Shown piece by piece: positions 1 to 64,000 of a stretch of DNA of 64,000 nucleotides. Position 1 is the stretch's first letter, and every line of letters starts with the position of its first letter. This stretch comes from Mariluticola halotolerans (lineage in GTDB: Bacteria > Pseudomonadota > Alphaproteobacteria > Rhizobiales > Devosiaceae). Where the stretch lies: contig NZ_CP090960.1 of the NCBI RefSeq assembly GCF_021611515.1, positions 2,480,001 through 2,544,000 of the forward strand, read 5' to 3'. The notes under the pieces are model-generated. The model was not told the origin of the DNA. It made no database searches and saw only the letters and a program-made list of their open reading frames with translations. The translations under genes were made by a program, and so were the position numbers.

Positions 1-2
1 AG

Positions 3-104
3 CTTTATGATGAAAGCGGGGCGATAATCGGCGCCTTCCAGCTCAGTGGCAACCGCTTTATCGGCACACTTTCTGGCGGCGTTGCCGTTACGATGGAAGG
101 CTAA
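3..104 (+). CDS. C-terminal end of an unidentified protein (5' truncated by window edge)
   Basis: An open frame enters from the window edge and stops with TAA 17 nt before the zapE start. The 33 visible residues alternate glycine and beta-branched or aromatic residues (ending SGGVAVTMEG), which suggests the last strands of a beta-barrel. This pattern resembles the C-terminus of AprI/Inh-type protease inhibitors (Omp19-like), a family I recall near this locus in rhizobial genomes. That assignment is inference from a short fragment. The tight spacing suggests co-transcription with zapE. Confidence 0.45.
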   Translation, partial: LYDESGAIIGAFQLSGNRFIGTLSGGVAVTMEG

Positions 105-121
105 GGCAATCGAGGTTCGGG

Positions 122-1243
122 TTGAGTTCTCCGTCAACGGTTAGTGATGCCTATCTGGCCCTAGCGGCTGACGGGACACTCAAAATCGATGCCGCCCAGC
201 AAGAGGCTGCGGGATTGCTCGACGAGATCGCAGCGGCCGTGACTGCGCTTGAACAGAGCAATGGCGGTCTGGCCGGCTTTTTCAAAAAGCGCAGGGCTGT
301 GCCGAAAGGCGCCTATATCTGGGGCGAGGTGGGACGCGGCAAATCCATGCTGATGGATTTGTTTTTCGATACCGTGCCCATCACCGCCAAGCGGCGTGTG
401 CATTTTCATGAGTTCATGGATGAAATGCATGCGGCGATTGCCGTGTTTCGGTCCGAGAACACGGATGACAGGGGCGCGCGCGACCCGATCCCTGCGGTGA
501 TCAAGCCCATCCTCAAGACCACGCGTCTATTGTGTTTTGACGAGTTTCACGTTTCCGACATTGCCAATGCCATGTTGTTGCAACGCTTGTTTGAAAAGCT
601 GTTCGCGGCTGGCGTGGTGGTGGTTGCCACATCAAATGTCGCGCCAGACCGGCTTTATGAGGACGGGCTCAACCGGCAATTGTTCCTGCCGTTTATTGAT
701 CTGCTTAAATCCCATGTGACGGTCTGCGAACTGGCCTCGGCCAAGGACTATCGCCGGGACAAGCTGAGTGGTCAGGCAGTATTTCACTTTGGTGCCGGTG
801 GTCATGCGGCAATGGATGAGATGTGGCGACGGCTGGCCGGTGGGCAGAAGGGGACCCAATCAGAGATCGGCTCGTTGGGCCGAAAAATCACAGTACCGCG
901 TCAGGCGATGGGTGTTGCCCGGTTCGATTTTGCGGATTTATGCGAAAAGCCGCTCGGCGCGCGCGATTATCTGAAAATTGCCAATGCCTTTCACTCTTTG
1001 GTGCTGGATGACGTGCCGCAATTTGACCGGACACGCTCGAACGCTGCCAAGCGGTTCATTCTTTTGGTGGACACGCTCTATGATCGCGGGGTGAAGCTTG
1101 CCGCCAGTTTTGCAACCCCACTCGACCAGCTGGGTGCCGATGACAAGACGGCCTTCGAGTTTCAGCGTTGCGTGTCCCGTCTGATCGAAATGCAGTCCGA
1201 TGCGTATCTTTCCGCGCCGCTGCGCGCACGGGAAAACCTATAG
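122..1243 (+). CDS. zapE: Cell division protein ZapE / AFG1-family ATPase
   Basis: AAA-type ATPase of 373 aa. Walker A GEVGRGKS lies at residues 68-75 and Walker B LLCFDEFHVSD near 135-145, followed by the arginine-containing segment typical of AFG1/ZapE. Family members act in FtsZ-ring constriction in bacteria and in inner-membrane protein turnover in mitochondria; the cellular role here is inferred. The start is TTG, chosen because a GAGG ribosome-binding site (112-115) sits 6 nt upstream and the N-terminus then aligns with family length. It is placed directly before mdh, a gene order common in rhizobia. Confidence 0.9.
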   Translation: MSSPSTVSDAYLALAADGTLKIDAAQQEAAGLLDEIAAAVTALEQSNGGLAGFFKKRRAVPKGAYIWGEVGRGKSMLMDLFFDTVPITAKRRVHFHEFMDEMHAAIAVFRSENTDDRGARDPIPAVIKPILKTTRLLCFDEFHVSDIANAMLLQRLFEKLFAAGVVVVATSNVAPDRLYEDGLNRQLFLPFIDLLKSHVTVCELASAKDYRRDKLSGQAVFHFGAGGHAAMDEMWRRLAGGQKGTQSEIGSLGRKITVPRQAMGVARFDFADLCEKPLGARDYLKIANAFHSLVLDDVPQFDRTRSNAAKRFILLVDTLYDRGVKLAASFATPLDQLGADDKTAFEFQRCVSRLIEMQSDAYLSAPLRARENL

Positions 1244-1340
1244 GCAATCGGGCGTGCATGCGTATGCAAAAATATCCTGATGCACTTGCGCCGCCGCAGG
1301 CTAACGGTTAATGAGGGCGCGAGCCACAACCTCATCCTAA

Positions 1341-2324
<984 letters not shown>

Positions 2325-2338
2325 AACATCAATTTGTT

Positions 2339-2377
2339 GCGCTTTGAGGAAAATGGAGTCCATGTTCCTCAAAGCGC
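2339..2377 (+). terminator. Long inverted repeat between mdh and sucC (terminator or attenuator)
   Basis: The arms GCGCTTTGAGGAA (2339-2351) and TTCCTCAAAGCGC (2365-2377) pair perfectly over 13 bp. Inside, ATGGA/TCCAT pairs again after one mismatch. A T-run (2382-2386) follows 4 nt after the stem, so the element looks like an intrinsic terminator. Because sucC follows only 36 nt later with no obvious strong promoter, partial termination or protection of the mdh mRNA 3' end is also possible. Confidence 0.7.
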
Positions 2378-2413
2378 CGCATTTTTCCCAACCTTAGTCG
2401 TTAGGGCAAGTAT

Positions 2414-3610
2414 ATGAACATTCACGAACACCAGGCCAAGGCGTTGCTGAAGGAATATGGCGCGCCGGTTGCCGAAGGCGTTGCCATTTTCTCCGCTGAT
2501 GAGGCGGAAGCCGCCGCAAAATCGCTTCCCGGCCCCCTTTATGTGGTCAAGAGCCAGATCCATGCCGGTGGGCGTGGCAAAGGCAAGTTCACCGAGCTTG
2601 GCCCTGATGCCAAGGGCGGCGTTCGCCTCGCCAAGTCGGTTGACGAGGTTGTGGCCAACGTCAAGGAAATGCTCGGCAACACATTGGTGACCAAGCAGAC
2701 CGGCCCCGCCGGCAAGCAGGTCAACCGTCTTTACATCGAAGATGGCGCCGATATCGAGAGCGAGCTTTACCTGTCGATTCTGGTTGATCGCGAAACGGGC
2801 CGTGTGGCCTTTGTCGCATCGACAGAAGGTGGCATGGACATTGAAGCGGTGGCCGAAGAGACACCGGAGAAGATCCATACCATTGTGATCGATCCCGATA
2901 CGGGCGTCACCGACGCGGATATCGTCAAGCTCTCGGATGCTTTCGGGCTTTCGGGCGAAGCGCGGGTCGATGGCGGCACGCTGTTCCCGATCCTTTACAA
3001 TGCCTTTGTCGAAAAAGACATGAGCCTTCTCGAGATCAACCCGCTGATCGTGATGACCGATGGTCATTTGCGGGTGCTCGATGCCAAGGTGTCGTTCGAT
3101 GGCAATGCCATGTTCCGGCATCCCGATATCGCCGAACTGCGCGATCTGAGCGAAGAGGACGAAAAGGAAATCGAGGCGTCCAAATGGGACCTCGCCTATG
3201 TCGCTCTCGACGGGAATATCGGCTGCATGGTCAATGGCGCTGGTCTGGCGATGTCCACCATGGACATTATCAAGCTTTATGGCGAAGAGCCGGCCAACTT
3301 CCTTGATGTTGGTGGCGGTGCCACGGCGGAAAAGGTTACGGCCGCGTTCAAGATCATCACAGCCGATCCGGCGGTCAAAGGCATTCTGGTCAATATCTTT
3401 GGCGGCATCATGCGCTGCGATGTGATTGCAGAAGGCGTGCTGAAGGCGGTCAAAGAAGTTGGTCTCGAAGTGCCGCTGGTTGTGCGGCTTGAAGGCACGC
3501 GTGTCGCCGAAGGCCAGAAGATGATCAATGAGAGCGGACTTAATGTGATTTCTGCCAACGATCTCGACGATGCGGCGCAGAAAATTGTCGCTGCGATAAA
3601 GGGAGCCTGA
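2414..3610 (+). CDS. sucC: Succinyl-CoA synthetase, beta subunit (ADP-forming type)
   Basis: 398 aa, the usual family length. The N-terminal ATP-grasp fold starts [16 protein letters not shown] and contains the glycine-rich nucleotide loop [10 protein letters not shown]. The C-terminal ligase-CoA domain holds the conserved stretch [16 protein letters not shown]. With SucD it converts succinyl-CoA to succinate while making a nucleoside triphosphate, the substrate-level phosphorylation step of the TCA cycle. An AGGG site precedes the ATG. Only 4 nt separate it from sucD, so translation is probably coupled. Confidence 0.97.
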
Positions 3611-3614
3611 GTTC

Positions 3615-4520
3615 ATGTCCATTCTCGTTAACAAGGACACAAAGGTTCTCGTGCAGGGCCTGACCGGCAAGACCGGTACATTCCACACCGAGCAGGCGCT
3701 GGCTTATTTCGGCACCCAGATGGTGGGTGGTACGCATCCGAAAAAGGGTGGTGAAAAATGGACTAGCAGCCTCGATGGCACTGAATTGCCGATTTTCACC
3801 ACTGTGGCCGAGGGCCGCGAGGCGACCAATGCCAATGCCAGCGTGATCTATGTGCCGCCCGCAGGGGCTGCCGCTGCGATCATGGAGGCGATTGACGCGG
3901 AAATCCCGTTGATCATCTGCATTACCGAAGGTGTGCCGGTTCTCGATATGGTCAAGGTCAAGGCGCGGCTGGAGAAATCCAACTCGCGGCTGATCGGGCC
4001 GAACTGCCCAGGTGTGCTCACGCCTGAAGAATGCAAGATCGGCATTATGCCGGGCAACATCTTTTCCAAGGGTTCCGTGGGTATTGTTTCGCGCTCAGGC
4101 ACGCTTACCTATGAAGCAGTGTTTCAAACGACGAATGAAGGTCTTGGCCAGACCACTGCGGTGGGTATTGGCGGCGATCCGGTCAAGGGTACTGAATTCA
4201 TCGACGTTTTGGAGATGTTCCTGGCGGATGATGCGACAAAATCCATGGTGATGATCGGCGAAATCGGTGGTTCGGCGGAAGAAGATGCGGCACAGTTCCT
4301 CATCGACGAAGCCAAGCGCGGCCGCAAAAAGCCGATGGCTGGATTTATTGCAGGCTTGACCGCTCCGAAAGGGCGGACTATGGGCCACGCAGGCGCAGTA
4401 ATTTCCGGTGGCAAAGGCGGTGCCGAGGACAAGATTGCGGCGATGGAAGCTGCTGGCATAAAGGTTTCGAAATCACCGGCCCAGATCGGTCGGACACTGG
4501 TCGAAGTCTTGAAAGGCTAA
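3615..4520 (+). CDS. sucD: Succinyl-CoA synthetase, alpha subunit
   Basis: 301 aa. The N-terminal CoA-binding Rossmann domain (residues 1-130) contains the [10 protein letters not shown] loop. The phosphohistidine is His258 within [12 protein letters not shown]. The alpha subunit carries the phosphoryl relay between CoA chemistry and the nucleotide site on SucC. Its start follows the sucC stop by 4 nt, with a GGGAGC ribosome-binding site inside the end of sucC. Confidence 0.97.
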
Positions 4521-4553
4521 TTGCGTTTCCGCATAGCGTTAACAAGATACTAA

Positions 4554-4578
4554 GGTGTCGCGGTCAGACTGCGACACC
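4554..4578 (+). promoter_or_regulatory. Inverted repeat between sucD and sucA
   Basis: GGTGTCGC (4554-4561) and GCGACACC (4571-4578) form a perfect 8-bp GC-rich stem. The 9-nt centre GGTCAGACT has further internal symmetry (GTC-A-GAC). No T-run follows, so a simple terminator is unlikely. An mRNA processing or stabilising hairpin, or a dyad operator for sucA, fits better. The site lies 70 nt upstream of the sucA start. Confidence 0.55.
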
Positions 4579-4647
4579 AGTCAAACAGGTCACAGATGCG
4601 CATCGCGCAATCAAGGGAAGACGAGGCCGGCCCTCGCCGCAGAAATC

Positions 4648-7638
4648 ATGACACGACAGGAAAAGAACGAGCTGTTCTTGCTTACCTCCTTCTTATACGG
4701 CGGTAACGCCGCCTATATGGAAGATCTCTACGCGCGCTATAAGGCCAATCCCGCCAGTGTCGATGAGACGTGGCGGGCTTTTTTTGGCAAGCTTGATGAT
4801 GCGCCGGGTGATGTGGCAAAGAGCGCCGCCGGACCCAGCTGGGGCCGGGCCGACTGGCCGCAGGCCGCCAATGGCGAGCTCGTATCCGCTTTTGACGGAA
4901 ATTGGGGCGAAATCGCCGTCAAAACCGAGAAGAAGGTTTCCGAGAAAGCCAGTGCACGCGGCGAGACACTGTCCGCTGCTGATGTGATGCAGGCGACGCG
5001 TGATTCCATTCACGCGATCATGATGATCCGGGCCTATCGCATGCGCGGCCATTTGCATGCTGATCTCGACCCCCTGAAGCTGAGCACGCAGGAAGATGCG
5101 CCGGAACTCGACCCGGCGTCCTACGGGTTCACCGAGGCTGACTATAGCCGCGAGATTTTTATCGACAATTATCTGGGACTTGAGTTTGCGACAGTGCCGC
5201 AAATGCTCGAGATCCTCAAGCGCACCTATTGCTCGACGGTTGGCGTTGAGTTCATGCATATTTCTGATCCCGAGGCCAAAGGCTGGATCCAGGAACGCAT
5301 TGAAGGACCGGACAAGGAAATCACCTTCACGCCCGAGGGCAAGAAGGCGATCCTCAACAAGCTGATCGAGGCGGAAGGCTTCGAGAAATTTCTTGATGTC
5401 AAATATACTGGCACCAAGCGGTTTGGCCTTGATGGCGGCGAAAGCCTGATTCCGGCTCTTGAGCAGATCATCAAGCGCGGTGGCGCACTGGGCGTCAAAG
5501 ACATCGTGCTGGGCATGGCCCATCGTGGCCGCCTCAACGTTCTGACCCAGGTGATGGGCAAGCCGCACCGGGCGCTGTTTCACGAATTCAAGGGCGGGGC
5601 GTTCTACCCCGAAGACGTCGAGGGTTCAGGGGATGTGAAATATCATCTCGGGGCTTCGTCTGATCGTGAGTTCGACGGCAATGAGGTGCATTTGAGCCTC
5701 ACAGCCAACCCCTCGCATCTCGAAATCGTCAATCCGGTGGTTCTGGGCAAGGCCCGCGCCAAGCAAGATCAACATTCTGCGGTTGATGGTCATTTCGTCT
5801 TCGATACCAAGCAGACTGATCGCTCAACAGTGTTGCCGCTTTTGCTGCATGGTGATGCGGCGTTCGCAGGCCAGGGCGTTGTTGCCGAATGTTTTAGTTT
5901 GTCCGGACTCAAAGGGCATCGGACAGGTGGTTCGATCCATTTTGTGATCAACAACCAGATCGGGTTTACTACATCGCCGATCAACTCGCGCTCGTCACCT
6001 TATCCCACTGATGTTGCCAAAATGATCGAGGCGCCGGTTCTGCACGTGAATGGTGACGATCCGGAAGCCGTGGTTTATGCGGCAAAGATTGCGATCGAAT
6101 ACCGGCAGAAATTCCACAAGCCGGTTGTCATCGACATGTTCTGCTATCGCCGGTTTGGCCATAATGAAGGCGACGAACCGAGCTTTACCCAGCCGTTGAT
6201 GTACAAGCGTATCCGTTCGCACAAGTCGACGCTGGAAATTTATTCGGAAAAGCTGATTGCCGAAGGTCTGGTTTCGGGCGACGAAATCGACCAGATGAAG
6301 GCCGATTGGCGCGCCCGGCTTGATGGCGAGTTTGATGGTGGCCAGGACTACAAGCCGAACAAGGCCGATTGGCTGGACGGTGCGTGGAAAAACATCAAGA
6401 CTGCCGAACTGGACGGGCCGCGGCGCGGGGATTCCGGGGTTCCGGAAGATCAGCTTAAAGCGATTGGTGCCAAGCTGACGCAAGTGCCTGAGGGGTTCAC
6501 ACCGCACCGGACGATCTCGCGTTTTCTCGAAAATCGCAAGAAAGCCATCGAGTCAGGTGAAGGCATCGACTGGGCCACTGCGGAAGCGCTGGCTTTCGGC
6601 TCGCTTGTTGCTGAAGGACACCCGGTTCGTCTCTCCGGTCAGGATGTCGAGCGGGGCACGTTCAGCCAACGGCATACGGTGCTTTACGATCAGGAAGTCG
6701 ATACGACCTATACGCCGCTCAACAATGTTGCTGAGGGGCAGGCACGTTACGAGGTCATCAATTCGCTTCTGTCGGAAGAGGCTGTGCTCGGGTTTGAGTA
6801 TGGCTATTCGCTGGCCGAGCCGAATGCGCTGACATTGTGGGAAGCCCAGTTTGGCGATTTCGTCAACGGGGCCCAGGTGGTGATCGACCAGTTCATCTCC
6901 GCGGGTGAGCGCAAGTGGTTCCGCATGTCGGGCCTCGTTCTGTTGTTGCCCCATGGCTATGAAGGTCAGGGGCCGGAGCATTCTTCTGCCCGTCCCGAGC
7001 GCTATTTGCAGCTTTGTGCAGAAGACAATATGCAGATTGCCAATTGCACCACACCGGCCAATTATTTCCACATTCTGCGCCGACAGTTGAAGCGTGACTT
7101 CCGCAAGCCGCTGATCCTGATGACCCCGAAGTCGCTATTGCGCCACAAGCGGGCCGTCTCCGGGCTCAACGAGCTGGGAGCTGACAGTTGCTTCCATCGT
7201 CTGTTGTGGGATGACGCGGAAGCACCGGGCGTTGCCAAGACCGAGGTTCGCCTTGCGGGTGACGACAAGATACGCCGTGTGGTCCTTTGTACTGGCAAGG
7301 TCTATTATGACCTGCTTGAGGATCGCGAAAAGAAGGGGGTCGATGACGTCTATTTGCTGCGGCTTGAGCAGCTCTATCCGTTCCCGGCCAAAGCACTTCT
7401 GGATGAATTGCAGCGGTTCCCGAATGCGGAGATCGTCTGGTGTCAGGAAGAGCCGAAGAACATGGGTGCCTGGGCTTTTGTGCAGCCTTATGTTGAATGG
7501 GTTCTGGAGCAGTTGGGCAGGCCCGGTGCTCGGCCCCGTTATATTGGGCGGGCAGCTTCCGCCTCGACAGCGACGGGCCTGATGCGGAACCATCTGCTGC
7601 AAATGCAGGCCTTCCTCGATGAGGCCTTTGGCGAATAG
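4648..7638 (+). CDS. sucA: 2-oxoglutarate dehydrogenase E1 component
   Basis: Thiamine-diphosphate enzyme that decarboxylates 2-oxoglutarate and succinylates the lipoyl arm of SucB. The N-terminal E1 segment (LTSFLYGGNAAYMEDLYARY) is followed by the ThDP domain with GMAHRGRLNVL and the GDxxN-type segment near HGDAAFAGQG, then the transketolase-like pyrimidine domain (SEEAVLGFEYGYS) and the C-terminal domain. An open frame extends upstream to a GTG at 4555, but those 31 extra residues are low-complexity and run through the inverted repeat. The ATG at 4648 gives 996 aa and matches rhizobial SucA N-termini, so I use it. The ribosome-binding site is weak. Confidence 0.96.
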   Translation: MTRQEKNELFLLTSFLYGGNAAYMEDLYARYKANPASVDETWRAFFGKLDDAPGDVAKSAAGPSWGRADWPQAANGELVSAFDGNWGEIAVKTEKKVSEKASARGETLSAADVMQATRDSIHAIMMIRAYRMRGHLHADLDPLKLSTQEDAPELDPASYGFTEADYSREIFIDNYLGLEFATVPQMLEILKRTYCSTVGVEFMHISDPEAKGWIQERIEGPDKEITFTPEGKKAILNKLIEAEGFEKFLDVKYTGTKRFGLDGGESLIPALEQIIKRGGALGVKDIVLGMAHRGRLNVLTQVMGKPHRALFHEFKGGAFYPEDVEGSGDVKYHLGASSDREFDGNEVHLSLTANPSHLEIVNPVVLGKARAKQDQHSAVDGHFVFDTKQTDRSTVLPLLLHGDAAFAGQGVVAECFSLSGLKGHRTGGSIHFVINNQIGFTTSPINSRSSPYPTDVAKMIEAPVLHVNGDDPEAVVYAAKIAIEYRQKFHKPVVIDMFCYRRFGHNEGDEPSFTQPLMYKRIRSHKSTLEIYSEKLIAEGLVSGDEIDQMKADWRARLDGEFDGGQDYKPNKADWLDGAWKNIKTAELDGPRRGDSGVPEDQLKAIGAKLTQVPEGFTPHRTISRFLENRKKAIESGEGIDWATAEALAFGSLVAEGHPVRLSGQDVERGTFSQRHTVLYDQEVDTTYTPLNNVAEGQARYEVINSLLSEEAVLGFEYGYSLAEPNALTLWEAQFGDFVNGAQVVIDQFISAGERKWFRMSGLVLLLPHGYEGQGPEHSSARPERYLQLCAEDNMQIANCTTPANYFHILRRQLKRDFRKPLILMTPKSLLRHKRAVSGLNELGADSCFHRLLWDDAEAPGVAKTEVRLAGDDKIRRVVLCTGKVYYDLLEDREKKGVDDVYLLRLEQLYPFPAKALLDELQRFPNAEIVWCQEEPKNMGAWAFVQPYVEWVLEQLGRPGARPRYIGRAASASTATGLMRNHLLQMQAFLDEAFGE

Positions 7639-7661
7639 AAGCGACGACCATTTGTTATTAT

Positions 7662-7704
7662 GTACTGCCGGTGAGGGAAACGGTTCCCGGTTTTCCGGCA
7701 GTAC
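7662..7704 (+). promoter_or_regulatory. Long two-tier hairpin between sucA and sucB
   Basis: GTACTGCCGG (7662-7671) and CCGGCAGTAC (7695-7704) form a perfect 10-bp outer stem. Inside it GGGAA (7675-7679) pairs with TTCCC (7684-7688) around the tetraloop ACGG. No T-run follows and the sucB start is 25 nt downstream, so this is more likely an mRNA stability or processing element than a terminator. Confidence 0.65.
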
Positions 7705-7729
7705 CCGTTAAGGATCGAAGGAAGACAAT

Positions 7730-8956
7730 ATGTCCACCGATATTAAAGTACCGACCCTCGGCGAGAGTGTGACCGAAGCCACGATTGGCGAGTGGTTCAA
7801 AAAGGTTGGTGACACCGTCGCGATTGACGAGCCGTTGGTGGAGCTTGAAACCGACAAGGTAACGATCGAGGTACCCTCTCCGGTTGCGGGTGTGCTCGAG
7901 GCGATTTCCGCCGAGAGCGGGGACACGGTTGAGGTGGGCGCACTGATCGGCGCTGTCGCCGAGGGTGGTGCTGGTGCAGCGCCAGCCGCCAAGGCAGAAA
8001 CCAAATCCGAGGCCAAAGCAGAAGCGCCCGCCGCTGAAGCAAAGGCCGAACCGGCTCCAGCCGCCGCTTCCGAAATGCCGGCAGCGCCGTCCGCCGCCAA
8101 GATGATGGCTGAGAAGAATGTTGATCCTGCATCGGTGGAGGGGTCGGGCAAACGCGGTCAGGTTCTGAAAGAAGACGTGCAGGCTGCGATTGCAAAACCT
8201 GCTCCAGCGAAGGCTGCGCCTGCCGCTGTCCGCGCGCCTTCAAGCGCCGGCGATGCCGAGCGTGAAGAGCGGGTGAAGATGACCCGGCTGCGCCAGACCA
8301 TTGCCCGCCGACTGAAAGACGCTCAGAACACGGCGGCCATGCTGACGACTTTCAATGAAGTCGATATGAAGCCGGTTATGGATTTGCGTAGCAGCTACAA
8401 GGAATTGTTTGAGAAAAAGCATGGCGTGAAGCTCGGCTTCATGGGCTTTTTCACCAAGGCTGTGACCCATGCGCTCAAAGAAGTCCCGGCGGTGAATGCC
8501 GAGATTGATGGCGATGAGCTGGTCTACAAGAACTTTGCCCATATCGGTGTCGCAGTTGGCACTGAAAAAGGCCTTGTTGTGCCGATCGTGCGTGATGCTG
8601 ACCAAATGAGCATTGCCGAGATTGAAAAGGAAATCGGCCGTCTGGGCCGGTCTGCGCGTGATGGTCAGTTGACCATGGCGGATATGCAGGGTGGTACCTT
8701 CACCATTTCCAATGGCGGCGTTTATGGGTCTCTGATGTCGACGCCGATCCTTAATGCACCACAGTCGGGCATTCTGGGTATGCACAAGATTCAGGAACGG
8801 CCCATCGTGGTCAATGGTGAGATCGTCATTCGTCCGATGATGTATCTGGCGCTCAGCTATGATCACCGGATTGTCGATGGCAAGGACGCCGTGACCTTTT
8901 TGGTGCGGATCAAGGAAAGCCTCGAGGATCCCCAGCGTCTGGTGCTGGACCTCTAG
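7730..8956 (+). CDS. sucB: Dihydrolipoamide succinyltransferase (2-oxoglutarate dehydrogenase E2)
   Basis: 408 aa E2 core protein. The lipoyl domain (1-76) carries the lipoylated Lys43 in [12 protein letters not shown]. An Ala/Pro/Glu/Lys-rich flexible linker follows, then the E3-binding domain (about 120-155, [13 protein letters not shown]) and the catalytic acyltransferase domain ending with His379 and Asp383 in [11 protein letters not shown]. It transfers the succinyl group to CoA and forms the core to which SucA and Lpd bind. A GAAGGAAG site lies 7 nt before ATG. Confidence 0.97.
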
Positions 8957-8971
8957 AACCGGATTGGCGCA

Positions 8972-9607
8972 ATGGCGTTTCCGTGGATTGAATATGCTGG
9001 TTTGATGCTGGCATTCGGTATCGGTGCGGTGGCACCGGGGCCGGATTTCGCCATGGTTTTGCGCCAGTCCATTGCCCATGGTCGGCAGGCGGCGATTTTT
9101 ACCAGTGCGGGGATTGCCTCCTCGATCCTCGTGCATGGCACTTATACGCTGCTGGGTATCGGGCTGGTGGTCAGCCAGTCGATCCTGCTGTTCTCTATCC
9201 TCAAATTCGCGGGCGCGGCCTATTTGGTGTGGCTGGGGATTTCTGCCCTGCGTGCGCCTGCACCGACGCCGCCCGCCGCGATCGACGCGCCGGCGCGTCG
9301 GGAAATGGGGCCGGGACGTGCATTCGGTATCGGCTTTTTGACCAATCTGCTCAACCCCAAGGCTGTGGTGTTTTTCCTCGCGCTGTTCACAACCCTGGTT
9401 CAGGCGGATACAGCGCTTGAATATAAAGCGTTCTATGTGCTGTCGATGAGTGCGATGCTGCTGGTCTGGTTCACACTGGTCTCGTTGTTTTTTACCACCC
9501 GACGAGTACGTGAAAGCTTTTATCGCAGCGGCCAATGGTTCAATCGGGCCACGGGCGCAGCCCTGATCTTTCTGGCGCTTCGTGTCGCGGTTACACGGCA
9601 AAACTGA
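8972..9607 (+). CDS. LysE/RhtB-family amino-acid exporter
   Basis: 211 aa inner-membrane protein with about six hydrophobic segments. It shows the family hallmark near the N-terminus ([16 protein letters not shown]) and the mid-protein [19 protein letters not shown]. LysE/RhtB proteins export lysine, threonine, homoserine or related compounds; the substrate here cannot be read from sequence. It starts 15 nt after sucB and ends 23 nt before lpd, so it appears embedded in the TCA operon rather than an independent unit. Confidence 0.88.
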
Positions 9608-9630
9608 ATAACAATTCAAAGGCAAATATC

Positions 9631-11037
9631 ATGGCGGATACATTCGACCTTACGGTAATCGGCACAGGCCCCGGCGGTTATGTCTGCGCGATTCGCGCGG
9701 CACAGCTGGGGATGAAGGTGGCTGTGGTCGAGAAATGGCCGACATTTGGCGGGACCTGCCTGAATATTGGCTGTATTCCCTCAAAAGCCCTGCTGCATGC
9801 CTCGGAAATGTTCGAGGAAGCCGCGCATAATTTCGACAAGCTCGGGATCGATATCGACGGGCCGCGCCTCAACCTTGAGCAGATGATGGCGCACAAGGAC
9901 GATACGGTGAAGGCCAATACGTCCGGCGTCGAGTATCTGATCAAGAAGAACAAGATCACGGCCTTTGAGGGCCATGGCTCGATTGCGGCGCCCGGCAAGG
10001 TCAATGTGATCAATGCCAAGGGCGAGCGCCAGACGATTGAATCGAAGAATATCGTTATTGCCACCGGCTCGGTTTCAACACCGTTGCCCGGGATCGAGAT
10101 TGACGAAGAGCGGGTGGTCACTTCCACCGGTGCGCTTGAGCTCAAGAAAGTGCCAGAACATTTGCTGGTGATTGGCGCCGGTGTTATCGGGCTGGAACTG
10201 GGCTCTGTCTGGGCGCGGCTCGGGGCCAAGGTGACCGTGGTTGAGTTTTTGGACCGCATCCTGCCGGGCATGGATGGCGAGGTTGCGAAACAGTTCCAGC
10301 GCATGCTGCAAAAGCAGGGCTTTGAGTTCAAGCTCGGCACCAAGGTGACCGGGATCGAAAAAACCGCCAAGGGGCTGGTCGCCGTGACCGAGCCGGCCAA
10401 AGGCGGCGACGCGGAAAAGATCAATGCCGACGTGGCCCTGGTCGCTATCGGACGCAAGCCCTTTACTGAGGGGCTGGGACTTGAAGAGGTGGGCGTTACG
10501 CTGGACGAGCGCGGCCGGGTGGCCGTTGATGGCCACTACAAAACCAATGTCGATGGCGTTTATGCCATTGGCGATGTGATTGCCGGGCCGATGCTGGCGC
10601 ACAAGGCCGAGGATGAAGGTGTCGCTCTTGCCGAGATTTTGGCGGGGCAGGCCGGGCATGTGAATTATGGTGCCATCCCGGGCGTGGTTTACACCAATCC
10701 CGAGATCGCCTCTGTGGGCAAGACCGAGGAAGAACTTAAAGCCGAAGGCATTGCCTATAAGGTTGGCAAGTTCCCGTTCTCGGCCAATGGCCGCGCCAAG
10801 GCGATGCTGGTGCCGCAGGGCTTTGTCAAAATCCTTGCCGATGCCACGACGGACCGGGTGCTGGGCGGGCATATCGTGGGCAAGAATGCCGGTGAGATGG
10901 TCCATGAAATTACCGTTTTGATGGAATTCGGCGGTGCCGCCGAAGATCTGGCCCGCACGACCCATGCGCACCCCACCTTGTCCGAGGCGGTGCGTGAGGC
11001 GGCTCTGGCTTGCGGTTTGGGGGCCATCCACATCTAG
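9631..11037 (+). CDS. lpdA: Dihydrolipoyl dehydrogenase (E3)
   Basis: FAD flavoprotein of 468 aa that reoxidises the dihydrolipoyl arm of SucB with NAD. The N-terminal FAD motif GTGPGGY is followed by the redox-active disulfide Cys43/Cys48 ([13 protein letters not shown]). The NAD-binding Rossmann motif is [13 protein letters not shown], and the C-terminal interface domain supplies the catalytic His447 and Glu452 (HPTLSE). The frame is open upstream to 9535 inside the exporter gene, but ATG at 9631 with AAAGGC upstream matches the family start. It closes the operon. Confidence 0.97.
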
Positions 11038-11173
11038 GCTTTATCTTCGCTGTTCGTGATGCTCGAACGCTGTTGCTCCGTCTGTGCAGTTTATCTGACC
11101 GAATGTTGTTGCCATATAATGGGTAACACAAACCAAGGCCGTTCCCGGTTGGGGGCGGCGAAAGGGGTTAGCT

Positions 11174-12115
11174 ATGCTCAAGCAGATCAAGGGCCTGCAT
11201 CACGTCACCTCGATGGCCAAGGATGCGCGGCAGAATAACAGGTTCTTTACCGACACGCTCGGGTTGCGCCGGGTCAAGCAGACGGTCAATTTCGATGCGC
11301 CGGATGTTTATCATCTTTATTATGGTGATGGCGCCGGCACGCCGGGCAGTGTGATGACCTATTTTCCGTTCCCCGATATTGGCCGCGGCCGTCCGGGGAC
11401 GGGTGAAGTGGGCACGACATTGTTTTCGGTTCCCGAGGGCTCGTTGCCTTATTGGCAGACCCGGCTGACCGATTCGGGTGCGGAGGGGCTGGCGCTGGAG
11501 ACGGCGTTTGGCGAAAACAGGTTGCTTTTTGCCGGACCCGATGCCGACAGTTTTGCGTTGGTTGAAGTCAAGGATGACAACCGCACACCCTGGACGGAAA
11601 ACGGGGTGAGTGAGGATGTGGCCATTCGTGGTTTTCACGGGGCGACCATGCGGCTGCAGGATGATGGCGCCACCGGCGAATTGCTGAAATTCATGGGCTA
11701 TGAGCCGGTCGACAAGGCTGATGGCGTTATCCGTTTCGGCATGCCGGGCGGCAATGGCGCGGACTTTGTTGAACTGGAAACCATGCCCGATGTGTCCCGT
11801 GCCCAGCTTGGCGCAGGGTCGGTGCATCACATCGCCTTTGCTGTCGATAATCGCGAAAAGCAGCTCGAGGTGCGCAAGGCCCTGCTCGATACGGGCTATC
11901 AGGTGACGCCGGTGATTGATCGCGATTATTTCTGGGCGATCTATTTCCGCACACCCGGCGGCGTGCTGTTTGAAGTGGCGACCAATGAACCCGGCTTTGA
12001 CCGCGACGAGGACACAGCCCATCTGGGGGCCGCGCTGAAACTGCCAAGCCAGCATGAGCATTTGCGCGCCTTTCTCGAGGGGCATTTGCAGCCGCTGGAT
12101 GGCGAGGGGGCTTAA
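11174..12115 (+). CDS. Ring-cleaving dioxygenase, VOC superfamily (MhqO-like)
   Basis: 313 aa with two vicinal-oxygen-chelate modules. Each opens with a conserved metal-ligand histidine: IKGLHHVTSMAKD at the N-terminus and GSVHHIAFAVDN near residue 215. The FFTDTLGLRRVKQTVNFD segment is typical of the MhqA/MhqO group, which acts on hydroquinone-type aromatics in Bacillus. The substrate here is inferred from family and from the directly adjoining MhqD-like hydrolase. AAAGGGG provides a strong ribosome-binding site. Confidence 0.85.
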   Translation: MLKQIKGLHHVTSMAKDARQNNRFFTDTLGLRRVKQTVNFDAPDVYHLYYGDGAGTPGSVMTYFPFPDIGRGRPGTGEVGTTLFSVPEGSLPYWQTRLTDSGAEGLALETAFGENRLLFAGPDADSFALVEVKDDNRTPWTENGVSEDVAIRGFHGATMRLQDDGATGELLKFMGYEPVDKADGVIRFGMPGGNGADFVELETMPDVSRAQLGAGSVHHIAFAVDNREKQLEVRKALLDTGYQVTPVIDRDYFWAIYFRTPGGVLFEVATNEPGFDRDEDTAHLGAALKLPSQHEHLRAFLEGHLQPLDGEGA

Positions 12116-12730
12116 ATGACCGATAGCTATATCTATCTTGAACAGGGCGGCGCATCTCCCGATGCGCCGCTGATTTTCACCCTGCATGGAACCGGCGGCG
12201 ATGAAACGCAGTTTCATGGCTTTGCTCAGGAGACCCTTCCGGGCGCGCAGATTGTCAGTCCGCGCGGCGATGTCAGTGAAGGGGGCATGAACCGCTATTT
12301 CAAACGCACGGGCATGGGCGTTTACGATATGGATGATCTGGCCTTGCGGACGGAAAAGCTGGCTCAGTTCATGCGCGGGTTCAAGGGCGACAGCGGCCGC
12401 AAGACTTTGGCGCTCGGCTATTCGAACGGGGCCAATATCATTACCAATCTGTTGTTCGCCTATCCCGACCTCCTGGATGGGGCGGTGCTGATGCATCCGC
12501 TGATCCCGTTTGATCCGGCACCGCAGCCGGGTCTTGCCGGGCGGCGGATTTTGGTGACGGCGGGCCGGTCTGACGGGATTTCGCCCGAGGGACTGACCGA
12601 GAAGCTTCTGGCCTATTTCGAGCGCCAGAATGCCGATGTGACCGCAGACTGGCACCATGGCGGGCACGAAGTGCATAATAGTGAAATCGCCGCGATTACG
12701 GCGTTTCTGGCGCCTTATCGCGACAATTGA
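12116..12730 (+). CDS. Alpha/beta hydrolase, phospholipase/carboxylesterase family (MhqD-like)
   Basis: 204 aa. The serine nucleophile lies in GYSNGANI (about residue 103). The acid is in GRSDGIS and the catalytic histidine in HGGHEV near the C-terminus. HGTGGDE forms the oxyanion-hole loop. Its ATG directly abuts the stop codon of the dioxygenase gene, so the two are translationally coupled. In Bacillus, MhqD and MhqO belong to quinone-responsive operons, so detoxification of aromatic electrophiles is a reasonable inference. No MarR-type regulator lies beside it. Confidence 0.85.
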   Translation: MTDSYIYLEQGGASPDAPLIFTLHGTGGDETQFHGFAQETLPGAQIVSPRGDVSEGGMNRYFKRTGMGVYDMDDLALRTEKLAQFMRGFKGDSGRKTLALGYSNGANIITNLLFAYPDLLDGAVLMHPLIPFDPAPQPGLAGRRILVTAGRSDGISPEGLTEKLLAYFERQNADVTADWHHGGHEVHNSEIAAITAFLAPYRDN

Positions 12731-12756
12731 TTTCGCAGCCGGCGGTTTGAACTGAA

Positions 12757-13743
12757 TCAGACCGCCGGTGGCACTTTCTGGGCAAGCTTTTGCACCCGCC
12801 GCTCGGCGCGGGTGAAGGTGAAAATCCCCATCAGCACCATGGCCGCGCCCAAAGCGTGCCAGACACTGAAAACCTCCCCGAGAATGGTGACCGCCATGGT
12901 GATGGTGATGACGGGGGACACATTGCCCATGATGGCGGTGGGTTCCGGGCCGACAATGCCGATCGAGGCGGAAATCAGATAGGCGGGCAAAACGGTGGAG
13001 ACCGTGCCCATGGCCAACATCAACCACATGGCATTGGGGCCAAGGGCCAGCGCGCTGAGCGGGTGCACAAAAAGAAAGTGGGTGATCACGGCAAAACCGG
13101 CGGCAGACATGGCCACCGAGGTGAAAAGGCGTGCGCCCAATTGATCAATCAGCGGTTTGGCGAGCAATTGATAGGCCGCAAAGGAAATCGCGGCACCCAA
13201 TACCAGCGCGCTGCCAATGATCACATCGGCGCCTCCCAGTTGCAGTTCATGGCCAAAAATCATGATCAGTCCGCTATAGGAAACCACAAGGGCTGCAACC
13301 ATTGCCGCAGACACTTTGCGCCGGAAAATGATCGCCCCGAACAATACCACGAAGAACGGGTAGGTCAGTAGAATCAGCCGATCAAGCTGGGCGGTGATAT
13401 ATTCCAGCCCGGCGAAATCGAGATAACTGGCGACATAATAGCCGACCATGCCCACAAGGCCTGCCTTGACGAGGGTTATGGGGGCGATCTTGAGGTCGGG
13501 CTGTTTGCGGCGTTTGTCGCGATAACCCATCCAGCCGATCAGCGCGAAAAAGGGTACCGCAATAATCATGCGCCATGTCAGGGTGGTGAGCGCATCGACA
13601 TTCTCGATCAGGGCCAGCTTGATGACGATGCCTTTGGTGGCAAAGAAGGCTGCGCCGAGCGCGCCGAGCGTGTAGCCGATCCAGCGGCTGACAGGGGGTG
13701 CTTCTGTTTGGGCTTTGGGGGGTATTTGAGCGGTCTGGGACAT
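12757..13743 (-). CDS. EamA-family (DMT) transporter
   Basis: 328 aa with about ten hydrophobic helices arranged as two EamA repeats: first repeat from GALGAAFFATKGIVIKLAL, second from LVLGAAISFAAYQLLAKPL. Members export or import metabolites such as amino acids; no substrate can be assigned. It converges with the hydrolase gene 26 nt away, with no clear terminator between them. Confidence 0.88.
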   Translation of the reverse strand: MSQTAQIPPKAQTEAPPVSRWIGYTLGALGAAFFATKGIVIKLALIENVDALTTLTWRMIIAVPFFALIGWMGYRDKRRKQPDLKIAPITLVKAGLVGMVGYYVASYLDFAGLEYITAQLDRLILLTYPFFVVLFGAIIFRRKVSAAMVAALVVSYSGLIMIFGHELQLGGADVIIGSALVLGAAISFAAYQLLAKPLIDQLGARLFTSVAMSAAGFAVITHFLFVHPLSALALGPNAMWLMLAMGTVSTVLPAYLISASIGIVGPEPTAIMGNVSPVITITMAVTILGEVFSVWHALGAAMVLMGIFTFTRAERRVQKLAQKVPPAV

Positions 13744-13788
13744 CCGGGTTTATTCCTTGTTACCCCGCTCTTGCACCTGAACACCGCG

Positions 13789-13821
13789 AACCGGGGCCAG
13801 CCGCTTGAAGCGGGGCCGGTT
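13789..13821. other. Imperfect GC-rich hairpin downstream of xerC
   Basis: AACCGG (13789-13794) pairs with CCGGTT (13816-13821), continuing with GGCC pairing and an inner CCGCTT/AAGCGG stem separated by two 2-nt bulges. It sits in the 224-nt gap between the xerC 3' end and the EamA gene 5' end, both on the minus strand. No T-run follows on either strand, so factor-independent termination is doubtful. The rest of the gap shows no gene. Confidence 0.3.
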
Positions 13822-13967
13822 GCGTTGCGATGATTTTACTGGATCATGTGCACGCGCCCCGGCCATTGATAATGCCGAGGAGCTGAATGTTCGCGATGCG
13901 AATGCGCTGCGTGATCATGCGCTTTGCCTATACCCATCTTTTAACACTGGCAAGACATGACCGGCGC

Positions 13968-14897
13968 TCACGAGCGAGGGTGGGCGCTGCGATAGCTGTC
14001 GAGCAATTGCTCCGTATCGACCTTGGTATAAATCTGGGTGGTCGATAGCGAGGCGTGGCCAAGCAGTTCCTGAATGGCGCGCAGATCGCCGCCGCGACCA
14101 AGCAGATGGGTGGCGAAAGAATGGCGCAAGGCATGCGGCGTGGCGGAAGGCGGCAGGCCAAGGGCCGACCGCAATTGGGTGACACGCAACTGAATCAACC
14201 GGGGTGACAGCACGCCCCCTTTTTCGCCCCGGAACATGGGATCATTTGGCGAGAGGGCGAACGGGCAGAGGCTGAGATAGGTGTCGATGCTCTTGCGGAC
14301 AGGCCCGATCAGGGGCACGAGACGGACCTTGCCGCCTTTGCCGGTCACGCGCATGGCTGTGCTCTCCAGATCGGCGCGGGTCAGGGCCAGGGCCTCGGAA
14401 ATGCGCAAGCCGCTGCCATAGCAAAGCGAGAGGACGGCCATGTCGCGGGCGGCGACCCAGGGGTTGTCCTCCAGTTCGGCGGTGGCGCTGATGGCGGATT
14501 TGGCTTCGTTGATGGTTAAAGCCTTGGGCAGTGTGCGCGGCTGTTTCGGGGTGGAGATGGCGCTGATGGCCGGATTGGCGAGAATTGACTGGCGTTCAAG
14601 ATAGCCGAAAAATCCGCGCAGGGCCGAAAGGGTGCGGGCGAGGGAACGGGAATGCACGTCCCCGGTGCGGCGGACGGCCATGAAGGCGCGGATATCGCCG
14701 GGGCGCATATCGCGGAGAGTCTGAAGGGTGACGGGGCCGCTGGTATGAAGGTTCATGAAGGCGATGAACTGGCCAAGATCACGGGTATAGGCCTCGAGCG
14801 TTTTTGGCGCGAGCCGGCGCACGCTGCGCAAATCGGTGAGCCAGGCTGCGATCAGGGACTGAATCTGTTTGTCGGCGCGAAAGGCGATATCGGTCAT
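13968..14897 (-). CDS. xerC: Tyrosine recombinase XerC
   Basis: 309 aa site-specific recombinase that resolves chromosome dimers at dif with XerD. The N-terminal SAM-like core-binding domain (about 10-100: RRLAPKTLEAYTRDLGQFI) precedes the catalytic domain. Catalytic residues are visible: Arg in GSGLRISEAL, HxxR in HALRHSFATHLL, His in LGHASLSTTQIY and the nucleophilic Tyr just after it. I call XerC rather than XerD because xerC lies next to priA in this order. No strong ribosome-binding site is seen. Confidence 0.9.
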   Translation of the reverse strand: MTDIAFRADKQIQSLIAAWLTDLRSVRRLAPKTLEAYTRDLGQFIAFMNLHTSGPVTLQTLRDMRPGDIRAFMAVRRTGDVHSRSLARTLSALRGFFGYLERQSILANPAISAISTPKQPRTLPKALTINEAKSAISATAELEDNPWVAARDMAVLSLCYGSGLRISEALALTRADLESTAMRVTGKGGKVRLVPLIGPVRKSIDTYLSLCPFALSPNDPMFRGEKGGVLSPRLIQLRVTQLRSALGLPPSATPHALRHSFATHLLGRGGDLRAIQELLGHASLSTTQIYTKVDTEQLLDSYRSAHPRS

Positions 14898-14954
14898 GGG
14901 GCAAGGATAATGGTTTTGGGTTGAGGAAGTGGAAATGCCGGTTGGGGGGATTTG

Positions 14955-15180
14955 GGGTTGCCAGTGTCCTCATCCTGAGCCTGTCGAAGGATGGGGCGGG
15001 TGCGGTGCTGGAACCGTCGCCCTTCGACAGGCTCAGGGGGAGGGGTTGGGCGAGATCTGGCCCCTCACTCCTTTTTGCCCGGACTTGATCCGGGCATCCA
15101 TGCGGTGTGGCCGGTATCGTATGGCCCCTCGGGTCAGGCCCGAGGGAGAAGGAAGGGGGAGGGGCCATTTGTTGTCCTTG
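14955..15180. repeat. Direct repeat copy 1 (long form)
   Basis: This stretch runs from the GTCCTCATCCTGAGCC motif to GCCATTTGTTGT and is repeated near 15945-16137 with high identity. It contains the palindromes GCCCGGA/TCCGGGC (around 15077-15095) and CCCTCGGG/CCCGAGGG (around 15126-15146). Copy 1 includes about 45 nt (roughly 15022-15067) absent from copy 2. Confidence 0.75.
14974..15037. repeat. 17-bp perfect inverted repeat with 30-nt spacer
   Basis: The arms CCTGAGCCTGTCGAAGG (14974-14990) and CCTTCGACAGGCTCAGG (15021-15037) are exact reverse complements. The left arm recurs at 15970-15986 without its partner. This is a widespread intergenic palindrome type in proteobacterial genomes. 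Confidence 0.85.
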
Positions 15181-15200
15181 TTCCTTCGTCCAATCCACCA

Positions 15201-15309
15201 CGTCATTCCCGCGCAGGCGGGAATCCAGCAGCGGGCAGTCCTGCCCGCGAAAGACATCCCCCGCACCGCCGACGCGGTGCACTGGATCCCCGCCTGCGCG
15301 GGGATGACG
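15201..15309. repeat. REP-like element pair, copy 1
   Basis: Two 28-nt arms (15201-15228 and 15282-15309) are inverted relative to each other with 26 of 28 matches. Each arm is itself a palindrome around TTCCCGC/GCGGGAA. The 53-nt centre contains its own GCACCGC/GCGGTGC dyad. The arrangement is that of a bacterial interspersed mosaic element with head-to-head REP units. Confidence 0.8.
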
Positions 15310-15400
15310 ATGGGAGTGGTGAGAGAATGCGGTCACCGTAATCGCGCGCACCCCAAAGCCCCCGTCAGGCCCAAAGACCCACGGTGTTGATAATCAGGCG

Positions 15401-15462
15401 GCATGAGACGGTGCATGGCCCGTCTGAGAGTTAAAACAAATGAGACATACACCGTCTCATGC
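15401..15462. repeat. 16-bp inverted repeat flanking an AT-richer core
   Basis: GCATGAGACGGTGCAT (15401-15416) and ATACACCGTCTCATGC (15447-15462) match as an inverted repeat in 15 of 16 positions. The 30 nt between contain TTAAAACAAATGAGAC, less GC-rich than its surroundings. The right half also forms a local ATGAGAC/GTCTCAT hairpin. The layout could be two relic insertion-sequence ends meeting, or the 3' end of a small RNA reading on the minus strand. Confidence 0.6.
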
Positions 15463-15665
15463 AACCGGGATTTTTGGCGTGGCCTGTGCTCTTAACTGCG
15501 CTGGGGCCCATCCCCGCTTCCTTTCGGAAGTACACCTGCCTTCGGGGGCAGGCTGGTCGCGGCACAGTTTTGGCCTTCCCTGAGGCGACCCCCAAGGAAC
15601 CCGGTCCCCCTTCACCCCGGACGTTCGTCGCGCCGGCGCCGGTGATGTGAAAAGGTGGGATGAGG
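15431..15665 (-). other. Hairpin-rich element of unknown nature, possible small RNA
   Basis: Unlike the simple palindromes around it, this stretch holds several different short perfect stems in series: CTTCC/GGAAG with loop TTTC (15517-15530), CCTGCC/GGCAGG with loop TTCGGG (15535-15552), GGTCGC/GCGACC (15555-15590) and CCGGCGCCGG (about 15632-15641). Read on the minus strand it ends with ATGAGAC-GGTGTAT-GTCTCAT then TTGTTTT (15460 down to about 15433), which is terminator-like. I could not match it to tmRNA, RNase P, SRP or 6S RNA. It has no protein-coding character. Confidence 0.35.
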
Positions 15666-15712
15666 ATAAACGGGGTTTGGGGAACGTCGATAAGTTTTGT
15701 GGTTTGAAGTGG

Positions 15713-15872
15713 TTTTCCCTCCCCTTGATGGGGAGGGTGGCCCGGCACAGCCGGGACGGGTGGGGTGGAGCCACAAGCGCGGTGTTGGCGGAGAGAGCGC
15801 AGAGTCTTTGTTTGGCCCTTTGGGCCAACCCCCACCCTTGATCCCTCCCCACGAGGGGGAGGGAGAGGAAGG
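15713..15872. repeat. Dispersed repeat, copy A
   Basis: A composite palindromic block: CTCCCCTTGATGGGGAG, then CCCGGC/GCCGGG, then TTTGGCCCTTTGGGCCAA and a terminal CCCTCCCC motif. Its reverse complement recurs at 61577-61800 with an extra segment inserted in the middle, making it a dispersed family with at least two members in this window. Confidence 0.75.
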
Positions 15873-15895
15873 TCGCCGGGTTATGTGCATCCCGT

Positions 15896-15934
15896 TCTGG
15901 ATTGCCGCGCGGCTTGGCCGCTCGCAATGACGAC
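15896..15934. repeat. Short intergenic palindromic unit
   Basis: This unit begins TTCTGGATTGCCGCGCGG and ends GCTCGCAATGACGACGA. A related unit is at 61853-61893 (CTCTGGATCGCCACGGCG to CGCGATGACGAAGG), in each case just after a copy of the dispersed repeat or its remnant. Confidence 0.6.
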
Positions 15935-15944
15935 GAGGGATTTG

Positions 15945-16137
15945 TGTCTGGGTTTGCCACTGTCCTCATCCTGAGCCTGTCGAAGGATGGGCGGTACGCG
16001 CGGTGCCAAAACCCTCGCCCTTCACCCCTTTTTGCCCGGACTTGATCCGGGCATCCATGCGATGTGGCCGATATCGTATGGACCCTCGGGTTAAGCCCGA
16101 GGGAGAAGGAAGGGGGAGGTGCCATTTGTTGTGTTAT
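15945..16137. repeat. Direct repeat copy 2 (internally deleted form)
   Basis: Same order of motifs as 14955-15180, but the segment carrying the right arm of the 17-bp palindrome is missing, joining CGCCCTTC directly to ACCCCTTTTTGCCCGG. Scattered substitutions show the duplication is not recent. Confidence 0.75.
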
Positions 16138-16331
16138 CTCCGATCGTCATACTCGGGCTTGACCCGAGTACCCATGCGATTGTGCAGCGACCACAGGTCG
16201 GCGTGTCGTGCGGGAAGGTTGGGACTGCCCGGCCCTTTTGCTGACGTGGATGGTGGGTCATGGGCCCTCGGGTCGAGCCCGAGGGTGACGATCTGGGGGG
16301 ATGAGGGTTTCAGCGCTTGCCACACCCACGG

Positions 16332-16440
16332 CGTCATTCCCGTGAAAACGGGAATCCAGTGCGCCGCGTCGGCGGTGCTGAAGGCAATTCCTGCGAAAAA
16401 GTCTGCCCGCTGCTGGATCCCCGCCTGCGCGGGGATGACG
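16332..16440. repeat. REP-like element pair, copy 2
   Basis: The left arm (16332-16359, TTCCCGTG/AACGGGAA core) is diverged. The right arm (16413-16440) is identical to the right arm at 15282-15309. The central part differs from copy 1, suggesting that the two pairs share only the palindromic ends. Confidence 0.78.
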
Positions 16441-16597
16441 TTGGGGGTGGGGAGAGAATTGTGGCATGTCTTTGGTCACCGCTCGCACCCCCCCTCCCGA
16501 CGGGGGCTTGCCGGGGGTGGGGGAATGGCCGTAGTCAGGCGGGGGTGAATCGGTCATGGTTTGTTCCGGTGCGGCAAGGAATGGTTTCAAGGGTCTG

Positions 16598-18763
16598 ATG
16601 GACGAGCTGGGTGACATTGTTGCGGTAATGGTGGGGGTGGCGGTTGACGGGCCTTATTCCTACCGGGTGCCGGCTGGCATGCAGGTTGTGCGCGGGTCGG
16701 TGGTGATGGTGCCGCTTGGGCCGCGTTCGACGCTGGGTGTTGTCTGGGGGGCGCCCAAGGACAAGGTGGCGCATAACCGGCTCAAGGATATTACCCGGGC
16801 CTATGATGTGCCGCCGCTTTCGGATGAATTGCTGCGCCTGATCGACTGGGTGTCCCGTTACACCCTGGCAGCACCGGGCATGGTGCTGCGGGCAGCCTTG
16901 CGATCGCATGAAGCGCTGGAGCCGGAAAAGCCGGTGACCGCCTATCGCACGACGGGGACTATCCCCGAGCGGATGACCGGGGCGCGGGAGCGGGTGCTGG
17001 ATGTGGTGATGGATGGCATGGCCTGGGCCAAGCCGGCGCTGGTGGGCGCGAGCGGGGTCAGCCCCTCGGTGATCGAGGGACTGGTGAAGGTTGGGGCGCT
17101 GGAACAGGTCAGCTTGCCGCCCCCGCCCGTGGTGCAGGCACCGGACCCCGATTTCCGCCCGATGGTGCTCAATGCCGAGCAGCAGGCCGGGCTCGACCAG
17201 TTTCGGGCCATGGCAGAGGGGTTCGGGGTGGCGCTGCTCGACGGGGTGACCGGGGGCGGCAAGACCGAGGTGTTTTTCGAGGCGGTGGCCGATACGCTGA
17301 GGGCCGGCAAGCAGGCGGTGATTCTTTTGCCGGAAATCGCGCTGACCCACACATTTCTTGAACGCTTCACAAAGCGATTCGGGGTGAGGCCCGCCGAATG
17401 GCATTCAGACATGACGCCGGTGCAAAGGGCGCGGGTGTGGCGCGGGGTGATGAGCGGGCAGGTGCGGGCGGTTGTGGGCGCGCGCTCGGCCCTGTTCCTG
17501 CCGTTTCATGAACTCGGGCTATTGGTGCTCGATGAAGAACATGATGGGGCGTTCAAGCAATCGGACGGGGTGAATTATCACGCACGGGACATGGCGGTGG
17601 TGCGGGCCAACCTCGCCGGCGCGAAAGTGATTCTCTCGTCGGCGACGCCTTCGGTTGAAAGCCGGAACAATGCCAATCTGGGCAAATATACCCATATCCG
17701 GCTGGAAAGCCGGTTTGCCGATGCGCAAATGCCCGATATCCGCAGTATCGACATGCGGGCCGAGGGGCCGGAAAAGGGGCAATGGATTGCCCCCGAACTG
17801 GCGCGGGAAATTTTTGCAACGCTCGACCGGGGCGAGCAGGTTTTGCTGTTTTTGAACCGGCGCGGCTATGCGCCGATGACATTGTGCCGGGCCTGCGGCC
17901 ATCAATATCAATGCCCTGATTGTGCCAGCTGGCTGGTGGAACACCGGTTTCGCGGTGTGTTGATGTGCCATCATTGCGGCCATGAAATGAAAAAGCCGGA
18001 GAGTTGCGGGCAATGCGGGGCGGCCGAATCGCTGGTGCCGATCGGGCCGGGGATTGAACGGATTGCCGAGGAGGCCGCCGAGCGCTTTCCCGATGCGCGG
18101 CGGGTTGTGCTGTCCTCGGACATGGGCAGCAATGCGCAAATCCGCGACCGGTTCTCCGAGATCGAGCGGGGCGAATATGATCTGATCATCGGCACGCAGC
18201 TGGTGGCCAAGGGGCATCATTTTGAAAAGCTGACGCTGGTGGGGGTGCTGGATGCCGATCTGGGGCTGGCGCATGGCGACCCGCGGGCGGCGGAGAAAAC
18301 CTATCAGATCCTGACCCAGGTGGCGGGACGTGCGGGCCGTGCCGCCAAATCGGGCCGGGCCTATTTGCAGACCTATCACCCGGATCATCCGGTGATGCAG
18401 GCGATGATGCGCGACGACAGTGAGGCGTTTTATGCCCATGAGCTTGAGGTGCGCGAACAGGGCGGGCTGCCGCCATTCGGACGGTTGGCGGCGCTGATCA
18501 TCTCTGCCAATGAGCATGAGGTGGCTTTCGGGTTTGCCCGGCGGTTGCTGGCGGCGGCACCGATGGCGGAAGGGGTGAAACTGTTCGGGCCGGCGGATGC
18601 ACCGGTCTCGATGGTCAGGGGGCGGCACCGGGTGCGGCTGCTGGTGCAAAGCCCCAAGGATTTCGACCTTTCAGGCTATGTGCGCTTCTGGCTTCAGGCC
18701 GGGGAAAAGGTGACAGGCAATCTCAGGGTTCAGGTGGATATTGACCCGATGAGTTTCTATTGA
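16598..18763 (+). CDS. priA: Primosomal protein N' (replication restart helicase PriA)
   Basis: Superfamily 2 DNA helicase that reloads the replisome at stalled forks. The N-terminal 3'-DNA-binding domain starts DIVAVMVGVAVDGPYSYRV. Walker A is GVTGGGKTE and the DEAH-type box is LDEEHD. The zinc-binding region carries eight cysteines (CRACGHQYQCPDC, then CHHCGHE and CGQCG). I chose ATG 16598 (721 aa) because AAGGG lies 4 nt upstream and the preceding 14 residues are not family-like; ATG 16556 is the alternative. It sits between xerC and the atp operon, as in rhizobia. Confidence 0.93.
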   Translation: MDELGDIVAVMVGVAVDGPYSYRVPAGMQVVRGSVVMVPLGPRSTLGVVWGAPKDKVAHNRLKDITRAYDVPPLSDELLRLIDWVSRYTLAAPGMVLRAALRSHEALEPEKPVTAYRTTGTIPERMTGARERVLDVVMDGMAWAKPALVGASGVSPSVIEGLVKVGALEQVSLPPPPVVQAPDPDFRPMVLNAEQQAGLDQFRAMAEGFGVALLDGVTGGGKTEVFFEAVADTLRAGKQAVILLPEIALTHTFLERFTKRFGVRPAEWHSDMTPVQRARVWRGVMSGQVRAVVGARSALFLPFHELGLLVLDEEHDGAFKQSDGVNYHARDMAVVRANLAGAKVILSSATPSVESRNNANLGKYTHIRLESRFADAQMPDIRSIDMRAEGPEKGQWIAPELAREIFATLDRGEQVLLFLNRRGYAPMTLCRACGHQYQCPDCASWLVEHRFRGVLMCHHCGHEMKKPESCGQCGAAESLVPIGPGIERIAEEAAERFPDARRVVLSSDMGSNAQIRDRFSEIERGEYDLIIGTQLVAKGHHFEKLTLVGVLDADLGLAHGDPRAAEKTYQILTQVAGRAGRAAKSGRAYLQTYHPDHPVMQAMMRDDSEAFYAHELEVREQGGLPPFGRLAALIISANEHEVAFGFARRLLAAAPMAEGVKLFGPADAPVSMVRGRHRVRLLVQSPKDFDLSGYVRFWLQAGEKVTGNLRVQVDIDPMSFY

Positions 18764-18877
18764 GCCGTTCAGGGGGACATAACCGGGCCTGCGACAAATT
18801 TAGCGCGCCAGATTCACGCCCACACGCTTGCGCCCGCGAGTTTTTGTGTGTTAGTGGGGGCGCGACTTTCACGAGCC

Positions 18878-18941
18878 TTGACGGGGTCGGTCATTTTCCT
18901 TGACAGAAGTCCTGAAATTGCCGCGTGGTTTATGCTAGATT
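18878..18941 (+). promoter_or_regulatory. Probable promoter region of the atp operon
   Basis: The 219-nt gap before atpH holds two TTGAC motifs (18878 and 18900) and a TATGCTAGAT segment at 18931. No pair has ideal 16-18 nt spacing, so the exact promoter cannot be fixed by eye. A promoter is expected here because priA and atpH are functionally unrelated. Confidence 0.25.
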
Positions 18942-18982
18942 CCACCGGTCAACAGAATTGTAACAGACGGGGTTGAGCAACA

Positions 18983-19543
18983 TTGAGCGCGCAGAATTCA
19001 GTTCTTCAGCACATTGCCCTGCCTTACGCCGCAGCGCTTTTTGATCTGGCAACAGATGCGAAGGCCGTGCCGGCCACAGAAAAGAGCCTTGATGCCATTT
19101 CCGGGCTGATGGGCGAGGGCAGCGACTTTGCGCGTTTGCTGACATCACCGGTTATTGCCGCCGATGTTAAGAGCGCGGCCATCGATGCTATTCTGGCAAA
19201 GGCGAAAACCCCTGAACTGGTGGCAAATTTTCTGCGCCTCGTGGCCCGGAATGGCCGGTTGTTCGCGTTGTCGGCAATGATTGTCGGCTTCAAGAACCTG
19301 GCTGCACAAGAACGTGGTGAGGTGAGCGCGGATGTGACGTCTGCTGCCCCCTTGTCCAAGGAACAGCTCAAATCGCTGGCCGATACCTTGAAAAAGAAAA
19401 TCGGCAAGACGGTGACGCTGAATGCCCACGTTGATCCTTCGCTGATCGGTGGCCTTCAAGTGAAGGTCGGATCGCAAATGATCGACAGCTCATTAAAGAC
19501 GAAACTGACAGCGATGAAAATCGCCATGAAAGAGGTCGGCTAA
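18983..19543 (+). CDS. atpH: F1F0 ATP synthase, delta subunit
   Basis: 186 aa stalk protein joining F1 to the F0 b-subunits. The N-terminal helical domain ([16 protein letters not shown]) and C-terminal segment ([23 protein letters not shown]) are characteristic. There is no ATG before the conserved N-terminus; TTG at 18983 with GGGG 10 nt upstream is the best start. The stop codon overlaps the atpA start by one base (TAATG). The F0 genes are not here, as usual for alphaproteobacteria. Confidence 0.94.
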
Positions 19544-21075
19544 TGGATATCAAAGCTGCGGAAATTTCCGCGATCCTCAAGGACCAGATCAAGGATTTTG
19601 GCAAGGAGGCCCAGGTCTCCGAAATTGGCCAGGTGCTTTCGGTCGGCGACGGTATCGCTCGTGTGTATGGCCTCGACAATGTTCAGGCCGGTGAGCTCGT
19701 TGAGTTCCCGGGCGGCATCAAGGGCATGGCGCTCAATCTCGAGCGTGACAATGTCGGCGTCGTGATCTTCGGGTCTGACCGCGATATTAAGGAAGGCGAC
19801 ACGGTCAAGCGGACCGGTGCCATTGTGGATACCCCCGTGGGCAAGGAATTGCTGGGTCGCGTAGTTGACGCGCTGGGCAATCCGATCGACGGCAAGGGTC
19901 CTTTGAAGGCCAAGCAGCGTTCGCAGGTTGATGTGAAGGCGCCGGGCATTCTGCCGCGTAAGTCAGTGCATGAGCCCATGTCGACCGGTCTCAAGGCCAT
20001 TGACGCGCTCATTCCGGTTGGTCGTGGTCAGCGCGAGTTGATCATTGGCGATCGCCAGACTGGTAAAACAGCGATCATCATCGACACATTCCTCAATCAG
20101 AAGCCGGCCCATCAGGGTTCTGACGAGAATGCCAAGCTTTACTGCATCTATGTTGTTGTGGGCCAGAAGCGCTCCACCGTGGCCCAGCTGGTCAAGGTGC
20201 TCGAGGACAATGGCGCGATGGAATATTCCATCGTCGTTGCCGCGACCGCTTCCGATCCGGCGCCGATGCAGTTTCTTGCGCCGTTCACCGGTTGTGCGAT
20301 TGGCGAATATTTCCGCGACAATGGCATGCATGCCCTGATCGCTTATGACGATTTGTCCAAGCAGGCCGTGGCCTACCGCCAGATGTCGCTTTTGCTGCGT
20401 CGTCCTCCCGGTCGTGAAGCCTATCCCGGTGACGTGTTCTATTTGCACTCCCGTTTGCTGGAGCGTGCGGCCAAGCTCAATGAAGATCATGGTTCAGGCT
20501 CGCTGACAGCCTTGCCGGTTATTGAAACCCAGGCAAATGACGTTTCTGCCTATATTCCAACCAATGTGATCTCGATCACGGATGGTCAGATCTTCCTTGA
20601 AACGGATCTGTTCTTCCAGGGTATTCGTCCTGCTGTGAACGCCGGTCTGTCGGTGTCCCGTGTGGGTTCGTCGGCCCAGATCAAGGCGATGAAACAGGTT
20701 GCCGGTTCGATCAAGGGCGAGTTGGCTCAGTATCGCGAAATGGCCGCTTTTGCGCAGTTCGGTTCCGATCTGGATGCCGCCACGCAGCGCCTGTTGAACC
20801 GTGGTGCGCGTTTGACCGAGCTTTTGAAGCAGCCGCAGTTCTCGCCGCTCAAGACGGAAGAGCAGGTTGCAGTGATCTTTGCGGGCGTGAACGGCTATCT
20901 GGACGTTGTGCCTGTGAACAAGGTGCGTGATTACGAAAAAGGTCTCTTGGGCGCACTGCGCTCCAAGCACGCTGACCTGCTTGGCGCGATTGCCAAGGAA
21001 AAGGCACTGACCGACGATATCAAGGACAAGCTCAAAGCCGCCCTTGATGGATTCGCCAAGACCTTTGCGGCTTAA
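19543..21075 (+). CDS. atpA: F1F0 ATP synthase, alpha subunit
   Basis: 510 aa. The N-terminal beta-barrel (about 25-95) precedes the nucleotide-binding domain with Walker A GDRQTGKT at residues 169-176, and then the C-terminal helical bundle. Alpha subunits alternate with beta in the hexamer and bind non-catalytic nucleotide. The signature [14 protein letters not shown] is present. Length and motifs are normal. Confidence 0.98.
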
Positions 21076-21108
21076 AGCTCACGGCAGTTTAACGGAACGG
21101 ATGGCGTC

Positions 21109-23452
<2,344 letters not shown>

Positions 23453-23461
23453 GGACATTTC

Positions 23462-23884
23462 ATGGCTGAGGGCATCAAGACTGAAATCGTCTCGCCAGAA
23501 CATCTGGTCCTATCCGAGGAGGCCAAATCGGTCTCCGTTCCGGGGCGGGAAGGCTATTTCACGGTGATGGGTGACCATGCACCGATGATGACCACGTTGA
23601 AACCGGGCTTTGTCACGGTAACGGGCACGGAAACGCGTACGTTCTATGTTCAGGGTGGTTTCGCTGAAATCTCCCCCGAAGGGCTGACCATTCTGGCGGA
23701 ACGCGCCAAGGCGGCCTCAGACTTTGAGCGGGCGGAAATTGAAGCGGCGATCAAGGCAGCCCAGGCTGAACTTGCCGAACAGACAACGCTTGACGGCAAG
23801 GCCGCAGCACAGGCTGTGCTCGATGGCTGGTCCAATCTGATGCTTGAAGCCCAGCATCTCGGACCGAATGTCGTTCTGATGTAA
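23462..23884 (+). CDS. atpC: F1F0 ATP synthase, epsilon subunit
   Basis: 140 aa. The N-terminal beta-sandwich (IKTEIVSPEHLVLSEEAKSV, then GREGYFTVMGDHAPMMTTLK) is followed by a C-terminal helical pair (SDFERAEIEAAIKAAQAEL). It couples rotor to F0 and can inhibit ATP hydrolysis. Last gene of atpHAGDC, followed at once by a strong terminator. Confidence 0.96.
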   Translation: MAEGIKTEIVSPEHLVLSEEAKSVSVPGREGYFTVMGDHAPMMTTLKPGFVTVTGTETRTFYVQGGFAEISPEGLTILAERAKAASDFERAEIEAAIKAAQAELAEQTTLDGKAAAQAVLDGWSNLMLEAQHLGPNVVLM

Positions 23885-23915
23885 ATTTGCGGATTTGTCC
23901 GTGACCTGATTGTTC

Positions 23916-23942
23916 AAAAGCGCCCTCCGGGGCGCTTTTTTT
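23916..23942 (+). terminator. Rho-independent terminator of the atp operon
   Basis: The stem GCGCCC/GGGCGC (23920-23925 and 23930-23935) closes around a TCCG tetraloop and is extended by A/T pairs. A run of seven T follows. It lies 32 nt after the atpC stop. Confidence 0.92.
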
Positions 23943-24137
23943 ATGGATCCGCGTGATGGCGTGGCCATGCGCGCGCGCATCAGTGATGTCGACATTGCGA
24001 ATGCACAAGTTGCTAAGGTCATATATGCAAACAGTTTTTACCGATTTGCGATCTTGTTCAAGTCGACCGGACATTTCTGCCAAATTATAGTCAATTATTA
24101 TTAACTACATGCTGGTTAGTATTTCGCCCAATAGTGA

Positions 24138-24151
24138 ACGTAGAACTACGT
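24138..24151 (+). promoter_or_regulatory. ACGTAG-AA-CTACGT palindrome upstream of the first chemoreceptor
   Basis: A 6-bp inverted repeat with a 2-nt centre lies 18 nt before the start codon, just ahead of the ribosome-binding site. It may be an operator or a small 5'UTR hairpin. The rest of 23943-24169 shows an AT-rich stretch (24090-24110) suited to a promoter, but no clear hexamer pair. Confidence 0.2.
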
Positions 24152-24169
24152 CTCTTGGGGGAATTCAAG

Positions 24170-26236
24170 ATGAAACGCAAATTCGCGCTGATTGGTGGCG
24201 TCAAGCTTTCGACGTCAATTCTGTTCCTGGCTATCGGCAGCCTGGCGCTGGCTATCGCTGCGGTGGCGGTCGTTGTTTATATCAATCTGTCGTCCGGCAC
24301 GGCGCAGATTGCCCGGGACACCCAGCTTTCCAATCTGCGTATTGCGGCCACGATATTTTCAGGCTCCATGCCCGGCACCGAGCTGACCTGGACTGAAGAT
24401 AACGAAATTGACCGGCTGACCGTTTGGGCCATGCCTGAGTTCAGCAATAACAACCTGATCGATGAAATCACCAAGGTGACGGGCGAAACCGCGACCATGT
24501 TCGCCTGGGATCCCAAGACCCAGGATTTCTGGCGGCAGACGACGAATATCGTCAAGGCTGACGGTGAGCGCGCCATAGGCACGCCGCTGGGCAAGGATGG
24601 CCCTGTCTATCCGGTCGTCACCAAGGGTGAAACCTATCTGGGTGAAGCCAATATCATAGGCGTGCCCTATTTCACCGCCTACAAGCCGATCTTTGACAAG
24701 CAGGATCAGGTTGTCGGTATTCTTTATGTGGGCGTGGAGAAGGCCAAAGTCGTCGGTGTGCAGAATGATACATTCAATATGCTGCTGACCGTATCGGGGA
24801 TCGTTCTGGCGATTATCAGTGCCCTTGTATTCGTTGCGGCGCGTGTTTTGATAAAACCGATTTCGCAACTGGTCACGACCATGGCGGCGGTCACAAAAGA
24901 CCCGGAATCCGCGGACGTGCCTTATACCAATTATCGCAACGAGCTGGGCGAGATGGCCCGGGCGGTCGAGGTGTTCCGCGAAAACGGCATGCGGGTCAAC
25001 TCGATGACCGAAGAGGAAAAAGCGGCATCGGCACAACGCCAGGTTGACCGGACCCAGATGATGCAGGAGCTGCGTTCAGCCTTTGGTGAGGTTGTCGATG
25101 CGGCCATGGCGGGCGACTTTTCCAAGCGGGTGGACACCCAGTTCCCGGATGCGGAGCTCAATGCACTTGCTGCCAGTGTCAACGGGTTGGTGGAAACGGT
25201 GGACCGGGGTATCGGTGAGACCGGGCAGGTGATGGCCGCTCTTGCAGAGACCGACCTTACGCTGAGGGTCGAGGGGCATTACGAGGGGGCATTTGCCAAA
25301 CTCAAAGATGATACCAATGCGGTGGCCGACAAGCTGACCGAGATTGTCAGCCAGCTGCGGAAAACGTCACGTGGATTGAAAACGGCAACGGGGGAAATTC
25401 TTTCCGGTGCCAATGACCTGTCTGAACGCACGACCAAACAGGCGGCAACAATTGAAGAGACATCGGCGGCGATGGAGCAATTGGCCCACACGGTGATGGG
25501 CAATGCCAGCAAGGCCCAGGATGCCTCGGGCAGCGCGCAACAGGTGTCGGCGGCAGCCGAGGATGGTGCGGAGGTCATGCATCACGCCAATGAAGCCATG
25601 GCCCGCATTACCTCATCGAGCTCGAAGATTTCAAATATTATCGGCATGATTGATGACATTGCCTTCCAGACCAATCTTTTGGCGCTGAACGCCTCTGTTG
25701 AGGCGGCGCGGGCCGGGGAAGCGGGCAAGGGTTTTGCGGTAGTCGCGGTGGAAGTGCGGCGGCTGGCCCAGTCGGCGGCTGAAGCCTCCTCTGAGGTCAA
25801 GGTTCTGATCGAACAGAGTGCGGCCGAGGTCAATGACGGTTCGAAACTGGTGTCGAGTGCGGCCGAGAAGCTTGAGAGCATGCTGGAGGCGGCGCGCAAG
25901 AGCAATGCGCTGATGGAAGACATTGCCAAGGACAGCAAGGAGCAGGCCGCCTCGATTGAAGAGGTCAATACTTCGGTGCGTCAGATGGATGAAATGACCC
26001 AGCACAATGCGGCCCTGGTGGAGGAAACCAATGCCGCGATTGAGCAGACCGAGGCGCAGGCATCGGAACTCGACCGGATCGTTGATATCTTCGTGCTTGA
26101 TGATGCCGTCTTGTCGGAGGATGCGCCCCGCCCCGCCGTTGGCGCGCGGGCGCTGCAAGCCAAGGTTGCGGAAGCGGCCAAGTCCTATGGCGCGCATGGC
26201 AATGCAGCGGTGAAGCAGGACTGGAATGGATTCTAG
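24170..26236 (+). CDS. Methyl-accepting chemotaxis protein with periplasmic Cache-type sensor
   Basis: 688 aa chemoreceptor. TM1 is at about 13-38. The periplasmic domain (40-204) shows a Cache pattern ending [14 protein letters not shown], and TM2 is at about 205-227. Then come three HAMP-like segments (first with [17 protein letters not shown], second [13 protein letters not shown], third [13 protein letters not shown]) and the signalling hairpin with [20 protein letters not shown]. The C-terminus DWNGF resembles an xWxxF CheR/CheB tether. ATG 24170 follows GGGGGA by 7 nt. No ligand can be read. Confidence 0.93.
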
Positions 26237-26345
26237 GCACCTGCCAATCCTTGTTCTCTCTCTGGGCGAGGGGCCAAGTATCGGCGTATGACCGAATAGT
26301 AAGACTTGATGTGATGCTGGTTTTAAACGGGTATCAACTTGAAGG

Positions 26346-26380
26346 GCGGGTGCTTAAGCACCTGCTCTTTTTGCGTTTTT
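26346..26380 (+). terminator. Rho-independent terminator after the first chemoreceptor
   Basis: GCGGGTGC (26346-26353) and GCACCTGC (26358-26365) pair with one G-T wobble around TTAA, followed by TCTTTTT and a second T-run. It separates the first chemoreceptor from the small Cache gene, which therefore needs its own promoter in the AT-rich stretch 26380-26460. Confidence 0.85.
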
Positions 26381-26479
26381 TGTCAATAAGTCCATAATAT
26401 GACGATTACAGATATTGTTAAGTATTTTCTACTATTCGTCTTATTTGACGGCTGGAAGGGCCGAGGAGAGGGAGTAGTT

Positions 26480-27049
26480 ATGAAAACCATTTTTACCGCC
26501 GCAATAATGGCGACAGCTTTGGCTGCCGCACCAGTTTTTGCCAATGAATTTGCCGATCAATTGACCGAACTTGCCAATGGCAAAGTGAAAGAGATTGCAC
26601 AGAACCCGGAACTGGTTGCCGCCATTGAAGCGCAGAATGCCGAGACGGGTGGTTATGATCAGGCCAAGATCGACAGCCTTGATACCCAGTGGCGTGCAGA
26701 GGTTGACGCGTCCAGCAAGCCCTTGATCGACAGCGTTCTGTCAAACGATGCCTCGCGCTACCTCATGAGTGTGCAGGAAGAGAGCGAGGGGCTGTTCACT
26801 GAAATCTTTGCCATGGATGGCAAGGGGCTGAATGTGGGCCAGAGCGGTGTCACCTCGGACTATTGGCAGGGCGATGAAGGCAAGTGGCAGAACACATTTG
26901 GCGCCGGCGCCGGTTCTGTCGATCTTGGCGATGTCGAGCAGGATGAATCCACACAGACTTTCCAAAGCCAGGTCAGCATTCCGGTGCTGGATGCGGCCGG
27001 CCAGCCGATCGGTGCGATCACCTTCGGCGTGAATGTGGAAATGCTGTAA
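26480..27049 (+). CDS. Stand-alone secreted Cache/PDC-like sensor protein
   Basis: 189 aa. A clear signal peptide ([21 protein letters not shown], cleavage near 21/22) is followed by a single globular domain. Its pattern fits a periplasmic Cache/PDC fold: N-terminal helix with [18 protein letters not shown], central [17 protein letters not shown], and final strands [20 protein letters not shown]. There is no membrane anchor and no signalling domain. GGAGAGGGAG gives a strong ribosome-binding site for ATG 26480; the upstream in-frame start at 26399 is rejected. It lies 41 nt before the second chemoreceptor, so a ligand-binding partner role is the natural inference. Confidence 0.85.
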
Positions 27050-27090
27050 GCCAGCTGGGCTTGAGGCCTGACACGACAAGGAAAAATATT

Positions 27091-29040
27091 ATGGTCAAAG
27101 TTTCTTTGAACCTGAAACTGCTGATGCTGGTAACATTTGCGGTGACGGTGATTGCCGTCACTATTATCGCTATCAGCTCGATGTCAGGCCTCCGGCAGCT
27201 GATTGCGGCGAATGAAAAATCAGAGAACCAGATTGCCGAGCTTTTGGCGAGTGAACATGGTGGCAATATCAAATTCGGCAAAGGTGAAAACCTTGATGCC
27301 GTGTTTGATGGGTTTGCCGCCGATCCGGCCTTTCGCTTTGCCTATGCGGGGGCGGTGAAGCTGGAGGGCGAATTGCTGACCGAGAAAACAGCAGACGCCG
27401 ATCTTTCGGGCCGGGCGGTGGATCTGGGCAAGAGCGCAATTGCCGAACTTGCCGAACAATCAACGAATGTGGGCAGCTATCATCTGGTGGCGGTGCCGGC
27501 GCGCTTTGGCAAGGACAATGATGTTGTCGGTGCGCTGGTGGTGGGCTGGGACCAGACAGCCAGCATTAACGCAGCGATCGGGTCAGCGGTGCAAACCGCG
27601 CTGATTGCCCTGGCAATTGCCGGGGCGGCGATGGCCGGGCTGGCGCTGGTGCTGAAATACATGGTCAGCGATCCCTTGAAGCGGCTGACGACGACCGCCG
27701 TTGAACTGGCCAATCGCAATTTCGATGTCGAGGTTCAGGGCACAAAGCGCGGCGATGAGCTGGGCGAGATGGCGCGTGCCGTGGAAGTTTTCCGGGAGAA
27801 CGGTATCCGGGTCAATTCAATGACCGAGGAAGAGAAAGCGGCCTCGCAGCAGCGGCAGGTTGAGCGCACGCAGATGATGCAGGAATTGCAGCGGGCGTTT
27901 GGCGAAGTGGTTGATGCGGCGGTGGCCGGTGATTTCTCGAAACGGGTCGATGCGGAATTCCCGGATGCGGAACTCAATAATCTGGCCGGATCGGTGAACA
28001 ATCTGGTCGCGACAGTGGATCGCGGCGTGGGCGAGACCGGCTATGTGCTCAGCGCGCTGGCGGAAACCGACCTGACCCAGCGGGTGAAGGGCGATTATGA
28101 AGGCGCGTTTGCCAAGCTGAAGAACGACACCAATGCGGTGGCGGACAAGCTGACCGAGATTGTGGGGCAATTGCGCGATACCTCGGGGGCGCTGAAAACG
28201 GCGACCGGGGAAATCCTTTCCGGGGCCAATGACCTGTCGGAGCGGACCACCAAACAGGCGGCGACGATTGAAGAGACCTCGGCGGCGATGGAGCAATTGG
28301 CCAATACGGTGCGCCAGAATGCGCAGCAGGCTGATGAGGCGGCGAGCAAATCGCAATCTGTCAGCCAGACGGCTGAGCAGGGCGGCGAGGTGATGGGCCG
28401 GGCCAATGAGGCGATGGAGCGGATTACCTCTTCAAGCGCCAAGATCTCGAACATTATCGGCATGATTGATGACATTGCCTTCCAGACCAATCTTTTGGCC
28501 CTGAACGCCTCGGTTGAGGCGGCGCGGGCCGGTGAGGCGGGCAAGGGCTTTGCGGTTGTGGCCGTGGAAGTGCGGCGGCTGGCGCAATCGGCGGCGGATG
28601 CGTCGTCCGAGGTGAAGGCCTTGATCGAGCAGAGCGCTGGCGAGGTGAAGGGCGGTTCGGCCCTTGTGGCGGAAGCGGCCGAGAAGCTGGCGATGATGCT
28701 GTCGGGCATTCAGGAGAATTCCGCATTGATGGCGGGGATTGCCGAGGATTCCAAGGCGCAGGCGGCCTCGATTGACGAGGTCAATGCCGCAGTCCGGCTA
28801 ATGGACGAGATGACCCAGCACAATGCGGCCCTTGTCGAGGAAACCAATGCCGCTATCGAGCAGACCGAGGCGCAGGCGATAGAGCTGGACCGGGTGGTGG
28901 AAATTTTCACACTGACGAAGGCAAATGCAGAGTTGCCGGAAGGCGAAGATGCCATGGCGAGGCCAAAGTTAAAGGCTGCGGCCCGCGCCTATCTCAGTCA
29001 GGGCAATGCAGCACTCAGCCAAGACTGGGCCGAATTTTGA
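27091..29040 (+). CDS. Methyl-accepting chemotaxis protein, second paralogue
   Basis: 649 aa. TM1 is at about 8-29, a periplasmic segment of only about 135 residues follows, and TM2 is at about 166-190. From [18 protein letters not shown] onward it is nearly colinear with the first receptor: three HAMP-like segments, then the signalling hairpin with [20 protein letters not shown]. The C-terminus DWAEF is a good xWxxF CheR/CheB tether. The periplasmic region ends [18 protein letters not shown], a weak Cache-like echo. ATG 27091 follows AAGGAAAA. It probably shares an mRNA with the Cache gene 41 nt upstream. Confidence 0.93.
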
Positions 29041-29062
29041 GACCCTCCTGTCAAAAATCATA

Positions 29063-29090
29063 AAAAGGTGCCGATGGGCACCTTTTCTAT
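29063..29090 (+). terminator. Rho-independent terminator after the second chemoreceptor
   Basis: AAAAGGTGCC (29063-29072) and GGCACCTTTT (29077-29086) form a perfect 10-bp stem around GATG, with further T after it. It lies 22 nt past the stop codon and closes the Cache-chemoreceptor unit. Confidence 0.9.
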
Positions 29091-29208
29091 TTTGGACGAT
29101 ACAAATTCAAAAGTGGATATTCTGTATCACTATTAATTATTCGCATTAAAATATATTACGATACTACTTATTATGAAACTGAAAGTCACTGGATAGCCTC
29201 GCGGCGAT

Positions 29209-30447
29209 ATGAGCTGTCCATACTTATACCGGGCGCAACACGTGAACAAAAATCCGAGCTTCTCATCTGCGGCGCTGGCCACCCGCCGTTCTTCCCGGCA
29301 TGGGGACATGCGTCGACGCAATGAAAGCACGCTGCTTTCCCTGATCCGGCGTCATCCCGGCCTGTCGAGTGCTGATCTGGCGCGGGGCAGCGGCATCGCG
29401 CCCCAGACTGTATCGGTTTTGCTCAAGGGACTGGAAGAGCAGGCGATCATCATTCGTGGTGATGCCATGCGCGGCCGGCGGGGACAGCCTGCTGTGCCCA
29501 TCCGCCTCAACCCCGAGGGCGGATACGGGATCGGTGTCGAGATCGGCTGGCGTCATGTCTCCATCGTGTTGCTTGACTTGTGCGGGCGGATCGTCGGCCA
29601 GAAGCGTCGCGAGTTTCCTTATGTGGTTGCCGACGGGCTGATTGCCGATATTTCGGTCGGGGTGCGCCAGTTGATTGCGGAGTTGTCGGGTGAGGCCCAG
29701 CAACGTGTGCGCGGTCTGGGCGTGGCGTGTCCCAGCCGCGCTGGCAGCGATCCATCCCTGTTCGGGGCATCGCCCGCTGAAATGGCGGCGCTCGAAACGC
29801 TGGATGTGGCGGGGGAATTGCAGCGCCGGCTCGAAATGCCGGTTGTGCTGCTGGACGATGGCGGGGCGGCGTGCCGGGCGGAATGCACCTATGGCCGCGG
29901 CGCGGAATATGGCCACATGCTTTATATGTTTATCGGCGCCCATATTGCCTCGGGCATTTTTGTGGGTGGCCGGGTGATAGAGGGACGGGCCGGGGATGCC
30001 GGCAATCTTGGGGCGGCAATTGTCTGTGCGGCAGATGGCGCTGCGTGTCCCCTCCATATGGTCGCCTCGGTGAAGGCACTGGAAACCCGGCTTCTGGCCA
30101 AGGGCAAGCCGGTGCCGCGCCTTGCACCTTCGGAATGGGCCTGGGAGGCGCTTAGCGGCGAGACCATGGACTGGATTGAGGAGGCGGCCTGTGGCCTTGC
30201 CGGGGCGATTGCCAATAGTTGTACTGTGATTGATTTTCCGGCGGTTATTCTCGACGGTATCCTGCCGCAAACCCTGCTCGACCATCTGGGGCGACGGACC
30301 CAGGCGTCTTTGAACCGGCTGGCCGGGCGCGGTTTTGAGCCGCCGATGGTGAAGATGGGCCGCCTCGGCATGGAAGCGCCGGCAATCGGGGCGGCGAATA
30401 TGCCGATCTATCTGACAACCTTTGCCTCGGAGACCGGACTGATCTGA
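29209..30447 (+). CDS. ROK-family transcriptional regulator (NagC/Mlc-like)
   Basis: 412 aa. The N-terminal winged helix-turn-helix (RRNESTLLSLIRRHPGLSSA, recognition helix GIAPQTVSVLLKGLEEQ) is followed by a ROK fold (GYGIGVEIGWRHVSIVLLDL). The usual zinc-binding CxCGxxGCxE cluster is degraded to CAADGAACPLHMV, so both zinc binding and kinase activity are doubtful. The start is uncertain: ATG 29209 lacks a strong ribosome-binding site and GTG 29242 is an alternative. No sugar genes adjoin it. A GATACA/TGTATC dyad (29098-29128) upstream is a possible autoregulatory site. Confidence 0.82.
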   Translation: MSCPYLYRAQHVNKNPSFSSAALATRRSSRHGDMRRRNESTLLSLIRRHPGLSSADLARGSGIAPQTVSVLLKGLEEQAIIIRGDAMRGRRGQPAVPIRLNPEGGYGIGVEIGWRHVSIVLLDLCGRIVGQKRREFPYVVADGLIADISVGVRQLIAELSGEAQQRVRGLGVACPSRAGSDPSLFGASPAEMAALETLDVAGELQRRLEMPVVLLDDGGAACRAECTYGRGAEYGHMLYMFIGAHIASGIFVGGRVIEGRAGDAGNLGAAIVCAADGAACPLHMVASVKALETRLLAKGKPVPRLAPSEWAWEALSGETMDWIEEAACGLAGAIANSCTVIDFPAVILDGILPQTLLDHLGRRTQASLNRLAGRGFEPPMVKMGRLGMEAPAIGAANMPIYLTTFASETGLI

Positions 30448-30460
30448 ACTTTGATGGCGT

Positions 30461-31147
30461 TCAGGCGAGCGCGGCGGTGACCAGCGCCCTGGCGTGCAGA
30501 TCCGTGGTGTCATAAACCGGTAAGGGGCTGACGCTGTCATCAATCAGCATATTGATTTCCGTGCACCCCAGAATGACGGCCTCGGCGCCTGCGGCCTTCA
30601 GACGGGCAATGGCATTGATATAGGTCTGGCGCGATTCTTCGCGGACAATGCCCTTGCATAATTCGTCATAGATAATGGCATTGAGATTGGTGTGATCCAC
30701 GCCGGGGACAATGGGGTTGAGGCCGCGCGCCTTCAGCCCGTCCATGTAGAAAGGCATTTCCATGGTGAAGCGGGTGCCGAGCAAGCCGACATTGGTAAAT
30801 CCGTCTTCCAGCAGGGCATCGGCCGTGGGGTTGGCAATATGGATGAGGGGCACCGAGATCGCCGCCTGCACCTGATCGGCAACGACATGCATTGTATTGG
30901 TGGCAATGGCGACCAATCCGGCCCCGGCCTGTTCGAGCTTTTGGGCGCTTTGGGCCAGCAGCGCGCCGGCTTCGTCCCATTGTCCTTCAGCCTGCATTAA
31001 GGCAATCGGGGCAAAATCGAGAGAATGCAGCAGAATGGGTGCCGAATGCAGTCCACCCCGCCGGGCCGCGGTTTCGCGGTTGAGGATGGCATAATAATGG
31101 GCGGTCGATTCCCAGCTCATGCCGCCGATCAGGCCGATGGTTTTCAT
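30461..31147 (-). CDS. Aspartate/glutamate racemase family protein (YgeA-like amino-acid racemase)
   Basis: 228 aa. It aligns from memory with E. coli YgeA through MKTIGLIGGMSWESTAHYY, HSLDFAPIALMQ and GLLGTRFTMEMPFY. Catalytic positions are Thr83 (ATNTMH, a Thr where classical racemases have Cys) and Cys195 (LGCTEI), the Thr/Cys pair of the YgeA type. Such enzymes racemise amino acids such as homoserine; the substrate here is unknown. It overlaps rppH by 4 nt and ends the long minus-strand series. Confidence 0.87.
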   Translation of the reverse strand: MKTIGLIGGMSWESTAHYYAILNRETAARRGGLHSAPILLHSLDFAPIALMQAEGQWDEAGALLAQSAQKLEQAGAGLVAIATNTMHVVADQVQAAISVPLIHIANPTADALLEDGFTNVGLLGTRFTMEMPFYMDGLKARGLNPIVPGVDHTNLNAIIYDELCKGIVREESRQTYINAIARLKAAGAEAVILGCTEINMLIDDSVSPLPVYDTTDLHARALVTAALA

Positions 31148-31689
31148 GCGTCCCTGCCTTTCCCGCCTTCCGCCTGCAATTGCCTGGGTACTTTTTTAAA
31201 AGCGTCGAGCACTTTTTGATAGGCGTCGCGCTTGAAGGGGACAATGAGGGGCAGGACCTCGTCAAGCGGCAGCCATTTCCAGGCGACAAATTCCGACGGA
31301 TGTTCGCCGCCGCCCGGGTTGAGCACATCGATATCAGTGCCATCCCCCTCATAGAGGACGGCGAACCATTTCTGGCGCTGGCCGCGATATTTGCCCTTGA
31401 GGGCCTTGCCGAGCAATTCATCGGGCAGGTCGTAAAAAATCCAGTCGGGGGCAGCCGTCAGGATGCTGATCTGGCTGATCGAGGTTTCCTCGTAGAGTTC
31501 GCGCAGTGCAGCGTCTATCGGCTCTTCATCCTTGTCGATGCCCCCCTGGGGGAACTGCCAGGAATAATCGAGGGCGCCCGATTTGCCGGCTGCACGCTGG
31601 CCGACGAAAACCTCGCCTGCAGGATTGAATACGGCGATGCCAACGCAATCGCGATAGGGCATTTGTTCTCTGGTGATCTGGGAGGGCAT
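31144..31689 (-). CDS. rppH: RNA pyrophosphohydrolase (Nudix)
   Basis: 181 aa. The Nudix box runs from GGIDKDEEPIDAALRELYEE (49-68), with the catalytic REx2EE at Arg63 to Glu68. The DYSWQFPQGGID context and KWFAVLYEG are typical of RppH, which removes pyrophosphate from mRNA 5' ends to trigger decay. It is slightly longer than many homologues owing to its C-terminal AFKKV tail. It lies 15 nt after the deacetylase gene. Confidence 0.93.
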   Translation of the reverse strand: MPSQITREQMPYRDCVGIAVFNPAGEVFVGQRAAGKSGALDYSWQFPQGGIDKDEEPIDAALRELYEETSISQISILTAAPDWIFYDLPDELLGKALKGKYRGQRQKWFAVLYEGDGTDIDVLNPGGGEHPSEFVAWKWLPLDEVLPLIVPFKRDAYQKVLDAFKKVPRQLQAEGGKGRDA

Positions 31690-31704
31690 GGAAAATGGAT
31701 TTCG

Positions 31705-32886
31705 CTATCTGGGAGTGTTCATCAAGGCGCTGGCGGGGACAAGCAGCAGCCCCCGGTCTTCCAGTTCGCGCGCCCATTCGGCAATAGTCTGGATGGAGAC
31801 GGGCAGGGCTGTGGCAATGCCGACGGCCGAGCCATTTTTGACGGCTGTCTCTTCGAGTTCGTTGAGCGCTGAAAGAATGGCAGACCGGGAAGGTGTGGCA
31901 TCCACCTGAATATCAGCGCGGCGGAACGGCACCTTGTTTTTGGCCGCGATATTTTCGGCCAGCGAGCGGTTGGAGGAACCATCGTCGAAATAACCAAGGC
32001 CGCGTGTGCCCAGTTCTTCCATGATCGGGCTGAAATCGGCGGCCGAGGCGGTGAAGCGGGCCCCCATGTGATTGATGACACCGGTATAGCCGCCCAACCG
32101 GGCCAGCAGCCAGAACAGGCGATCCAGATTGGCGCGTGGGGTCTGGCCGGTCAAAAGCGTTTGCGGGCCGGGATCGTTCTGGGGGTAATCGAACGGCTCC
32201 AGGGGCACTTCCAGCATGAGTTCATGGCCACCGGCCCGGGCGGCACTGCCGGTGCGCTGCAGGGAACGGCCATAAGGGGCGAAGGCCAGGGTGATATTGT
32301 CGGGCAATTTGTCGATGGCGTCGAGCGTGCCACTTTCGCTAAGGCCCATGCCGGTCATGATAAGGGCGACGAGTGGCTTGCCATTGGCTGAGGCGGGGGT
32401 GATGGACGCGCGGGCATAGGCGGCAAAAGGGGTTGTGCCATCCGGTCCCATCTGGGGGATCGGCCCGTTCTGGGTTTCCTCGACGAGATCGGGCAGGACG
32501 CCGAATTCGGTCAGGGATTCCACACCCATTGATGCGCCCAGGCTATCGGCATCAGGTACGTCATCGCCAATTGTTGTAATGCTGGGACCACCGGTCTCAG
32601 GGACTGTTTCAGCAATGGTGACACTTGGCGTATCTGCGGGCGGTTCGGTTGCCACTGTGGCGGCAATATCGTTGGTGCGGGCGGCAGAAACCCCGACCTG
32701 GGCGATGGGGCGGCCGCCTTGTGGATCATCGGTGATGAGAACGCGGGCCACAAGGGCAAGAACAATGAGCCCGATCAGCCCGAAAAGACCGCGCGCCAGC
32801 GGCAGGCTGCGCAGATCCAGCCGGCGGCGGGTTCGGGTTTCAGGCTTTTTCTTGCGCCCCAGCGGCGCTTCGAGATCGTCAGTCAT
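31705..32886 (-). CDS. Divergent polysaccharide deacetylase family protein
   Basis: 393 aa. A basic cytoplasmic N-terminus (RKKKPETRTRRR) and one TM helix (LPLARGLFGLIGLIVLALVA, about 28-50) are followed by an acidic Ser/Thr-rich linker and a C-terminal NodB-like barrel (KPLVALIMTGMGLSESGTLD, GGYTGVINHMGARFTASA, GLGYFDDGSS). The family is catalytically divergent and sits next to ctpA/envC in many alphaproteobacteria, suggesting an envelope role that is not defined. Confidence 0.87.
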   Translation of the reverse strand: MTDDLEAPLGRKKKPETRTRRRLDLRSLPLARGLFGLIGLIVLALVARVLITDDPQGGRPIAQVGVSAARTNDIAATVATEPPADTPSVTIAETVPETGGPSITTIGDDVPDADSLGASMGVESLTEFGVLPDLVEETQNGPIPQMGPDGTTPFAAYARASITPASANGKPLVALIMTGMGLSESGTLDAIDKLPDNITLAFAPYGRSLQRTGSAARAGGHELMLEVPLEPFDYPQNDPGPQTLLTGQTPRANLDRLFWLLARLGGYTGVINHMGARFTASAADFSPIMEELGTRGLGYFDDGSSNRSLAENIAAKNKVPFRRADIQVDATPSRSAILSALNELEETAVKNGSAVGIATALPVSIQTIAEWARELEDRGLLLVPASALMNTPR

Positions 32887-32975
32887 TGACCATCATTTCC
32901 GCCGGAGTGTTTCCCGCCGTTTAATGCGGGATGTCTCCCTGTCGTTTCAATGCCATGCCCCGCAGCGCATGAATT

Positions 32976-33003
32976 TCCGGGGCGAATCAACATCCGCCCC
33001 GGA
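32976..33003 (-). other. 9-bp GC-rich hairpin after ctpA
   Basis: TCCGGGGCG (32976-32984) and CGCCCCGGA (32995-33003) pair perfectly with a 10-nt loop, between the ctpA stop and the deacetylase start. No T-run follows on the minus strand, so it may act on mRNA stability or partial termination. Confidence 0.4.
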
Positions 33004-33018
33004 GATTTATAGCATGGA

Positions 33019-34362
33019 TCAGCCTTCCGGATTGGCCGGGTAGGCGGGATCGGTCTTCTCGCCGAGGATCAGGTCGATCGCATAGTTGAGCTGATTGTCC
33101 TTGGTCTTGTCCGAGGGCACATAGACCGAGGAACCCTTGGTCACTTCCGCTTCACTGTCGCCATTGATATGGCCGGGCAAGGCAGCTTCGCCAACGATCT
33201 CATCGCGGCCCTTGAACTCCTCGGGCACGTCCTGGAAGACCTCGATATCTGGGGTGATACCGGCGGCCTGGATCGAGCGGTTGTCGGGCGTGTAATAGCG
33301 GGCCGTGGTCAGGCGCATGGCCCCATTGCGCCCCAGCGAAATGATCGACTGCACGGTGCCCTTGCCAAAGGAGCGGGTGCCCACAAGGGTTGCCCGCTTG
33401 TGATCCTGCAAGGCGCCGGCGACGATTTCGGCTGCGGAGGCAGAGCCGCCATTGATCAGAACGATCAGCGGCACATCAGCGATCAGGCGATCGAGATCGT
33501 CGGGCTTGGCGTCATAACGGGCGCTCTCATCCTCGGACCGGCCGCGTGTGAGCACGACGGCCCCCTTGTTGAGGAAGGCGTCGGTGACATAGACCGCCTG
33601 GTCGACAAGACCACCGGGGTTGTTGCGCATATCAAGGATCAGGCCTTTGGGGGCCTCGCCATTGCGTTCCTTGTAGATATCCTTGATGGCGTTTTCGATG
33701 CCGGTATAGGCCTGCTCGGAAAAGCGGGCGAGGCGCATGATGCCGATATCGCGATCAAGGCTCCAGCGCACGGCGCGCAGGGCGATGATGTCACGGGTCA
33801 GTTCGAAATCGATGGGATCGTCCACATCTTCGCGAATGACCTTGATCTTGATCTTGGTGCCCACGGCACCCTTCATGATGTCGACGGCCTCATCAAGGGT
33901 CAGACCCTGCACCGGGGTGCCATCGAGCTCGACGATATAGTCATTGGCCAGAATGCCGGCCTTGGCGGCAGGGGTGTCGTCAATCGGGGAGATGACCTTG
34001 ACCACGCCCTCTTCCATGGTGACTTCGATACCCAGCCCGCCGAATTCGCCGGATGTATCCTGGCGCATGTCGTCATAGCTTACCGGATCGAGATAGCTGG
34101 AATGGGGGTCAAGCGAGGTGAGCATGCCCTGAATGGCGGCGCGGACGAGTTCCTTTTCGTCGGGCGCATCGACATATTCAGCGCGGATGCGGTCGAAGAC
34201 TTCCCCGAACAGATTGAGGTCGGCATAGACTTCCGCGGGATCTCTCGGGGTCGGCGCTGTCTCGGTTTCGGTTGTGGTCTCCTGCGCCAGCAGTGGCGCG
34301 GCAGTGAGCGGTCCCACAAGAACGAAAGCCAGGGCAATGGCACGGATTGGCGATAGACGCAT
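33019..34362 (-). CDS. ctpA: S41-family carboxy-terminal processing peptidase
   Basis: 447 aa exported protease. The signal sequence RAIALAFVLVGPLTAAPLLA is followed by an N-terminal helical part, a PDZ domain (GEFGGLGIEVTMEEGVVKVI) and the S41 core. The catalytic Ser is in NGGSASAAEIVAG and the Lys in RSFGKGTVQ. It trims periplasmic proteins from the C-terminus and is linked to murein hydrolase control. I prefer ATG 34362, 7 nt after envC stops and directly before the signal peptide; ATG 34395 would overlap envC. Confidence 0.93.
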   Translation of the reverse strand: MRLSPIRAIALAFVLVGPLTAAPLLAQETTTETETAPTPRDPAEVYADLNLFGEVFDRIRAEYVDAPDEKELVRAAIQGMLTSLDPHSSYLDPVSYDDMRQDTSGEFGGLGIEVTMEEGVVKVISPIDDTPAAKAGILANDYIVELDGTPVQGLTLDEAVDIMKGAVGTKIKIKVIREDVDDPIDFELTRDIIALRAVRWSLDRDIGIMRLARFSEQAYTGIENAIKDIYKERNGEAPKGLILDMRNNPGGLVDQAVYVTDAFLNKGAVVLTRGRSEDESARYDAKPDDLDRLIADVPLIVLINGGSASAAEIVAGALQDHKRATLVGTRSFGKGTVQSIISLGRNGAMRLTTARYYTPDNRSIQAAGITPDIEVFQDVPEEFKGRDEIVGEAALPGHINGDSEAEVTKGSSVYVPSDKTKDNQLNYAIDLILGEKTDPAYPANPEG

Positions 34363-34369
34363 GTTGGAG

Positions 34370-35752
34370 CTATCCACTTTGGGTTCGGTTTGCATTGTCC
34401 GCCCACCAGTTCGTGGGGTTGAGCGGCGTGTCTTGGTCTCTGAGTTCAATATAAAGCGTTGGGCGTGATACGCCAGTGGTCGTGGTGACGGCCTGACCAA
34501 TTGTGCGTGATCCCATAATGCCGACAGGCTCTCCCATCATGACGAACTGGCCCAATTCGACATTTGTCGAATCAAGGCCGGCCAGAAGAATGGAATAGCC
34601 ATTGCCCGGATTAAGAATGATAATTTGGCCATAATTGAGGTAGGGGCCCTTGTACATGACCCAGCCATCCGCCGGGGCGACAACCTGGGCGTCGGGGCGG
34701 GTGATGACCGAAATACCCCTGGCGATGCCGCCAAAGCCGTCATCGGCCCCAAACCGGCTGACAATGTCGCCGGAGGCGGGCATGGTCAGAAAGCCGCGGG
34801 CGGCAGCAAAGGGGATGGCCGGTTCGGTACGGTCGGTATTGGCGAGGGCTGTGAGAATGGTGTCGCGGTCCAGATTGACCCATGACGCATCGGGCGGGCC
34901 TTCGCCGGCAGCATCGGCCGCAGCGGCAACAGAATCGATATTTTCGGAAAGGCCTTCAATCAGTTCGCCCAGTGACTGGGCGCGCGCGGCGAGTTCTTCG
35001 GCTTTTTGCTCTTCGGCCTCCAAGGCACCGCTGACGCGGGCGACGCCACGTTTGCGGGCCTCGATCAGGGTTGCGGTGCGCAATTGTTCTTCGAGCAGGG
35101 TCGAGAGATTGGCGCGCAAACCCTCTTCTTCGGCCTGTGCTGCCTGCCGGATTTCAAGCAGGTCGGCCAGATCGGCGGAGACGGTATCGGCGCGGGCGCG
35201 CAGCTGGGGCAGGATGGAGGTGATCATGATGGCGCTGCGGGCCGAGCCCAGGGCGTCATCGGGATTGACCAGAAGCGCGGGTGGCGGCGAGCGGCCAATG
35301 CGCTGCAGGGCGGCCAGAATGTTTGAGATATCGCTATCGGCACCATCAAGCCGGGTGCGGATGTTGTTTTCCCGCGCGATCAGTTCTGCCAGACGGGCCT
35401 CGGCGGCGGCGGTCTCCGTTTCGGCGGCCTTGACCCGCTGGGCGGCGGCAATGAGTGCGGCGTTCTGTTTTGTGCGGTCGCCATCCATTTCGGCGATTTC
35501 GGCCCGCATGGTTTCGGCCCGTTCACGGGTGAGGGTGATTGAGGACTGGATTTCGTCGAGTTCTTCGCGCGCGGTGGCCGCATCAATGGCGGCTTCCTCG
35601 GTCCCGGTGGGTTCGGTTATGATGGCATCGACCGGGGGAGCGATGTCCTGGGCCAGCGCAGGGCCGGCAAAGGCACAGAACCAGAGCACGCCGAGCGTTC
35701 CCGCTAATCGCCAACCCGTCTGGCTCAAGTCCTTTAAAGTCGTTCTGGGCAT
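34370..35752 (-). CDS. EnvC-like murein hydrolase activator
   Basis: 460 aa. A signal peptide (LAGTLGVLWFCAFAGPALAQ) is followed by two long coiled-coil stretches (about 45-110 and 170-250) and a C-terminal LytM/M23-type domain. The zinc-ligand motifs of active M23 peptidases are missing: the HxxxD position reads GIARGISVI and the HxH position reads ILLAGLDS. It should therefore activate amidases rather than cut peptidoglycan itself. ATG 35752 is chosen for the signal peptide; 35770 is possible. A GCCGAT-TGA-ATCGGC hairpin (35835-35849) lies upstream. Confidence 0.88.
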   Translation of the reverse strand: MPRTTLKDLSQTGWRLAGTLGVLWFCAFAGPALAQDIAPPVDAIITEPTGTEEAAIDAATAREELDEIQSSITLTRERAETMRAEIAEMDGDRTKQNAALIAAAQRVKAAETETAAAEARLAELIARENNIRTRLDGADSDISNILAALQRIGRSPPPALLVNPDDALGSARSAIMITSILPQLRARADTVSADLADLLEIRQAAQAEEEGLRANLSTLLEEQLRTATLIEARKRGVARVSGALEAEEQKAEELAARAQSLGELIEGLSENIDSVAAAADAAGEGPPDASWVNLDRDTILTALANTDRTEPAIPFAAARGFLTMPASGDIVSRFGADDGFGGIARGISVITRPDAQVVAPADGWVMYKGPYLNYGQIIILNPGNGYSILLAGLDSTNVELGQFVMMGEPVGIMGSRTIGQAVTTTTGVSRPTLYIELRDQDTPLNPTNWWADNANRTQSG

Positions 35753-35898
35753 ATTGTGGACGTTCACCATTCGCGAATCAGCAGTGAAGCTTAACAAAGC
35801 GGCGTTAGTTGGCCGTTTGTAGATGGATTTTGCCGCCGATTGAATCGGCTGGCCATATCGGGTGCGGTTTTTTGCGGTTTGGGCGTGGAAAACCGGCT

Positions 35899-36384
35899 TC
35901 ATTCGCCGCGATGATAGGGATGGCCGGTTAAAATGGTGGTTGTGCGATAGAGTTGCTCGGCCAGCATGATGCGCACGATCTGGTGCGGCCAGGTGAATTC
36001 GGAGAACGCGATTTTAAGATCGGCGGACCTGATGAGGTCATGATCGAGCCCGTCAGCCCCCCCGATCAGGCAGACGAGAGCCTGTTTGCCATTATCGCGC
36101 CAGGCCGCGACAGTGTCGGCCAGTTTCAGGGATGTCAGGGATTTCCCGTGCTCGTCGAGCACCACAACAAGCGCGTTATCGGGCAGGGCGGCGCGCAGGG
36201 CGCGGGCTTCCTCGGCCTTGCGGGCATTGGCGCTGGCGGCACGGGATTCGGGCAGCTCGATGGTGTCGAAACCGCTCAGACCCAGTTGCCGGCCGGTGGC
36301 CCGGGCCCTATCGAGATAGCGCGACACGAGTTCGCGCTCCGGCCCCTGTTTCATCCGGCCAATGGCGGCAATGACGATACGCAC
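35899..36384 (-). CDS. rlmH: 23S rRNA (pseudouridine-1915-N3) methyltransferase
   Basis: 161 aa SPOUT methyltransferase. The C-terminal knot motifs ALVCLIGGADGLDHDL and FSEFTWPHQIVRIMLAEQLYR are diagnostic. It methylates a pseudouridine in helix 69 of 23S rRNA on assembled 70S ribosomes. Its start is 9 nt after the rsfS stop, keeping it in the ribosome-factor pair. Confidence 0.95.
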   Translation of the reverse strand: MRIVIAAIGRMKQGPERELVSRYLDRARATGRQLGLSGFDTIELPESRAASANARKAEEARALRAALPDNALVVVLDEHGKSLTSLKLADTVAAWRDNGKQALVCLIGGADGLDHDLIRSADLKIAFSEFTWPHQIVRIMLAEQLYRTTTILTGHPYHRGE

Positions 36385-36393
36385 CGGAAAAGA

Positions 36394-36780
36394 CTAGTGC
36401 GTGTCGCCGGAGAATTCAGCCGACCACATTTTCTCGATATTGTAGAATTCGCGCACTTCGGGGCGGAAGATGTGGACGATGACATCGCCGGCATCGACCA
36501 GAACCCAGTCGCAATGGGGCAGGCCCTCGATACGTGGTTTGCCAAATCCGTGTTCGGCAAGCGCACGCGACAACTGGTCAGCAACGGCGCTGACGTGACG
36601 GTGCGAACGCCCGGATGTGACGACCATGTGGTCTGAGAGTGAGGATTTGCCGACGATATCGATGGAAACCGTTCCCTCGGCCTTGGCATCGTCAAGGCTT
36701 TCAAGAATGACCTCAATCATCTCGGCATGTGGCTTGGCTGCCGCTTTCGCGGTGGGCCGTTGGGGCGACGGGTTCATCAA
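36394..36780 (-). CDS. rsfS: Ribosome silencing factor RsfS
   Basis: 128 aa DUF143/Iojap protein. The conserved segments are LDDAKAEGTVSIDIVGKSSL, MVVTSGRSHRHVSAVAD and WVLVDAGDVIVHIFRPEVRE. It binds L14 and blocks subunit joining during nutrient stress. It follows nadD and precedes rlmH, the standard rhizobial arrangement. Confidence 0.95.
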   Translation of the reverse strand: MMNPSPQRPTAKAAAKPHAEMIEVILESLDDAKAEGTVSIDIVGKSSLSDHMVVTSGRSHRHVSAVADQLSRALAEHGFGKPRIEGLPHCDWVLVDAGDVIVHIFRPEVREFYNIEKMWSAEFSGDTH

Positions 36781-36915
36781 AATTCACCTGCCGCCAAAGG
36801 GTTAGACCCGTTGGTCATGCGTATTCGACTGTTCCTTGTTGAGCTTGCGAATGGGGCGCTTGCTGTAAATAGCGTTTCATCCCGTGTTGCCGGCACCTGC
36901 CGTTTCACACCCTGT

Positions 36916-36944
36916 ATAATGGGTATTTTCGGGCAATTTTGCAA
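36916..36944 (-). promoter_or_regulatory. Possible promoter for rsfS-rlmH
   Basis: Read on the minus strand, TTGCAA (36944-36939) and CATTAT (36921-36916) are spaced by 17 nt in the 184-nt gap after nadD. Both match the sigma-70 consensus only partly. The gap has no gene. Confidence 0.25.
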
Positions 36945-36964
36945 GAGATGATGAATGTTTGACG

Positions 36965-37534
36965 TCAACGGTCCATTTTTTCCGCGCGGATGGCCGTTGA
37001 GGACAGGCCCGACATGATGCCGTGCAGATAGGTCCATGCGGGGGCCTGCATGTCCGGGAGCAGTTGCGCATCGGCTTCATCGAGCCGGTAGCGGGCGAAT
37101 CTGGTCGCGGTTTTGGAGAACATGGCGTTGCGGGTGGCACCGGGCCGGACATAGACGGCCATGGGCATCAACTGGGCGATTTTCTGCCAATGTTCCCAGC
37201 GATGGAAGGAGGCCAGATTATCGGCGCCCATGATCCAGACCAGCTTGCGGCCGGGCAGGGTGCGCTTGAGATAGGAGAGGGTATCAAAGGAAAAGCGGAA
37301 ACCATGGGCGGCCTCAAAGCCGGTGACATGGATATAGGGGGACTGGATGAGGGCGCGGGCCTCTTTTACCCGCTGTTCCAGCGGGGCCAGCTCGCTGTGG
37401 TCCTTGAGCGGATTGCCGGGGGATACCAGCCACCAGACCGCATCGAGGCCGAGACGCTTCATCACCTGGGAGGAGACAAGGCGATGGCCTTCATGGGGTG
37501 GGTTGAAACTGCCCCCGAACAACCCGATGCGCAT
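36965..37534 (-). CDS. nadD: Nicotinate-nucleotide adenylyltransferase
   Basis: 189 aa from ATG 37534. The nucleotidyltransferase motif GLFGGSFNPPHEGHRLV contains the T/HxGH element. WWLVSPGNPLK and KLVWIMGADNLASFHRWEHW bind the nucleotide, and the C-terminal ISTEIR-type motif is present as LSSTAIRAEK. It adenylates nicotinate mononucleotide in NAD synthesis. A TTG at 37594, overlapping the proA stop and preceded by AGGAC, would add 20 residues and cannot be excluded, because rhizobial homologues often have a short N-terminal extension. Confidence 0.92.
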   Translation of the reverse strand: MRIGLFGGSFNPPHEGHRLVSSQVMKRLGLDAVWWLVSPGNPLKDHSELAPLEQRVKEARALIQSPYIHVTGFEAAHGFRFSFDTLSYLKRTLPGRKLVWIMGADNLASFHRWEHWQKIAQLMPMAVYVRPGATRNAMFSKTATRFARYRLDEADAQLLPDMQAPAWTYLHGIMSGLSSTAIRAEKMDR

Positions 37535-37590
37535 GCCCGGGGCCGAAATCGGCAAATCGGTAATGCCGGGAATACGCTTTGAAAAGCTGA

Positions 37591-38883
37591 TCAAGGGCGG
37601 GTTTGTCCTGTGCCACGCACCAGATATTTGAAACTGGTCAATTGTTCGACCCCGACGGGGCCGCGGGCGTGCATTTTGCCCGTGGCGATGCCGATCTCCG
37701 CCCCCATGCCGAATTCGCCACCATCGGCAAACTGGGTGGAGGCGTTGTGCACCAGAATGGCGCTGTCGATGTGTTTGAAGAATTTGTCGGCAGCGCCGGT
37801 GTCGGCGGTGACGATGGCCTCTGTATGGTGAGAGGAATAGGTCTCGATATGGGCGATGGCGGCTTCGAGCGAGGCCACCAGTTTGACCGACAGGATGGCG
37901 TCGAGATATTCGGTGGACCAATCCTTTTCGCTGGCCGGCTTTGCGCCCCCGATCCGGGCGACAACATCGGCATCGCCACGAATTTCACAGCCCGCGGCCA
38001 TCAGCGCTTCGCAGATCGGGGCGAGATGGGTGTCGGCGATATCCTTGTGCAGCAAAAGGGTTTCGGTCGCACCGCAAACGCCGGTACGGCGCATTTTGGC
38101 ATTGAGGGTGATGTCGAGCGCCATCTGCAAATCGGCGGCCTTGTCGATATAGAGATGGCAGATGCCCTCGAGATGGGCAAAGACGGGGACACGCGCTTCT
38201 GACTGCACGCGGGCGACAAGGCCAGCACCGCCGCGGGGCACGATGACATCGATATTGCCGTTCAGCCCCTTGAGCATTTCGCCCACCGCTGCGCGGTCGG
38301 TGGTGGGGACCATCTGGATGGCGTCTTCAGGCAGGTTTGCCGCTTTGAGCCCTGCCTGAAGACAGGCAAGGATCGCCTGGGATGAATGATAGCTGTCCGA
38401 GCCGCCGCGCAAAATGGCGGCATTGCCGGACTTGAGGCAAAGCGCACCGGCATCGGCGGTGACATTGGGGCGGCTTTCAAAAATAATGCCGATGACACCA
38501 AGGGGTGTGCGCACGCGCTGGATGTGCAGGCCGCTGGGCACGTCCCATTCGGCCATTGTGGCGCCAACGGGATCGGGCAGGTCGGCAATGGTGCGCAGGC
38601 CGGTGATCATGCCCTCGATACGGGCTTCGGTCAGCTCGAGCCGGTCAAGAAGCGCGCCGGAAATATTATTGGCGCGGGCCGCTTCCAGATCGATTGCATT
38701 GGCCTTGAGAATGTCGGCGCTATTGGCACGGAGTGCATCGGCGGCGGCAACAAGGGCTGCATGTTTGCGCTCGGGGCTGGCGGTTGCCAGCACGCTGGCG
38801 GCGGCGCGCGCTTTGGTGCCGAGGGTTTTCATGGTCGCAACGATATCGTTTGCGCCCGTCCCGGGGTGCTGCATTTTATTCAT
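37591..38883 (-). CDS. proA: Glutamate-5-semialdehyde dehydrogenase (gamma-glutamyl phosphate reductase)
   Basis: 430 aa ALDH-fold enzyme. It reduces gamma-glutamyl phosphate with NADPH in the second step of proline synthesis. The catalytic Cys lies in [30 protein letters not shown] and [15 protein letters not shown] are family segments. ATG 38883 has GGGGGAG 6 nt upstream and overlaps the end of proB by 8 nt, so translation is coupled. Confidence 0.96.
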
Positions 38884-40020
38884 GATGGCTCCCCCATTCG
38901 GCGTGCAATAGCACCAGATTGTCGGCATGGACAAGTTCCGTGCGGTTTTCCGCGCCAAATAATCCAATAATAGCCTGACTTTTCTTGCCCTTGGCCAGTT
39001 TTGCGTCTTCGTGGTTCATGCCGGCAAGACCACGGGCGATCTCCTGTTCGCCGGGGGCGACAATAGAGATGGCATCGCCGCGTGAAAAGTCTCCTGTGAC
39101 TTTTGTAACCCCGATTGGCAGCAAGCTTTTGCCTGATATCAGGGCTTTGGCTGCGCCCGCATCGACATGGATGGTGCCAGCGACCGTCAACGATCCCAAA
39201 ATCCAGCGCTTGCGGGCCGCTGCCGGGCTTTGATTGGCGGTGAACAGGGTATGGGGTGCCCCCTTGATGAGCGCCTTGAGCGGGTGGGTGACCGTGCCCC
39301 GCGCAATAATCATCGAGGTGCCCGACTGGGTGGCGATTTTTGCCGCTTCGATTTTTGTGGTCATGCCGCCGCGCGACAAATGGCTGGCCGCGCCGCCGGC
39401 CATGGCCTCGATTGCGGGGGTGATGGCTTTGACCAGGGGCAGGTGTTCGGCGTCAGGGCTGGTGCCGGGAGGGGCGGTGTAAAGGCCATCGATATCTGAG
39501 AGCAGGACCAGACAATCCGCGCTGACCATGGCAGCGACACGGGCGCTTAACCGGTCATTGTCGCCATAGCGGATTTCAGCGGTGGCGACACTGTCATTTT
39601 CATTGATGATGGGCACCGCACCGAGCGCCAGCAGCGTGGAAATGGTGGTGCGGGCATTGAGATAGTGCCGGCGCTCTTCGGTGATATTGGGGGTGATCAG
39701 GATCTGGCCGGTGGTCACCTCGAATTCGGCAAGCGCATCGCGCCAGGCCTGGCTCAGGGCGATCTGGCCGACACTGGCGGCGGCCTGAATCTGATCGAGG
39801 GGCAGGCTTTGGGCATTGAGGCCAAGAATGCGGCGGCCAAGGGAGATTGCACCGGACGAGACAATAACCACGTCGCGGCCATCGCGTTTGAGTTCCGCTA
39901 TATCGGCGGCAATGCTTTTCAGCCAATCGGCACGCAAGCGTCCGCTGTCGCCATCGACCAGAAGCGCGGAGCCGATTTTGATGGTCAGGCGGCGATAGCC
40001 CCCCAGCGGATCGTGCTGCA

Positions 40021-40021
<1 letters not shown>
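38876..40021 (-). CDS. proB: Glutamate 5-kinase
   Basis: 381 aa. The N-terminal amino-acid kinase domain contains [26 protein letters not shown] and the nucleotide-binding [13 protein letters not shown]; the C-terminal PUA domain begins near residue 280 ([20 protein letters not shown]). It phosphorylates glutamate in the first and usually proline-inhibited step. It overlaps obgE by one base and proA by 8. Confidence 0.96.
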
Positions 40022-41088
<1,067 letters not shown>

Positions 41089-41110
41089 TCATCCGGCGGG
41101 AATGGTCGTT

Positions 41111-41677
41111 TCAAGCGCCGATATGGCGTTGGGGCTCGGGGCGTTTGCAATAGGCTTCAAAGGCATCCCGGGTGAGTTCCGTGTCGATATGCTCCACATC
41201 CTCATTACGTGCAAGGCAGTGGACAGTGGAACGTCCGGTTTCGACAAAGCCGAGTTTTTGCTGAATGGCAAGAGAGGCCATGTTGAAATGGAAAACGCCG
41301 GAGGTGATGTATTCGTCTTTAGTGGTTTCAAAATACCATGTTACGGCGGCGGTTGTCGCCTCAGTCATGATACCATGCCCCCAATGCGGTTCGCCCAGCC
41401 AATAGCCGATATGGGCATCGCCCTGCTTGTTATCGAAGCCGAGCACACCAACCGCGCCCTCACCGATATGCTCGATGATGAAACTGGTCTCGGCAGGTCT
41501 GGCCCCGGCGCGCCAACTGCCCAGCCATGCGTCGGCATGGTCAATGGTATAGGGATGCGGCACACGTGCCAGGTTGCCCGACACGGCGAAATTGTTCAGC
41601 AATTCAGCCAGTTTTGTGGCGTCGCCAATGCCCGGCGACCGCAGGCGGAGCCGGGATGTTGTCAATAAGGGGGTCAT
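41111..41677 (-). CDS. GNAT-family N-acetyltransferase (RimJ/RimL-like), first paralogue
   Basis: 188 aa. The N-terminal TSRLRLRSPGIGDATKLAEL and the acetyl-CoA-binding region YWLGEPHWGHGIMTEATTAA follow the RimJ/RimL pattern. The substrate is not known; family members acetylate ribosomal protein N-termini or small amines. It overlaps its paralogue by 4 nt and lies 46 nt before obgE, so it probably belongs to the same transcript. Confidence 0.85.
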   Translation of the reverse strand: MTPLLTTSRLRLRSPGIGDATKLAELLNNFAVSGNLARVPHPYTIDHADAWLGSWRAGARPAETSFIIEHIGEGAVGVLGFDNKQGDAHIGYWLGEPHWGHGIMTEATTAAVTWYFETTKDEYITSGVFHFNMASLAIQQKLGFVETGRSTVHCLARNEDVEHIDTELTRDAFEAYCKRPEPQRHIGA

Positions 41678-42225
41678 AACCGCCGCTCCCGCTGCAAACT
41701 GGTGATGGCGATGCCCTTATGGGGGCCGCAATCGTCAATGGCCTCACCTATGGTGACGAAACCGGCCTTGGCCAGAACAGCGATCGATGCCTTGTTGGTG
41801 GTGATGACCCTTGCTGAGAGCATGGGCAGGCCTGCCATGTCGCTTGCCTCAACGATGGCGGCAACGGCCTCTGAGGCAAAGCCTTCCCCCCAATAGGGTT
41901 CGCCCAGCCAATAGCCGAGAACGGCAGGTTCACCAGTGTGGAAATTCAGACTGATCATGCCGATGAAGTTCTCGTCGCGGGTATGGATGGCCCAGACATG
42001 CTCGGGGTTTGTGCCGTCAGCATGTGATTTTGCGGACCGGGCGACGAACTGCTCTGCATCTGCCAGGGTGTAGGGGTGGGGCAGCCGGGCAAGATTGTCG
42101 TGAATTTTCCTGTTATTGGCCAGCCGGGCAATGTCGGCCGCGTCTTCGCTTGCAGGCGCGCGCAGCAGGAGCCGCTCGGTGTCGAGGGTTTCAGGCAGGC
42201 GCTCAAAAAAGGCAAAGTCGGTCAT
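41674..42225 (-). CDS. GNAT-family N-acetyltransferase (RimJ/RimL-like), second paralogue
   Basis: 183 aa from ATG 42225; a TTG at 42240 is less likely. TERLLLRAPASEDAADIARL and YWLGEPYWGEGFASEAVAAI match the downstream neighbour closely in layout, indicating an old tandem duplication. It starts just after the rpmA terminator, so it should be first in the obgE-containing transcript. Confidence 0.85.
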   Translation of the reverse strand: MTDFAFFERLPETLDTERLLLRAPASEDAADIARLANNRKIHDNLARLPHPYTLADAEQFVARSAKSHADGTNPEHVWAIHTRDENFIGMISLNFHTGEPAVLGYWLGEPYWGEGFASEAVAAIVEASDMAGLPMLSARVITTNKASIAVLAKAGFVTIGEAIDDCGPHKGIAITSLQRERRL

Positions 42226-42245
42226 GTCAAATACGTCCAATAAGA

Positions 42246-42273
42246 AAGGGGAGCCAGTTGCCGGGCTCCCCTT
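42246..42273 (-). terminator. Terminator of rplU-rpmA
   Basis: AAGGGGAGCC (42246-42255) and GGCTCCCCTT (42264-42273) form a perfect 10-bp stem with an 8-nt loop. On the minus strand it is followed by TTCTTA, a short T-rich run. It lies about 80 nt past the rpmA stop. Confidence 0.75.
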
Positions 42274-42300
42274 GGTATTCTGGCGCTTTGATGACTGACG

Positions 42301-42351
42301 CCTGCCGGGGAGCCTTGTTGGCTGCCGGCAGGTGGGTGTCAGGTACCTGCC
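42301..42351 (-). promoter_or_regulatory. Alternative hairpins in the rpmA 3' region
   Basis: CCTGCCGG (42301-42308) pairs with CCGGCAGG near 42325-42332, with AGCC/GGCT nested inside. The same GGCAGGT can instead pair with ACCTGCC (42345-42351). The two pairings exclude each other, and both precede the terminator at 42246-42273. Confidence 0.45.
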
Positions 42352-42352
42352 G

Positions 42353-42619
42353 TTATTCTGCGGCCTCTGCCGGGCTTACCGATACAAAGGTTTTGTCATT
42401 CGCGCGTTTGGCGAAGGTCACGGTGCCGTCGACGAGTGCAAAGATCGTGTGATCCTTGCCAAGGCCAACGCCGGTGCCCGGGTGCCACTTGGTGCCGCGC
42501 TGACGAATAATGATGTTGCCGGCGATGACGGTTTCACCACCGAACTTTTTTACGCCAAGACGACGGCCAGCGGTATCGCGACCATTGCGGGATGAACCGC
42601 CTGCTTTTTTATGTGCCAT
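42353..42619 (-). CDS. rpmA: 50S ribosomal protein L27
   Basis: 88 aa. The N-terminus [19 protein letters not shown] reaches the peptidyl-transferase centre, and [20 protein letters not shown] is the conserved core. No Firmicute-type N-terminal cleavage extension is present. It follows rplU by 17 nt. Confidence 0.97.
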
Positions 42620-42636
42620 GGGTCAGCTCCTTCGCT

Positions 42637-43293
42637 TTATTTCTTGTCGGCCTTGGCGCGGGGTTCTTTGCCCGCGATCAGGTCGTTGGCCTGGTCGATC
42701 CACTCTTCGCGTTCGATCCGGCCCTTGAAGTTCAATTCTGCGTCAACCCGCTCGATATCTTCGGGCGTGAACGCGGCGATCTGCTTGAGCGAGGTCACGC
42801 CGAGCGCGGCCAGCTTTTTCTCGAGTGCCGGACCGACACCGCCGATCAGCTTCACGTCATCCTTGAAATCCGCTGTGGCGGTTTCCGCCTTGGCTGCGGG
42901 CTTGGCGTCTGCCTTGGCAGCTGCCGGCTTGGTTTCGGCCTTTGCGGCGGGCTTTTTGGCCGCAGCGGAAGGCTTCTTGCCACCGGTCAGGATCTCGGTG
43001 ATGCGCACTGTCGTCAGCAACTGGCGATGGCCGTTGCGACGGCGATAATTGTGGCGACGGTTCTTCTTGAAGATGATGACCGTACGCTGCTTTTTGGTTT
43101 CCACCAGCTCGGCTGCAACCATTGCGCCTTCGATGAGGGGTTCACCAATTGTGATATCGGCGCCATTGCCCACCATCAACACATTGTCGAAGGTGACGAT
43201 GTCGCCGGCTTCACCCTCAAGTTTTTCGATCTTGAGGACATCGTCAGCGGCAACTTTATATTGCTTGCCGCCAGTCTTGATTACTGCGAACAT
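42637..43293 (-). CDS. rplU: 50S ribosomal protein L21 with C-terminal helix-hairpin-helix extension
   Basis: 218 aa, about twice the usual 103. Residues 1-102 are a complete L21 ([31 protein letters not shown] is the rRNA-binding part). Residues 103-146 form an Ala/Lys/Pro linker. Residues 147-210 form a helix-hairpin-helix-like domain ([20 protein letters not shown], then FTPEDIERV). Extended L21 proteins occur in alphaproteobacteria; the tail function is unknown to me. ATG 43293 is the family start; the open frame further upstream is leader. Confidence 0.94.
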
Positions 43294-43349
43294 TTTTCGT
43301 TGTTCCGGAGCCTTTGGTCCGAAATCCCTTTCTTGCGCGCTTTGTGGCG

Positions 43350-43403
43350 CCACGAATAAAGCCGGTTTTCGTGGTCTTCTGGTGCACCGGACATCAGTTC
43401 CGG
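43350..43403 (-). promoter_or_regulatory. Two stem-loops in the rplU leader
   Basis: CCACGAA (43350-43356) pairs with TTCGTGG (43368-43374), and CCGGA (43387-43391) pairs with TCCGG (43399-43403). They lie 57-110 nt upstream of the rplU start. They could be an autoregulatory ribosomal-protein leader; this is inference from position only. Confidence 0.35.
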
Positions 43404-43674
43404 GCGGCAGCCTCAAGCAGCATTTATCATAAAGAAATGGGCGCGCCAGTTGCCCGGTACGCACATATGATGCGGCTTATCGGGGGAAATGGCGTCAGAG
43501 TCAAGGTTTTTGGGGCGGGTTGATTGCGGGGGGAGCAGAATTTCCGGCGGCGGTTTGTGCAAAAGAAGATGCATTTCGTGCAAATGGCGCGTTGCAAGGG
43601 AAATATCTCTATGTCATAAGCCTCACCGGCCTTGCCGACCAAGATGCTTTCGAGCGTAGCGGGGCCCCTAGAGT

Positions 43675-43764
43675 GGAGAGATGCCGGAGTGGTCGAACGG
43701 GGCGGTCTCGAAAACCGTTGAGCGCGCGAGCGTTCCCAGGGTTCGAATCCCTGTCTCTCCGCCA
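43675..43764 (+). tRNA. tRNA-Ser (anticodon CGA)
   Basis: 90 nt including an encoded CCA. The acceptor arms are GGAGAGA (43675-43681) and TCTCTCC (43754-43760), followed by discriminator G and CCA. The anticodon stem CGGT/ACCG holds loop CTCGAAA, giving anticodon CGA for UCG codons. A long variable arm (around GAGCGCGCGAGCGTTC) and the T-loop GGTTCGAATCC are present, as in serine tRNAs. It stands alone between the divergent rplU and ytfQ units. Confidence 0.97.
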
Positions 43765-44076
43765 TTTCCTTTTGACCGCTTGGCAATGTGATTGTCGCGA
43801 CGCCGTTTTTGCGGCCCGGTCCTCCATTTCATATCGTGCTTTTTTGGACCTGTTTTTACGATCTGCGGGCCGGTTTGCCATGACGGCAAGCCGTTGAGCG
43901 TTGGCATGGGGTCGTGCAATTTTGGTGCATTTTTCCCGGAAACCTGCGGGTTTCAGCCGGTGCTTATGCGGGTGGGCGGGTCATAAATTTCATCTTTACA
44001 TATAATATTACTTTATGTAGATTTCGCCCATCGTCGCAGGTGAACACACCGCTGCGATCATTTTTGGGAGGATATC
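43765..44076 (+). promoter_or_regulatory. Gap with probable promoter and dyad for the galactofuranose uptake operon
   Basis: No gene is seen here. A sharp AT-rich stretch contains a consensus TATAAT (44001-44006) about 75 nt before ytfQ; no good -35 is visible. Around it, TACATA (43997-44002) and TATGTA (44014-44019) form a 6-bp inverted repeat overlapping the -10, suited to repression by the FadR-type regulator encoded at the end of the operon (inference). A TTGCC/GGCAA hairpin lies at 43871-43893. Confidence 0.45.
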
Positions 44077-45051
44077 GTGAACATTATTTTCAAGCTTGCC
44101 GTCGCGGCGAGCCTCGCTACCGCTTTGACTTCAGTCAGTGTCGCACAGGACAGCCTTAACGGGCTCGTCGTCGGTTTCAGCCAGATCGGTTCGGAATCGG
44201 GTTGGCGCGCGGCGGAGACATCTGTCACCAAGCAGCAGGCCGAAGAACGCGGCATTGACCTTAAATTTGCCGATGCCCAGCAGAAGCAGGAAAACCAGAT
44301 CAAGGCCATTCGCGGCTTTATTGCCCAGGGCGTTGACGCGATCATGGTTGCGCCTGTTGTTGCCACAGGCTGGGACGACGTTCTGGGCGAAGCCAAGGAA
44401 GCCGAAATTCCGGTGATCCTGCTCGACCGCGGCGTTGATGCACCTGAAGATCTCTATCTCACATCGGTTGCCTCTGATCAGGTCAAGGAAGGCCGTGTGG
44501 CCGGCGAATGGCTGGTCGGCGCGGTGGGCGATGCCGACTGCAAGGTGGTTGAATTGCAGGGCACCGTGGGTTCTACCCCGGCCATCAACCGCAAACAGGG
44601 TTTCGAGGAAGCCCTTGAGGGACATGACAATCTGACCATTGCGCGCAGCCAGACGGGCGATTTCACCCGCTCGAAGGGCAAGGAAGTGATGGAAGGCTTC
44701 ATCAAGGCTGAAAATGGCGGCGCCGATATTTGCGCGGTCTATGCCCATAATGATGACATGGCCGTTGGTGCCATTCAGGCAATCAAGGATGCCGGTTTGA
44801 AGCCGGGGACAGACATCAAGGTTGTCTCGATCGATGCCGTGCCGGATATTTTTGCGGCCATGGTTGCAGGCGAAGCCAATGCGACGGTGGAATTGACCCC
44901 GAATATGGCCGGGCCCGCCTTTGATGCACTTGCCGCCTATATTGCTGATGGCACTGTGCCTGAGAAGTTCATCATCACCGAGTCCAAGCTTTACACACCG
45001 GCTGATGACCCCCAGGGTGAATATGACACCCGCAAAGGTTTGGGCTATTAA
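44077..45051 (+). CDS. ytfQ: Galactofuranose-type ABC transporter, periplasmic binding protein
   Basis: 324 aa. A signal peptide (LAVAASLATALTSVSVAQ) precedes a periplasmic-binding-protein type I fold (GLVVGFSQIGSESGWRAAET, GFIAQGVDAIMVAPVVATGW, VYAHNDDMAVGAIQAIKDAG). These segments closely recall E. coli YtfQ, which binds galactofuranose. The start is GTG with GGGAGG 6 nt upstream. A strong hairpin follows the gene, which would favour higher binding-protein levels than transporter levels. Confidence 0.9.
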   Translation: MNIIFKLAVAASLATALTSVSVAQDSLNGLVVGFSQIGSESGWRAAETSVTKQQAEERGIDLKFADAQQKQENQIKAIRGFIAQGVDAIMVAPVVATGWDDVLGEAKEAEIPVILLDRGVDAPEDLYLTSVASDQVKEGRVAGEWLVGAVGDADCKVVELQGTVGSTPAINRKQGFEEALEGHDNLTIARSQTGDFTRSKGKEVMEGFIKAENGGADICAVYAHNDDMAVGAIQAIKDAGLKPGTDIKVVSIDAVPDIFAAMVAGEANATVELTPNMAGPAFDALAAYIADGTVPEKFIITESKLYTPADDPQGEYDTRKGLGY

Positions 45052-45068
45052 TCAGTCCTGACACTCTG

Positions 45069-45094
45069 GTCCCGCCGGTTCGCGCCGGCGGGAC
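45069..45094 (+). promoter_or_regulatory. Perfect 10-bp hairpin between ytfQ and ytfR
   Basis: GTCCCGCCGG (45069-45078) and CCGGCGGGAC (45085-45094) enclose TTCGCG. No T-run follows. Such hairpins after binding-protein genes often protect the upstream message or cause partial termination. Confidence 0.65.
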
Positions 45095-45148
45095 TTGCTG
45101 CGCGATACGGCTAGAATGGCGACGCGCGTTTCTGGGGGGAAAGCTGCA

Positions 45149-46669
45149 ATGGCGGACAGCCAATACGTGATTGAAGCACGTGGGGTCATCAAGGTTTTTG
45201 GTGGCCATATTGCGCTCGATACGGTCGATTTCGGCGTATGCGCGGGCGAGGTACATGCGCTTCTGGGAGAGAACGGCGCGGGCAAATCCACCCTGATCAA
45301 GATTTTGACCGGCGCCTATCAGCCCGACGGGGGCGAAGTGCTGGTTGATGGCAGTCCGGTTGTGCTGGACAATCCCTTGCATGCTCAGACCCATGGCATT
45401 GGCACGGTCTATCAGGAGGTCAATCTCCTGCCCAACCGGTCGGTGGCAGAAAATCTCTATCTGGGCCATCAGCCCACCCGTTTCGGCCTGGTTGATCATC
45501 GCCGGATGGAGGCGGATGCGCGCAAATTGCTGACGCGCTATGGCCTTGACCAGGTGGATCCCGGCAGCGAGCTGGGCGGTCATTCGGTGGCTGTGCAGCA
45601 GATCGTGGCAATCGCGCGGGCCGTGGCACTTTCGGGCAAGGTGCTGATCCTTGATGAACCTACCGCGAGCCTTGACCGCAACGAGGTCGATCGATTGTTC
45701 GAGGTGATTGCCGATCTGAAACGCGATGGTCTGGCGATCGTTTTCATTACCCATTTTCTCGATCAGGTCTTTGCGATTTCCGACAGGGTTACGGTGCTGC
45801 GCAATGGCAAGCTGGTGGAGACCCGTCAGCTCGATTCTGTCAATCGTGCCGATGTTGTGCGCCTGATGCTGGGCAAGGACATTGCCTTTAGCGGGGCCAC
45901 CGATGTCGAGCTTGAGAGGCCCGGCAATGAAGTGCTGCTTGAATTCAAGGGGTTCGGCCGCCGGAAAGCTGTTCACCCCTTTGATCTGACCATTCAAAAG
46001 GGTGAGGTTATTGGTGTTGCCGGGCTGCTCGGCTCGGGGCGCACAGAGATGGCCCGCATCATGTTTGGTGCCGATCCTGCTGACCAGGGCGAGCTGCGGA
46101 TCAGCGGCGCGGCCGCCAGTATCCAGAACACCAGTGATGCCATTGGCCACGGTTTTGGCTTTTGCCCGGAGGACCGCAAGGCTGAGGGCATATTGGGTGA
46201 TTTGTCGGTGCGCGAAAACATCATCATCGCGCTGCAGGGCAAGCTGGGCTGGTTCCGCGCCCTAGACCGGGATGAGCAACTCGAGATCGCGGGCAAGTTT
46301 GGTGAATCAATGGATATCAGGGCCGCCTCCCTCGACATGCCGGTCAAGCTGCTATCCGGGGGCAATCAGCAAAAGGTCATTCTCTCGCGCTGGCTGGCGA
46401 CGGACCCCGCCTTTCTTATTCTCGACGAACCGACCCGCGGGATTGACGTGGGGGCGCATGCGGAAATCGTGCGGACGATCAACCGGTTGCGCGACGATGG
46501 CATGGCGATGCTCGTCATCTCCTCGGAGCTTGATGAGGTGGTTGCCTATTCATCACGCATTGTGGTGATGCGCGACCGCGAAGTGGTCGCCGAACTGCGC
46601 GGCAAGAACATCAATCCCGGCGTGATCGTGCAGGCCATCGCCAATAACCCTGACGAGGTGGTTTCATGA
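45149..46669 (+). CDS. ytfR: Galactofuranose-type ABC transporter, ATP-binding protein
   Basis: 506 aa with two ABC domains in tandem. Domain 1 has Walker A GENGAGKST, Walker B LILDEPTASLD and a weak signature SVAVQQIV. Domain 2 has the variant Walker A GLLGSGRTE, signature LSGGNQQK and Walker B LILDEPTRGID, the usual pattern of monosaccharide importers. ATG 45149 follows GGGGGGAAA. It overlaps ytfT by 4 nt. Confidence 0.93.
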   Translation: MADSQYVIEARGVIKVFGGHIALDTVDFGVCAGEVHALLGENGAGKSTLIKILTGAYQPDGGEVLVDGSPVVLDNPLHAQTHGIGTVYQEVNLLPNRSVAENLYLGHQPTRFGLVDHRRMEADARKLLTRYGLDQVDPGSELGGHSVAVQQIVAIARAVALSGKVLILDEPTASLDRNEVDRLFEVIADLKRDGLAIVFITHFLDQVFAISDRVTVLRNGKLVETRQLDSVNRADVVRLMLGKDIAFSGATDVELERPGNEVLLEFKGFGRRKAVHPFDLTIQKGEVIGVAGLLGSGRTEMARIMFGADPADQGELRISGAAASIQNTSDAIGHGFGFCPEDRKAEGILGDLSVRENIIIALQGKLGWFRALDRDEQLEIAGKFGESMDIRAASLDMPVKLLSGGNQQKVILSRWLATDPAFLILDEPTRGIDVGAHAEIVRTINRLRDDGMAMLVISSELDEVVAYSSRIVVMRDREVVAELRGKNINPGVIVQAIANNPDEVVS

Positions 46670-47670
46670 AGCGGAATTCGTTTGCCCGCCTGGCCAATCC
46701 GCAAGTGATGGCGCTGGCCGGTGTCTTGCTGATCAACTGGCTGCTGTTTCCCAGCTTTTTCAATGTCACCTGGCAGGATGGCCGATTTTTCGGCAGCCTC
46801 ATTGATGTGCTCAACCGGGGTGCGCCGGTTGCCATTCTGGCCATTGGCATGACCGGTGTTATCGCCACCAAGGGGGTCGACCTTTCCGTGGGCGCGATCA
46901 TGGCGGTGTGCGGTGCGGTTGCGGCGACCATGGTGGTTGCCGGCTATCCGACACCTGTGGCGATCATCGGCGCCCTGTCGGTTGGCATGCTGTGCGGCCT
47001 TTGGAACGGCTTTCTTGTGGCCGTTCTCGATATTCAGCCGATTGTGGCCACGCTGGTGCTCATGGTTGCGGGGCGCGGTATTGCCCAGTTGATCACCGAA
47101 GGTTCAATCGTCACCTTCAACGACCCGGCGCTGATTTTCATTGGTACCGGTTCCCTGCTCGGTTTCCCCATGGCCGCCGTCATTGCGCTGGCCTTGCTGA
47201 TTCTGGTGACAATGCTGGTGCGCAAGACGGCGATCGGCCTGTTCATCCAGGCGATCGGTGTCAACCGGGCCGCCGCTTCGCTGGCGGGCATTCGCAGCCG
47301 TATGCTGCTGATGCTGGTTTATGGGTTGTCGGGATTTTGTGCGGCCGTTGCCGGTATCGTGGTTGCAGCGGACATTCGCGGGGCTGACGCCAATAATTCG
47401 GGTCTCTGGCTGGAGCTTGATGCCATTCTAGCTGTGGTCATCGGGGGCACGTCCCTGCTGGGCGGCCGCTTTTCCATTCCGCTTGCCGTTATCGGCGCGC
47501 TGATCATTCAGGCCATGAATACCGGTATCCTGGTTTCGGGCTTTCCGCCTGAATTCAATCTCATCGTCAAGGCCGGCATGATCATCCTGATCCTTTTGAT
47601 CCAGTCGCCCTATGTGACATTGCCGTTCCGGCGGCGTCGCTCAACCATTACCAAGGCGGCCTCGTCATGA
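46666..47670 (+). CDS. ytfT: Galactofuranose-type ABC transporter, permease 1
   Basis: 334 aa inner-membrane permease of the BPD_transp_2 family with about eight to ten helices. The conserved segment GVIATKGVDLSVGAIMAVCG and the cytoplasmic loop GVNRAAASLAGIRSRMLLML are present. It overlaps ytfR and yjfF by 4 nt each, so the complex is made from a coupled message. Confidence 0.92.
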   Translation: MKRNSFARLANPQVMALAGVLLINWLLFPSFFNVTWQDGRFFGSLIDVLNRGAPVAILAIGMTGVIATKGVDLSVGAIMAVCGAVAATMVVAGYPTPVAIIGALSVGMLCGLWNGFLVAVLDIQPIVATLVLMVAGRGIAQLITEGSIVTFNDPALIFIGTGSLLGFPMAAVIALALLILVTMLVRKTAIGLFIQAIGVNRAAASLAGIRSRMLLMLVYGLSGFCAAVAGIVVAADIRGADANNSGLWLELDAILAVVIGGTSLLGGRFSIPLAVIGALIIQAMNTGILVSGFPPEFNLIVKAGMIILILLIQSPYVTLPFRRRRSTITKAASS

Positions 47671-48644
47671 AGCGCAGTTTACGCCCCCTGGCGGCTACCG
47701 CCGTTATCTTCATTATCGCCTATGCCCTCAGCGTGGTGCAGTTCCCCAATATGCTCTCGACACGGGTGCTGGGCAATTTTCTCACCGATAATGCCTTTCT
47801 CGGTATTGCCGCTGTTGGCATGACCTTTGTCATCATTTCAGGTGGTATCGACCTGTCGGTGGGGTCGGTTATTGGTTTCACCGGCGTGCTGATTGCCGTT
47901 TTGATCAACTGGCTGGGTTTCCACCCGCTGGCGGCCTTTGTCATTGCGCTTGGGGTTGGCGGCCTGTTTGGCGCGGCCATGGGGTTTATTATCCACTATC
48001 TGCAGGTGCCCGCTTTCATTGTGACTTTGGCCGGGATGTTTCTGGCGCGGGGCGGTGCATCCGTCATTACCCAGGACTCTGTGCCGATCCGTCACGAGTT
48101 TTATGAAACGCTGGGCGATTTGATGATCCGGCTTCCCGGCGGCGGGCGTCTCAGCTTTATCGGCATGCTGATGATTGTGGTCTTTCTCGGCGGGGCGCTG
48201 CTTGCCCACCGGACCAAGTTCGGTTCCTATGTTTATGCACTGGGGGGGAATCCGGTCTCTGCATCACTGATGGGCGTACCGGTGGCGCATACGACAGTGC
48301 TGATATATATGCTCTCCAGCATGCTGGCGGCCTTGGCGGGAATTGTGTTTTCGCTTTATACGTCGGCGGGCTATCCGCTTGCTGCAGTCGGGGTCGAACT
48401 CGATGCAATCAGCGCGGTGGTGATCGGGGGCACATTGTTGACCGGGGGCTATGGCTTCGTGCTGGGCACTTTTGTGGGTGTCATGCTGCTGGGACTGGTG
48501 CAAACCTACATCATTTTCGATGGTACGCTGTCGAGCTGGTGGACAAAGATCGTCATTGGCGTCCTGCTGTTCTTGTTCATCGTGCTGCAGCGAATTATAT
48601 TTGCGACCTCCAATTCCGGAGGGGAATCGTCCGAGAAGGCCTAG
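47667..48644 (+). CDS. yjfF: Galactofuranose-type ABC transporter, permease 2
   Basis: 325 aa, homologous to the preceding permease (TFVIISGGIDLSVGSVIGFT, YALGGNPVSASLMGVPV). The heterodimeric permease with YtfR and YtfQ completes the YtfQRT-YjfF importer. It ends 1 nt before the regulator gene. Confidence 0.92.
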   Translation: MKRSLRPLAATAVIFIIAYALSVVQFPNMLSTRVLGNFLTDNAFLGIAAVGMTFVIISGGIDLSVGSVIGFTGVLIAVLINWLGFHPLAAFVIALGVGGLFGAAMGFIIHYLQVPAFIVTLAGMFLARGGASVITQDSVPIRHEFYETLGDLMIRLPGGGRLSFIGMLMIVVFLGGALLAHRTKFGSYVYALGGNPVSASLMGVPVAHTTVLIYMLSSMLAALAGIVFSLYTSAGYPLAAVGVELDAISAVVIGGTLLTGGYGFVLGTFVGVMLLGLVQTYIIFDGTLSSWWTKIVIGVLLFLFIVLQRIIFATSNSGGESSEKA

Positions 48645-48645
48645 T

Positions 48646-49383
48646 ATGATCGAAGCTGGCAGCCTTATTCGCTCTCTCTCCGGGCGACCTGCTGCGCGCA
48701 ACTTCCACACCTTCGTCATCAATGAAATCGGCCATGGCATTGTCACAGGTCAGTTTCCTGTTGGCTCGGTTCTGGCCAGCGACGCGGTGATGATGGAAAC
48801 CTATGGCGTTTCGCGCACGGTTCTGCGCGAGGCCCTCAAAACCCTGGAAGCCAAGGGGATGGTTGAAGCGCGCCCCAAGGTCGGCACGCGGGTGACCCCC
48901 ACCAATCGCTGGAGCTTTTTTGATCCGCAGGTGCTGTCCTGGCATTTCTATGCCAAACCGGACCAGCGGTTTTTCGAGAGCCTGTTTGATGTGCGCAATG
49001 CATTGCAGGAACGCGCGGTGCGCCTTGCCGCCGAGCGCCGCACCGCCGAACATGTGCGCCTGATGAAATACTGGCTGCACCAGATGGAACTTGCCAATGG
49101 CAATCTGGAGGCACATGGCCTGTCCGGACTGGAAATTCACCGGACGATTGCCGAAAGCTCGGGCAATGCCCTGCTGCGTTCGGTGACGGGCATTGTGGAA
49201 CTGACCATGGCCCTGGCATTGAAATCGCTAGGTGACGACAAGGACAACCCTTATCTCTGTGCCGGAATTGCGGCCTATACCGAACTTGTTGCCGCGATCG
49301 AAAAGGGGCTGCCGGATGCGGCGGCGGCGGCGCTTGAAACTCTGATCAATCTCGATAATACGCAAGCGGCCCTGCTGCTTTAA
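48646..49383 (+). CDS. FadR/GntR-family transcriptional regulator
   Basis: 245 aa. The winged helix at about 20-85 contains FPVGSVLASDAVMMETYGVS and RTVLREALKTLEAKGMVEAR, the GntR recognition pattern. The FCD effector domain follows, with metal or ligand residues in DVRNALQERAVRLAAE and EIHRTIAESSGN. Being last in the sugar-uptake operon (1 nt gap), it probably senses the sugar or a breakdown product and controls the operon. Confidence 0.9.
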   Translation: MIEAGSLIRSLSGRPAARNFHTFVINEIGHGIVTGQFPVGSVLASDAVMMETYGVSRTVLREALKTLEAKGMVEARPKVGTRVTPTNRWSFFDPQVLSWHFYAKPDQRFFESLFDVRNALQERAVRLAAERRTAEHVRLMKYWLHQMELANGNLEAHGLSGLEIHRTIAESSGNALLRSVTGIVELTMALALKSLGDDKDNPYLCAGIAAYTELVAAIEKGLPDAAAAALETLINLDNTQAALLL

Positions 49384-49492
49384 TATATCCGGCGGGTTTT
49401 GCATCGAGGTGGTGTGCGCCCTATACACATTGCCAGTTCGATGGGTGACCTGTATCGTTCCATGCTGGTTTTGCCTTTGGGATATTTTCAAC

Positions 49493-50704
49493 ATGGTTGC
49501 TATTGGTGTCGCGCCTGAAAGGGCTGCGCAAAAAACTTCGCTTGCAGTAATTTTTGCCGTCAGCGCGTCGCATTTGCTCAATGATTTGATGCAGTTCATT
49601 TTGCCGGCGCTCTATCCGTTACTCAAAGATGCCTACAATCTTGACTATCTGCAGATCGGGCTGATTACGCTTGCCCAGCAGATGACGGCATCGATTTTGC
49701 AGCCCGCAGTGGGCCTTTATGGCGACATGAAGCCAAAGCCCTATTGGCTGGCGACATCAATGTTGTTTGCGCTGGCCGGAGTTGTGCTGGTGGCAACCGC
49801 CAATAGCTTTGGGCTGCTGGTGCTGGCGGCGATGGTTGGCGGGGTTGGCTCGGCTATTTTCCATCCAGAGGCATCTCGTGTGGCGCGCATGGCTTCGGGC
49901 GGGCGCCGCGGGTTTGCGCAGTCGCTGTTCCAGGTCGGGGGCAATCTGGGGACAGCGCTCGGCCCGCTGGCTGCCGCATATTTCATTCTGCCGCGCGGGC
50001 AGGGCAGTGTGGGCTGGTTTGCGTTTGTGGCCATCGGCGCGCTGATTATTCTGGGTGCCGTGGGCCGGTGGTTTGCCGGGCAGCAGCGCATGACCACCGC
50101 CAAACAGGTGACAGAGACAGTTGAATTCGTGCTGTCGCGGAAGCGGGTTATTGCCGCTTTTGCGGTGATCGGCGCACTCTTGTTGTCGAAATACGTCTAT
50201 ATCTCGTCGATCATGAGCTATTTCAGCTTCTTTCTGATCGAGAAGTTCGGGGTAACGGTGGCCCAGGCGCAGATTTATCTGTTTCTGTTTTTGGGTGCGC
50301 TTGCGGCAGGCACGTTTGTGGGGGGGCCGCTGGGTGATCGCTTTGGCCGGCTCACGGTGATCTGGTGCTCGATCCTTGGGGCCTTGCCCTTTACCCTGCT
50401 CATGCCACATATGAACCTTGTGGGGACGGCGTTTGTCTCAGTTGCCGTGGGGCTGGTGTTGTCTTCCGCCTTTGCGGCAATCGTTGTTTACGCGCAGGAT
50501 CTGATTCCGGGCAAAGTGGGGATGGTTTCGGGCTTTGTGTTTGGCTTTGCCTTTGGCATGGGCGCGATCGGCGCGGCGGTGCTGGGCGCACTGGCCGATC
50601 AATTCGGCATTATTGCAGTGTTCAACATGTGTTCGGTCTTGCCGGTGCTGGGGCTTTTGACGGTCTTTTTGCCCAGGATGGAAGCGGGCCATCGGGGCCG
50701 GTGA
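49493..50704 (+). CDS. MFS transporter, fosmidomycin-resistance (Fsr) type
   Basis: 403 aa with about twelve helices. The N-terminus SASHLLNDLMQFILPALYPL and GGVGSAIFHPEASRVARM are hallmarks of the Fsr group of drug exporters. The motif GDRFGRLTVIW joins the two halves. ATG 49493 begins a plausible N-terminus; the frame stays open upstream but carries no conserved residues. The true substrate is unknown. Confidence 0.88.
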   Translation: MVAIGVAPERAAQKTSLAVIFAVSASHLLNDLMQFILPALYPLLKDAYNLDYLQIGLITLAQQMTASILQPAVGLYGDMKPKPYWLATSMLFALAGVVLVATANSFGLLVLAAMVGGVGSAIFHPEASRVARMASGGRRGFAQSLFQVGGNLGTALGPLAAAYFILPRGQGSVGWFAFVAIGALIILGAVGRWFAGQQRMTTAKQVTETVEFVLSRKRVIAAFAVIGALLLSKYVYISSIMSYFSFFLIEKFGVTVAQAQIYLFLFLGALAAGTFVGGPLGDRFGRLTVIWCSILGALPFTLLMPHMNLVGTAFVSVAVGLVLSSAFAAIVVYAQDLIPGKVGMVSGFVFGFAFGMGAIGAAVLGALADQFGIIAVFNMCSVLPVLGLLTVFLPRMEAGHRGR

Positions 50705-50728
50705 TCTCCTGCAGACCAATGCGGGCCG

Positions 50729-50747
50729 GTGCCGGATATCCCGGCAC
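50729..50747. other. Hairpin between convergent genes
   Basis: GTGCCGG and CCGGCAC pair around ATATC in the 55-nt gap between the MFS gene and the ABC exporter, which converge here. It could stop transcription from both sides, but no T-run flanks it. Confidence 0.35.
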
Positions 50748-50759
50748 TGGCGCTGGCTG

Positions 50760-52661
50760 TCAGGTCTGGGAATCGGGCGCTTCATTTTCCGTCAATTCGG
50801 CGTCTGGAATGTCGTCGAATGAGGAATAGTTGAGATTGTAGAGTTTTGAATAAAGGCCAGCCTTCTCCATAAGCTGATCGTGATTGCCGTTCTCGATCAT
50901 CTGGCCGTTTTGCAGAACAATAATACGATCGGCGCCGCGAATGGTGGCTAGGCGGTGGGCGATGACAAGACCGGTGCGCCCTTCGAGCAAGGTGACCAGC
51001 GCTTTCTGGATCAGCATTTCGGTATAGGAATCGATATTGGCCGTGGCCTCGTCGAGGACGAGGATTTTGGCGTCGGCCACAAGCGCCCGGGCGAAACTGA
51101 TGAGCTGGCGCTGGCCGAGGGAGAGATTGCCGCCGCGCTCGCCCAGTTCCGTTTCATAACCCTCGGCAAGGCTCATGATGAAATCATGGGCACCGACAGC
51201 TTTTGCCGCCGCGACCACATCGTCCATTGTCGCCTCGGTCTTGCGATAGCGGATATTTTCGAACACCGAGCCGGTGAAGAGGAACGGTTCCTGCAAGACC
51301 ATGGCGATCTGCTGGCCAAGGGATTCCTGGGTCACGTTGCGCACATCATGGCCCCCGACCAGCACCTGGCCTTCCTGAATATCGTAGAAGCGATGGATCA
51401 GCGCCATGGCGCTTGATTTGCCGGAACCGGTGGGGCCGACAAGGGCGACGGTTTCGCCGGGATTGACCTTGAAGCTGACGTTTTTCAGCACCGGGTGTTC
51501 GGGATTATAGCCGAAGGTGACGTTTTTGAATTCGACCGAACCATCCATGTCCGCGGAGAGGGCGTGGGCATTGGGGGCGTCCTTGACGTCGACCGGCACG
51601 TCGAGCACTTCGGTCAGGCGCTGGCCGGAGGCCATGGCGCGCTGCATGACCGAATATTGCATGGTCAGCGAGCGGATCGGATCAAAGAAGCGCTGGATAT
51701 AAAACAGGAAGGCGACCATGACGCCGACATCGAGCTTGTCCGAGAGGACCATGGAACCGCCGACAACGACCAGCACGGCCATGGCAAGCCCGGTGAGAGA
51801 ATCGACAATCGGCACCATGACCTGGGCGAATTTGGCGGCGGTCAGGTGGCTGCGCAGATTGGTGCGGGCCTTGTCGTCGTAAAGGGTGAAATTGACCTGC
51901 TGGCGATCCATGCTCTGGACGGCGCGCACGCCATGAATGGCTTCGGCCAAAGCACCATTGGCGACCGAATTGGTTTCATGGGCGGCCATGAAGGCCTTGC
52001 GGGCGCGGGGCAGCCAGAAAATGCGCACGATAAACAGCACCGGCAGCACCGAAAGGGTGAGCAGGCCAAGGCGGAAATCGAGCCAGAGCATGACAAAGAC
52101 AATGCCGAACAGCAAAACAATGTCGCCGACCGAGAGCACCGAGGTTTCAAGGAATTCCTGCATGGAATTGACGTCGCCCTGCAGCCGCGACATCAGCCGG
52201 CCCACCTCGGTCTTGTCCATGAAGGAGAGCGAGACATATTGGAGATGCGCAAACATGGCGCGCCGCATGTCGAATAAGACGTTCTCGGCGACCTTGCCCA
52301 CTACGGTTTCCTGGATCTGGCTTGCGCCGTAATTGATCAGGATGGCAATGCCGAAAAACACCACGGCCCAGGTGAGTTCGCTATGGCTGCCGTTTTCTGG
52401 CGCCATGCCATTGTCGATGGCGTAACGGATGATCAGCGGGATCATCAGCTGGGTGCCAGTGAAGGTCAGGACGGCTAAGACCGCGAGGAGCATTTTCAGC
52501 TTGTAGGGCTGCACAAAGGCCCAGATGCGCCGGACAATCCGGCGGTCAAACACCTTGCCGAACATTTCCTCTTCAATGCGATGCGAGCCGACAACGGCGC
52601 GCGGCGGGCGGCGGCCATCGTCGCGCACGTCATTGCGTTCGGTTTCAAATCCGCCGGTCAT
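50760..52661 (-). CDS. ABC exporter half-transporter (catalytically complete ATPase)
   Basis: 633 aa with six TM helices then an ABC domain. Walker A is GPTGSGKSS, Walker B ends LVLDEATANID with the catalytic Glu, the H-loop is IAHRLATI, and the signature reads LSLGQRQ rather than LSGGQ. With the overlapping partner gene (4 nt) it should form a heterodimer with one full and one degenerate ATP site. Substrate unknown; lipid or drug export is usual for this group. Confidence 0.92.
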   Translation of the reverse strand: MTGGFETERNDVRDDGRRPPRAVVGSHRIEEEMFGKVFDRRIVRRIWAFVQPYKLKMLLAVLAVLTFTGTQLMIPLIIRYAIDNGMAPENGSHSELTWAVVFFGIAILINYGASQIQETVVGKVAENVLFDMRRAMFAHLQYVSLSFMDKTEVGRLMSRLQGDVNSMQEFLETSVLSVGDIVLLFGIVFVMLWLDFRLGLLTLSVLPVLFIVRIFWLPRARKAFMAAHETNSVANGALAEAIHGVRAVQSMDRQQVNFTLYDDKARTNLRSHLTAAKFAQVMVPIVDSLTGLAMAVLVVVGGSMVLSDKLDVGVMVAFLFYIQRFFDPIRSLTMQYSVMQRAMASGQRLTEVLDVPVDVKDAPNAHALSADMDGSVEFKNVTFGYNPEHPVLKNVSFKVNPGETVALVGPTGSGKSSAMALIHRFYDIQEGQVLVGGHDVRNVTQESLGQQIAMVLQEPFLFTGSVFENIRYRKTEATMDDVVAAAKAVGAHDFIMSLAEGYETELGERGGNLSLGQRQLISFARALVADAKILVLDEATANIDSYTEMLIQKALVTLLEGRTGLVIAHRLATIRGADRIIVLQNGQMIENGNHDQLMEKAGLYSKLYNLNYSSFDDIPDAELTENEAPDSQT

Positions 52662-54529
52662 CGCCTTGTCCCCTCCGGCCCGTCCAGCATTTCATCGCCG
52701 GGGCGGACCTGTAATTCATAAAGCGCTGTGTAGCGGCCATTAAGGGCAAGCAATTCGTCATGGGTGCCCTGTTCGACAATTTTGCCATCCTCGAGAAAAA
52801 GAATGCGGTCGGCATGCATGAGCGAACTCAGGCGATGGGCCACAACGATAGTGACCCGATCCTCGGCATGTTCGCGCATAGCACCGCGCATGCGTTGTTC
52901 GGTGCCTGCATCGATGGCGGCGGTTGAATCATCAAAGACCAGAATGGCCGGTTTCAGCATCAAGGTGCGGGCAATCGAGAGGCGCTGGCGCTGACCACCG
53001 GAGAGCGAGACACCCCGTTCGCCGACAATGGTGTCATAGCCTCTGGGCAGGCCGAGCACGTAATTATGCAATTGCGCCGATTCACTGGCCCGCTCGATGC
53101 GCCGGTCCTTGGCCCAGGGATCGCCATAGGCAATGTTGTTTTCGATTGTGGTGGTGAAGAGGAACGCATCCTGCTGCACTACGGCCACGGCTTGGCGCAG
53201 GGACTGGAGCGTCAGGTCGCGGATGTCCTGCCCGTCAATGGTAATGCGCCCGTCCGTGACATCGTAAAAGCGCGGGAGGAGATGGGCGAGGGTCGACTTG
53301 CCACTGCCCGGGGGGCCGACAATGCCGATGGTTTCGCCGCGATGGGCGGTGAAGGAGAGGCTGGATAGCACTTCGCGGTCGGGCGCTGCGGGATAGGCAA
53401 AGCTGACATTGTCGAAGCGCAGTTCGCCCTTGGTCAGATCAAGAGGTTTTGCATCGGGCGCATCGCGGACGGCGATTTCGAGATCGAGCAGGCCGAACAG
53501 GCGGGTGCCGCAGGTGGAGGCGCGGGCAAAGGAATTGACCATCATGCCAAGCTGGCGCACCGGCATTTGCAGAATGGTCATGAAGGTGAGGAAGGAGGCG
53601 AGAGTGCCGACCGTGATCTCGCCGTCAATCACCTTGTTGCCGCCGACCCAGAGCACCAGACCCATGGCGAGAAAGAATGAAAAGGTCATGGCGCTGGTAT
53701 TGCGCACACGAATGCCGACCCGGTCATGGGCAAGGCCCAGGGCGCTTTTCGAGGCTGTGTCGAACTTGAATAGTTCGTGGGCCTGGGCGGCGAAAGCCCG
53801 GACAACGCGGATGCCGCCCAGATTTTCCTCCATCACCCGCGAGAGCACAGAGAGGCGCTGTTGCAGGTCAAGCCAGGTGGCGCGCAGGCGCAACTGGGTG
53901 ACCGATGAGCGCCAGGCCACAAAGGGCACAAAGCTGAGGGCGACAAGGCCAAGCACAAGATCGGTGGACAAGAGCATATAGGCGCCCACCCCGATCAACA
54001 CGCTGAGCAACACCACACGGATGAGACCGGTGGAGAAGAACATGCGCACGCCCTCAAGATCGAGCATGCCGATGGTGATCAGATCGCCGGAATGGACGCT
54101 GTCATGAAACGAGAAGCTGAGCCGCTGGATTTTTTCATAACAGGCGATGCGCAATTCATAGCCGATATTGTGGCCCACGGATTCGGCGAAATAGTTTTGC
54201 AGCATGGTGAAAAGACCGCGCAGCACGCTGACCAGCAAAAGGATCATGGCGGTGGTCCACAAAGCGGCTTCAGCGGCCTCCCCGGCGCTGCCCCCGGCAA
54301 AGGCTGTCTGGGTCTGGTCGACCGCGATGCCGAGCAGGCGCGGGATGATCAATTGCAGGGTAGCGGCCACAAGGGTGGAGCCGATGGCAAGGCTGACCTG
54401 AAAGGGGTGGCGCAGGGTCATGCGGATGATCCGCACCAGAATATTCAGCCCCCGGCCCCAGCCGGCGGCCTCAACATGCGCGAGCGAAGCCGATAACTTC
54501 GTCGCGCTGCTTGACGCATCGCTGCTCAA
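52658..54529 (-). CDS. ABC exporter half-transporter (degenerate Walker B)
   Basis: 623 aa with TM domain then ABC domain. Walker A is GPPGSGKST and the signature LSGGQRQ is canonical, but Walker B reads LVFDDSTAAID with Asp in place of the catalytic Glu. The defect complements the neighbour, whose signature is altered: together they would build one degenerate site from this Walker B and that signature. It is the first gene of the pair. Confidence 0.92.
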   Translation of the reverse strand: MSSDASSSATKLSASLAHVEAAGWGRGLNILVRIIRMTLRHPFQVSLAIGSTLVAATLQLIIPRLLGIAVDQTQTAFAGGSAGEAAEAALWTTAMILLLVSVLRGLFTMLQNYFAESVGHNIGYELRIACYEKIQRLSFSFHDSVHSGDLITIGMLDLEGVRMFFSTGLIRVVLLSVLIGVGAYMLLSTDLVLGLVALSFVPFVAWRSSVTQLRLRATWLDLQQRLSVLSRVMEENLGGIRVVRAFAAQAHELFKFDTASKSALGLAHDRVGIRVRNTSAMTFSFFLAMGLVLWVGGNKVIDGEITVGTLASFLTFMTILQMPVRQLGMMVNSFARASTCGTRLFGLLDLEIAVRDAPDAKPLDLTKGELRFDNVSFAYPAAPDREVLSSLSFTAHRGETIGIVGPPGSGKSTLAHLLPRFYDVTDGRITIDGQDIRDLTLQSLRQAVAVVQQDAFLFTTTIENNIAYGDPWAKDRRIERASESAQLHNYVLGLPRGYDTIVGERGVSLSGGQRQRLSIARTLMLKPAILVFDDSTAAIDAGTEQRMRGAMREHAEDRVTIVVAHRLSSLMHADRILFLEDGKIVEQGTHDELLALNGRYTALYELQVRPGDEMLDGPEGTRR

Positions 54530-54840
54530 CGGTTTTCCAAACTAGCTAAATGCCCGGACTAGTGGCCCGAAGGTTTTGGACATGGTCCGGCAGGATTATT
54601 CACTCGCCACAACAGGGTTGCCGATTTTTTGAAACGTTTCAAGAGGTAAGACGGATTTATGACACGCATTCGTGCCGGAATGTACGGAAGTGTCAGGAGG
54701 GTTCGAGGCGGGTATTGAGCGGGAGCTTGCCGCGGACCTATAGTGCTGTGTGTGGCCAATTGGACCGCAAGAAACCGGGTGCCGGTACGGGTTGAGACAT
54801 GGCAGACACCCTTGCAGCAAAGTGAGAAAAGAGGCGGCCG
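54530..54840. other. Gap between the ABC exporter and DUF72 gene
   Basis: This 311-nt divergent intergenic region has no convincing gene; an 81-codon frame at 54550-54795 lacks any family feature. It contains the LacI-type palindrome at 54629-54642 and a nested dyad GACAC/GTGTC enclosing CATTC/GAATG (about 54661-54692). Promoters for both directions are expected here but no clear hexamer pairs are visible. Confidence 0.5.
54629..54642. promoter_or_regulatory. Perfect palindrome TTGAAACGTTTCAA, LacI-family operator type
   Basis: A 14-bp perfect palindrome with the central CG step typical of LacI/GalR-family operators. It lies 100 nt upstream of the ABC exporter start and about 200 nt upstream of the DUF72 gene. 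No LacI-family gene is in this window, so the regulator would be encoded elsewhere. Confidence 0.55.
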
Positions 54841-55641
54841 ATGAGTGAACCGAAAATCAGGATTGGCATTGGCGGCTGGACCTATGCGCCCTGGCGCGGT
54901 GCGTTTTATCCCAAGGACGTCACCCAGAAACGCGAGCTGGAATATGCCAGTCGGCAGCTCAGTTCCATTGAGGTCAATGGCACCTATTACGGTTCGCAAA
55001 AACCGGAGAGTTTTGCCAAATGGCATGATGAGACGCCGGATGATTTCATGTTCGCGCTCAAGGGGCCGCGCTTTGCCACCAACCGGCGGGTGCTGGCCGA
55101 GGCGGGCGAATCGATTGAGCGGTTTTTGTCGAGCGGCATTACCGAACTCAAGCACAAGCTTGGCCCGATCAACTGGCAATTCATGGGCACGAAGAAATTC
55201 GATCCGCAAGACTTTGAAGGCTTTTTGAAACTCTTGCCGAAATCGGTCGACGGACTGGCTTTGCGCCATGCGGTTGAGGTGCGGCACGACAGTTTCCGGG
55301 TGCCGGAATTTATCGCATTGGCGCGGGAATATCAGGTGGCGGTGATTGTCGCCGGTGATTCTGATTTTCCGCAAATTGCTGATGTGACGGCACCATTCGT
55401 TTATGCCCGTATCATGGGCACGAATGAAGCGGATAATGGCTATGATGATGCAGCGCTTGATCAATGGGTGGAGCGCGCCCGGCTTTGGGCGTCGGGTCAG
55501 GTGCCCGAGGGTCTGGAGACCGCAACGGAGCCGTCAGCAGACGGTGTTCAGCGTGAGGTGTTCCTCTATGTCATCTCCGGTTTCAAGGAACGCAATCCGG
55601 CGGCGGCCATGGCGATGATTGAACGGCTGAACGCGAAATGA
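54841..55641 (+). CDS. DUF72 family protein
   Basis: 266 aa TIM-barrel family protein of unknown function. Conserved marks are IRIGIGGWTYAPWRGAFYP at the N-terminus, LSSIEVNGTYYGSQKPESF, FMFALKGPRFATN and the later RHAVEVRHDSF. AGAGGCGG is the ribosome-binding site. It overlaps alkB by 4 nt, tying its expression to DNA alkylation repair. Confidence 0.9.
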   Translation: MSEPKIRIGIGGWTYAPWRGAFYPKDVTQKRELEYASRQLSSIEVNGTYYGSQKPESFAKWHDETPDDFMFALKGPRFATNRRVLAEAGESIERFLSSGITELKHKLGPINWQFMGTKKFDPQDFEGFLKLLPKSVDGLALRHAVEVRHDSFRVPEFIALAREYQVAVIVAGDSDFPQIADVTAPFVYARIMGTNEADNGYDDAALDQWVERARLWASGQVPEGLETATEPSADGVQREVFLYVISGFKERNPAAAMAMIERLNAK

Positions 55642-56291
55642 TGGATGACCTGTTCGGCGATGACCCGCCCGCCGAACCCCGGCGGGAAGAGCTGGGGGAA
55701 GGGGCGGTGCTATTGCGCGGCCGGGCGTTGACGGATGAGGCCGCCTTGCTCGACGGGCTGGAGGCGGTGATCGCCGAGGCCCCGTTCCGGCACATGGTGA
55801 CGCCGGGCGGTTTTGAGATGTCTGTCGCCATGAGCAATTGCGGGCCCTTCGGCTGGGTTACGGATCGTCGTGGCTATCGCTATCAGGCTGAGGATCCGCT
55901 AAGCGGCAAGCCTTGGCCTGAAATGCCAGACGTGTTTCGCGATCTGGCCGAAGGCGCGGCGGTTGAGGCCGGTTATCCCGGTTTCACTCCCGATGCCTGT
56001 TTGATCAATTGCTATCAACCGGGCGCGCGCATGTCGCTGCATCAGGACAAGGATGAGCACGATTTTGTCCATCCTATTGTCTCGGTATCGCTCGGGCTTG
56101 CGGCCATGTTCCAGTTTGGCGGCATGAAGCGGAGCGACCCGGTCAGGCGCATCCCCCTGCTGCATGGCGATGTGGTGGTCTGGGGCGGGCCGTCGCGCCT
56201 GTTCTATCACGGGGTATTGGCGCTCAAGGACGGCAACCATCCCAAGCTTGGGGCACGGCGGATCAATCTGACGTTCCGGCGGGCGCAGTAA
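55638..56291 (+). CDS. alkB: Alpha-ketoglutarate-dependent DNA repair dioxygenase AlkB
   Basis: 217 aa. It oxidatively removes methyl groups such as 1-methyladenine and 3-methylcytosine. Iron ligands His135, Asp137 (LHQDKDE) and His191 (FYHGV), with Arg208 and Arg214 (RRINLTFR) for 2-oxoglutarate, keep the same spacing as E. coli AlkB. NCYQPGARMSLHQDKDE is the diagnostic stretch. Start overlaps the DUF72 gene (ATGATG). Confidence 0.96.
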   Translation: MMDDLFGDDPPAEPRREELGEGAVLLRGRALTDEAALLDGLEAVIAEAPFRHMVTPGGFEMSVAMSNCGPFGWVTDRRGYRYQAEDPLSGKPWPEMPDVFRDLAEGAAVEAGYPGFTPDACLINCYQPGARMSLHQDKDEHDFVHPIVSVSLGLAAMFQFGGMKRSDPVRRIPLLHGDVVVWGGPSRLFYHGVLALKDGNHPKLGARRINLTFRRAQ

Positions 56292-56374
56292 AGAGAGTTT
56301 GAGCGCAAGCGGCGGAGTGTCCGGCTTGCGGGACGCGCCTACAAGGTGGCAGGATCAGTCGAGGGATTGTAGAA

Positions 56375-57472
56375 ATGCACCTTAACAATGACAGCGTTTT
56401 ATCACGGAAGGCGGCAGAGGTGATGGCCAGCGAACAGGACCCGCGCTGGACCGCGATCATCAATCGTGACCCCGCCTATGATGGCGTTTTCGTTTATGCG
56501 GTGAAAACGACGGGGGTCTATTGCCGCCCGACCTGCGCCGCCCGCCTGGCGAATGTGGAAAACGTCGCCTTTCACGACAATCCGGCAGCGGCGGAAAAGG
56601 CGGGGTTTCGCCCCTGCAAACGCTGCAAGCCGGATGGCGTCGCCCCCGCCACAGAACAGGCGGCGTTGATCGCTGCGGCCTGCCGGCAGATTACCGCCGC
56701 CGAAACCCTGCCCAGCCTTGCAATACTCGCCAAAACGGCAGGGCTCAGCCCCTATCATTTTCACCGCCTGTTCAAATCCATCACCGGGCTGACGCCGAAA
56801 GCCTATGGCATGGCCGCGCGCAGCGAAAAGATGCGGGCGGCACTGGAGGCGGGCACGAGCAGTGTCACCGCCGCCATCTATGAAGCGGGGTTCAATTCCA
56901 ATAGCCGGTTTTATGAAAGTTCCAAGGCCGTCCTCGGGATGACGCCCAGCGCCTATCGCGCGGGCGGGGTGGATACGGAAATCCGTTTCGCCATTGGGGC
57001 GAGTTCGCTTGGGGCTATTCTGGTGGCGCAGAGTGCGCAGGGGGTTTGCGCCATCCTGATTGGCGATGATCCCGAAATGCTGGTGCGGGACCTGGAGGAT
57101 AAATTCCCCAAGGCGGTGCTGGTTGGCGGCGATGCCGATTTCGAGACTTTGGTGGCCCGGGTGGTCGGCTTTGTCGAAGCACCGGGGCTGGGGCTGGACC
57201 TGCCGCTTGATATTCGCGGCACCGCGTTTCAGCAAAGGGTATGGCAGGCGCTGCAGGCGATCCCTGCCGGTGCGACCGCGAGCTATGCCGATATCGCCCG
57301 GGCCATTGGCACGCCCAAGGCGGTGCGGGCGGTGGCCGGGGCTTGTGCCGCGAACATGATCGCGGTGGCCATCCCCTGTCACCGGGTGGTGCGCACTGAT
57401 GGCGCGCTTTCCGGCTATCGCTGGGGGGTGGCGCGTAAGCAGGCGCTGCTGGATCGGGAAGCCGGGGTCTGA
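56375..57472 (+). CDS. ada: Bifunctional Ada regulator / O6-methylguanine-DNA methyltransferase
   Basis: 365 aa. The N-terminal zinc domain has Cys50, Cys54, Cys81 and Cys84 with the same spacing as E. coli Ada (38/42/69/72); Cys50 would accept methyl from phosphotriesters. An AraC-type HTH spans about 90-180 (LAILAKTAGLSPYHFHRLFK). The C-terminal methyltransferase has acceptor Cys335 in IPCHRVV. It both repairs DNA and activates the adaptive response. ATG 56426 is an alternative start. An 83-nt gap after alkB may hold its promoter. Confidence 0.95.
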   Translation: MHLNNDSVLSRKAAEVMASEQDPRWTAIINRDPAYDGVFVYAVKTTGVYCRPTCAARLANVENVAFHDNPAAAEKAGFRPCKRCKPDGVAPATEQAALIAAACRQITAAETLPSLAILAKTAGLSPYHFHRLFKSITGLTPKAYGMAARSEKMRAALEAGTSSVTAAIYEAGFNSNSRFYESSKAVLGMTPSAYRAGGVDTEIRFAIGASSLGAILVAQSAQGVCAILIGDDPEMLVRDLEDKFPKAVLVGGDADFETLVARVVGFVEAPGLGLDLPLDIRGTAFQQRVWQALQAIPAGATASYADIARAIGTPKAVRAVAGACAANMIAVAIPCHRVVRTDGALSGYRWGVARKQALLDREAGV

Positions 57473-57993
57473 TGCAACAGCTGGCGGTTGAAACCGTTGC
57501 GACGCCGCTGGGTGATTTTCATCTGGTTGCCGACCCGCAGGGGCGTTTGCGCATTGCCGAATTTGCCGATCAGCCGGCGCGGTTGCAGCGCCTGTTAGCG
57601 CGGCAGTTTGGCAAAGCCGGGTTTCAATTGCAGGCGGGGGCGATAGACCCTGCCTTTGCTGCAGCGCTTTCCGCCTATTTTGCCGGACAGCTCACGGCCT
57701 TGTCCGCGCTCAGCACAGCGGCAGGCGGCACGCCGTTTCAGCAAAGCGTCTGGGCGGCCTTGCATCAAATCCCGCCGGGCCAGAATTCAACTTACGGGTC
57801 TCTCGCCATGGCGATTGGCAAGCCGTTGGCGGCCCGGGCGGTGGGGCATGCCAATGGGGCTAATCCGCTCAGCATTATTGTCCCCTGCCACCGATTGGCC
57901 GGAGCCAATGGTGCCTTGACTGGTTATGGCGGCGGTTTGGCGCGCAAGCGCTGGCTGCTCGATCATGAAGCGCGTCATGGCCCCGGCATTTAG
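57472..57993 (+). CDS. ogt: Methylated-DNA-protein-cysteine methyltransferase
   Basis: 173 aa suicide repair protein. The acceptor is Cys139 in IIVPCHRLAG, after the winged helix TPFQQSVWAALHQIPPGQNS and the arginine-finger segment ARAVGHANGANP. Its ATG overlaps the ada stop by one base (TGATG). It duplicates the C-terminal activity of Ada next door, giving a constitutive-type backup if separately expressed. Confidence 0.95.
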   Translation: MQQLAVETVATPLGDFHLVADPQGRLRIAEFADQPARLQRLLARQFGKAGFQLQAGAIDPAFAAALSAYFAGQLTALSALSTAAGGTPFQQSVWAALHQIPPGQNSTYGSLAMAIGKPLAARAVGHANGANPLSIIVPCHRLAGANGALTGYGGGLARKRWLLDHEARHGPGI

Positions 57994-58138
57994 CTTTTCA
58001 GGTTGCGAAAAGATGGTGGCAATATCTGAGTTTTAGGTGCAAGTTTTTTGTCGGGTCTTGCCTCATGGGCCGCCCGGCTTTACCCCTTGATCCGGGCGCG
58101 CGGGTGAACCGCATTCTTGGATTATTACGGGAAAACTC

Positions 58139-59593
58139 ATGTCACTGGCAGAGCAGATCGATTTTGGCACCTCCGGGTTGCGGGGGCGGGCTATGGGTTT
58201 TACCGGCCAGAATATCGCTGCCTATATCGGGGCCTTTCTGGAGCATGTGGTTGGCGATGCCGGGCCGAAGCGGGTTTATGTCGGGGCTGATCTACGCGCC
58301 TCCAGTCCACAGATCGCCGCGGATTGTCTGGCGGCGATCAAGGCAGAGGGCTGGGATGTGGTTTATGCGGGCAATGTGCCCACACCGGCGCTCGCCGCCT
58401 ATGCCCTGATGGAAAAATGCCCGGCCTTGATGGTGACGGGCAGCCATATTCCGGAAAATTACAACGGGATCAAATTCTATCGCCGTGATGGCGAATTGAT
58501 GAAGAATGACGAGGCGCCGATGCGGGCCGCAGCAGCGAAACGGCTGGAAGATCCGCGCACCCTCTTGCCGCTCGAACTGCCGGTGCCCAATCCCGATATT
58601 GCCCGGGCCTATGTGGGGCGGTTCACCCTCGCTTTTGCCTCCAATGCGCTGGCCGGGTTGCGGCTTGGTGTTGATCTGCATTCAGCGGTCGGGCGCGATC
58701 TTTTGGTGGAAATCCTGACAGCGCTTGGGGCGGAATGCCTGCCCTTCCGCCGCTCGGCCCATTTCATTGCCGTTGATACCGAAGCGCTGAGCGCCGAGGA
58801 CATTGCCCGCGCCAAGACCATGCTGGCCGAACACAAGCTCGACGCCATTGTCTCGACGGACGGTGACGGGGACCGGCCCCTTCTGATCGATGCGCGGGGC
58901 CGGCAGGTCAATGGCGATGTTCTTGGGGCGTTGACGGCGCGACGTCTTAACATTCCCGTTGTGGTGACGCCGCTGTCGTCCACCAGTGCGATTGAACAAT
59001 CGGGATGGTTCACAACGGTTGTGCGGACCCGCATTGGTTCGCCCTATGTTGTGGCGGCCATGTCGCATGCGGCGACGTTTGGGGATGCCGTGGGCGGGTT
59101 TGAGGCCAATGGCGGATTTCTGCTCGAAAGCGATCTTGATCTGGGCCCCGGACGGTTGGCGCGCTTACCGACCCGTGATGCGCTTTTGCCGCTGATCTGT
59201 GTTCTGGCGGATGCAGTTGAAAAAGATTTGCCTGTGTCGGGCCTCGTCGACGATCTTCCGGCCCGGTTCATGCAGGCGGACCGGTTAAAGCAAGTCAGCC
59301 CTGAGCGCGGGCGGGGTTTTCTGGCGGCGATGGCGGGGTCGGCAGAGGCGCGGGCCCAGGTCGACCCGCGGTTGGCGACGCCGCTTGAAGTCGATAGGCT
59401 GGATGGCGTGCGCATGAGTTTTGCCGATGGCAGCATTGTGCATTTCCGGCAGTCGGGCAATGCGCCGGAATTGCGCTGTTATGTGGAGACAGGGTCGCGC
59501 CGGTCGACAGGGGTGATGCTGAAACAGATCGTTGGCGGGCTGGAAGCTTTTCTGGCAGCAGATAATATGGGCCCACAGGAGTTCGAGGCGTGA
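58139..59593 (+). CDS. manB: Phosphomannomutase/phosphoglucomutase family
   Basis: 484 aa alpha-D-phosphohexomutase. The phosphoserine is Ser102 in TGSHIPENYNG, the Mg-binding loop is DGDGDR, the sugar loop is GGFEANGGF and the phosphate loop is FRQSGNAPE. It interconverts mannose 6-phosphate and 1-phosphate. The partner gene overlaps by 4 nt (GTGA) and uses the product, which supports mannose over glucose. It starts a new unit 145 nt after ogt. Confidence 0.9.
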   Translation: MSLAEQIDFGTSGLRGRAMGFTGQNIAAYIGAFLEHVVGDAGPKRVYVGADLRASSPQIAADCLAAIKAEGWDVVYAGNVPTPALAAYALMEKCPALMVTGSHIPENYNGIKFYRRDGELMKNDEAPMRAAAAKRLEDPRTLLPLELPVPNPDIARAYVGRFTLAFASNALAGLRLGVDLHSAVGRDLLVEILTALGAECLPFRRSAHFIAVDTEALSAEDIARAKTMLAEHKLDAIVSTDGDGDRPLLIDARGRQVNGDVLGALTARRLNIPVVVTPLSSTSAIEQSGWFTTVVRTRIGSPYVVAAMSHAATFGDAVGGFEANGGFLLESDLDLGPGRLARLPTRDALLPLICVLADAVEKDLPVSGLVDDLPARFMQADRLKQVSPERGRGFLAAMAGSAEARAQVDPRLATPLEVDRLDGVRMSFADGSIVHFRQSGNAPELRCYVETGSRRSTGVMLKQIVGGLEAFLAADNMGPQEFEA

Positions 59594-61023
59594 GTGGTGA
59601 TATGGGGTTGATCGTTCCGGTCATTCTGGCGGGCGGCAAGGGGACGCGGCTATGGCCAATGTCCCGCGTTGCGCGGCCAAAACAGTTCCTGCCGCTGACC
59701 GGCGATCTCAGCCTTTATCAATTGACGCTGGAGCGCTTGCAGGACCCGACGCGCTATGCGGCCCCGATCGTCATTACCAATGCGGAATACAGGTTTCTCG
59801 TCGCTGAACAGGCGCTGGAATGCGGGATAGATCTGGCAGCCATCCTGCTCGAGCCGGTAGCGCGCAATACCGCAGCAGCGATTGCTGCGGCCAGTCTGGT
59901 GGCGGTGGCCGACGGCACCGACCGGCTGATCCATGTGCTGGCGTCCGACCATGATATTACAGTCGATGATGCCTATCTGACGGCTATCGATTGCGCCCGG
60001 GCCAGTGCGGCGACGGGAAGGCTGATGACTTTCGGGATTACTCCGACCGAGCCGGCAACCGGCTTTGGGTATATCGAGGCCGGTGCAGCAGAGGCGGGGG
60101 GCGCGCATGCGGTCAGCCGGTTTGTGGAAAAGCCGGATGTGGCGCGGGCCACAAAAATGGTGGCCTCGGGCAATTATTACTGGAATTCGGGCATGTTCCT
60201 TTTTTCCGCATCGGCCTTTCTTGGGGAATGCGAAAAGCTGGCGCCGGACGTTTACGCAGCCGCCAGCGGCGCGGTGGAGCGTGCGGAGAAAGACCTTGAT
60301 TTCATCCGGCTTGAGGCCAAAAGCTTCGCGGCCGCCCCGGATATTTCCGTCGATTATGCCATCTTTGAAAAGACTGATCTGGCCTCGGTCGTGCCCTCAC
60401 CCATCCGCTGGTCGGATCTTGGGTCATGGGATGCGGTGTGGAAGGTCAGCGTGCAGGATGCCGCGGGCAATGTGCAGCGCGGTCCCGCAAGTCTCAGCGA
60501 CACCACCAATTCGCTGGTCGTCTCGGAGAAACTGCATGTGGCGGTCAACGGGCTCGACGATGTGGCCGTGATTGCCAGCGAGGACGCGGTTTATGTGGGA
60601 CGTCTTTCCGAGGCGCAAAGCGTTGGGGCCGTGGTCAAGGCGCTTAGCGCCGATGCGGCAACGCTGGGACTGACCGAGACGCACCAGACGAGCTACCGGC
60701 CCTGGGGCGGGTATTCCTCGGTGCTCAATGGCGAGCGGTTTCAGGTCAAGCGGCTATTCGTCAAGCCGGGCAAGCGCCTGTCCTTGCAGCGTCATCACCA
60801 TCGTTCCGAACACTGGGTTGTGGTGCGCGGCACGGCTGAAGTGCAGATCGGCGACAAGACCATGCAATTGGGCGAAAATGAAAGCGTCTATATCCCGCAG
60901 GGCGAAGTGCACCGGCTGACCAATCCGGGCAAAATCCTGCTCGAATTGATCGAGGTGCAGACCGGCTCCTATCTGGGCGAAGACGATATCATCCGTCTTG
61001 AGGATGTGTTCGGGCGGACCTGA
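59590..61023 (+). CDS. manC: Mannose-1-phosphate guanylyltransferase / mannose-6-phosphate isomerase
   Basis: 477 aa type II bifunctional enzyme. The N-terminal GTP transferase has VILAGGKGTRLWPMSR and FVEKPD. The C-terminal cupin domain (about 350-470) has RFQVKRLFVKPGKRLSLQ, HHHRSEHWVVVRGTA and GEVHRL with metal-binding histidines. It makes GDP-mannose for polysaccharide or glycolipid synthesis. The GTG start is supported by AGGAG 8 nt upstream; ATG 59602 is possible. No glycosyltransferase follows. Confidence 0.93.
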   Translation: MSGDMGLIVPVILAGGKGTRLWPMSRVARPKQFLPLTGDLSLYQLTLERLQDPTRYAAPIVITNAEYRFLVAEQALECGIDLAAILLEPVARNTAAAIAAASLVAVADGTDRLIHVLASDHDITVDDAYLTAIDCARASAATGRLMTFGITPTEPATGFGYIEAGAAEAGGAHAVSRFVEKPDVARATKMVASGNYYWNSGMFLFSASAFLGECEKLAPDVYAAASGAVERAEKDLDFIRLEAKSFAAAPDISVDYAIFEKTDLASVVPSPIRWSDLGSWDAVWKVSVQDAAGNVQRGPASLSDTTNSLVVSEKLHVAVNGLDDVAVIASEDAVYVGRLSEAQSVGAVVKALSADAATLGLTETHQTSYRPWGGYSSVLNGERFQVKRLFVKPGKRLSLQRHHHRSEHWVVVRGTAEVQIGDKTMQLGENESVYIPQGEVHRLTNPGKILLELIEVQTGSYLGEDDIIRLEDVFGRT

Positions 61024-61026
61024 TTG

Positions 61027-61452
61027 TCACCAATGCGCCACGCGATCGCCCCCGGTGAACTGGGCGCTGGCCGGGGTATATTGAAACAGCTCGATTTTCA
61101 CCCCATTGGGATCGGTGATCCAGGATTGCCAGGTGTCGTCGCAGCCCTTGGATTTGTTGCGCGCTTCAACGCCCTCAGCGCGGATATGGGCGATGGCTGC
61201 ATCCATATCGATGACCTCGAAACAGATGTGATTGATCTGGTTGGTTTCGGCGAACTGGCTTTCTGACTTGTGAAACACCTCGATATGGGTGTCGCCACCG
61301 GCATCGAGATAATAGCCGAACACCTTGCCGTCGCGGGTAAAGTTGAACAGCTTGTCAAAGCCCAGAACCTGTTTGTAGAAATCCGCAGTCTTGTCGAGAT
61401 CATGCGCAAAAATGCAGGCATGGGCGATCTGTTTGACGATTCTCTGGCTCAT
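61027..61452 (-). CDS. VOC-family protein (glyoxalase I-like)
   Basis: 141 aa single vicinal-oxygen-chelate unit pair. IAHACIFAHDLDKTADFYKQ and the histidine in THIEVFHK, plus GVKIELFQYTP, show the metal-binding fold. The reaction cannot be specified from sequence; lactoylglutathione-lyase-like or fosfomycin-resistance-like functions are both possible. It converges with manC with only 3 nt between the stops. Confidence 0.85.
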   Translation of the reverse strand: MSQRIVKQIAHACIFAHDLDKTADFYKQVLGFDKLFNFTRDGKVFGYYLDAGGDTHIEVFHKSESQFAETNQINHICFEVIDMDAAIAHIRAEGVEARNKSKGCDDTWQSWITDPNGVKIELFQYTPASAQFTGGDRVAHW

Positions 61453-61918
61453 GGTTTCCCCTCCCCGAGTGATAATGTGCCTTTCCGGGCTATGGCGTGA
61501 CCCGGATAATATCCATCTGTATTAACGTTATTACAGCAGGTCGGGCAAGGGGGAGCTTGCGGTCCTTTCTTCTCCGTCCCCCTTGTGGGGAGGGATCAAG
61601 GGTGGGGGTCGGCCCGAAGGGCCAAACAAAGAGTCTTGGGGATATCGGTGAATACGGTGCGTGCTGCTCCACCCCACCCGACCCGGCTTTGCCGGACTTT
61701 GCCATTCGGCCATCGGCCTCATGGCCTTCTCCCCTCCAGTCGTGCCACTGGCACGTCTGGCCCTTGCGGGACGGATCGAAGTCCCCATCAAGGGGAGGGA
61801 AAAGGAGGGATACCGAATGCTCAGATGCGCCCCTTAGGGCGGGCACCTGTTGCTCTGGATCGCCACGGCGCTGCGCGCCTCGCGATGACGAAGGCTGTTG
61901 TCCGCAATCCCTGATCGG
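61453..61918. repeat. Gene-free repeat patch
   Basis: This 466-nt gap between the VOC gene 5' end and the decarboxylase gene 3' end holds no credible gene. It contains the second copy of the dispersed repeat (61577-61800) and a second GGATCGCC-type palindromic unit (61853-61893). The promoter of the VOC gene should lie in the AT-richer part near 61500-61540. Confidence 0.75.
61577..61800. repeat. Dispersed repeat, copy B (inverted relative to copy at 15713-15872)
   Basis: TGGGGAGGGATCAAGGGTGG, GGCCCGAAGGGCCAAACAAA, CTCCACCCCACCCGACCCGG and CCCCATCAAGGGGAGGGA occur in the same order as in the reverse complement of 15713-15872. About 85 nt (roughly 61696-61780) are inserted before the last motif and include the GTGCCACTGGCAC palindrome. 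Confidence 0.75.
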
Positions 61919-63124
61919 TTAGCGCAGAACGATTTCCAGCGGATGGGCGTGGCTGAGGAAGTCTAGATGCGACATGGAATAGCCATAGGCCCCGGCGAGG
62001 CCGAAAACGGCAATGTCACCGATTTCGGCGCGGTCGACATGAATGTCCTTGGGGGCCAGCTTGTCGGCGGTATTGCACAAGGGCCCGCCGATAAACACGC
62101 TTTCATTATCGGCCACTTCCTGTCCCTCAAAAATCTGGGGGCGGTGCATGGGGATAATGGTCAGCGGGTGATTGATGCCCAGCGCCACCGGGCGGCGGAA
62201 CTGGTGGGCACCGCCGGCGCAAATCACCTGTTTCTTGCCAAGGCTGTGTTTGATGTCGAGAATTTCGGTGCAATACCAGCCACTGTCGGCGGTCAGGTAA
62301 CGGCCCAGTTCGAGCACGAACTGGCGATCGTTAAAGCCGAATTTGTCGATCATGCCCTTAAGGCTTTTGGCATAGGTTTCGGGAGAAAAGTCATTACCGG
62401 TTTCAAGATAATCGATGCCGAAGCCGCCGCCGAAATCGATGATGTCGCAGCGCACGCCCTGATAGGTATCCTCGACACGGCGGGCGAGGTTGAACACCAG
62501 TTCGCAATTTTTCAGCAGGTCCTTGATCTCAAGAATACCCGAGGCGGAATAGACATGCAGGCCGCGGAAATTGAGATGCGGCAGGGCGAGGATTTGCGGC
62601 AGGATCTCGTTGAGGCGGCTTTCGTCAACGCCGAGCTTGGAACTGTCGCCGGAGAAATTGGCCTGCGCCCCGTGAATATGGAAATTGGGATTGACCCGGA
62701 CCAGAATATCCTGGGTCTGGCCAAGTGTTGCGCAGATGGCTTCAAGCCGGTGGGCTTCGGTCAGGGATTCGATATGGACGGTCTCGATCCGGTTGGAGAC
62801 GCTCCAGGCGAGTTCCTCTGGCGATTTGCCCGGGCCGGTGAAAATCAGCGCTTCCGGGCTGAAACCGGCATCAACCGCTTTTTGCGCTTCGCCGAGGCTG
62901 GCGATCTCGATGCCATGGGCGTCGGATTCGCCGGCGGCGACCAGAAAGGCGTTATGCGGGTTGGCTTTCATCGCATAATAAATGCGGACATTTTCCGGCA
63001 AAAGCGCTTTGAGATTCTTGATTTTGCCGCGCATGGGCGCGGTATCATAAAGATAGAAGCTGCGCTGGGCCGGCGTTTCGGCGTGCTTGCGGATGGCGGC
63101 AAGAATATGCGGTTGCAGTTGCAT
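61919..63124 (-). CDS. Type III PLP-dependent decarboxylase (DAP/ornithine decarboxylase superfamily)
   Basis: 401 aa with an alanine-racemase-fold barrel and C-terminal sheet domain. The PLP lysine is Lys53 in YYAMKANPHNAF. GLHVYSASGILE and DFGGGFGIDY bind phosphate, and a conserved Cys lies in GGPLCNTADKL. The short GGPLCNTAD motif and YLYDTAPMRGKI start resemble the BtrK-like / siderophore-type subgroup more than LysA. No lysine-pathway neighbour is present, so the substrate is open. Confidence 0.85.
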   Translation of the reverse strand: MQLQPHILAAIRKHAETPAQRSFYLYDTAPMRGKIKNLKALLPENVRIYYAMKANPHNAFLVAAGESDAHGIEIASLGEAQKAVDAGFSPEALIFTGPGKSPEELAWSVSNRIETVHIESLTEAHRLEAICATLGQTQDILVRVNPNFHIHGAQANFSGDSSKLGVDESRLNEILPQILALPHLNFRGLHVYSASGILEIKDLLKNCELVFNLARRVEDTYQGVRCDIIDFGGGFGIDYLETGNDFSPETYAKSLKGMIDKFGFNDRQFVLELGRYLTADSGWYCTEILDIKHSLGKKQVICAGGAHQFRRPVALGINHPLTIIPMHRPQIFEGQEVADNESVFIGGPLCNTADKLAPKDIHVDRAEIGDIAVFGLAGAYGYSMSHLDFLSHAHPLEIVLR

Positions 63125-63346
63125 TGAATTTCCCGATTCGTAACGGTCCGGTTACTAGCTCATGATTGTGGCGGGACTGCTCGCATGAAAACAGCCGCGC
63201 GCCAAGTTATTCGTTTGTCCCCCGGCATTTCCCGGTCGCCCGGTTATGGGTTTGGCATTGACGGGCGCTGAATAAAAGCCAATTCTATCACTAACATTTC
63301 AGTCAGATCACCGATTTTACGGTGCAGAATCAAGTTGTGCCGTTCC

Positions 63347-64000
63347 ATGTTGCGCCCGCCTGCCGCCATTAAGCCCATTGAAGACAAAAGCCTTTTGGGT
63401 ATCTCCATGATGCTGGTGGCGGTGCTGTTGTTCACCGGCGTGGATATTTCGGCGAAGTGGCTGGTGCTGTCGGGTGTGCCCTCGCTTGAGGTGGTGTTCG
63501 CCCGCTATTCGGTGCATCTGGTCATCGTTCTGGCCGTGTTCGTGCCCACCCAGGGTCTGGCCCTGTTTCGCACCCATAGTCCGAAACTTGAACTTGTCCG
63601 GGCCCTGTCGCTGTTGTTTTCGACGGTCACCAATTTCATTGCCGTGCGCTATCTGCCGCTGACAGTGACGGGATCGATCGTTTTTGCCATGCCGATGATT
63701 CTGACGGTGCTGTCCGTGCCGATACTGGGGGAACGTGTGGGTTGGCGACGCTGGCTGGCGATCATTGCCGGGTTTGCCGGGGTGTTGATTATTGTCCGGC
63801 CGGGCGGCGAGACTTTTCATCCGGCGATCTTTTTGTCGCTTATCTCGGTCACCTGCTATGCGTTCTACAATATCTTCAATCGCAAGCTGGCCGGGGTGGA
63901 TTCACCTTATACCCAGCAGCTTTATTCGGCGCTGATTGCCACCTGCTGCATTGCGCCTTTTGCGTTTTCGGCCTGGGTCTGGCCCCAGGACGGGGCGGGC
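63347..64000 (+). CDS. EamA-family (DMT) transporter, 3' truncated by window edge
   Basis: 218 codons are open to the window end. After MLRPPAAIKPIEDKS come hydrophobic helices starting LLGISMMLVAVLLFTGVD, then SAKWLVLSGVPSLEVVFARY, GSIVFAMPMILTVLSVPILG and GFAGVLIIVRPGG, the first EamA repeat and part of the second. It is divergent from the decarboxylase gene; the 222-nt gap shows no other gene. It is not closely similar to the EamA protein at 12757-13743. Confidence 0.85.
   Translation, partial: MLRPPAAIKPIEDKSLLGISMMLVAVLLFTGVDISAKWLVLSGVPSLEVVFARYSVHLVIVLAVFVPTQGLALFRTHSPKLELVRALSLLFSTVTNFIAVRYLPLTVTGSIVFAMPMILTVLSVPILGERVGWRRWLAIIAGFAGVLIIVRPGGETFHPAIFLSLISVTCYAFYNIFNRKLAGVDSPYTQQLYSALIATCCIAPFAFSAWVWPQDGAG

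Follow-up and report, generated by a model that had tools for sequence, protein, structure and literature searches.

Among the extracytoplasmic sensors of bacteria, Cache domains make up the largest family, and as a rule they are built into the receptor. In binding-protein-dependent sensing, as by maltose-binding protein with Tar, LuxP with LuxQ and TorT with TorS, it is a soluble periplasmic protein that conveys the state of the ligand to the membrane receptor. The membrane protein YfiN carries a Cache-like CHASE8 domain, and its partner YfiR is a repressor and, to our knowledge, not a Cache protein. Within the YfiBNR system, the soluble periplasmic YfiR controls YfiN, a membrane diguanylate cyclase (PMC4887326). 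Stand-alone Cache domains are regarded as atypical (PMC12889525), and in Rhodopseudomonas a stand-alone Cache gene adjoins that of a ligand-gated channel and is predicted to share an operon with a receptor (PMC549065).

This work describes a gene pair of Mariluticola halotolerans that encodes a secreted Cache/PDC protein and a methyl-accepting chemotaxis protein (MCP), located in a window of 64,000 nucleotides, i.e. the whole stretch of DNA that was analysed (Table 1). We propose, with a probability of roughly two in three, that the two proteins form a bipartite chemoreceptor, of which the soluble part senses a small ligand, docks onto the co-encoded receptor and relays its state to CheA. By analogy, the logic would be that of binding-protein-dependent chemotaxis, with a soluble periplasmic partner thought to carry the ligand state, but this partner has a Cache/PDC fold rather than that of a periplasmic binding protein. 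The YfiBNR system likewise has a soluble periplasmic partner of a membrane protein, whereas its output is a diguanylate cyclase. The sCache_heme proteins (PMC12889525) and the Rhodopseudomonas protein (PMC549065) share with the window protein a Cache domain without anchor or output; here, however, a haem motif is absent and a widespread pairing links the protein to a chemoreceptor. A literature search, for which subscription journals were mostly beyond reach, yielded two partial parallels and no published description of a secreted Cache protein paired with a chemoreceptor.

Table 1. Features of the gene pair and its flanks (positions in the window)
Feature	Position	Strand	Details and basis
Terminator-like hairpin before the pair, dividing it from the first receptor	26341..26370	+	13-pair stem, 4-nt loop, then T-rich tail
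Probable ribosome-binding site of the secreted protein, purine-rich	26463..26473	+	sequence
Secreted stand-alone Cache/PDC protein	26480..27049	+	ORF from ATG 26480 to TAA 27049, 189 aa
Signal peptide, first 21 residues	26480..26542	+	by eye and hydropathy
Mature Cache/PDC domain (predicted), conserved motif D-x2-G-x-N-V-x2-S-x2-T-S-D-Y-W-Q-G-D-E	26543..27046	+	alignment, model
Probable ribosome-binding site of the receptor, AAGGA	27078..27082	+	sequence
Methyl-accepting chemotaxis protein, TM - sCache-like domain - TM - HAMP - HAMP_2 - MCP signal	27091..29040	+	649 aa, C-terminal end ...QDWAEF; domain search, TM segments
Periplasmic single-Cache domain of the receptor (predicted), without Pfam match	27175..27594	+	domain search, model, structural comparison
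Terminator-like hairpin after the pair	29063..29086	+	10 pairs, hairpin scan

The secreted protein starts with a typical signal peptide, which is followed by a single domain. Cysteine, a lipobox and a second hydrophobic segment are all absent from it, as judged from sequence and hydropathy, and its sequence also lacks histidine. A hydrophobic N-terminus of this kind is found in 65 of 68 family members, a lipobox in none of them and a second membrane-like segment in one. Queried alone, the protein retrieved nothing useful by sequence from Pfam, NCBIfam or the PDB, with no Cache match in Pfam or NCBIfam; at E ≤ 0.1, 13 of the 68 relatives match MCP-like_PDC_1 and nine match dCache_1 (best 1e-6). 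An AlphaFold model, built with these 68 relatives in the alignment, reached a pLDDT of 92.1 and predicts a complete Cache/PDC fold. Its best structural matches (VIA-align) are V. cholerae DctB (Z 12.9, rmsd 3.2 Å, 119 aligned residues), DcuS (Z 12.2) and CitA (Z 12.0), and because of these Z scores the fold is judged real despite the missing match to a curated model. The protein is thus filed under Cache on the basis of its modelled structure, and its family has no dedicated Pfam model. Sequence, hydropathy and structure model therefore agree with what a preliminary description had read from the DNA, namely a signal peptide and one Cache/PDC-like domain without anchor or output.

The downstream gene encodes a receptor with the MCP layout, in which a periplasmic domain lies between two TM segments and is followed by HAMP (E 2e-12) and the MCP signalling domain (MCPsignal, E 7e-41). 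The two genes have an operon-like layout: 41 nt separate the end of the secreted-protein gene from the receptor ATG, as had been described, and the hairpin upstream of the pair bears out the terminator proposed to isolate it from the first receptor. A hairpin scan found 5 sites, compared with 3.5 ± 2.1 in shuffled sequences, so the two flanking stems are notable for their length, whereas the number of sites is not. The genome encodes CheA and 7 MCPs. The periplasmic part of the receptor had been taken for short and only weakly Cache-like, but this description had to be abandoned: the part between the TM segments spans ~140 aa and is modelled as a complete single-Cache fold (AlphaFold, pLDDT 93.7), with Z scores of 13.1 to WalK and 12.0 to CitA. 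It also resembles the periplasmic domain of LuxQ (Z 9.5-9.7). Pfam CHASE8 gives no match to this receptor domain and matches two of 41 relatives (best E 0.003). A recent duplication as the common origin of the secreted PDC protein and the receptor domain is unsupported, as profile comparison gave a probability of 17% and aligned only the last strands.

The distribution of the pair was first surveyed by a pattern-based scan of species genomes, which returned 50 relatives of the secreted protein, 37 of them encoded directly upstream of an MCP. Since such a scan favours conserved peptides, the survey was repeated by searching whole genomes that had been drawn evenly, 101 from the window's family and 387 from Alphaproteobacteria. 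Within the family, the secreted protein is present in 22 of the 101 genomes. The window-type receptor domain occurs at 17 places, one of them a fragment on a small contig; the other 16 domains are near-complete, and all of these have the secreted-protein gene directly upstream. The class survey identified 75 PDC places in 54 of the 387 genomes. The neighbourhood of all 75 was read and counted by hand; once six long proteins that carry an extra N-terminal part were set aside, 69 stand-alone relatives remained. An MCP gene adjoins 62 of these 69, being located directly downstream on the same strand in 54 cases (once through a tandem second PDC copy), directly upstream in two and divergently in six. 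Chance adjacency would amount to ~1%, based on roughly 20 MCPs per genome of ~4,500 genes, the gene number being an estimate. All 80 tested genomes with the secreted protein encode MCPs, versus 38 of 80 genomes of the same class without it, a contrast that is partly one of genome size, as the latter set contains many small genomes.

Starting from the receptor, a PDC gene lies just upstream of the window-type domain in 10/10 cases at E ≤ 1e-30, 19/22 at E ≤ 1e-20 and 22/27 at E ≤ 1e-15, but in 1/16 of the weaker, more distant matches, which indicates that a specific sub-family of receptor domains goes with the secreted protein. Separation of the two genes, named in the preliminary description as a sign against a joint function, is therefore asymmetric: in the family and at the stricter class thresholds the receptor-domain type rarely occurs without an adjacent secreted protein, whereas the secreted protein also accompanies receptors of other types and is sometimes encoded by itself, above all in Rhodobacteraceae. 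In Ruegeria sp. TM1040, the pair consists of TM1040_RS01395 (annotated as PDC sensor domain-containing protein) and the MCP TM1040_RS01400, which are 41 nt apart; this receptor has a window-type domain (E 6e-17). At loci L202, L203, L208, L277 and L061 the order is reversed, with the PDC gene directly after a receptor gene with a partner-type domain.

The partner is not always of the Cache type. In the class survey, 29 PDC copies precede an MCP without an sCache-type domain, which rules out that the pair is specific to Cache-type receptors. Of these 29 partners, most of those examined have a helical domain of the CHASE3 type or of another kind (Pfam CHASE3 in the scanned ones; motif), and the divergent MCP neighbours have long, probably helical periplasmic regions. 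The inheritance of partner type was analysed on a partly resolved tree of 123 PDC proteins. Partner type is strongly clustered on this tree, with 30 changes versus 65 in shuffles and none of 200 shuffles as low, and one supported branch of 34 rows contains only partners that are CHASE3-like or other MCPs without an sCache-type domain. Partner-domain type is thus inherited along with the PDC protein, and the strongly conserved pairing persists through exchange of the cytoplasmic modules of the receptor, including added PAS domains. Distances between PDC proteins correlate with those between receptor domains (r 0.51; partial 0.39 after removing the signalling domain), a correlation that still includes shared species history. 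No fusion of the PDC to the partner receptor domain in one protein was found.

The two proteins differ strongly in where conservation lies. Among 40 cognate pairs, 54 positions are kept at 90% or more in the soluble protein versus four in the receptor domain. As most pair loci had been found through the soluble protein, profile-found sequences were checked too, with 21 conserved positions in 75 soluble proteins versus three in ten receptor domains. Because of the 54 versus four conserved positions, ligand recognition is probably located in the soluble protein rather than in the receptor domain, as far as conservation in sequence can tell. The 21 positions include N53, D68, W71, E108, D113, N118, S122, D127, W129, Q130, D132, E133 and Q164 (window numbering), whose arrangement around the central sheet with its long loop suggests a ligand pocket.

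In the proposed bipartite chemoreceptor, the secreted Cache/PDC protein would act as soluble periplasmic sensor that holds a small ligand in the conserved pocket and docks onto the periplasmic domain of the co-encoded receptor dimer. The Cache domain of the receptor, or the CHASE3-type helical domain in other lineages, would then relay the change via TM2 and HAMP as far as the CheA-controlling tip. That a soluble sensor and a membrane receptor belong to one system, as initially suggested, is strongly supported by the pairing across many lineages, the inherited partner type and the conservation within the soluble protein, although the receptor itself had been pictured wrongly. Against a two-part receptor counts that one protein family would have to dock on unrelated folds, both single Cache and CHASE3-type helical, which is unusual.

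As the receptor owns a complete Cache domain, it might also bind the ligand itself, with the secreted protein as a modulator in the periplasm that acts as repressor or adaptor, much like YfiR on YfiN. The gene pairing fits this explanation equally well, and YfiR-YfiN sets a precedent for control of a membrane protein by a soluble periplasmic one (PMC4887326), but we consider it unlikely: the receptor domain is poorly conserved over the 40 pairs while the soluble protein is dense in conserved polar and aromatic residues, and the CHASE3-type helical partner domain of other lineages has no Cache pocket.

Copies without a neighbouring receptor suggest another possibility. Besides seven of the 69 relatives in the class survey, such copies occur in many Rhodobacteraceae and on Azospirillum brasilense plasmids, and the loner genomes tested still encode MCPs, so that the PDC protein may act in trans. 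The secreted protein could accordingly be an independent ligand buffer, or a sensor in trans for several receptors, that adjoins an MCP gene only through co-regulation of chemotaxis. We regard this as improbable, because co-regulation alone explains neither the tie to one receptor-domain sub-family nor the partner type that follows the PDC tree. Most improbable is a redox or haem role unconnected to the adjacent receptor, as in the stand-alone c-type haem Cache domains with assigned redox roles (PMC12889525), since it leaves the tie to MCP genes unexplained and a haem Cache is ruled out for the window protein, which without Cys and His has no CXXCH haem site.

Returning to the two-part receptor, PDC domains homologous to the secreted protein are found in anchored double-Cache histidine kinases (L194, L195, L197, L198), where they make up the membrane-distal module, and the arrangement may therefore be a split double-Cache receptor. 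Unlike in dCache receptors, the module is here secreted as a protein of its own, and no homology could be detected between the partner domain and the proximal module: the proximal modules of the PDC-bearing kinases belong to the same fold class but gave no significant match to the receptor-domain profile (best E 0.006 in a one-sequence search). For this reason, the split double-Cache reading is put forward as a hypothesis. Tentatively, and at somewhat less than even odds, the pairs could represent a widespread class of split chemoreceptors, in which a diffusible Cache sensor corresponds to the distal dCache module and the receptor domains (single Cache, CHASE3-type helical or long helical) serve as docking and relay platforms. 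If so, different genes would encode the sensing and the transducing part, and the binding proteins of chemotaxis would include stand-alone Cache proteins as a second kind. If these proteins are soluble inputs, many chemoreceptors with poorly conserved periplasmic domains would lack their ligand-binding part in isolation, and a screen for ligands that uses just the receptor domain would fail. The pairing offers a testable list of sensor-receptor couples, including that of Ruegeria sp. TM1040.

Loner PDC copies were recorded at L223, L241, L242, L247, L274, L278, L068, L070, L071 and L073, several of which are from Rhodobacteraceae; two loner genomes (G813 and G827) encode a receptor with a partner-type domain elsewhere. 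On A. brasilense plasmid p4 (L293), the loner is flanked by genes for a c-type cytochrome and an EAL-domain protein, next to cytochrome c oxidase genes. At L230 (G448), the PDC gene is broken by an in-frame stop, there is no adjacent MCP and only one MCP was detected in the genome, which suggests decay of the system.

The PDC domain also occurs in larger soluble proteins. Proteins of ~430-520 aa with a long N-terminal part and a C-terminal PDC were observed at L062:5008-6558, L060:5035-6561, L199, L201, L209, L210:1658-2950 and L240; the N-terminal part has PilJ-type helical repeats at L062, and the long protein at L210 follows a PDC-MCP pair. At L193:2132-3910, a periplasmic binding protein (Peripla_BP_5) carries a C-terminal PDC of the secreted protein's family. 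These PilJ-like and periplasmic-binding-protein fusions leave the stand-alone form unexplained.

The first receptor of the window (24170-26236) shares 66% identity over 527 aa with the receptor of the pair, almost all of it in the cytoplasmic part. The periplasmic domains of both receptors are unrelated, that of the first being of the sCache_3 type, and one of the two receptors therefore arose by a duplication in which the input domain was exchanged. At its C-terminal end each receptor has a W-x2-F motif that resembles a CheR tether.
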